Source: a virus
IMG/VR virus record: IMGVR_UViG_3300028840_007522
Coordinates: 1-22,296 of that record
DNA length: 22,296 nucleotides
Reading direction: 5' to 3' (one strand)
How positions within the stretch are numbered: the first letter of the stretch is position 1; each line of letters begins with the position of its first letter. This document shows positions 1-22,296 of this stretch, piece after piece. The position numbers and the translations under genes are program-made. The notes under the pieces were generated by a model. It made no database searches, was not told the DNA's origin, and saw only the letters and a program-made list of their open reading frames with translations.

Positions 1-1
1 G

Positions 2-193
2 GACGTGAACGCCACCCTGCTGATTAAATCCGTGTCGTTCGTGTCCCGCAAGACCGAGGCGGGGGACGTGGAGGAGGTTGCGGACCTGGTGTTCGCCATC
101 CCCGACGCGTATGGTGAGGGGGCGACCCCGGGGGCCAGCGAGCGCCAGGTGACCGTCATAGGGGCCAACTTCAATCAGGAGGAGTTTCTGTGA
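2..193 (+). CDS. C-terminal fragment of baseplate hub protein (Mu gp44 / gpD-like)
   Basis: The reading frame is already open at the left window edge, so this is the 3' end of a longer gene; the GTG at position 5 is probably not the real start. The visible tail (LLIKSVSF, then an acidic stretch, then LVFAIPDAYGEG) resembles the end of Mu gp44/P2 gpD/VgrG-type hub proteins, which close with an 'IxSVxF ... LxLVxPDAY' pattern. Such proteins form the central hub of a contractile-tail baseplate, on which the spike sits. Its place directly before a gp45-like spike gene, with a GTGA stop/start overlap, matches the Mu tail gene order. The assignment rests on a short fragment plus context. Only the last roughly 63 residues are visible. 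Confidence 0.6.
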   Translation, partial: DVNATLLIKSVSFVSRKTEAGDVEEVADLVFAIPDAYGEGATPGASERQVTVIGANFNQEEFL

Positions 194-633
194 AAACGCT
201 GGTGGATGTGATAAACGGGCTTAAGGCCCTGCGGCAAAAGGTGGCCAACGTGGTCAAGTTGGCGGTGGTGACGAACGCCAGCGCCGACACGGGGATAGAC
301 ACCATCAGTCAGGTCGAGTACAAGGGCAAGCCGATAAACGCGGCCATGGTGTACCCGTACGGGCTTAGCGCGAACGCCCCCCGCAACTGCTCCGTCCTTT
401 TGTTCGCCCTTGGGGGCAGTAGTCAGAATCCCATTGGCATCCCCTTCTTCCCCGAGGTACGGGTGCGCGACCTCAAGGAAGGAGAGGTGGCGTTCTGCAA
501 CCTGCTGAAGAACACCTCATACATTAAGTTCAATGAAAACGGTGATATAGAGCTAATAACCCCAGGCGGTTTCGTCAAGTACGGGGCCGATGGAAAATTC
601 AACGTCAACGACAATTTCACGGTGGACCCATGA
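190..633 (+). CDS. Baseplate spike protein, Mu gp45-like
   Basis: This 147-aa protein matches the Mu gp45 (spike/gpV-type) pattern. An N-terminal segment is followed by a region with APRNCSVLLFALGGSSQNP, then R(V)RDLKEGEVAFCN, then a beta-rich C-terminus (IKFNENGDIELITPGG). The 'APRG-like ... LLFALGG ... LxxGEVAxxN' series followed by short repeated strands is typical of the OB-fold plus triple-stranded beta-helix spike. It is expected to trimerise below the hub and pierce the host envelope. The GTG start overlaps the hub stop codon, and its own stop overlaps the next ATG, so the three are probably translationally coupled. The length is somewhat shorter than Mu gp45. Family call is confident; symbol left blank because this is not Mu. 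Confidence 0.85.
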   Translation: MKTLVDVINGLKALRQKVANVVKLAVVTNASADTGIDTISQVEYKGKPINAAMVYPYGLSANAPRNCSVLLFALGGSSQNPIGIPFFPEVRVRDLKEGEVAFCNLLKNTSYIKFNENGDIELITPGGFVKYGADGKFNVNDNFTVDP

Positions 634-1013
634 GTCTGGAGTACATAGCGGTGGAAGGGTGCACGATAGAGCACGACGCGGGGTCGCCCATAAGTGGTGG
701 TTCCTTCACCATAACCTCCATAGCCAGCGCCAAGGTGAAGGTGGGGGGGAAGGGCGTGTACGCCCAGCAGATTGATTTCACGTTCAAGGACGGCAACGGC
801 CCCGGCGTCAGCCCCGGAACCGTCGTCGGTGGCGGCTCCATACTGTCCAAGGCCACCAAAGACAGGGCGGAGGGGCAACTGGTGGTGAGGGAGAACGACA
901 CGGGCACGCTGAGCGGGGCGGGCACCAACCCGGCGCCCCCGCCCCCCACGTTGCCCGTCAGCGGCGGCGTGATAATATCAGCGGCCGGGCAAACGAAAGC
1001 GAGGGGACGATAG
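630..1013 (+). CDS. Probable PAAR-like spike-tip or baseplate protein
   Basis: A 127-aa protein whose ATG overlaps the spike stop (ATGA). It is glycine-, threonine- and valine-rich with little predicted helix. It contains ISGGSFTITSIASAKVKVGGKGVY near residues 21-44, a Gly/Pro-rich middle, a QLVVRENDTGTLSG strand-turn, and a Pro-rich linker (APPPPTLPVSGGV) before a basic C-terminus. Repeated short strands with Gly turns and late Pro-Pro segments are seen in proteins beside gp45/gp46 in many Mu-like tails and in PAAR-type tips that sharpen the spike. I see no clear metal-binding His/Cys triad, so PAAR membership is inferred from position and composition. It could instead be another small baseplate component. 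Confidence 0.5.
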   Translation: MSLEYIAVEGCTIEHDAGSPISGGSFTITSIASAKVKVGGKGVYAQQIDFTFKDGNGPGVSPGTVVGGGSILSKATKDRAEGQLVVRENDTGTLSGAGTNPAPPPPTLPVSGGVIISAAGQTKARGR

Positions 1014-1487
1014 ATGGCTACGCCGAACGACACGGACGTTAAAGTGGACATTGCGCTGGTGTGGAACCAGGCGGACAAGACCTACGACTTCGAGATAGCC
1101 GATGACGGCGACTTCGTGGCCGCCTACGGCTTCGACACGTCGCTGGTTCAGGACGTGCTGGCGGAGCGGCGGGCGAACGAGGGCGAGGTGCCGGTGGCGG
1201 AACGGCGGCGGGGGTGGATTGGAAACGAGACGCCCGCGGAGCCGGGGTACGAGATCGGTTCCAAGCTGTGGTTCTATGAGCAGGCGAAGAACACGCTGAA
1301 CACCAAGAACGGATGTGCCGACGCCGTTCGGGATGCCCTGCAGTGGTACGTGCCCAGCCTGCTGAAAGACGTGCGCCTTACAAGTAAGCTATTGCCCCAG
1401 GGGGTGCAATTGGAGATTGAGTTGGTGCGCAAATCGGGCAAAATTGATAAACTTTACTTCAGATTGTGGGAACTGACTGGAATTTGA
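1014..1487 (+). CDS. Phage GP46 family baseplate wedge protein
   Basis: This 157-aa protein fits the phage GP46 family (Mu gp46, functional counterpart of T4 gp25/P2 gpW). It begins with DVKVDIALVWN and continues with FEIADDGDFVAAYGFDTSLVQDVLAERRA. It then has the diagnostic RRGWIGNE...GSKLWFYEQAKN block (about residues 63-91), followed by a helical segment and alternating strands (VQLEIELVRKSGK). The protein is part of the wedge that joins the baseplate to the sheath. It begins right after the stop of the preceding gene and sits between the spike genes and baseplate J, exactly as in Mu-type tails. The upstream sequence GAGGGGACG is a good ribosome-binding site. Confidence 0.88.
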   Translation: MATPNDTDVKVDIALVWNQADKTYDFEIADDGDFVAAYGFDTSLVQDVLAERRANEGEVPVAERRRGWIGNETPAEPGYEIGSKLWFYEQAKNTLNTKNGCADAVRDALQWYVPSLLKDVRLTSKLLPQGVQLEIELVRKSGKIDKLYFRLWELTGI

Positions 1488-1488
1488 C

Positions 1489-2808
1489 ATGGGTCTAATT
1501 TTACCGAACGATTCAAACGAGGTGGTCCAGCGCATCCTGCAGGATGTCAGGGCCGAACTTTCCAATTCGAACCCTTGGCTACGGAATAGCCTTATAAGGG
1601 CCATACCCGTGGGGCTTGGGAACAGGGCGTACGACTACTACTACCAACTGAAGGAGACGCTGAAACAGGCCTTCCCGAACACGGCGGAGGACGAGTGGCT
1701 TCAGATGTGGGCGGACTTGAAGAACATGACGCCGCTGACGGCCACCCCGTCCAAGGGGCCGGTCACCTTCATCGGCGCCTCCGCGGGCCTGACCATACCG
1801 GCGGGCACCACCTACGTCATAGGCGAACTCGAGTACACGGTGGACGCCGACGTGGACACGGCTCTGAACCTCAAAAGCGTGGCCAACCTGACCAGTAGCG
1901 GCACGACGGCGGTGTGCGTGACGGACGATGACCACGAATACGCCACGGGCATGAGCGTGTCCATACAGGGCGTTAACGAGGCGGGGTGGAACGCCTTGTG
2001 GGCGGACATAACGGTGACGGGCGCCAAGAGCTTCCAGTTCCAGGTGCCCGGCGGCCTTGTAAGCCCCGCCACGGGCACCATAGAGGCGTACGCCGTCACC
2101 GCCACCGGGAAGGTCACCTGCGCGGACGCGGGCACGGGCACGAACCAGGATAACGGCACGGAGTTGTCTATACAGGGCACGCCGATAGCGGGCGTGGATG
2201 ACGTGGCGGTGGTGCAGTGGGCGGGCCTGACGGGCGGCATAGACGACGAGACGACGGAGGATTACCAGGACCGCATAGTGAACCGCTGGCAGAACCCGCA
2301 GACCCCCTTCAACCCGGCGCGCATCGAATCTGTAATTCGAGGTATCAATGGAAATACCCGCGTATGGGTCCACCGCGTGACGCCGGTGGTGGGGGCGGTC
2401 ACCGCCTACTTCGTGCGCGACAACGACGCCACGATAATACCGGACCCCAGCGAGGTGCAGACGGCGCTGGACGCGGTGCTGGCTATAACACCCGCCAACA
2501 CGGACGAGAGCGATGTGCACATAGAGGCGCCCACGGGCAAGCCCATAAACGTGACGGTAAGTAGCGTGGCGCCGGACAACTTGAGCATGCGCCAGGCGGT
2601 GGAGGACACTATTAAAACTTACTACAGGGGGAGTCTGGCGGAGGGCGAGGACCACCTGGTGGAGAAGTTGCGTAGCGCCATCTTCCAGACGTACGACGTG
2701 GTGAAGGGCCAGCGCATCCAGTCCTTCGTGCTAGACTTGCCCACGGTGGACGAGCCGGTGGCGCAGGGCGAGATCGCCATAGAAGGGACGGTCACGGTGA
2801 ACAACTGA
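1489..2808 (+). CDS. Baseplate J-like protein (Mu gp47-like)
   Basis: 439 aa. The N-terminus (residues 1-80, with NPWLRNSLIRAIP and DEWLQMWADL) and the core (GTELSIQGTPIAGVDDVAVVQ ... GGIDDETTEDYQDRIVNRW, about residues 222-268) are typical of the baseplate J/gp47 family. The C-terminal half has the PINVTVSSVAPD strand and a long helix before LRSAIFQTYDVV. The protein forms the wedge ring of contractile tails. Residues 139-201 look like an inserted beta domain of the H...G..V.I.G....N...I.V.....F.F...ATG type that is common in phage structural proteins. The ATG lies 1 nt after the previous stop. The last base is shared with the next start codon. Length is normal to slightly long for the family because of the insert. 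Confidence 0.9.
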   Translation: MGLILPNDSNEVVQRILQDVRAELSNSNPWLRNSLIRAIPVGLGNRAYDYYYQLKETLKQAFPNTAEDEWLQMWADLKNMTPLTATPSKGPVTFIGASAGLTIPAGTTYVIGELEYTVDADVDTALNLKSVANLTSSGTTAVCVTDDDHEYATGMSVSIQGVNEAGWNALWADITVTGAKSFQFQVPGGLVSPATGTIEAYAVTATGKVTCADAGTGTNQDNGTELSIQGTPIAGVDDVAVVQWAGLTGGIDDETTEDYQDRIVNRWQNPQTPFNPARIESVIRGINGNTRVWVHRVTPVVGAVTAYFVRDNDATIIPDPSEVQTALDAVLAITPANTDESDVHIEAPTGKPINVTVSSVAPDNLSMRQAVEDTIKTYYRGSLAEGEDHLVEKLRSAIFQTYDVVKGQRIQSFVLDLPTVDEPVAQGEIAIEGTVTVNN

Positions 2809-3491
2809 TGCCTTTTTTGCCCACCAGAACGGATGACGAGCAGGCCAGGATAACGGCGGATTACCAGATTGACGGGCCGCATATGCGGGCCAAGCGCGTG
2901 CCGGGCAAGAACGTATTCAAGTACCTGCGGGCCATGTCCCGCGAGTTCGGGCGGCTGGAGCAGTACCTGCGGGACGCCAACGATGGGCGGCTGATAACCA
3001 GGGTCACCACCTTCCTGTCCGAATGGGAAAAGGCGGCGGGCATACCCGACGCCAATTTCCCGGCCATAGGCACGGAGGAGGAGCGGCGGCGGCACGTGGT
3101 GACCAAGCTGGCGAGCGAGGGGGTGAGCACGGCCGCCGATCTGGAGTGGCTTTGCTCGCTCATGGGCTTCAAGGTCACCGTGTACCCCGGCTATCATTTC
3201 ATATTGAACCCCGACCCGAGGATAACGTTCCCGATCGGCCCGGCCGGTGAGCGGGAGGCCCGTTTCACGGTGGTGTTCGAGGTCAATTTCGCCCAAAGCG
3301 TGCCGGACGCGGTGCCCAACCTGTTCCCCGTGCCCTTCCCATGGGAGTTCAGGAGCAACAACTACAACATAATCCAGGATTTCATGCTGGATATAATTCC
3401 ATCGAACTGCAACGCCAAGTGGATTGTCGCTCCGATCGACAATCCGGGCTACGGATATTTCCCGTACGGGATTAGCCCGTATGGGCTTTGA
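2808..3491 (+). CDS. DUF2313 / Mu gp48-like tail protein (YmfQ family)
   Basis: 227 aa, overlapping baseplate J by one base (TGATG). It carries the YmfQ/DUF2313 signature: an early LRAMSREFGRLEQYL helix, LITRVTTFLSEWEKAAGIPD (about residues 63-82), then TEEERRRHVVTKLASEGVSTAADLEWLCSLMGFKVTVYPG. In Mu the equivalent gp48 links the wedge to the tail fibre. The C-terminus here ends with a tyrosine/glycine-rich GYGYFPYGISPYGL tail, a sticky aromatic-Gly pattern seen in several family members. It lies directly upstream of the first fibre gene, as expected. Confidence 0.88.
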   Translation: MPFLPTRTDDEQARITADYQIDGPHMRAKRVPGKNVFKYLRAMSREFGRLEQYLRDANDGRLITRVTTFLSEWEKAAGIPDANFPAIGTEEERRRHVVTKLASEGVSTAADLEWLCSLMGFKVTVYPGYHFILNPDPRITFPIGPAGEREARFTVVFEVNFAQSVPDAVPNLFPVPFPWEFRSNNYNIIQDFMLDIIPSNCNAKWIVAPIDNPGYGYFPYGISPYGL

Positions 3492-3504
3492 GGAGTGAGT
3501 AGGC

Positions 3505-5880
3505 ATGCCGGAACCCAGAGTATACACTGACAAAAGGGGCTGGGGCCTTGTGCGCAAGGCCAGCGACCAGTACGAGCAGAGGGATTGGTTCAGCGAGCAG
3601 GTGGATTTCGCCAACTACATCGACGCCGATGTGGACAGCATAATACCGCTGGGCAAGGTGTACAGCCTGGCCGCCACGGGTAGCGCCACGGCCAACGGCA
3701 CGGCCCTGCGGGACGCGTACGCTGACGCCAAGACCAAATCCCCGTCCGCCACCAACATAATCAACATAGTTCTGAACGATGGGGCGTACGACATGGGGGG
3801 CGCCAGGCTGGACCTGGATACCGAGTACATAAACATCATAGGTCGCACGCCCGCCAGGCGCCACCAGTGGGTCAACTCGCCCCTCTGGACGGAGGTGGAT
3901 GCGGCGGGGGCCAGGATTTACAACGGTGAGCCGGGGTTCGGCGTTCTGAACGTCACCGTCAACAACGTGTTCCTGGTCAATCTGGACATAGCGAACGCCG
4001 CGTGGGCCAGCGTGCTCACCACGCAGTGCCCGGCCTCCGCCGTGGAGGGCATCGCCGTAATAGGTTGCTCCATACAAGGCACATGGGAGAGCCGGGGAGC
4101 CTGCCAGTACCTGTTCCACAACACCCACGCCGAGAACGGGCTTGGAAGTTCGGGCAACCCGCAGAACGGCGTGTTCATCAAGTGCTCCTCCAGTGGCGGG
4201 ATTAGCTTTTACAGCATGGGCGCCGGTTCCAACACGGCCCTGGTGGACCAGTGTTTGATTCTATACGAGCAGGGAGTGGGCCTGAACAACAGCCAGCATG
4301 ACAAGGTTCTGTTCCGCAACTGCAGGTTCTTCACCGACCCGGCGGAATACCTGTTCCCGATTTACAGCGGCGGCTCGGACACCAACGACACGGTCTTCCA
4401 GGGCTGTTACATGGACGCGGGATTTTTCAAGACGCAAAGCCCCAGCCCGGCATCGCTCTGCAGAATACGGGATTGCGTGATTAAACTGGCGGCGGGCCAG
4501 TACTTCATCGACGCCGGGGCGCACCTTATAAACAGCACGATCGAGAAGGCCACGGGCGGGACGATCGTGTATATAAAGGGCGCCAATTCTTTGATTCATT
4601 CATGTAGACTCATCGGCACCGGTGGCGGCGACGCGGTTACGCTGGGCGGGCCGCCAGTGGGGACCTATCACATCAGCGGCAACGAGATTTCCAACGGGGC
4701 CGCGGCCGGTGCTGGTATAAGCGTGTCCGTCCCGTACGCCGGGGGTAATAACCTTAACGGGCAATGGGTGGACACGGGCGGGGCGGCCTCTCCGTTCGAG
4801 GCGGGGGCGGGCACCAACAGCGCCAAGACGGTCGGCGGCTCCAACCTGGCGGACGGCGACTACAGTTTCGCCGAGGGGCAGAACATAGAGCTTGACGCCG
4901 AGGCGGATTACACGGCGGCCAGGGGTCGCAACCACAAGGCCTGGAACGCGTCGTTCGGGGACATGGCGGGGGACGCTAACATGCTGGGTTTCACCAGCCA
5001 GGACGATGGGACGTTCCACCTGCAGTTCGTGAAGGTGGGGAGCGACGTGACCGTGACTTTCGCTGGTGGAGTTGGTTTCAGCAACTACAGGTCCAGACCG
5101 TTGCTGGGGGCGCAGGTGCGCATAACCGGCACGGTGTCGAACGACGGGGTGTTCACCATAACCCAGCAGAACGCCTTCGGGACCGTGACGTACGTTAACG
5201 CCGGGGGCGCCAACGAGACGACATCCATAGGGGCCAAGGCCGCCATAGAGTCGCCCAATTTCGGGGATTCGGCGGACAACAACCGCATAGCGGGCGCCAA
5301 TTCGAGGATAATAGCGTGCAACAACGCCGACGTGATTGGAGATGGTTGCGTGGTGGTGGACGCCCCTGGCGGCAAGGCCAGCGGCACGCTGGCGGCGAAC
5401 CACCTGTGGGGAGCCGAGGTGCACAGCAACGGCTTCATAATATTGGGTCACACCACCATAGGCCTGGCCAGTCTAATCCGCAGGGTGTTGCACAACGCGC
5501 GCACCACGACCACGGGGTGGGTGAGCGCCAGCATAGGCCCCACGACGTACAACCGCAGATTGCGCCTCAAGCCGTACAAGGCGTATAGGGTGAAAAGCGA
5601 GATCGTGGCCAAGTTCAGGACGGCCAGCGGCACGCCGCAGATGAAGGTGTGGACGCTGATAGCGGCGGTGCAGACGGACAACACAAGCCCGAACCCCAGC
5701 GTGACAATTTTGGGGCAGACCAAGACCGTTGAGTTCGCCTCGGCCGTTGGCGGCGAGGCATCGTGGGACGTGCAGTTCGTGGCCAGTTCCCCGAACCTGG
5801 ATTTGCAGGTGCAGGGCGCCTTGGGCGAGGACGTGCTGTGGGCGGCCAACACGGAGGCGGTGGAGGTGGGGGACTACTGA
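3505..5880 (+). CDS. Tail fibre/tailspike with right-handed beta-helix
   Basis: 791 aa, starting after a strong AGGAG-like site (GAGGAGTGAGTAGGC). Residues about 1-50 are a short N-terminal segment (QYEQRDWFSEQVDFANYID) likely used for baseplate attachment. Residues about 85-420 are made of short repeated strands with N/G turns (INIVLNDGAYDM, INIIGRTPA, VFLVNLDIANA, VLFRNCRFF, TVFQGCYMDAGFF), the pattern of pectate-lyase-like beta-helices in tailspikes. Around residues 445-490 there is a Gly-Ala-Ser segment (DYSFAEGQNIELDAEADYTA) resembling YadA-head turns. Residues about 500-572 form another small beta domain. The last ~145 residues (WVSASIG...TTYNRRLRL...FKVW...WDVQF) look like the C-terminal domain found at the end of many phage tail proteins. 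Probably recognises or cleaves surface polysaccharide; no catalytic residues can be assigned by eye. Confidence 0.8.
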   Translation: MPEPRVYTDKRGWGLVRKASDQYEQRDWFSEQVDFANYIDADVDSIIPLGKVYSLAATGSATANGTALRDAYADAKTKSPSATNIINIVLNDGAYDMGGARLDLDTEYINIIGRTPARRHQWVNSPLWTEVDAAGARIYNGEPGFGVLNVTVNNVFLVNLDIANAAWASVLTTQCPASAVEGIAVIGCSIQGTWESRGACQYLFHNTHAENGLGSSGNPQNGVFIKCSSSGGISFYSMGAGSNTALVDQCLILYEQGVGLNNSQHDKVLFRNCRFFTDPAEYLFPIYSGGSDTNDTVFQGCYMDAGFFKTQSPSPASLCRIRDCVIKLAAGQYFIDAGAHLINSTIEKATGGTIVYIKGANSLIHSCRLIGTGGGDAVTLGGPPVGTYHISGNEISNGAAAGAGISVSVPYAGGNNLNGQWVDTGGAASPFEAGAGTNSAKTVGGSNLADGDYSFAEGQNIELDAEADYTAARGRNHKAWNASFGDMAGDANMLGFTSQDDGTFHLQFVKVGSDVTVTFAGGVGFSNYRSRPLLGAQVRITGTVSNDGVFTITQQNAFGTVTYVNAGGANETTSIGAKAAIESPNFGDSADNNRIAGANSRIIACNNADVIGDGCVVVDAPGGKASGTLAANHLWGAEVHSNGFIILGHTTIGLASLIRRVLHNARTTTTGWVSASIGPTTYNRRLRLKPYKAYRVKSEIVAKFRTASGTPQMKVWTLIAAVQTDNTSPNPSVTILGQTKTVEFASAVGGEASWDVQFVASSPNLDLQVQGALGEDVLWAANTEAVEVGDY

Positions 5881-6563
5881 TGAAAGTCATTTTGCTGAAT
5901 CTTGACCGTAGCGGGGGGCGCCTGGAGGCCATGAAAAAGGCGTTCCCGAACGAGCGGTTCGTCCGCCTGAAAGGCGTGGATGGTTCGGTCTACCAGAATG
6001 CCGGGGTTGGGCGACCCCAGATTTCGTCGGACGGGGCGGCGGAGTTGATAGCCAAGGGAGTGCTGGCGCAGAACCAGACGGCGCCGGTGCTGACGCCTGG
6101 CGAGGTGGGGTGCGCCATGGCGCACGGCAAGGCGTGGCGGCACATATTGAAGAAGGGTTGGAAGGCGGCCATAATAGTGGAGGACGACATAAAGCCGGGC
6201 GAGGCGTACAATGGCACGCTGGCCGAATCGGTGAAGGCTCTGGGCGGCGTGCCCAAGGGTGCCCACGTTCTGTTCCTGACGCACGCCGATGGGGTTGGAA
6301 ACCCGCCTAAAAGATGGGACGCCGAGGGGCGTCTGCTGTACGGCGGCGGGAACCACGCTTACGTGATAACGGCCGAGGGGGCGGAGAAGGCGCTGGCCGC
6401 CCAGTTCCCAATGTACCTATCTTGCGCGGAGCAGTGGCATGAAGGCCTGGATATGCGGGTGGCGCCCAGGGCGGTGGTGGAGATGGCGGGCACGGGCGCC
6501 CGTAGCACCATGAACTTTATGGGGGACGAGAAGACCCCGGCTAGGGAGAAGCGACATGAGTAG
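5880..6563 (+). CDS. Family 25 glycosyltransferase (LPS-type, GT25)
   Basis: 227 aa. The ATG at 5880 overlaps the fibre stop by one base (TGATG) and is preferred over upstream starts inside the fibre gene. It shows the GT25 pattern: N-terminal MKVILLNLDRSGGRLEAM, ERFVRLKGVDGS, then LTPGEVGCAMAHGKAW (residues 71-86), IIVEDDI with the acidic EDD at 101-103 (expected metal/nucleotide-sugar site), and later GGNHAYVITAEGAEKAL. The length is typical. GT25 enzymes add hexoses, usually to lipooligosaccharide or to protein hydroxylysine. Its gene is wedged between two tail-fibre genes with overlaps on both sides, so modification of a fibre protein or of host surface glycan are both possible. The substrate cannot be told from sequence. 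Confidence 0.85.
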   Translation: MKVILLNLDRSGGRLEAMKKAFPNERFVRLKGVDGSVYQNAGVGRPQISSDGAAELIAKGVLAQNQTAPVLTPGEVGCAMAHGKAWRHILKKGWKAAIIVEDDIKPGEAYNGTLAESVKALGGVPKGAHVLFLTHADGVGNPPKRWDAEGRLLYGGGNHAYVITAEGAEKALAAQFPMYLSCAEQWHEGLDMRVAPRAVVEMAGTGARSTMNFMGDEKTPAREKRHE

Positions 6564-8553
6564 CATTGGCAACAGACAGGGCGGATGCCCATCCATAGGA
6601 AACAGACCAGCCGGTGGTTCCGGCGGCGTGCCAGGGGCGCACGCTGGCACGCACGAGCCAGCGGGAACCGACCCGATACCGAGCGTGGTGAACTATAACG
6701 AGAGCGTGCTGGCCAGCAAGGAGGTCACGGGCTTCGCCGAACCCGAGAACGTGGTGGTGAGTTACGACCAGGGCACCCGCAAGGTGACGCTGACGGGAGC
6801 GGTGAAGGCGCTGTACAGGGGCGCGGTTATACCGGCGCTGGTGAGCGGGTGGCAAAGCCCGGCGCACGACCCGGGACCTACGCAGACGCTGTATTTGAAG
6901 TACAACGGCGGCGGATTTTCATGGTCGACCACGCCCTGGAGTTTCGACGAGGTTCAGATAGCGTACGTGTGCTACACCAGCGATGGGACGTTCAGGTTCG
7001 CCCAGCGCGAGGTGCATGGAAGCATGCCTTGGCAGACGCACAGGGAACTTCACCAGACACTCGGCACGTACAGGGAGACCGGGGGCGACGTGGGGGGGCT
7101 GGTGCCCGCCAGCGTGGCACAGGGCGATCGGCGCCCCACGGTCACGGCGTGTCTGTTGTATGATGAGGATTTGCCGACCACCAACCCCATACATAACAGC
7201 AAGAACGACTACACCAGGCTGTATCTAAATGGAGCGGCGGGCGACCCCGAGTGCGTGAAAAACGCGCTGGACGTGGTGCCGCTATCGGGTAGCAACCCGC
7301 AGTACAACCAATTCACCCTCGGCGCGTGGCAGTTGATGCTGGTGCCGAACAACGACTATTTCTCCGTCTGGCTCATAGGTATTCCGGCCAGCGCCGACGC
7401 CGAGAGCCAAAAGGCCCGCTTCGTGTGGATGATTGGGCAGAGCACAGGCACGCTTGTCGGCCAGCGGGGCCTGACCCCGGGCGACTTGTCGCTGGGGAAC
7501 TTCGCCATATTGTCGCCCGAGTTCACGTTCTTGGAGAAGCTTATCTACAGGTACACAAGCGGAGATTGGGTGTTCGTGGAGAGCCAGCGGATAACGGGCA
7601 CCAAAGCGGGGCAGGTGGCCAGCCCATCGGGCAATTACCTGACGACGGTGGCCAGCGACGCCACGCTGACGGGGGATGGTACGGGCGGGTCGCCCCTATC
7701 CGTGGCGTACGGCGCCGTGGCCGACACGGCGTGCGAGGGGGATGACGCCAGACTATCGGACGCCAGGACGCCAATATTGCACGCGGCCACGCACGAGAAC
7801 GGGGGCGGGGACGAGATTAGCGTGGCGGGGTTGAGCGGGTTGCTGGCGGACGCACAGACGCCATCGGCGCACGCTTCCAGTCATTCCGATGGCGGGGCGG
7901 ACGAGGTGAGCGTGTTGGACCTTGGGGGATACCCGGGCGGAACCGCCAATTTCCTCAGGGCCGACGGGGCGTTCGCCGCTCCTCCCGGCGGCGGCGGGGG
8001 CGCCTTTGAGGCGTGGTGGGAGGCCAACAATCTGGCCAACATCAGCAACAACTTCGCCCACCTCTACAAGTCCGCCAAGCAGAATGAGAACGATGTCACG
8101 CACACGAACCCGATAATGCGCTGGTACGACTCGCCGCAGAACGGCGGGGCGGACACTATTGTGGTGCCGGAGGCTGGCAACCTGACGGAAATACGGCTGG
8201 CGTTCCAGGGCGCGGCGGTCGGCACCGGCACCGTCGGGGCGGCGCCCACCGTGCGTATAGGTTTCTACAAGGAGAACGCCACGGGTTCGGGCTGGACGTT
8301 GCTGGCGTACAGGGATATTCCCATATCCCCGACCGGTGTCGGCACATTCAACAACAGCCCGACCGGAAGCCCGCAATCCATACTGAACGACATGGGTGAC
8401 GTGGCGGTGGCGGCTGGTGACGTTATTGGGTGGGTGTTCATCAACGCCGCTCAGAACATCGGAGGCGGCCCGCAGGGTGGCGGCGTGTCGGACGACCGCA
8501 TAAACGCCATAAGGTGCCTGAAAACCAGTGTCCACTTCGTGGCCAGTTCATAA
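6556..8553 (+). CDS. Large tail fibre protein with HxxxH-type repeats
   Basis: 665 aa; the ATG overlaps the glycosyltransferase by 8 nt. The N-terminus has a tandem decapeptide-like repeat (SIGNRQGGCP / SIGNRPAGGS). Three copies of an A-H-x-x-(T/S)-H-x-x-(G)-G-x-D-(E/P) motif occur: residues about 28-40, and two about 30 residues apart near nt 7780-7905. Such repeats are widespread in phage fibre shafts. A short Gly-rich linker (PPGGGGGAF, near nt 7981-8010) separates the shaft from a C-terminal beta-rich domain (IRLAFQGAAVGTGTVG, VRIGFYKENATGSGWTLL, VIGWVFINA), which is a plausible receptor-binding head. Codon use matches the neighbours. I infer a side tail fibre; the receptor is unknown. 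Confidence 0.75.
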   Translation: MSSIGNRQGGCPSIGNRPAGGSGGVPGAHAGTHEPAGTDPIPSVVNYNESVLASKEVTGFAEPENVVVSYDQGTRKVTLTGAVKALYRGAVIPALVSGWQSPAHDPGPTQTLYLKYNGGGFSWSTTPWSFDEVQIAYVCYTSDGTFRFAQREVHGSMPWQTHRELHQTLGTYRETGGDVGGLVPASVAQGDRRPTVTACLLYDEDLPTTNPIHNSKNDYTRLYLNGAAGDPECVKNALDVVPLSGSNPQYNQFTLGAWQLMLVPNNDYFSVWLIGIPASADAESQKARFVWMIGQSTGTLVGQRGLTPGDLSLGNFAILSPEFTFLEKLIYRYTSGDWVFVESQRITGTKAGQVASPSGNYLTTVASDATLTGDGTGGSPLSVAYGAVADTACEGDDARLSDARTPILHAATHENGGGDEISVAGLSGLLADAQTPSAHASSHSDGGADEVSVLDLGGYPGGTANFLRADGAFAAPPGGGGGAFEAWWEANNLANISNNFAHLYKSAKQNENDVTHTNPIMRWYDSPQNGGADTIVVPEAGNLTEIRLAFQGAAVGTGTVGAAPTVRIGFYKENATGSGWTLLAYRDIPISPTGVGTFNNSPTGSPQSILNDMGDVAVAAGDVIGWVFINAAQNIGGGPQGGGVSDDRINAIRCLKTSVHFVASS

Positions 8554-8563
8554 GGGGTAGAAG

Positions 8564-9109
8564 ATGAAAAGTCTAGTTTCTATAGTCAATATAACCGGCG
8601 CCACCATAACGCTTTTCGCCATGGATTTTGAGCCTGGGGTGCCGGTCATGGTGTATCGCAACAAGAACGTGTTCACGCCCGGCCAGGATTTCGGGCTGTT
8701 GCTGTACCATGTGCAGGCGGGCGAGATGGTGGGGTATACGCTTGACGGGGAGGCCAACACGGCGGCCGAGATGAGTGTCACGCTGGACACGCTGAAGAAC
8801 GAGTTGCTGTCGTACCAGAACCGGGGCAGTTACTCGCCCGAGTACCACTGGAAGAAGGCCAGTTGCTACGACCTGATTGACGGGCTGACCAAACAACTGG
8901 ACGAGTTCGACTTCGGGGGCGCTGGCGTGACCGTGTCCGAATTCGACACGCTGAACAAGATTGACCCCACGCTGACCTTCCTGAACGGCGGGATGCTGGG
9001 GTACGCCAAGAAAATTCTGGACGGCACCACGCCCGACACGGATAATGATTTCCTGTCGGCGGCGAGGCTGGCCCAATATTCCGCGCTATTCGGTAGCGCG
9101 AACCAGTGA
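8564..9109 (+). CDS. Unknown tail-module protein
   Basis: 181 aa, preceded by a good ribosome-binding site (AAGGGGTAGAAG). I do not recognise the family. The N-terminal half is beta-rich (SLVSIVNITGATITLFAMDF, VPVMVYRNKNVF). The middle is helical (AAEMSVTLDTLKNELLSY), and the C-terminal part is mixed (YDLIDGLTKQLDEFDF, TFLNGGMLGYAKKIL). There is no signal peptide or membrane segment. It sits between the large fibre gene and small tail-region genes, so it may be a fibre-associated or chaperone-like protein; this is inferred from context only. Confidence 0.6.
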   Translation: MKSLVSIVNITGATITLFAMDFEPGVPVMVYRNKNVFTPGQDFGLLLYHVQAGEMVGYTLDGEANTAAEMSVTLDTLKNELLSYQNRGSYSPEYHWKKASCYDLIDGLTKQLDEFDFGGAGVTVSEFDTLNKIDPTLTFLNGGMLGYAKKILDGTTPDTDNDFLSAARLAQYSALFGSANQ

Positions 9110-9121
9110 GGAGAGTAAGTC

Positions 9122-9403
9122 ATGGCAGAACCTGTGATAGTAGCGTGCCCGGAGGACAAATGGACCAAGGTGGCGGCCGGTGTGACGGCTGGCGTGGTGC
9201 GCATAGTCAAGGGATACCAGGATAGCGAGAATTGCTACCAGACATACAGGCTGGCGGCCGGTGGCGGCCCGGCGCCGGTGGATGGGGTGATTGGCGACGG
9301 CGTGCCGATGGCGGCGCAGGAGATGCCGATAGCCAGCACGGACCTGATTGACGTGTACATAATGCCGACGCAGAAGGCCATTGAGGTGCGGGTGGATTTG
9401 TAG
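9122..9403 (+). CDS. Small unknown tail-module protein
   Basis: 93 aa, preceded by GGAGAGTAAGTC. The sequence is beta-rich: WTKVAAGVTAGVVRIVKG, a CYQTYRLAAGGGPAP loop, and a closing IDVYIMPTQKAIEVRVDL strand pair. It has two cysteines and no membrane segment. Small proteins with a 'W.kva.g...g.v.....' opening and a 'DvYi.....a..v.v' ending are common among phage head or tail decoration proteins. I cannot assign a role. Its place among fibre genes argues for a virion or assembly protein. Confidence 0.55.
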   Translation: MAEPVIVACPEDKWTKVAAGVTAGVVRIVKGYQDSENCYQTYRLAAGGGPAPVDGVIGDGVPMAAQEMPIASTDLIDVYIMPTQKAIEVRVDL

Positions 9404-9437
9404 GCGCGTTTTTTTGGGGGTACAGATGGAGGAGATT

Positions 9438-9836
9438 ATGCCGTCCGAGGACACTATACAGAAGATTTTCAACACGCTTGACGGCATAAAGACCGACACG
9501 GGCGAGACGAAAATAAAAGTGGCCCGCATTGAGGCCCAGCTGGAGCACAAGGTGGACGAGGTGAAGATGATAAGGGAGGTGGAAAAGCAAACGGCGGCGG
9601 CCATAACCACCCACGTCACCAACTGCAGGGCGTCCGAGGTGACGGGCAGGATAGATGTTCCCAGCCGCGGGGCGCCCGTGGTGGTGGCGGATGACAAGCC
9701 AGATAAAAACAGCGGCACGATCCGCATCAGCATTTCCGGTCTTCATCCCGTGGTTCGGTGGATTTTATATATTGGCATCCCTACGGCGATGGCGTTCGGT
9801 GGCCACCAGGTGGGGAGCGGAGGAATAGGACAATGA
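9438..9836 (+). CDS. Coiled-coil membrane protein, holin/XhlA-like
   Basis: 132 aa if the ATG at 9438 is used; a GGAGGAG stretch just upstream favours it, though the ATG at 9426 is also in frame with a GGGGGT behind it. Residues about 5-60 are a charged amphipathic helix (IFNTLDGIKTDTGETKIKVA, RIEAQLEHKVDEVKMIREVE) that should form a coiled coil. A Pro/Gly linker follows, then one predicted membrane segment near the C-terminus (VVRWILYIGIPTAMAFGG). A coiled coil followed by a single C-terminal transmembrane helix is the layout of XhlA/hemolysin-type holin partners. The role in lysis is inferred from layout only. Its stop overlaps the next ATG (ATGA). Confidence 0.6.
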   Translation: MPSEDTIQKIFNTLDGIKTDTGETKIKVARIEAQLEHKVDEVKMIREVEKQTAAAITTHVTNCRASEVTGRIDVPSRGAPVVVADDKPDKNSGTIRISISGLHPVVRWILYIGIPTAMAFGGHQVGSGGIGQ

Positions 9837-10885
9837 AACAAATCCCAATTCAACAGGATAACGTCACCGCCCTTTCGGCGGACGATTTCAACCAGATTCC
9901 AAGGGAACTGGAAAACGTCATACAGGTTTCCGGTCAGACGCTGGACGGGGGCGACCTGAACCAAATCAACAAGTCGGTGTCCGGCCACGTGGCGGCGGCG
10001 GATTATTACCTGGCGGGCGGACCGGTGAACGCCATGATACTGTCGGCCGCCAACTCGTTCTTCCTGCCCACTGAATACTTCAAGGGCATGCGCGTGCGTT
10101 TCAAGCCCAACAACACCAACACGGCCACGGGGGTGACGATGGCGGTGGTGGCGCTGGGCGTAGTGCCTTTGCACCTGGGGCAGTTGCCGAACGGTGGCAC
10201 GCCATCCGTCCCGATCGGGGCGTTGCCGGAGGACGCCATAGCGGAGGCGGTGTATGACGAGACGCCGGACACGCTGACCAAGTACTTCAGGTTGGTGAGC
10301 GTGGCGACCAGGGACGCCACGGGCACGAAGACGGCGGAGCGCACGCCGCTGGGCGACACGTACGAGGACAGCGGAGACGGCTCCGTCATGGAGATTGGCG
10401 CCGGTTTCGGCACCCTGCCAGCGGCCAGATACGAGAGCGGGGACAGCGGGAAGATAATTATTTGGGACAAGGACGGGGCGGAGGTGCGCAACCCCGCGGG
10501 GTCCGCCTACCAGCTGAAAACCAGCAACAACGGCCGCGGCATCTCCTTTATAGGCGGCCCAGGGCTGGACGTGGGCAACATGCGGGCCGCCAGGTTCAAC
10601 ATATCCAGCCTGACCTACTCGCCCGTCACCGGCGGCTATGTCAGCGCCGACTCCGTGGTGCTGACGGGCTTGCCGTACGCCGCCGCCCGTTTCTACATGG
10701 CCTTCGTGGTGTTCACCGCCTCGGGCAACGAATACGTGTACCCGGCGCACGTGACCATCAGGGACGATGGAGGTGGCGTGGCCGAGTTGATTTCCACCCG
10801 CGTGAACGCCGCCGTCGCGCCCGATGTGGGGAGCGCCTCCGACCAAAGACTAATCCTCTGGTACAACGCCACGGCCGTGGACTAG
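9833..10885 (+). CDS. Third tail fibre / receptor-binding-type protein
   Basis: 350 aa; ATG at 9833 overlaps the preceding stop by 4 nt and has GGAGGAATAGGA before it. The N-terminus (LSADDFNQIPRELENVIQVS, then QTLDGGDLNQINKSVSG) matches the short helical attachment segment seen at the start of many small phage fibre proteins. Residues about 65-110 are beta-rich (FKGMRVRFKPNNTNTATG), a common 'G..v.v....N.g.t' shaft domain. The C-terminal half (AARFYMAFVVFTASGNEY, HVTIRDDGGGVAEL) looks like a compact beta-sandwich head. It is the last gene before the switch to regulatory and recombination genes. Virion-fibre function is inferred from this layout and the location. Confidence 0.7.
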   Translation: MKQIPIQQDNVTALSADDFNQIPRELENVIQVSGQTLDGGDLNQINKSVSGHVAAADYYLAGGPVNAMILSAANSFFLPTEYFKGMRVRFKPNNTNTATGVTMAVVALGVVPLHLGQLPNGGTPSVPIGALPEDAIAEAVYDETPDTLTKYFRLVSVATRDATGTKTAERTPLGDTYEDSGDGSVMEIGAGFGTLPAARYESGDSGKIIIWDKDGAEVRNPAGSAYQLKTSNNGRGISFIGGPGLDVGNMRAARFNISSLTYSPVTGGYVSADSVVLTGLPYAAARFYMAFVVFTASGNEYVYPAHVTIRDDGGGVAELISTRVNAAVAPDVGSASDQRLILWYNATAVD

Positions 10886-10917
10886 TTGACATCGGCCCTT
10901 TTACATGTCTAAATAAT
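10886..10917 (+). promoter_or_regulatory. Candidate promoter at start of early region
   Basis: A perfect TTGACA (10886-10891) lies immediately after the last fibre gene. A usable -10 is less clear: TAAATA at 10910 gives an 18-bp spacer with 3/6 matches, while AATAAT at 10912-10917 matches 5/6 but at 20 bp. The spacer contains TTTTACATGT, nine bases of which recur in the next promoter. It would transcribe the small regulator at 10946. Confidence 0.4.
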
Positions 10918-10945
10918 GCCGTAACCGCGAACCAGGGGGTTTGAT

Positions 10946-11236
10946 ATGCCTGACGACGACGGCAACCTTTCCAAGTACGCCAAGTGGCAACGCAAATATA
11001 GGGCCAAGAAAAAGGACGAGGGGTACAAGCTGATCACCGCCTATGTGCCGGAGGAGTTCGATGCCCGCTTCAGACGCATAATAAAGGCCATAAAGCCGGA
11101 GAGGGAGGATGGGGACCTGCAGTTTTTCATGGCCCTTGAGCGGGCGAAGAACATGATGGACGACGGGCGGGTGGTCAAGCTCTGGCGGGACGCCGACGGC
11201 TGGCACGCCATTGACGGCGGCAAGCACAAACTCTAA
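10946..11236 (+). CDS. Small basic protein, possible ribbon-helix-helix DNA binder
   Basis: 96 aa, with a clear ribosome-binding site (CAGGGGGTTTGAT). The N-terminus is very basic (KYAKWQRKYRAKKKDEG) and is followed by a strand-like YKLITAYVPEEFDARFRRII that resembles the beta strand plus first helix of Arc/MetJ-type DNA-binding proteins. A second helix (FFMALERAKNMM) and a short C-terminal WHAIDGG segment follow. It is the first gene after the tail module, behind a promoter-like sequence, which suits a transcription regulator. The family assignment is tentative. Confidence 0.55.
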   Translation: MPDDDGNLSKYAKWQRKYRAKKKDEGYKLITAYVPEEFDARFRRIIKAIKPEREDGDLQFFMALERAKNMMDDGRVVKLWRDADGWHAIDGGKHKL

Positions 11237-11293
11237 CCAGTAAAAAAAATAACCAGTCGGCAAAATATTTTTACGATTGCGCTTTACATGTAA
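11234..11293 (+). promoter_or_regulatory. Candidate operator cluster before the XRE-like gene
   Basis: This gap holds several short symmetric or repeated sites. TAACCAGT occurs twice (11234-11241 and 11250-11257), 16 bp apart and separated by an A-run. AAAATATTTT (11262-11271) and TTACATGTAA (11284-11293) are perfect 10-bp palindromes. The second palindrome overlaps a promoter -35 box, a usual place for a repressor site. Binding is inferred. Confidence 0.4.
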
Positions 11294-11311
11294 GGCGATT
11301 TGTAATAATAT
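11283..11311 (+). promoter_or_regulatory. Candidate sigma70-type promoter for XRE-exonuclease operon
   Basis: TTTACA (11283-11288) and TAATAT (11306-11311) are separated by exactly 17 bp. The surrounding DNA is AT-rich against a GC-rich background. The predicted start lies about 30 nt before the ATG at 11351, and the palindrome TTACATGTAA overlaps the -35 box. It would drive the XRE-like gene, the exonuclease and the annealing protein. Confidence 0.55.
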
Positions 11312-11334
11312 TTGCCCTAGTACAACTTTTGCGC

Positions 11335-11344
11335 AACGAAAGGG
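11335..11344 (+). promoter_or_regulatory. Recurrent AACGAAAGGG leader motif, copy 1
   Basis: The 10-mer lies 6 nt before the ATG at 11351. Its AAGGG part can serve as a ribosome-binding site. It is the first of five identical copies placed 6-8 nt before start codons in the early half. Confidence 0.6.
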
Positions 11345-11350
11345 TGTGTC

Positions 11351-11560
11351 ATGGAAAGCAGAAAGTACCTGATAAAGTGGCGTTTAAGGGCCATATCCGG
11401 GCCGCTGGGAAAGCGGGACAAGGATTTGGCCGAGGCGCTGGAGATGACGAAGCAGTGTTTCGCCTACAGGATGCGGAACGGCTTCAGCGTGAGCGAGGTG
11501 GACAGGCTGGCCAAGGTGCTGGGGGTTGACAGGAAGGAGCTTTGCGATGCGGATGGTTAG
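11351..11560 (+). CDS. XRE/Cro-type helix-turn-helix regulator
   Basis: 69 aa. After a basic N-terminus (SRKYLIKWRLRAI) it shows a helix-turn-helix: KDLAEALEMTKQCFAYRMRN at about residues 24-43, then a helix with DRLAKVLGVDRKEL, the usual closing helices of Cro/CI proteins. The length suits a stand-alone Cro-like protein with no dimerisation or cleavage domain. It is the first gene of the recombination operon, behind a promoter whose -35 is overlapped by a palindrome, so it may repress its own operon (inference). Its 3' end overlaps the exonuclease start by 14 nt. Confidence 0.75.
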   Translation: MESRKYLIKWRLRAISGPLGKRDKDLAEALEMTKQCFAYRMRNGFSVSEVDRLAKVLGVDRKELCDADG

Positions 11561-12488
11561 ACGTGACGTTGAGCCGCTGGACGTGGCGCCTGGCGTGTAC
11601 GGTGACGTGCCCTTCGACACGTATAAACGCTGGAACGCCATGAGCAAGAGCATGACCGGCCCGGCCCTGCGATCGGGGCGGCACCTGGAGGCGTACATCA
11701 ACGCCGAACGCGCGTCGGCCGCCATGCGGCTGGGGTCGCTGGTGGACGCCATGGCGCTGGAGCCGGTGACGGTGGACGGGCTGTTCGCCGTTCAGCCCGA
11801 CACGTACGTGAAGGATACGTGGAAGGGGCGGGCGCCGAACAAGGAGCTTGTGCGGGAGGAGAAGCCGTGGAACATGAACAGCAACACGTGCAAGGCCATT
11901 ATGGCGGAACTGGAGGTCAGCGGGAAGACCGTGGTTTCCAGGGACGATTGGGATTTCGCCGTGGCCTGCAGGGTGGCGCTGGAGACGCACCCGCTGGCGG
12001 ACGAGGCCATAAAGGGGGGCGAGAAGCAGGTGTCACTGGTATGGGCGGACCCCGACACGGGGGTGTTGTGCAAGGGCAGACCCGACCTGATTCACGGGGA
12101 TTACATCTATGACCTGAAGACCACCATGGACGCCAGCCCCGAGGCCTTCGCCCGCACCATGGCGAACTTCGGGTACCACATACAGGCGGGCATCTACACC
12201 GAGGCGTACAGGGCGCTGACGGGCCGCAGGATGGATTTCCGGTTCATAGTGGTGGAGACGGGCCAGCGGGCGGACATGGAGCCGCAGGTGGCGGTGTATG
12301 AGATGTTGCACGATGACGAGAGCATGGTGGCGGGGCGCCTGCAGTTCAAGCGGGCCGTCCAGCGGGTGGCCCACTATGGGGATGACCCCGCGGGCCTGCC
12401 CGGCTACTCGAGGTTCGCCGAGCCGATTTCCATACCGCGCTGGGCCATCAACAGGGAGTTCGATCTCCATGACGAGGTGGAAATATGA
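11547..12488 (+). CDS. PD-(D/E)XK exonuclease, RecE/exonuclease VIII-like
   Basis: 313 aa from the ATG at 11547, chosen because AAGGAG sits 7 nt upstream. It fits the RecE C-terminal/DUF3799-type phage nuclease family. AMSKSMTGPALRSGRHLEAY (residues 31-50) is followed by RLGSLVDAMALEP, and then by the active-site core: CKGRPDLI with D180, and DYIYDLKTT with D189 and K191. A YHIQAGIYTEAY helix supplies the Q213-xxx-Y motif typical of RecB-family nucleases. It should degrade one strand of linear double-stranded DNA to give single strands for annealing. The position where many relatives have His in the early G...H motif is Asp here (LGSLVDAM). It overlaps the regulator upstream and the next gene (ATGA). 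Confidence 0.85.
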   Translation: MRMVRRDVEPLDVAPGVYGDVPFDTYKRWNAMSKSMTGPALRSGRHLEAYINAERASAAMRLGSLVDAMALEPVTVDGLFAVQPDTYVKDTWKGRAPNKELVREEKPWNMNSNTCKAIMAELEVSGKTVVSRDDWDFAVACRVALETHPLADEAIKGGEKQVSLVWADPDTGVLCKGRPDLIHGDYIYDLKTTMDASPEAFARTMANFGYHIQAGIYTEAYRALTGRRMDFRFIVVETGQRADMEPQVAVYEMLHDDESMVAGRLQFKRAVQRVAHYGDDPAGLPGYSRFAEPISIPRWAINREFDLHDEVEI

Positions 12489-13228
12489 ACGAAGACAACA
12501 AAAGCGTTGAAAAAAACAACGACACGGCCCTGGCGGCGCCCGTGGCGGCCAGGCATGGCCTGTCGGCATTGGGTACCGCGGAGGACATGAAGGCGCGACT
12601 GATGGCCAACGCGGGGCGACTCAGGGTGGTGCACGATTTCATAGCCGACACCTTCGTGGAGGGCATAGATTACGGGTACGCAGATGACCGCTCCAAGAAG
12701 AAGACCCTGCTGAAGCCGGGGGCGGAGAAGGTGTGCAAGCTTTTCAACACGACCCCCATGTGGGAGAAGGACGCGGACACGTGGGAGATGATTGGCGGGG
12801 CGGCGGGCACGGTGTGCTACATTTGCCGCATAGTGGACAATTCCACGGGCCTGGTGATTGGCGAGGGACGGGGGGCGGAGAAGGTGGGGAACAAGTTGCG
12901 GGACGCCAACAAGGCCATAAAGGCGGCGGAGAAGTGCGCGCTGGTGGACGCCGCCCTGTACACCTTCAACCTGAGTGACATGTTCACCCAGGACATGGTC
13001 GCCCCCCGGGGCGAACTGGGGGCGGAGAAGCAGGAGCTTATAGCCAGGGTGGAGGACCTGCGCACGGGTTGCGACTCCAGCATGACCAACAATCAGTTCC
13101 TGCACAGGGTGGCCAGGGATTACCTGAAGGGTCCGGCGGACAGCGTTGGCGCCGTGCGGGCCTTGCGCAAGGCCATAGTCGAGGATGGGCTGTATGACCT
13201 AGCGACAGGCGATAGGATACCAGAATGA
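12485..13228 (+). CDS. Probable single-strand annealing protein, Rad52-like
   Basis: 247 aa, overlapping the exonuclease by 4 nt. The core has FVEGIDYGYADDRSKKKTLL and KPGAEKVCKLFNTTP (about residues 58-92), then alternating strands (AGTVCYICRIVDNSTGLVIG). A lysine-rich helix, GEGRGAEKV followed by ANKAIKAAEKCALVDAALYT, comes next. The 'GxGxxE ... A.kAiKaAeK.AlvDAal' block resembles the Rad52 fold pattern, and similar proteins occur beside phage exonucleases. Overlap with a RecE-like nuclease supports an exonuclease/annealase pair for phage recombination. The family link is by eye and could be wrong. The C-terminal part (residues about 180-247) is helical and unassigned. Confidence 0.65.
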   Translation: MNEDNKSVEKNNDTALAAPVAARHGLSALGTAEDMKARLMANAGRLRVVHDFIADTFVEGIDYGYADDRSKKKTLLKPGAEKVCKLFNTTPMWEKDADTWEMIGGAAGTVCYICRIVDNSTGLVIGEGRGAEKVGNKLRDANKAIKAAEKCALVDAALYTFNLSDMFTQDMVAPRGELGAEKQELIARVEDLRTGCDSSMTNNQFLHRVARDYLKGPADSVGAVRALRKAIVEDGLYDLATGDRIPE

Positions 13229-13452
13229 ACCAGGTTCTACACGATTGCCCGGATTGCCCGTGGACGGGGCTTGGAGACCGATGCGTCGACCTCTGCCCGA
13301 ACTGCGGGTGCCTGCATGTGGTGAACAGGGTGAACCCCGATGGGGTGGCGGTCAATGACCGCCGCCCCGAGAAGGGCAAGGAGCGGCGGGAGTTTCACGT
13401 CGCCCCCGAGCCTGGGGTTTATTTCGAGCGCCTTTGCATGCTGGCCAGATGA
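13225..13452 (+). CDS. Small Cys-rich (zinc-ribbon-like) protein
   Basis: 75 aa, coupled to the annealing gene by an ATGA overlap. Cysteines are arranged as HDCPDCPW, then CVDLCPNCGC, which could bind one zinc ion. The C-terminus is basic (RRPEKGKERREF) and ends with FERLCMLAR. There is no recognised family. It may bind DNA, RNA or protein within the recombination operon, but no function can be assigned from sequence. Confidence 0.6.
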   Translation: MNQVLHDCPDCPWTGLGDRCVDLCPNCGCLHVVNRVNPDGVAVNDRRPEKGKERREFHVAPEPGVYFERLCMLAR

Positions 13453-13481
13453 CGGGCGGGGAGGGATAGCGGGACCATCAA

Positions 13482-13506
13482 TTGACCTCGGGCGCGCCGG
13501 TGCGCC
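13482..13506 (+). promoter_or_regulatory. TTGACC box plus GC hairpin ahead of 13528 gene
   Basis: The 75-bp gap before the gene at 13528 holds TTGACC (13482-13487). Next comes an inverted repeat, GGCGC (13491-13495) with GCGCC (13502-13506) around a 6-nt loop, and then AT-rich DNA and the AACGAAAGGG motif. No good -10 is visible at 17 bp and no T-run follows the hairpin. A regulatory leader hairpin is likelier than a terminator. Confidence 0.3.
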
Positions 13507-13511
13507 ATTAA

Positions 13512-13521
13512 AACGAAAGGG
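13512..13521 (+). promoter_or_regulatory. Recurrent AACGAAAGGG leader motif, copy 2
   Basis: Identical 10-mer, 6 nt before the ATG at 13528, immediately downstream of the GC hairpin. Confidence 0.6.
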
Positions 13522-13527
13522 ATTGCA

Positions 13528-13791
13528 ATGTCATTCAAAATTGATATGGACAAGGCCACGGCCGCCAGCCTGGCGGGACTGACGAAGGCCACTCTCATAG
13601 AACAGCTTTGCGGGCTTTGGGACCTGTATCAGATGATGGTGGAGCACAACAGGACGCAGGCCACAAGAATAAGGGAAATGAAAGACCTGCTACTGGAGAG
13701 GGAAACCGACCTGGCGGGCGCCCGCAACGTGGAGGAATTCGCACTGGACGTGGTGGAGCGGATTATCGAAGAGGTGCGCCATGGAAAATGA
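13528..13791 (+). CDS. Small coiled-coil protein, unknown
   Basis: 87 aa. Mostly helical and charged: LTKATLIEQLCGLWDLYQMM, then HNRTQATRIREMKDLLLERE, and a closing EEFALDVVERIIEEV helix. It probably forms a coiled coil. No family recognised. It overlaps the next gene by 11 nt and is the first gene after a gap containing the leader motif, so it likely heads a transcription or translation unit. Confidence 0.65.
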   Translation: MSFKIDMDKATAASLAGLTKATLIEQLCGLWDLYQMMVEHNRTQATRIREMKDLLLERETDLAGARNVEEFALDVVERIIEEVRHGK

Positions 13792-13972
13792 ATTGAAGGC
13801 GCTGTTTCAGGCGGCGGACCTGGATTTCAGAATGTTCCTGAACTGGCTGTTGGGCTACACCTGCTCCAGAGACGACAAGACGTTGGGGAAAAAGGTCAGC
13901 GAGGCGCTGGCGGCGCTGAACCGCCGCAAGGCCGAGTTCGACAAGTTGGAAAGGGGTGGCAAGAATGGTTGA
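13781..13972 (+). CDS. Small helical protein, unknown
   Basis: 63 aa, overlapping the genes on both sides (11 nt and 8 nt), which supports it as real. The sequence is helical with a hydrophobic middle (FRMFLNWLLGYTC) and a basic C-terminal helix (ALAALNRRKAEFDKLERG). No transmembrane span is convincing. Function unknown; it may act with the coiled-coil protein just upstream. Confidence 0.6.
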   Translation: MENELKALFQAADLDFRMFLNWLLGYTCSRDDKTLGKKVSEALAALNRRKAEFDKLERGGKNG

Positions 13973-14336
13973 TGTTCTGGAAATAGTCAAGAGGTATTTG
14001 CTGGATAACGGGTACGACGGGCTTTATTACCCCGGCGAATGCTCATGCGACGTGGACGACCTGGCGCCGTGCGGGGGGGATTTGAATAGCGTGGCCGACT
14101 GCAGGCCGGGTCACCGGGTGCCATGCCAGTGCGGGGAGGGGTGCGAGTACGACATAGGGGAGGCCATAACCACGCCCGAGGAGTTCAACGCCATGCGGGA
14201 GGCCATATTCTGCGGGCGGTGCGCGGGCGATGGAGTATATCTGGACCCCTGCCAGCCAGGCTCCTTCAAGGTGGAGCGCCAGTGCCCCGAGTGCGGGGGC
14301 ACGGGAAGGAGGAGGGAAGGAGGGGACGATGAGTGA
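13965..14336 (+). CDS. Cys-rich conserved phage protein with DnaJ-like zinc motif
   Basis: 123 aa from the ATG at 13965, which has AAGGGG upstream. The N-terminal half matches a common phage protein of unknown function: LEIVKRYLLDNGYDGLYYPG, then CSCDVDDLAPCGG, and later PGHRVPCQCGEGC. The C-terminal half has CGRCAGDG and CPECGGTG, two CxxCxGxG-type repeats like the DnaJ zinc-binding motif. It probably binds one or two zinc ions. No enzymatic role is known to me. It overlaps the neighbours by 8 nt on each side. Confidence 0.75.
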   Translation: MVDVLEIVKRYLLDNGYDGLYYPGECSCDVDDLAPCGGDLNSVADCRPGHRVPCQCGEGCEYDIGEAITTPEEFNAMREAIFCGRCAGDGVYLDPCQPGSFKVERQCPECGGTGRRREGGDDE

Positions 14337-14583
14337 TTTGCACATAGTGGACAAGGCGACCGCCAGCGAGGCGCTGGCGATGGTGGCGTCCGCGCCCAAA
14401 TGTTACGTCGGCGTAGCCGCGAATGCGGGGGATGTGATATGGGTGGAGACCATTAGACAGATGCTGTCTGACGCCATAGCTTTGGAGGCGGCCAGGCGCA
14501 ACCCCATGCTTTTGAGCGCGTACCCGGGGCGGGTGTGCCTTGGCTATACCGATCGGGCATGGGGGGAGGTGGGCGATGACTGA
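14329..14583 (+). CDS. Small conserved-looking protein, unknown
   Basis: 84 aa from the ATG at 14329, which follows GGAGGGAAGGAGGGGACG, a very strong ribosome-binding region. The sequence is mixed alpha/beta: SEALAMVASAPKCYVGVAAN, then VIWVETIRQMLSDAIALEAA, and a tyrosine/glycine-containing C-terminus. No family recognised. It overlaps both neighbours by 8 nt and so belongs to the same compact operon. Confidence 0.6.
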   Translation: MSDLHIVDKATASEALAMVASAPKCYVGVAANAGDVIWVETIRQMLSDAIALEAARRNPMLLSAYPGRVCLGYTDRAWGEVGDD

Positions 14584-15373
14584 GCGGCCTTTGCTGATGA
14601 AGGGGCGGCTAGTGCTGGCCACCATGGAGGGGCGGAAGACGGTTACGCGCAGGATAGTGGACATGGACAGGTTGCGGGTGGTACCCAGGCGGGACGTGCG
14701 GGGCGATTATCCTTTTGACAGGGAGGCGCCGTTTCTGAAGGGCGGCGTGGCCGCGCGGGCCAGGCTGAACCCGCAGGGCGCCGTGAGCGGGTTGACGAAA
14801 ACGGGCTTTTGGCTTGGGCTGAAGCCCGGGGAGTTCGATTTCGTTTGCCCGTACACGGACGGCGAGACGAGGCTGTATGGCGAGGGCGACAAGGGCAGGC
14901 CGTGGGAGGTGGCGCCCCACCCCAATCAGTTCCTGTACGTGCGGGAGACGTGCATGCGGGTGGGGTTCCATTGCGAGCCGGGCATGGCGGAGGGCCTGCA
15001 GTATGTCCGGTACAAGGCGGACGGCAGGGAGTTGCACGTGAAACTGGATAGGGGCGAATTGCGGGCCGCCCATAGGTGGGTTCCATCCATCCACATGCCC
15101 AAGGCCTTCAGCCGGGTGTTGCTGTACGTTTTAAACGTCAGGCTGGAAAGGCTGTCGGCCATAACGGCGGCGGACACGCTGGCGGAGGGGCTGGATGGGG
15201 GCGTGATGGGCTTCACCCATGACCAGACCATATCGGCGTTCCGCGATTTGTGGAACGACATCAACGCCGCCAGGGGCTACCCGTGGGAGAGCGACTGCTG
15301 GGTGTGGAGGATAAAGTACGGCGTGGCCCGGAAAAATGCGGTGCATGGTGAACAGTTGTTGCTCAATGTATGA
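14576..15373 (+). CDS. ASCH-like phage protein
   Basis: 265 aa from the ATG at 14576 (GGGGGGAGGTGGGCG before it). It shows the ASCH-type phage pattern: LLMKGRLVLATMEGRKTVTR near the N-terminus, then FLYVRETCM, a YVRYKADG strand, and RWVPSIHMPKAFSRVLLYVL. It ends with ERLSAITAADTLAEG and FRDLWNDINAARGYPW ... WVWRIKYGV. ASCH proteins are thought to bind RNA or modified nucleic acid; relatives in phages are often labelled hypothetical or morphogenetic. Its role in this phage is unknown. It is the last gene before a short promoter-bearing gap. Confidence 0.8.
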   Translation: MTERPLLMKGRLVLATMEGRKTVTRRIVDMDRLRVVPRRDVRGDYPFDREAPFLKGGVAARARLNPQGAVSGLTKTGFWLGLKPGEFDFVCPYTDGETRLYGEGDKGRPWEVAPHPNQFLYVRETCMRVGFHCEPGMAEGLQYVRYKADGRELHVKLDRGELRAAHRWVPSIHMPKAFSRVLLYVLNVRLERLSAITAADTLAEGLDGGVMGFTHDQTISAFRDLWNDINAARGYPWESDCWVWRIKYGVARKNAVHGEQLLLNV

Positions 15374-15387
15374 CATTGGTTTATAAT
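15359..15387 (+). promoter_or_regulatory. Candidate promoter for replication operon
   Basis: A perfect TATAAT (15382-15387) lies 17 bp after TTGCTC (15359-15364), a 3/6 match to the -35 box. The region is AT-rich and falls between the ASCH-like gene and the RHH gene. It would start a short leader ending in the AACGAAAGGG motif at 15401. Confidence 0.5.
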
Positions 15388-15400
15388 TGGCCACAATTCC

Positions 15401-15410
15401 AACGAAAGGG
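15401..15410 (+). promoter_or_regulatory. Recurrent AACGAAAGGG leader motif, copy 3
   Basis: Identical 10-mer, 8 nt before the ATG at 15419, downstream of the TATAAT box. Confidence 0.6.
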
Positions 15411-15418
15411 AATGCCAG

Positions 15419-15628
15419 ATGCCAAGGAAGGACCCCCGAAACTATAGCAAGGCCGTGCGCCTGACCCGCCAGGAGTTCCACCAGGTGGAGGAGGCGGCGT
15501 ACCTCGAGCACCGCACCGTGTCCGAATATTTCAGGGCTTTGCACCTGGACCACATGCGGGCGCTGGAGGACGAGGGAAGGCCGGTGGTGTACGACCCCCG
15601 GGAAGACTTTGGGCCGCTGGGGGACTGA
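15419..15628 (+). CDS. Ribbon-helix-helix (Arc/MetJ-type) small regulator
   Basis: 69 aa. A basic N-terminus leads into SKAVRLTRQEFHQVEEAAYL and EHRTVSEYFRALHLDHMRAL. This is a strand followed by two helices, with the 'sxSEyfR' turn typical of RHH DNA-binding proteins such as Arc and CopG. It has no other domain. As the first gene after the promoter, it may repress the replication operon it heads (inference). The C-terminal tail (YDPREDFGPLGD) is acidic. The next gene begins 1 nt after its stop codon. Confidence 0.7.
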   Translation: MPRKDPRNYSKAVRLTRQEFHQVEEAAYLEHRTVSEYFRALHLDHMRALEDEGRPVVYDPREDFGPLGD

Positions 15629-15629
15629 C

Positions 15630-16463
15630 ATGGCCCAACCAATCAAGGGCGGCTACTACATAAAGGCCCGTTGTATTCAGGACAGCGCGATAGCGCACGC
15701 CCCGCCGCACGTTAGGGAGATATGGGATTGGCTGTTGAAGGAGGCAAACCACGCGGACAACGGCGTGTGCAGGCGGGGCCAGTGCGTGCGCACGTACAGG
15801 GACATTCAGGAGGGGCTGGCGTGGTACGTGGGTTACAGGAAAAACACGTACAAGAAGCACCAATGCGAAAACGCGATGAAGTGGTTGAGGAAAGCCGAGA
15901 TGATAGCCACAACGAAAACTACACGGGGAATAGTTGTAACTATCTGTAATTATGGCAGATATCAGGACCCGTCAAATTACGAGTGCTACACGAGCACCGA
16001 CACGAATGCCACAATGGTGCTACAACCTCCAGCCACTATAAACAAGAATGAGAAGAATGGAAGAAAGAAAGAAGGTAACTATTTTAATGCCGACACCCTG
16101 GCGGGGTCGGCAATGACGGAATACGAATACCAGATTAGAGAGGCCCTTCTGAGGCACCATGGCGATCGGGTGGAGACCCTGAGGGCGGACACGGTGGACA
16201 AGCTGATACGCAACCTTGGCTCCGACATATACAGCGGCGTGTCCGTGCCCATGGAGATACACAGGGCGGCCATATGGGAGGACAGCAACCCCACAAGGCG
16301 CAAGACGGCCAAGGGCCTTCCCAAATTCCTCACCACGTGGATGGAGAACGCCCAGAACGGGCCAAGGCGGGGCGGCGGCGGGGGTAGCGTGTACGACAAG
16401 AACCGCGACCTGCTGGACCAGTGGGAGCGCGAGAACAACGAAAGGGACAATTATGACAAGTGA
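15630..16463 (+). CDS. Winged-helix replication initiator (phage replisome organizer-like)
   Basis: 277 aa from the ATG at 15630. The N-terminal ~110 residues fit phage replication initiator winged-helix domains: GGYYIKARCIQDSAIAHAPP, then VREIWDWLLKEANH, CVRTYRDIQEGLAWY, and KNTYKKHQCENAMKWLRKAE. This is followed by GIVVTICNYGRYQD, the usual 'ittrG..iticNY..yq' wing. A low-complexity Asn/Lys/Thr linker (INKNEKNGRKKEGNYF) joins this to a C-terminal helical domain, roughly residues 160-277, that may contact the helicase loader. The linker DNA is AT-rich with inverted repeats. Like lambda O or DnaD-type proteins it should bind the origin. Its stop overlaps the loader gene by 11 nt. Confidence 0.78.
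   Translation: MAQPIKGGYYIKARCIQDSAIAHAPPHVREIWDWLLKEANHADNGVCRRGQCVRTYRDIQEGLAWYVGYRKNTYKKHQCENAMKWLRKAEMIATTKTTRGIVVTICNYGRYQDPSNYECYTSTDTNATMVLQPPATINKNEKNGRKKEGNYFNADTLAGSAMTEYEYQIREALLRHHGDRVETLRADTVDKLIRNLGSDIYSGVSVPMEIHRAAIWEDSNPTRRKTAKGLPKFLTTWMENAQNGPRRGGGGGSVYDKNRDLLDQWERENNERDNYDK
15930..16111 (+). other. Candidate replication origin inside the initiator gene
   Basis: An AT-rich stretch with inverted repeats in an otherwise GC-rich gene: ATAGTT/AACTAT with a 2-nt spacer (15930-15943) and TATCTG/CAGATA with a 9-nt spacer (15941-15961). GTAACTAT occurs twice (15936-15943 and 16075-16082), and a purine-only run occupies most of 16045-16075. A strong hairpin follows, GCCGAC with GTCGGC, around 16089-16111. 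Lambda has its origin in the O gene in the same way. Origin function is inferred. Confidence 0.4.
16437..16446 (+). promoter_or_regulatory. Recurrent AACGAAAGGG leader motif, copy 4
   Basis: Identical 10-mer, 6 nt before the loader ATG at 16453. Unlike the other copies it lies inside the coding sequence of the gene before it. Confidence 0.6.
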
Positions 16464-17082
16464 AAAGAACGTGGTGTTGCGCGTGATGCGCCTGTTCAAC
16501 GCCGAGTTCCCCGATCGCTTCAAGTTGAACGACGAGCGGCGCAGGGTGTGGGAACACCTGCTGGCCGGGTTCGACGGGGACGTGGTGCTGGCGGCCGCCA
16601 TGCACATGGTGTCCGAGAGGCGGGAGCACCCTCCGAACATAGGGGCCTTCCGTTCCCTCGTCGTCGGCATGGCGCACGGCGAGATAGCCCCGCCATCCTC
16701 CTCCGAGGCGTGGGGCCACGTGCTGGAGAGGCTACAGGGCAGGGACACGCCCCTGACGCCGCTCGAGGCGGCCGCCCTTAAGAAGATAGGCTCGATATAT
16801 GACTTGAAGACCAGCGGCAATCTGGCGGCGGACAGGGCGCAGTTCAAGAAGGCGTTCGAGGACCTGGTGCGGGAGCGGGACACGGAGCGGAACATGTTGC
16901 CCATGGTGCGGGGGGTGCTGGAGGCCAGGACGCCGCAACTGCCAGCGCCGCCCAGCCGCGAGCTTCCGGCACCGGCGCCCTCGGCCGCCGAGGTGGACCC
17001 CGATTTCATAGCCGACCTGGTGGCCAAGGCCATGCGCCCGATAGAGACCATATGCGCCGATTATGAAAAGGATGACAACTGA
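16453..17082 (+). CDS. Helicase loader-like protein (G39P type)
   Basis: 209 aa from the ATG at 16453. The N-terminal ~75 residues show the pattern of phage helicase loaders such as G39P: MRLFNAEFPDRFKLNDERRR, then VWEHLLAGFDGDVVLAAAMH, and HPPNIGAFRSLVVGMAHG. The rest is helical and charged (ADRAQFKKAFEDLVRERDTE), then a Pro/Ala-rich linker (PAPPSRELPAPAPSAAEVD) and a short C-terminal helix that could bind the helicase. It would bring the hexameric helicase to DNA melted by the initiator encoded just upstream. The overlap of 11 nt with that gene supports joint action. The partner helicase is probably encoded by the host or outside this window. Confidence 0.72.
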   Translation: MTSEKNVVLRVMRLFNAEFPDRFKLNDERRRVWEHLLAGFDGDVVLAAAMHMVSERREHPPNIGAFRSLVVGMAHGEIAPPSSSEAWGHVLERLQGRDTPLTPLEAAALKKIGSIYDLKTSGNLAADRAQFKKAFEDLVRERDTERNMLPMVRGVLEARTPQLPAPPSRELPAPAPSAAEVDPDFIADLVAKAMRPIETICADYEKDDN

Positions 17083-17315
17083 TGGGCGGCGTGAAAGTCA
17101 TGGTCGATGGGCAAACAATTGAACCGGTGCCCGACCACGTTGAATTTTTAGGCGATGAACCCGACTACATGAGAACGGTCAGGGCCAACATGAAGCCAAT
17201 CCACATTAATATGATTGGGGCTAGTTACAGGGTGGAGGCGTGGATAACCCAATCCGAGTATTCGGCGTTCATGGATTTTTACCGGCAGTGGAGGCGCAAA
17301 AATGAAACCCGCTGA
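17082..17315 (+). CDS. Small unknown protein
   Basis: 77 aa; shares one base with the loader stop (TGATG) and overlaps the next gene by 14 nt. The sequence has VKVMVDGQTIEPVPDHVEFL, then a central HINMIGASYRVEAWITQSE, and a C-terminal aromatic/basic helix (FMDFYRQWRRKNE). Mixed alpha/beta, no membrane segment, no cysteine. No family recognised. Confidence 0.6.
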   Translation: MGGVKVMVDGQTIEPVPDHVEFLGDEPDYMRTVRANMKPIHINMIGASYRVEAWITQSEYSAFMDFYRQWRRKNETR

Positions 17316-17673
17316 AATGGTGGTGCCGCTGACGGGCAGGGAGCCGCCCCAGGGGTGGACCAGATATTGGGACACGCCGTACGATGGTTTCTGGGAAAAC
17401 CACAAGCGCAACCTGAAGGTTATAGCCTCCTTCATGCGCTACGGGGACGGCCGCATGTGGCTACACGTGTCCATGTCGCACCCCCGCAGGATGCCAACTT
17501 ACGAGGAATTGACTTATCTGAAGCGCCACTGGTTCGGCGACGACCGGAAGTGCGTGATGGTGTTGCCGCCCAGGGAGGAGCACGTGAACATACACCCCAA
17601 TTGTCTGCACCTGTACAGTTGCATGGATGGCGATCCGTTGCCCGATTTCACCATGGGGACGGGGAGTATCTGA
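17302..17673 (+). CDS. Conserved phage protein (DUF7694-like)
   Basis: 123 aa. It matches a widespread phage protein of unknown function: an N-terminal GWTRYWDTPYDGFWENHKRN, then WLHVSMSHPRRMPTYEELTY, KRHWFGDDRKCVMVLPP, and HVNIHPNCLHLYSCMDGDP. It ends with LPDFTMGTGSI. The conserved 'R.PtyeEL..lK..f.G.d' and 'HvNihp.cLHLw' blocks make the family call good, but the function is not known to me. It overlaps the neighbours on both sides, as part of the replication operon. Confidence 0.75.
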   Translation: MKPAEMVVPLTGREPPQGWTRYWDTPYDGFWENHKRNLKVIASFMRYGDGRMWLHVSMSHPRRMPTYEELTYLKRHWFGDDRKCVMVLPPREEHVNIHPNCLHLYSCMDGDPLPDFTMGTGSI

Positions 17674-17837
17674 TGGCGGTTCACATAGATTTCAGATGCG
17701 ATTGTTGCGGGCATACCGTTTTTCTGCCCAGCGATGCGAAACCGACCTGCTCGGACCCCAAGTGCGGGCGCCACGGCAAGCCCATGCGCCCCATACCATG
17801 GCCCAACAACAAGGCCCCCACCTGCGGGGTGAAATGA
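17673..17837 (+). CDS. Small zinc-ribbon-like protein
   Basis: 54 aa; its ATG overlaps the preceding stop by one base (TGATG). Cysteines are arranged as FRCDCCGH, then PTCSDPKCGRHG, a plausible four-Cys zinc ribbon, followed by a Pro-rich tail. Similar mini zinc proteins are common in phage early regions with no known role. It ends in an ATGA overlap with the methyltransferase. Confidence 0.6.
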   Translation: MAVHIDFRCDCCGHTVFLPSDAKPTCSDPKCGRHGKPMRPIPWPNNKAPTCGVK

Positions 17838-18808
17838 TGGGAAGAAGAATAATGGAACAAAGATGGAATGTTAAAATGGGAGACGCGGTGATGGGACTGC
17901 GAAATATGCCGGATGAGATAGCCCACACGTGCGTGACATCGCCACCTTATTTCGGGTTAAGGGATTACGGGCACAAATGTCAGATAGGATTAGAACAGAC
18001 GCCTGATGATTATGTTGAAAAATTAGTTAAGGTATTTCGAGAGGTTAAACGCGTATTGAGAAAGGATGGAACGTTATGGTTAAATTTAGGGGACAGTTAT
18101 TATAACTACAGGCCCGGCAAGGGACAGGGTTTAATTAAACAGACTGTCAGCAACACGAATCAAGACCTTCCCAATATATGCGCCAGAAGAGGTAACAAGC
18201 TTAAAGGACTAAAGGAAAAGGATTTGATTGGAATTCCATGGATGGTGGCCTTCGCCTTGCGTTCCGATGGATGGTATTTGAGACAAGATATAATTTGGTC
18301 TAAGCCGAACCCGATGCCTGAAAGCGTGCGCGATAGGTGCACCAGATCACATGAACATATCTTCATGTTGGCGAAATCACAGAATTATTTTTATGATGCG
18401 GATGCCATAAAGGAACACAGTGTTAGTAACCATTGTTCCGGCAACGGATTCCATAGACCTGAGCAAATATCCAAATCCAACCCAGACGGAACCGTTCGTG
18501 CAAATAAAAACGAATGGGAGGATGTGGGTGGCAAGCGTAACAAGCGGGATGTATGGGCTATAAACACGAAACCATTCAAGGAAGCTCATTTTGCCGTTTT
18601 CCCGGAGGCGCTGGTGGCGCCGTGTATTTTGGCCGGATCGCCAGCCGATGGTCTTGTGCTGGACCCATTTACTGGCTCGGGCACCACTGGTGTCGTCGCT
18701 TTAAGGCATGGTCGCCGATTTCAGGGGGTGGAATTGAATCCAGAATATATAGAAATATGCTCTCGGCGAATAGCGCGCGAGGACCAGCAAATTAAACTTT
18801 CCATTTGA
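17834..18808 (+). CDS. Site-specific DNA methyltransferase (beta class, TSPPY motif)
   Basis: 324 aa from the ATG at 17834; in-frame ATGs at 17837 and 17852 are also possible. Motif IV, CVTSPPYFGLRDYG, comes first (TSPPY at residues 35-39), and motif I, DPFTGSGTTG, lies near the C-terminus at about residues 277-286, then VELNPEYIEICSRRI. This order is typical of beta-class N4-cytosine or N6-adenine DNA methyltransferases. A central WYLRQDIIWSKPNPMPESV block is also family-typical. It should protect phage DNA from host restriction or change gene control; no partner nuclease is seen. Base content is much lower in G+C (about 38% over 18001-18120), so recent transfer is likely. The target site is unknown. 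Confidence 0.88.
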   Translation: MMGRRIMEQRWNVKMGDAVMGLRNMPDEIAHTCVTSPPYFGLRDYGHKCQIGLEQTPDDYVEKLVKVFREVKRVLRKDGTLWLNLGDSYYNYRPGKGQGLIKQTVSNTNQDLPNICARRGNKLKGLKEKDLIGIPWMVAFALRSDGWYLRQDIIWSKPNPMPESVRDRCTRSHEHIFMLAKSQNYFYDADAIKEHSVSNHCSGNGFHRPEQISKSNPDGTVRANKNEWEDVGGKRNKRDVWAINTKPFKEAHFAVFPEALVAPCILAGSPADGLVLDPFTGSGTTGVVALRHGRRFQGVELNPEYIEICSRRIAREDQQIKLSI

Positions 18809-18809
18809 A

Positions 18810-18819
18810 AACGAAAGGG
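18810..18819 (+). promoter_or_regulatory. Recurrent AACGAAAGGG leader motif, copy 5
   Basis: Identical 10-mer, 7 nt before the ATG at 18827, in the short gap just after the methyltransferase stop. Confidence 0.6.
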
Positions 18820-18826
18820 GAAAACC

Positions 18827-19309
18827 ATGAATGACAAGCCAAGGCTTTACAATTATCAGTGTCGCAAATGTGACGCCACGTGCGGCCTGCAAAGGCTGAG
18901 ACAGCCGGTGGCGTCGCCAGCGTGCAACAGGTGCGGCGTTCCCATGGAGTGCACCAACCCGGACGATGCTGACGGGGAGCGGACGGGCTTGGGCAAGGCC
19001 AGGGCCGGGGGCGTTACGGACAAGGAGCTTATGGAGATGCGCAAGGCGGAACTGCGGGAGTACGTGGCCATACTCGAGGGCGTGTGCAACGCCGCCGAGG
19101 TCACGCTGGCCAGACAGAGCCAGACCATGAAAGAGCAGGCGGACCACGTGGATGCGCTGACGGAGGAGTTGGACAATGTGCGGGAATACGGGCGCCAGCA
19201 GACGGAACTGGCGGCCCAGAACCTGAAACTGCGGAACGGGTACGCCGCGGAACTTCTCAAGTTGCGGCTGGCGGTATCCAACATGATACTTGACGTGTGG
19301 GCGGACTAG
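18827..19309 (+). CDS. Zinc-ribbon plus coiled-coil protein, unknown
   Basis: 160 aa. Residues about 7-42 hold paired cysteines (YQCRKCDATCGL, ACNRCGVPMEC), likely a zinc ribbon. Residues about 62-155 are a long charged helix (ELREYVAILEGVCNAAEVTL, MKEQADHVDALTEELDNVRE, GYAAELLKLRLAV), likely a coiled coil. The arrangement suggests a DNA- or protein-binding adaptor. No family recognised. High GC returns here after the methyltransferase. Confidence 0.6.
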   Translation: MNDKPRLYNYQCRKCDATCGLQRLRQPVASPACNRCGVPMECTNPDDADGERTGLGKARAGGVTDKELMEMRKAELREYVAILEGVCNAAEVTLARQSQTMKEQADHVDALTEELDNVREYGRQQTELAAQNLKLRNGYAAELLKLRLAVSNMILDVWAD

Positions 19310-19315
19310 GGTGGG

Positions 19316-19495
19316 ATGGAACAGCTGGAACTGGCGTTGGACCGCGGGTGCGGGACGTGCGTCAACGACTACGCCCCAAGGCCCCGTCACGATGGGGTCG
19401 GGTGCTACCACTGTTATTTCCGGCCGTTCGACGACGAGCGGGACCGCTGGGGATACATGAATTGGGAGGGCAAGACCGATGAAAGTGATATATGA
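19316..19495 (+). CDS. Small Cys-rich protein upstream of radical SAM gene
   Basis: 59 aa, starting at the ATG at 19316 (preceded by AGGGTGGG) and ending at TGA 19493-19495. It has RGCGTCVNDY, then GVGCYHCYFRPF, giving a C-x2-C ... C-x2-C pair that could bind zinc. The C-terminus is acidic and aromatic (DERDRWGYMNWEGK). It overlaps the radical SAM start by 17 nt, so the two are probably co-translated. Function unknown. Confidence 0.55.
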   Translation: MEQLELALDRGCGTCVNDYAPRPRHDGVGCYHCYFRPFDDERDRWGYMNWEGKTDESDI

Positions 19496-20195
19496 GCCGA
19501 AGGGAGGCGCCAGGGAGTACGCCCCGCTGGCGGCCAACCTGTACAGGGGTTGCATGCACGGATGCGAATACTGTTACGCGCCCAGAGTGTTGCGCATGAA
19601 CAGGGAGGATTTCAGGTACGCCGCGGCCCCCCGGCGGGACGTGCTGGAGCACCTTGCGCGGGAACTGAAGACGGGCGAATATGAGGGCAAGAGCATATTT
19701 CTAAGCTTCACCACGGACCCCTACCAGCCGATCGAGGCGGAGGCCAGTATAACCCGCAAGGCGCTGGAACTGTTCAGGGCGTACCGGGTGCACTGGAACG
19801 TGCTCACGAAATCGGCGCTGGCCGTTCGGGATTTCGACCTGTACCGCCCAGGGGACAGGTTCGGCGCCACGCTTGTGTACTTCAGCGAAAAGGAATCGGC
19901 CAGGCGGGAACCCGGGGCCTTCACCACCAAAGAGAGGGAGCGGGCTTTGCACGAGGCGCACGGCATGGGGATAGACACGTGGGTGTCTCTGGAGCCTGTG
20001 ATAGACCCGCTGGATGCGCTGGCGCTGATACGCCGCACCAGCTACTTCGTGAACGAGTACAAGATAGGCAAAATCAATTACGTTAGCAATGAAACTGACT
20101 GGTATGAATTCGCGCGCATGGCGAAAGACCTGCTGGAAAACCTTGGCAAAAGATACGTTTTCAAGGAGAGCCTCAAGCCGTACCTGCCCGAGTGA
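19479..20195 (+). CDS. Radical SAM protein, spore photoproduct lyase-like
   Basis: 238 aa. The iron-sulfur motif C-x3-C-x2-C is at residues 25, 29 and 32 (YRGCMHGCEYCYAP), with the SPL-type NLYRGC lead. Further on are KSIFLSFTTDPYQPIE, VLTKSALAVRDFDLY, and WVSLEPVIDPLDAL, all typical of SplB-like/DNA repair photolyase-type radical SAM proteins. Known relatives split thymine photoproducts or have unknown tasks, so lesion repair is only one option. It is a little short against full SplB (about 340 aa). The stop is followed by a promoter for the next gene. Confidence 0.82.
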   Translation: MKVIYEPKGGAREYAPLAANLYRGCMHGCEYCYAPRVLRMNREDFRYAAAPRRDVLEHLARELKTGEYEGKSIFLSFTTDPYQPIEAEASITRKALELFRAYRVHWNVLTKSALAVRDFDLYRPGDRFGATLVYFSEKESARREPGAFTTKERERALHEAHGMGIDTWVSLEPVIDPLDALALIRRTSYFVNEYKIGKINYVSNETDWYEFARMAKDLLENLGKRYVFKESLKPYLPE

Positions 20196-20240
20196 AAAAG
20201 GCGGGGAACCGTGTTATAATGGCCCCGGTCAAGGGGCATT
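20192..20240 (+). promoter_or_regulatory. Promoter and start-site hairpin before transglycosylase gene
   Basis: GTGAAA (20192-20197, 4/6 match) and a perfect TATAAT (20215-20220) are 17 bp apart. The -10 is followed directly by a hairpin: GCCCC (20222-20226), loop GGTCAA, GGGGC (20233-20237), extended by AAT/ATT on the outside with one bulged G. No T-run follows, so it is not a terminator. Confidence 0.55.
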
Positions 20241-20259
20241 GGACCGATGGAGATTGATT

Positions 20260-20979
20260 ATGATTGAACCGCTTGAATTTGAAAGAAGGGCCAGCGCCCG
20301 CAGGGGGGCGCTGGTGTTCATGGCCTTCGTCGTGTGGGTGGCGCTCATGTTGTGGCTGTTGTCCACCGAAAGCCCGGCGGCCGGCGCCCAGCGGGAGCGC
20401 GCGCCGTTGACGGCCGTCGAGTATTTCGAACCCGCCATGCTCGAGCAGGGCTTCACGCTGTGCACGTTGCCCACGGAGGAGGAGTGGCGGGTGGCGGAGG
20501 GGATACGATGGCTGGTGACGCCGGACCCGGACAGGGAGAAGAAGTACCTCCGGGTGTACGCCGATTACAGGGTGCATGATGACGAGGGATATAGGCTGGA
20601 ACTGGCCCGCGCCTTCCTTGGCGCCGGGGCCGAGTTCGGTTTCGATCCGTGGCTGTTGGTGGGCATGGCGTACCGCGAAAGCATCTTCCGCATGGAGGAG
20701 ATAGGGGACGGCGGCAAGGCCAGGGGGATGATGCAGGTGCACGGGCAGGGGCGCAAGGCGTGCGCCAGTCACTGCGGGGACCTGGGCACGGTGAGACAGC
20801 ACGTGGATTGCGGGGCCTGCTGGCTGGACAGGGGCCGCAGGTGGTGCGGCGATTTGGATGGAGCCTTGTACGGCTACATCAGCGGCCGGTGCAGTACCGT
20901 TGAACAGGACCGCCGCAAGGCGCACAGGGTGCGTCGCAGGCTGGCGGCCATGTTGGATGAAAGGTTCGGACCACTATGA
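20260..20979 (+). CDS. Lytic transglycosylase (SLT-like) with N-terminal membrane anchor
   Basis: 239 aa from the ATG at 20260 (GATGGAGATTGATT before it). Residues 16-34 are a strongly hydrophobic span (GALVFMAFVVWVALMLWLL), then a possible signal-peptidase site (AGA|Q at 41-44), so it is exported or anchored. The catalytic domain is at about residues 105-235: GFDPWLLVGMAYRESIFRME with catalytic-type E140-S141, then GGKARGMMQVHGQG, the usual ES...G..GxMQ SLT pattern. Several cysteines (68, 168, 172, 184, 187, 196, 211) suit disulfides outside the cytoplasm. It should cleave peptidoglycan, for lysis or for DNA entry. The location inside the early/replication region with its own promoter is unusual. 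Confidence 0.8.
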   Translation: MIEPLEFERRASARRGALVFMAFVVWVALMLWLLSTESPAAGAQRERAPLTAVEYFEPAMLEQGFTLCTLPTEEEWRVAEGIRWLVTPDPDREKKYLRVYADYRVHDDEGYRLELARAFLGAGAEFGFDPWLLVGMAYRESIFRMEEIGDGGKARGMMQVHGQGRKACASHCGDLGTVRQHVDCGACWLDRGRRWCGDLDGALYGYISGRCSTVEQDRRKAHRVRRRLAAMLDERFGPL

Positions 20980-21251
20980 AAGACAAGAAATATTGCGCGA
21001 AGGCCAAGACGCCGGAACTTTACGACATGCTGAAAAGGGTGGAGGAGCGGTCGGGGTGCAGGTGGAACGGCACGGGGTTTCGCCCAGCCGTCAACACCCC
21101 GTACCCCAACGGCCTGAACCCGGAGGCCAATTACGTGGCGGTGGACGGCAAGGGCTGGCTCTTTTACTTCAAGTACGTGGACAAGACCATGGAACTGGTG
21201 GACGCCGACGCCTTCGTTGCCAGGTGCGCGGAGATAAAGCCCAGGGGATGA
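20976..21251 (+). CDS. Small unknown protein
   Basis: 91 aa; ATGA overlap with the transglycosylase. N-terminus basic (MKDKKYCAKAKTPELYDML), then a beta-rich part (NYVAVDGKGWLFYFKYVD) and a closing helix (DADAFVARCAEIKPRG). No membrane span or known motif. It may act with the neighbouring lysis-like genes; this is only from position. Confidence 0.6.
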   Translation: MKDKKYCAKAKTPELYDMLKRVEERSGCRWNGTGFRPAVNTPYPNGLNPEANYVAVDGKGWLFYFKYVDKTMELVDADAFVARCAEIKPRG

Positions 21252-21252
21252 C

Positions 21253-21444
21253 ATGAAGATGTTCGTGATGGCCGTGCTCCTGCTGTGCCTCCTCCCGCTG
21301 GTGATCATGGCGCTGGTGGCGCATGACGAAATAGGGTTCGGCCCCGGCCCTTTCGACACGGCCTGGGCCATGACCCTCTCAATAATGGCCGTGCTGTACA
21401 TGATGGCCATGTTCCTGATATTGCGGTATGCGACATTCGGCTGA
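21253..21444 (+). CDS. Small two-span membrane protein, possible holin
   Basis: 63 aa with two hydrophobic spans: residues 2-22 (KMFVMAVLLLCLLPLVIMAL) and 39-60 (AMTLSIMAVLYMMAMFLILR), joined by a short charged loop (AHDEIGFGPGPFDT). Size and layout fit a class II-type small holin. It lies one gene after the transglycosylase, which supports a lysis role, but many small phage membrane proteins look alike. Its end overlaps the next gene by 17 nt. Confidence 0.55.
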   Translation: MKMFVMAVLLLCLLPLVIMALVAHDEIGFGPGPFDTAWAMTLSIMAVLYMMAMFLILRYATFG

Positions 21445-22296
21445 CAAATACCGCCCGCCCAAGGGTTTCTTCAAGGTGCCTATAAACGCCTACATGGTTC
21501 TTTGCAGGGACCATCGGCTGGTACTGCGGCTGGCGGACGGCACCCACACGGTGGAGCGCAACCTGGTGCGATATTGGCATAGGCCACAATACGACCCGAA
21601 AGCCAAGTGTCCGCAATACGAGGCCATAGTAAAGGACATGTTCAGGCTGTCCTCCGACCCCAAGGGGATGCGCCGCCATTATTACGAGTTCCTCGGGTAT
21701 TGCCTGCTTCCATCCAGGGTGTGCCGCCTCGAGTGGGTGTTGTACGGCGACAAACACAGCGGCAAGTTCGAGGCCCTGCGCACCGTGTCCGCTCTTTTGG
21801 GTGGTGACACCAGCCCGGAGAACATGGTGTTCGCGGACCGCCCGCCCGAGCGCCTGCACGACGAGAACCAGATGGCCCGCACCATGATATTTCCCTTCTT
21901 CGGTGTGCCCGACCCCAAGGCGCCCCCGGCCTACATCCACGACAAGGTCATAGAGCAGGAACTGAGCGGCGTTCTCAATCTGGCCCTGAAGGGCCTGCGG
22001 AACCTGATAAAACGTGGCCGTTTCAACCCTCCAGCCGATTGCGTGGAGGCCGCCCGCGAGTATTACCGCACCATGGACCAGATAGGCAACTTCCTGCGGG
22101 ACTGTTGCGTGGTGCTGGAGGACAACGCCGTCAAGACACCAGGCGCCCAGGTGTTCAACCGATACATTGACTGGTCGGGAAACAACGACCTGCGCCTTTC
22201 AAAGCAGGAATTCATATGGGAACTCCGTTCAAGGGGCATCCCATACGGTCGGGGCAAGGACAATGTCCGTCGCTTCTACGGCCTGGCGCTGGCCAA
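21428..22296 (+). CDS. Shortened SF3/D5-type helicase-like protein (partial at right edge)
   Basis: Open from the ATG at 21428 to the window end, 289 residues visible. The start resembles the D5 N-terminal region that precedes P4-type helicases (VLRLADGTH..., then YDPKAKCPQYEAIVKDMF). FLGYCLLPSRVCRLEWVLYG then leads into a Walker-A-like GDKHSGKF (residues 107-114), with Phe where Ser/Thr is expected. The C-terminal part matches the helicase end: QELSGVLNLALKGLRNLIKR, then EYYRTMDQIGNFLRD and RYIDWSGNNDLRLSKQEFIW, closing with VRRFYGLALA. The stretch that should carry Walker B, sensor and Arg finger (roughly 90 residues) is missing between residues ~125 and ~155. It is probably near its end at the window edge. 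Helicase activity is doubtful. Confidence 0.68.
   Translation, partial: MRHSADKYRPPKGFFKVPINAYMVLCRDHRLVLRLADGTHTVERNLVRYWHRPQYDPKAKCPQYEAIVKDMFRLSSDPKGMRRHYYEFLGYCLLPSRVCRLEWVLYGDKHSGKFEALRTVSALLGGDTSPENMVFADRPPERLHDENQMARTMIFPFFGVPDPKAPPAYIHDKVIEQELSGVLNLALKGLRNLIKRGRFNPPADCVEAAREYYRTMDQIGNFLRDCCVVLEDNAVKTPGAQVFNRYIDWSGNNDLRLSKQEFIWELRSRGIPYGRGKDNVRRFYGLALA

What the first reader, a model, noticed from the sequence alone, without database searches (positions are those of the whole stretch)
5880..6563. GT25 glycosyltransferase coupled between two tail-fibre genes
A complete GT25-type enzyme (LTPGEVGCAMAH, IIVEDDI) overlaps the fibre gene before it by 1 nt and the fibre gene after it by 8 nt. 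Such tight coupling suggests it works on a virion protein, possibly glycosylating the fibre during assembly. Alternatively it alters the host surface to block re-infection. Glycosylation of tail fibres by a phage-encoded GT25 would be unusual.
Basis: partly seen in the sequence, partly recalled or inferred. Interest (0 to 1): 0.68.

Follow-up and report, generated by a model that had tools for sequence, protein, structure and literature searches.

The report
Phage sugar-transferase gene between fibre genes
A virus of bacteria carries, wedged between two genes for its host-gripping fibres, a gene for an enzyme that attaches sugars; the gene is real and belongs to a swappable fibre module, but nothing here shows whether it sugars the fibre or the host, and one normally invariant active-site residue is changed.

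Summary
The gene is real: 5880-6563 (+), 227 aa, PF01755 (GT25) E=1.3e-12, with exactly the stated overlaps (1 nt, 8 nt). A predicted model matches COLGALT1 (Z 15.8), a bacterial beta-1,4-galactosyltransferase (15.7) and mimivirus R655 (15.0) equally well, so the fold does not reveal the acceptor. Tight coupling is no evidence: overlaps recur in this operon (baseplate J/gp48 overlap by 1 nt here and in a relative). Better evidence is that relative, L005: gp46, J, gp48 and the genes downstream are conserved, but the roughly 5.7-kb fibre block between them is unrelated and lacks GT25. The enzyme therefore belongs to an exchangeable fibre cassette. Elsewhere GT25 genes also lie beside tail fibres, including a fused GT25-PLOD-hydroxylase enzyme coupled to a collagen-like tail protein. 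Against simple fibre glycosylation: the closest homologues found are bacterial chromosomal enzymes, two in probable LPS-gene surroundings; the window has no collagen repeats or hydroxylase; and the near-invariant PxD Asp (81 of 82 other sequences) is most likely Tyr179 here. Fibre glycosylation is narrowly favoured (0.42) over host-glycan modification (0.35) and a non-catalytic protein (0.18).

The parts
5880..6563 (+). GT25 glycosyltransferase gene, 227 aa
   Evidence: PF01755 1.3e-12; phrog_2835 7.2e-12; AlphaFold2 model pLDDT 70, best PDB matches are GT25 enzymes with Z 12 to 16
6090..6125 (+). Motif LTPGEVGCAMAH, residues 71-82; Ser81 of the family is Ala here
6180..6188 (+). EDD motif, residues 101-103, the metal and nucleotide-sugar site of GT25
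   Evidence: Conserved in the 83-sequence alignment; EDD is the metal site of COLGALT1 (PMC13382579)
6414..6416 (+). Codon 179, TAC (Tyr), in the column where 81 of 82 other GT25 sequences have Asp (PxD motif)
   Evidence: an alternative alignment places Glu184 there
5878..5882 (+). TGATG: stop of the upstream gene overlapping the start of GT25 by 1 nt
6556..6563 (+). 8-nt overlap of GT25 with the downstream fibre gene
3505..5880 (+). Tailspike- or fibre-like protein, 791 aa, probable beta-helix
   Evidence: PF13229 E=0.0014, below its cut-off; position after baseplate genes; no relative found
6556..8553 (+). Fibre-like protein, 665 aa
   Evidence: PHROG tail families, best 4.2e-6; residues 53-397 are 44-45% identical to parts of large proteins in four other phage contigs
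8564..9109 (+). 181-aa gene of unknown function, last gene of the cassette
   Evidence: No family match; not related to L005 genes in the same place
1014..1487 (+). gp46-like baseplate protein (backbone)
   Evidence: phrog_180 5.3e-15; 84% identical in L005
1489..2808 (+). Baseplate J protein (backbone)
   Evidence: PF04865 5.8e-38; 77% identical in L005
2808..3491 (+). gp48-like baseplate protein, left border of the cassette (similarity to L005 stops at residue 211)
   Evidence: PF10076 1.1e-8, just under its cut-off, and phrog_203 2.5e-14; 76% identical over 211 aa
9122..9403 (+). 93-aa gene, right border of the cassette
   Evidence: 53% identical in L005

Best explanation
A single-domain, soluble GT25 enzyme carried as cargo of an exchangeable receptor-binding (fibre) cassette in a contractile-tailed phage. 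Made from the same message as the two fibres, it most likely adds a hexose from a nucleotide sugar to one of those fibre proteins before or during assembly. Shown: the gene, its family and predicted fold, its place in the cassette, and the absence of both the gene and these fibres from a related phage. Inferred: late co-expression, activity, donor sugar, and the fibre as acceptor.
For: Sandwiched between two fibre-like genes on one strand with 1-nt and 8-nt overlaps. Exchanged together with the fibres in L005. Composition matches the neighbours, so it is long resident. No integrase, rve transposase or resolvase in the window or the 42-kb relative, which argues against a lysogen-only host-modifying role. 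Parallel in other phages: GT25-PLOD-2OG enzyme coupled by 1 nt to a collagen-like tail protein in L013, and collagen repeats in the records of L014, L015 and L021, whose GT25 is joined to a weak 2OG-type domain. Virion proteins are glycosylated in mycobacteriophages Che8 and Rita (as cited in PMC11256854).
Against: Coupling is ordinary in this operon. The window has no collagen repeats and no hydroxylase was seen. The related fibre domain occurs in four contigs in which no GT25 was found. The closest homologues are bacterial chromosomal enzymes, two with probable LPS-gene neighbours. The PxD Asp is probably lost. I know of no GT25 shown to act on unmodified Ser or Thr (own knowledge).
Confidence: 0.42

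Rival explanations
1. The enzyme adds a hexose to the host's surface glycan (LPS or LOS core, or a capsule), hiding the receptor used by the fibres beside it, so that progeny are not trapped by debris or the infected cell resists further phage. It travels with the fibres because both match the same receptor.
For: The closest homologues found are chromosomal: Hyphomicrobiales 33%, Idiomarina 29%, Glaciecola 27% over about 210 aa, two of them in probable LPS-gene surroundings. The characterised bacterial GT25 enzymes named in PMC3244457 (Lex2B, LpsB) build LPS. In other phages GT25 sits at the edge of the tail region, convergent with fibre genes, as expected of a host-modifying cargo gene (L009, L046, AP3, L012, L063). 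Cassette exchange fits receptor matching equally well.
Against: Placed inside the fibre block on the same strand rather than as a separate unit; no lysogeny genes found, though the window is a fragment; no flippase, membrane or other sugar gene beside it in the window.
Confidence: 0.35
2. The protein no longer transfers sugar, or does so by changed chemistry: it kept the GT-A fold and the nucleotide-sugar site but lost the PxD acid, and may serve as a binding or structural partner of the fibres, or be decaying.
For: The PxD Asp (81 of 82 others) is probably Tyr179, and Ser81 is Ala; very long branch in the tree. In most inverting GT-A enzymes an xED Asp or Glu is the catalytic base (PMC7185993); that PxD is this residue in GT25 is inference. 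GT-A domains that have become scaffolds are known, such as the N-terminal domain of COLGALT1 (PMC13382579).
Against: EDD, Gly77, Cys78, His82 and Tyr161 are kept; the frame is open and codon use normal. A different alignment places Glu184, also acidic, in the PxD column. Some inverting families lack the xED Asp.
Confidence: 0.18

Closest known systems
Bacterial GT25 LPS/LOS hexosyltransferases (Lex2B, LpsB; solved beta-1,4-galactosyltransferase 8xkd)
   Same: Single GT-A domain of similar length, LTxGExGC, SH-like and EDD motifs; model matches 8xkd with Z 15.7 over 179 residues
   Different: Encoded in a phage fibre cassette; Ser81 to Ala and PxD Asp probably Tyr; acceptor unknown
COLGALT1 (collagen hydroxylysine galactosyltransferase) and mimivirus L230
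   Same: The C-terminal GT25 domain shares fold and EDD (Z 15.8; sequence match 1.5e-4 to 2.4e-4); these show that GT25 enzymes can act on proteins (PMC3244457, PMC9614988)
   Different: No second GT domain, no hydroxylase, no RMQV stretch, no collagen repeats in the window
GT25-PLOD-2OG fusions beside collagen-like tail proteins in uncultured phages (L013; related L008, L025, L100)
   Same: GT25 domain; in L013 coupled by 1 nt to a tail protein gene
   Different: Fused to PLOD GT and 2OG oxygenase domains; PxD Asp present; the partner carries collagen repeats
Burkholderia phage AP3 GT25 (P2-like) and similar prophage genes L012, L063
   Same: GT25 in a contractile-tailed phage at the tail region, 23% identical
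   Different: Sits by gpD at the end of the tail genes, not between fibre genes; PxD Asp present
Mycobacteriophage virion glycosylation (Che8, Rita)
   Same: Phage glycosyltransferase genes linked to sugars on virion proteins (PMC11256854)
   Different: Genes near the 3' end of the genome, major capsid protein modified; here the substrate is unproven and the gene lies in the fibre cassette

Membership tests
GT25 (PF01755) | Match to the family profile above its curated cut-off | tested here: met
   48.4 bits against 24, E=1.3e-12; N-terminal half of the profile only
GT25 (PF01755) | GT-A fold like solved GT25 enzymes | tested here: met
   Predicted model, Z 15.8, 15.7 and 15.0 to COLGALT1, 8xkd and R655 against about 10 for other GT-A enzymes
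GT25 (PF01755) | EDD metal and nucleotide-sugar motif | tested here: met
   Residues 101-103
GT25 (PF01755) | Conserved PxD Asp (not a formal defining feature; near-invariant in the alignment) | tested here: inconclusive
   Tyr179 in the 83-sequence alignment, Glu184 in the 20-sequence alignment
GT25 (PF01755) | Hexosyltransferase activity | not testable with these tools
   Needs a biochemical assay
Collagen-type GT25 (COLGALT1, L230) | Second GT domain or lysyl hydroxylase domain | tested here: not met
   227-aa single domain; only PF01755 found
Collagen-type GT25 (COLGALT1, L230) | Collagen-like substrate in the same genome | tested here: inconclusive
   No PF01391 match in the 22-kb record, which is a fragment
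Phage virion-glycosylating enzyme | Sugar on a virion protein that depends on the gene | not testable with these tools
   Needs expression or virions and mass spectrometry
Serotype-converting (host-surface) phage enzyme | Change of host surface glycan in carriers of the gene | not testable with these tools
   Needs glycan analysis
Serotype-converting (host-surface) phage enzyme | Carried by a temperate phage | tested here: inconclusive
   No PF00589, PF00665 or PF00239 match in the window or in L005's record; the window is a fragment and other lysogeny genes were not sought

The most novel reading that the evidence does not exclude
A GT25 enzyme encoded inside a receptor-binding cassette glycosylates the fibre it is made with, as one case of a wider, undescribed habit of tailed phages to pair GT25 enzymes with tail proteins, whose clearest form is the GT25-PLOD-hydroxylase fusion coupled to a collagen-like tail protein.
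Probability: 0.3. Interest if true: 0.75.

Novelty: new member of a known kind. Interest (0 to 1): 0.42.

Why it matters
If the fibre is the substrate, adsorption and host range could depend on a sugar that cannot be read from the fibre sequence, which matters for predicting host range from genomes. If the host is the substrate, one cassette would carry both the key and the means to change the lock. Either way, exchange of GT25 together with the fibres gives a testable pairing.

Tried and rejected
Close relatives of the GT25 were sought in IMG/VR with the single protein (none) and with two alignments (71 and 10 loci, none above about 34% identity over 100 residues or more). An 8-sequence alignment was too diverse to scan with. 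Relatives of the phage in bacterial genomes through baseplate J: none. Fibre 3505-5880: no relative in phages or IMG/VR. Whole window against phage DNA: none. The tree leaves this protein on a long branch with no strongly supported group, so ancestry is not argued from it. Fold comparison as a guide to substrate was rejected, because protein-type and LPS-type enzymes score alike. Tight coupling as evidence of function was rejected. The COLGALT1 structure papers were not held, so the role of the PxD Asp in GT25 remains inferred.

Full report
Observation. The window is a linear IMG/VR virus record of 22,296 bases. ORF 5880-6563 (+) encodes 227 aa with LTPGEVGCAMAH at residues 71-82 and IIVEDDI at 98-104. 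The overlaps are as described: TGATG with the gene before it and 8 nt with the gene after it. PF01755 matches at 1.3e-12 and PHROG 2835 at 7e-12. The genes from 1014 to 3491 encode contractile-tail baseplate proteins: gp46-like, J (PF04865, 5.8e-38) and gp48-like. The 3505-5880 product has a weak beta-helix match and the 6556-8553 product has PHROG tail matches; calling both fibres is an inference from these and from position.

Fold. An AlphaFold2 model built on 20 sequences (mean pLDDT 70, pTM 0.73) matches human COLGALT1 (Z 15.8, 188 residues, 3.6 A), a bacterial beta-1,4-galactosyltransferase (8xkd, Z 15.7) and mimivirus R655 (Z 15.0), well above other GT-A enzymes at about 10. This supports a GT25-type GT-A fold and says nothing about the acceptor, since protein-modifying and saccharide-modifying members tie.

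Active site. Across 83 aligned GT25 domains from phages, bacteria and two solved enzymes, EDD (101-103), His82 and most other conserved positions are kept in the window's protein. Two positions differ: Ser81, present in 81 of the 82 others, is Ala; the Asp of the PxD motif, also in 81 of the 82 others, is Tyr179. The three closest bacterial homologues align without gaps from the Pro to a shared Trp (PFDVALERGW, PVDVDMQWQW and PVDIDLQYWW against PMYLSCAEQW). An earlier 20-sequence alignment put Glu184 in that column, so an acidic replacement is not excluded, and the model is weak there (mean pLDDT 53 to 62). In most inverting GT-A enzymes an xED Asp or Glu is the catalytic base (PMC7185993); equating it with PxD in GT25 is my inference, as the COLGALT1 structure papers were not held.

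Coupling. In the same operon J and gp48 overlap by 1 nt and the genes at 190 and 630 by 4 nt, and J and gp48 also overlap by 1 nt in relative L005. Overlaps are therefore ordinary here and do not point to a substrate. The GT25 gene shares the composition of its neighbours (GC 63.7%, ATA for 6 of 8 Ile codons), so it does not look like a recent arrival.

Cassette. The only relative found through baseplate J is L005, in a 42-kb record. It keeps gp46 (84%), J (77%), gp48 (76% over residues 1-211 of 227) and, after the fibre region, the 9122 gene (53%) and the 9381 gene (33%). Between the 3' end of gp48 and 9122 nothing is related: L005 has three other genes there. No GT25 was found in the whole record by Pfam or by a profile that finds it in the window and in five other records whose sequences are in the model. 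So GT25 belongs to an exchangeable block of about 5.7 kb with both fibre genes and the 8564 gene. One relative is a small sample. The block fits a fibre substrate, and equally a receptor-masking enzyme that must match the fibre's receptor.

Survey. An IMG/VR scan with a 4-sequence alignment gave 71 GT25 loci; a second, aimed at relatives of the closest bacterial sequences, gave 10. From neighbour lengths and one locus read in full (L003) many appear to lie in marine-phage runs of sugar genes; I did not annotate them all, so no proportion is claimed. Cases read individually and lying next to tail genes are L007 (tail fibre, fibre-associated gene, GT25), L009 (GT25 convergent with a Caudo_TAP gene and a fibre), L046 (GT25 convergent with a fibre), and L063, L012 and AP3 (GT25 by gpD). 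In L013 a 2637-aa protein with collagen repeats (PF01391, 100 bits) and a Phage-tail_3 domain overlaps by 1 nt (TAGTG) a 630-aa GT25 - PLOD GT - 2OG oxygenase fusion. Collagen repeats also occur in the records of L014, L015 and L021, whose GT25 is joined to a weak, sub-threshold 2OG-type domain. These are a parallel for GT25 enzymes acting on tail proteins, not evidence about the window's enzyme, which has neither repeats nor hydroxylase.

Homologues. The closest sequences found are bacterial: L083 Hyphomicrobiales 33%, L082 Idiomarina 29%, L084 Glaciecola 27% over about 210 aa. L082 follows another glycosyltransferase-like gene and L084 lies near what I read by eye as a KdkA-like kinase, which suggests LPS work; the surroundings of L083 were not informative. 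This favours a saccharide acceptor by ancestry.

Lifestyle. No tyrosine integrase, rve transposase or resolvase family was found in the window or in L005's record, while the controls rang. The window is a fragment, so this weakens but does not exclude lysogenic conversion.

Weighing. Fibre glycosylation 0.42, host-glycan modification 0.35, non-catalytic or altered protein 0.18, remainder other. Shown: the gene, family, predicted fold, overlaps, cassette exchange in one relative, and a changed PxD position. Inferred: late expression, activity, donor, acceptor. No paper in this library was found that describes GT25 in phage tail regions, nor hydroxylysine in phage collagen-like tail proteins; the library is open-access only and is searched by exact words, so this is weak evidence of novelty.

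Verdict. A real and moderately interesting arrangement: a known enzyme family inside a phage fibre cassette.

Noticed in passing
L013:88-9893 (IMGVR_UViG_3300031851_000121): A 2637-aa tail protein with collagen-like repeats is coupled by 1 nt (TAGTG) to a 630-aa GT25 - PLOD GT - 2OG oxygenase fusion, the domain set of collagen lysyl hydroxylation and glycosylation. A possible phage collagen-modifying system, arguably more striking than the given finding.
   Followed up: partly
L015:3114-8926, also the records of L014 and L021: Collagen repeats (in L015 an 861-aa collagen-like tail fibre) in phages that also carry a 2OG oxygenase-like gene and a GT25 gene with a weak 2OG-type domain; in L015 all within about 6 kb.
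   Followed up: partly
L025:63-4831: Two adjacent large genes, both with GT25 and PLOD GT domains, one also with an FkbM methyltransferase domain.
   Followed up: no
window 1-11236: Unusual codon use for a 61% GC genome: ATA makes up half or more of the Ile codons in most late genes counted. The host was not identified.
   Followed up: no
window 19479-20195: Radical SAM protein (PF04055) in the early-type region of the phage, function unknown.
   Followed up: no
window 6556-8553, residues 53-397: This part of the fibre is 44-45% identical to parts of 1200- to 1300-aa proteins in four other phage contigs with otherwise different gene surroundings; no GT25 was found in those records, some of which are short fragments.
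   Followed up: partly

Follow-up and report, generated by a model that had tools for sequence, protein, structure and literature searches.

Introduction

According to PMC9611036, the D5 protein is built up from a collar containing a three-stranded sheet, an AAA+ domain and a C-terminal domain; the best though weak match of the latter is the DNA-binding domain of RFX (RFX-DBD), and the orientation of the helix that inserts into DNA is not conserved between D5 and RFX. PMC10853773 distinguishes the D5-type helicases linked to primases or polymerases, which are invariably active, from those fused to HerA/FtsK, which tend to be inactive and for which a role in helping to bind replication intermediates has been proposed. 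Inactive D5-type helicases are thus already known, and the novelty of the locus described here consists of a phage lineage in which such a protein stands alone and has lost a defined part of its core. Its likeness to the inactive D5 helicases of the HerA/FtsK-linked mobile and defence operons resides in the retention of an apparently inactive D5-type helicase, together with the DNA-binding role proposed for those proteins in PMC10853773. Those systems are reported to be fused or linked to HerA/FtsK whereas the present gene stands alone in a phage. No HerA/FtsK label occurs in the PHROG and Pfam tables of the neighbouring genes scanned, which cover part of the genes, one table holding at least 25 families. 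Among the titles and abstract openings listed from the open-licence literature on inactive SF3/D5 helicases, on dominant-negative SF3 proteins and satellites and on neighbouring topics, none describes a D5 helicase of a phage that carries this deletion.

The other relevant group comprises the C-terminal helicases of the P4-family primases (TIGR01613; phrog_6088, phrog_1156 and phrog_1829), which belong to the D5 branch of SF3. The core-less protein shares with them, in the same order, the lead-in, the frame of the Walker A motif, the stretch surrounding a PF motif, the helical linker and the C-terminal domain. It differs from them by being devoid of a primase and of about 70 residues that include Walker B and motif B', and by the replacement of the Ser/Thr of Walker A, the Asn of sensor-1 and the first Arg of the Arg-finger pair.

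The stretch of DNA analysed, hereafter called the window, corresponds to a virus record 22,296 bases long, consisting of a single metagenome contig. The gene encoding the core-less SF3/D5 helicase relative (21428..22294, + strand) is the last one of the record and comprises 289 codons that run open to the contig end, with no stop codon before it. Since the counterpart P0002, found in a related record (IMGVR_UViG_3300009431_000040, G001), is complete with 291 codons, the window gene is probably short of only about two codons and the stop. A small upstream ORF (21253..21444, + strand), membrane-protein-like by eye, overlaps the start of the gene by 17 nt, and the overlap of its counterpart in G001 with the helicase-relative gene amounts to 20 nt.

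Kinship with the P4/D5-type SF3 helicases

Each flank of the deletion is significant by itself, and on the strength of these sequence matches the core-less protein is of common descent with the P4/D5 SF3 family. Residues 1-128 alone match phrog_1156 through the lead-in and the Walker A stretch (E 7e-7), and residues 129-289 alone match phrog_6088 (E 3e-18). The D5-like lead-in (residues 54-96; 21587..21715, + strand) lies in the N-terminal part, which on its own is recognized by phrog_1156, phrog_6088 and phrog_1829. Both the lead-in and the C-terminal region are kept, as a preliminary description of this DNA had proposed. With the whole window protein, five phage-primase profiles of PHROG match in two stretches, along with weaker ones, and the NCBIfam P4-primase model TIGR01613 gives an E-value of 1.6e-19 with 69.9 bits. 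The three known members of the family score 69.9, 62.4 and 48.2 bits with this model, all below its curated cut-off of 108.7. In Pfam the window protein matches Pox_D5 only, with 14.3 bits for a cut-off of 21.4, and a sequence search of the PDB yielded nothing significant (best E 0.43).

The set of intact helicases used for comparison comprises eight phage proteins, namely those of RcapNL, TG1, AcaML1, T25, ctPCi537, C4.1, Ximenita and phi29862. A profile of the three core-less members aligns with these eight in hhalign with a probability of 99.6% and an E-value of 2.3e-24, with a gap in the middle of the alignment, and the identity of the members to the intact proteins is about 16-24%. The 'viral dsDNA helicase' of ctPCi537 (MW202577) shows, for each member, the highest N-part identity among the eight (26/120, 30/120 and 26/108), contains SGK in its Walker A and is located near terminase genes. 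It differs by its intact motor and its 514 aa, its C-part identity is the lowest among the eight for P0002 and for the third member P0003, and it sits on a long branch of the tree, so that its kinship to the core-less proteins is unsure.

Searches of phage and plasmid collections returned matches in 108, 251 and 59 records, of which the best 40, 60 and 15, respectively, were mostly annotated as primase or helicase, some being hypothetical or unannotated; among the matches listed, most fell in the C-terminal half. Eight records from these collections, four from the set of 108 and four from the set of 251, two of the latter covering both halves, all keep the motor motifs.

As a separate observation, phrog_7601 (289 aa, labelled as of unknown function) is aligned by three intact helicases in a single stretch starting just before Walker A (profile positions 7-263, 4-260 and 18-250). 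On account of this one-stretch alignment, phrog_7601 seems to correspond to intact P4-type helicases over their C-terminal half, free of the present deletion, and its label could be improved.

The deletion and the fate of the catalytic motifs

The Walker A remnant GDKHSGKF (residues 107-114; 21746..21769, + strand) retains both Gly residues and the Lys, but the Ser/Thr is replaced by Phe, just as the preliminary description had read this loop. At this position the three members display F, Y and H, whereas all eight intact helicases possess Ser. The deletion junction (residues 126-132; 21803..21823, + strand) follows shortly after, and about 70 residues containing Walker B and motif B' are missing there. 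Counted from the Lys of Walker A, the PF of an IPF-like motif is reached after 42, 42 and 41 residues in the three members, as compared to 107-128 in the eight intact proteins. When the joint profile is compared with the family, matches extend over positions of about 3-128 and 196-359, with none between. The names of the motifs (Walker B, B' and sensor-1) were assigned to the alignment columns on the basis of general knowledge of the SF3 helicases. The columns of Walker B and B' are empty in all three members and filled in all eight intact proteins, and no divergent form of the key motifs was recognized within the set searched.

The sensor-1 strand persists as a remnant (residues 133-140; 21824..21847, + strand), in which Asp137 occupies the place of the Asn while Pro140 is kept; this Asn of motif C is present in the eight intact proteins and replaced by D, E and E in the family. 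The Arg-finger stretch likewise persists (residues 148-159; 21869..21904, + strand), with AR instead of RR, followed by PFFG. The RR pair, either Arg of which may be the finger, occurs in the eight intact proteins, whereas AR, AR and EY occur in the family. The picture previously given, of some 90 residues absent together with Walker B, sensor 1 and the Arg finger, has thus to be amended. The core stretch is indeed missing, but its size is closer to 70 residues. Walker B, and B' as well, have gone, but the sensor-1 and Arg-finger stretches stay in register with their key residues replaced. In all three members Walker B and B' are gone, and neither the Ser/Thr of Walker A nor the Asn of sensor-1 persists, which agrees with the earlier suggestion of a non-catalytic protein; judging from these missing residues, the ATPase activity has presumably been lost.

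Relatives sharing the deletion

Two further IMG/VR contigs, from other uncultivated phages, share the deletion. The first, G001, was reached via its DnaD-like neighbour gene, and its protein P0002 is 61% identical to the window protein over 289 aa, free of gaps. The second (IMGVR_UViG_3300031565_001000, G011) was reached via the large terminase of G001, and encodes P0003, a protein of 280 residues in an open frame which is 32% identical and exhibits the same junction. In a tree built with the eight intact proteins, the three core-less members group on one side of a branch with a support of 100/100, so that a single origin of the deletion suffices. This tree should be read with the deleted columns kept in the alignment, 2 of its 8 inner branches starred, an equally good grouping of the labels in 5 of 500 shuffles, and a long ctPCi537 branch that was possibly drawn towards the core-less family.

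Depending on the scan, searches of viral contigs with the protein or the alignments returned nothing, G001 only or G011 only, and two scans of genome contigs gave no relatives. A motif scan yielded nine stretches, i.e., G001, G011 and seven chance matches in frames with stops. Profile searches in the records of 79 terminase loci (from the best 80 of 197 relatives), performed with a two-row profile for 48 records and a three-row profile for the other 31, recovered G001 and G011 only, and eight further DnaD-related records, in a search run without a positive control, contained no member. Three members have thus been found in all, by scans which would overlook divergent members and in records most of which are fragments.

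Selection and maintenance of the gene

The preliminary description had considered the frame intact and the codon use normal, and both statements hold, with 289 codons devoid of stops up to the contig end and a GC3 of 0.78, inside the range of 0.72-0.87 that holds for all but one of the 23 further genes measured in the window. The exception is a DNA methyltransferase gene (PF01555; 17657-18805), with a GC3 of 0.475; owing to this low value it is probably a recent import.

Between the window and G001, the genes differ at codon positions 1, 2 and 3 by 0.31, 0.22 and 0.60, respectively. The pN/pS ratio of the window gene versus P0002 amounts to 0.39 for the whole gene (bootstrap interval 0.32-0.46), and the upper bounds for four segments, including the remnant of the core, are 0.47, 0.62, 0.54 and 0.60, so that 1 is excluded in each of them. 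The helicase remnant and the winged helix described below are thus conserved alike. With a pS of 0.70, synonymous differences are near saturation, and the gene is probably more strongly constrained than this ratio indicates. The rates of evolution of five neighbouring genes between the two records are similar. Purifying selection, tested between the window and its nearer relative only, was found in every segment. Together with the same deletion in two relatives and their grouping in the tree, it accords with the earlier view of a maintained protein rather than a fresh pseudogene, and the shared deletion argues equally against an assembly error or a lone deletion. The gene probably encodes a working protein that holds DNA, and not a dead gene.

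Predicted structure of the protein

Two AlphaFold models, built from three sequences each, are confident in the C-terminal domain only; about 200 residues of each model have a pLDDT <50, so that the absence of a collar or AAA+ match proves nothing. The C-terminal domain (residues 212-289; 22061..22294, + strand) is predicted as a winged helix of the Pox_D5/RFX kind, with a pLDDT of 64-89 per ten-residue block from residue 211. Its best structural matches are RFX DNA-binding domains (PDB code 1dp7, solved with its DNA site; Z 9.2, 2.2 Å over 69 residues) together with the AsfvPrimPol C-terminus (Z 8.2), followed by winged-helix or PCI domains of other proteins from Z 5.6 downward. In the second model, RFX DNA-binding domains and AsfvPrimPol are again at the top of the list. 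Poxvirus E5, i.e., D5 proper, reaches a Z of only 4.3 in the first model and 4.8 in the second. According to the tool, models often attain a best Z of 7 to 8 in the absence of a real relationship; the value of 9.2 for RFX is only modestly higher, and the winged-helix fold is supported chiefly by the position near the top of an SF3 relative, AsfvPrimPol, as predicted by the sequence homology. With fair confidence, the C-terminal domain can be modelled as an RFX-like winged helix; the likeness to the RFX DNA-binding domain and to the C-terminal domains of D5 and AsfvPrimPol is one of predicted fold, over residues 212-289. The end of the wing is not conserved across the three members (FYGL, FCGL and FEKI).

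In the N-terminal part, three predicted β-strands (residues 21-44; 21488..21559, + strand) are nearly the same in both models, with a pLDDT <50. The strands may tentatively correspond to the sheet of the D5 collar, and together with two helices, likewise predicted in both models, they would suit such a collar, although this low pLDDT leaves a collar or ring hypothetical.

The role of origin-binding or helicase-scaffold factor formerly put forward for this protein stands as no more than a possibility. The predicted RFX-like winged helix is in its favour, but no binding site, iteron array or partner was found, and a search for direct repeats that could serve as origin iterons revealed no convincing array near the gene.

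The gene neighbourhood

Upstream in the window, a gene encodes a DnaD-like replication initiator or helicase loader (15609..16463, + strand; phrog_2514, E 1.2e-18), the protein of which matches no Pfam family at E 0.01. This DnaD-like gene is common to the window and G001, with 69% identity. It is followed by a possible G39P-like helicase-loader gene (16453..17082, + strand), whose product shares 68% identity with a protein of G001 along 209 codons. The top PHROGs of that G001 protein are phrog_9804 and phrog_1524, both of unknown function, the helicase-loader phrog_2289 ranking third (E 2e-4), and it reaches 20.5 bits with the G39P family PF11417, below the cut-off of 22. The assignment as a loader is weak, and the DnaD-like gene and the loader-like match taken together would point, though not firmly, to replication by the host DnaB.

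No other SF3 helicase was detected in the records of the family. With TIGR01613, a second SF3 place is detected neither in the window nor in G001 or G011, all of which are incomplete records, and D5_N finds none in G001. A joint profile of 11 proteins, applied to loci that include the window, G001 and G011, picks up SF3 pieces in the family and in the eight intact controls only. Owing to the incompleteness of these three records, a helicase may lie outside them. When TIGR01613 was applied to 49 records, only one terminase-related record (G049) matched besides the window, G001 and G011, with an intact helicase above the cut-off; the terminase relatives accordingly give no intact helicase at the same place.

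Some other genes of these phages deserve mention in their own right. The window contains, among phage genes, a radical SAM protein (19479-20192), the nearest families of which are of the PA0069 type, below their cut-offs. Near the exonuclease and DnaD-like genes, positions 12485-13225 and 14540-15373 match phrog_10048 and phrog_874, both of unknown function. G001 harbours a PurA/PurZ-like adenylosuccinate synthetase (L006:10263-11369; phrog_1211; PF00709, E 1e-44), which scores 132.6 of 402 with the NCBIfam model PurA and 52.8 of 300 with PurZ, both below the cut-offs, and the gene may hint at modified adenine in the DNA of this phage. Among 22 proteins of G011, one matches the RNA-ligase profiles phrog_548 and phrog_968; by eye it corresponds to an ORF at L106:4559-5185, near the P0003 gene.

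Possible functions of the core-less protein

The explanation that we prefer, with about an even chance of being correct, is that a P4/D5-type SF3 primase-helicase was displaced by a DnaB-recruiting module and that its descendant, no longer an enzyme, has been maintained as a DNA-binding protein. The ancestral phage would have replaced its ring helicase by the DnaD-like initiator and probably by a G39P-like loader, loading the host DnaB. The old helicase gene would have lost its primase half and the core containing Walker B and B', and would have been retained as a DNA binder. The RFX-like winged helix of its C-terminus could hold the phage DNA at an origin, a regulatory site or a packaging-proximal site, and the N-terminal part with its vestigial P-loop may serve for self-assembly or for contact with a partner.

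The location of the gene also evokes a function outside replication, for which the winged helix would have been recruited to act as a repressor or to bind a site close to the terminase genes. Such a regulator or packaging factor, which we regard as rather unlikely, would fit the organization of G001, where the core-less gene ends a same-strand run and is convergent with its next gene, that of the terminase small subunit. It would also fit that of G011, where the core-less gene comes after a lambda-exonuclease-like gene (46.0 bits, below the cut-off of 68.05) and ends a same-strand run about 3.5 kb before the genes of the small (phrog_51, the ORF being assigned by eye) and large terminase subunits. 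However, the large terminase gene of G001 is located about 13 kb from the core-less gene, and in ctPCi537 an intact helicase also occurs shortly before the terminase genes. The place could thus have been simply inherited, and this arrangement fits a decay in place, in line with the preferred explanation, although ctPCi537 alone among the eight intact regions displays it and an intact helicase occurs in just one terminase-related record.

It is less probable still that the protein acts as a poison or a decoy, a dead protomer joining the SF3/P4-type helicases that satellites, plasmids or rival phages encode in the same cell, or competing for their origin, and thereby blocking replication. The regions flanking the motor are kept while the engine is missing, the searched records (the window, G001 and G011) contain no SF3 helicase of their own, and inactive D5-type helicases of conflict systems are described in PMC10853773. 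On the other hand, the loss of about 70 core residues has probably spoiled the subunit interface, an identity of only about 16-24% separates the protein from the eight intact phage helicases, and no satellite or target is known. A broader conjecture, to which we attach an equally low probability, is that of a lineage of dead phage SF3 subunits acting against or upon working SF3/P4 machines. Such a subunit would either poison the machines of satellites and rival replicons, or serve as a passive clamp on origin DNA that hands the DNA to DnaD, the loader and DnaB. In that event, the GxxxSGK common to the three members, where Ser/Thr gives way to an aromatic residue or His, would represent a conserved structural or Mg-independent phosphate site.

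A functionless relic in slow decay, with stops not yet collected, would account for the large deletion, the replaced motifs and the few relatives found, but is strongly disfavoured by the 289 gap-free and stop-free codons at 61% aa identity, by the excess of third-position differences (0.60 versus 0.31 and 0.22), by a pN/pS interval excluding 1 in each segment tested and by the open frame of the third member at 32% identity. Finally, a gap due to the assembly or the sequencing of what is one metagenome contig, or a core supplied by a separate gene, can hardly be invoked, the junction being common to three separate contigs and the joint profile revealing, in loci that cover the window, G001 and G011, no further piece of an SF3 helicase besides the family and the intact controls.

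Significance

If the preferred reading of a displaced and maintained helicase descendant holds, the core-less gene may be the record of a replication takeover, in which a phage lineage apparently abandoned its ring helicase in favour of that of its host while the engine-less version remained under selection. It would offer a natural test of the roles devoted to D5-type helicases besides unwinding, chiefly with respect to the binding target of the C-terminal winged helix. It also serves as a warning that the label of primase or helicase attached to a short phage gene can denote a motor-less protein.
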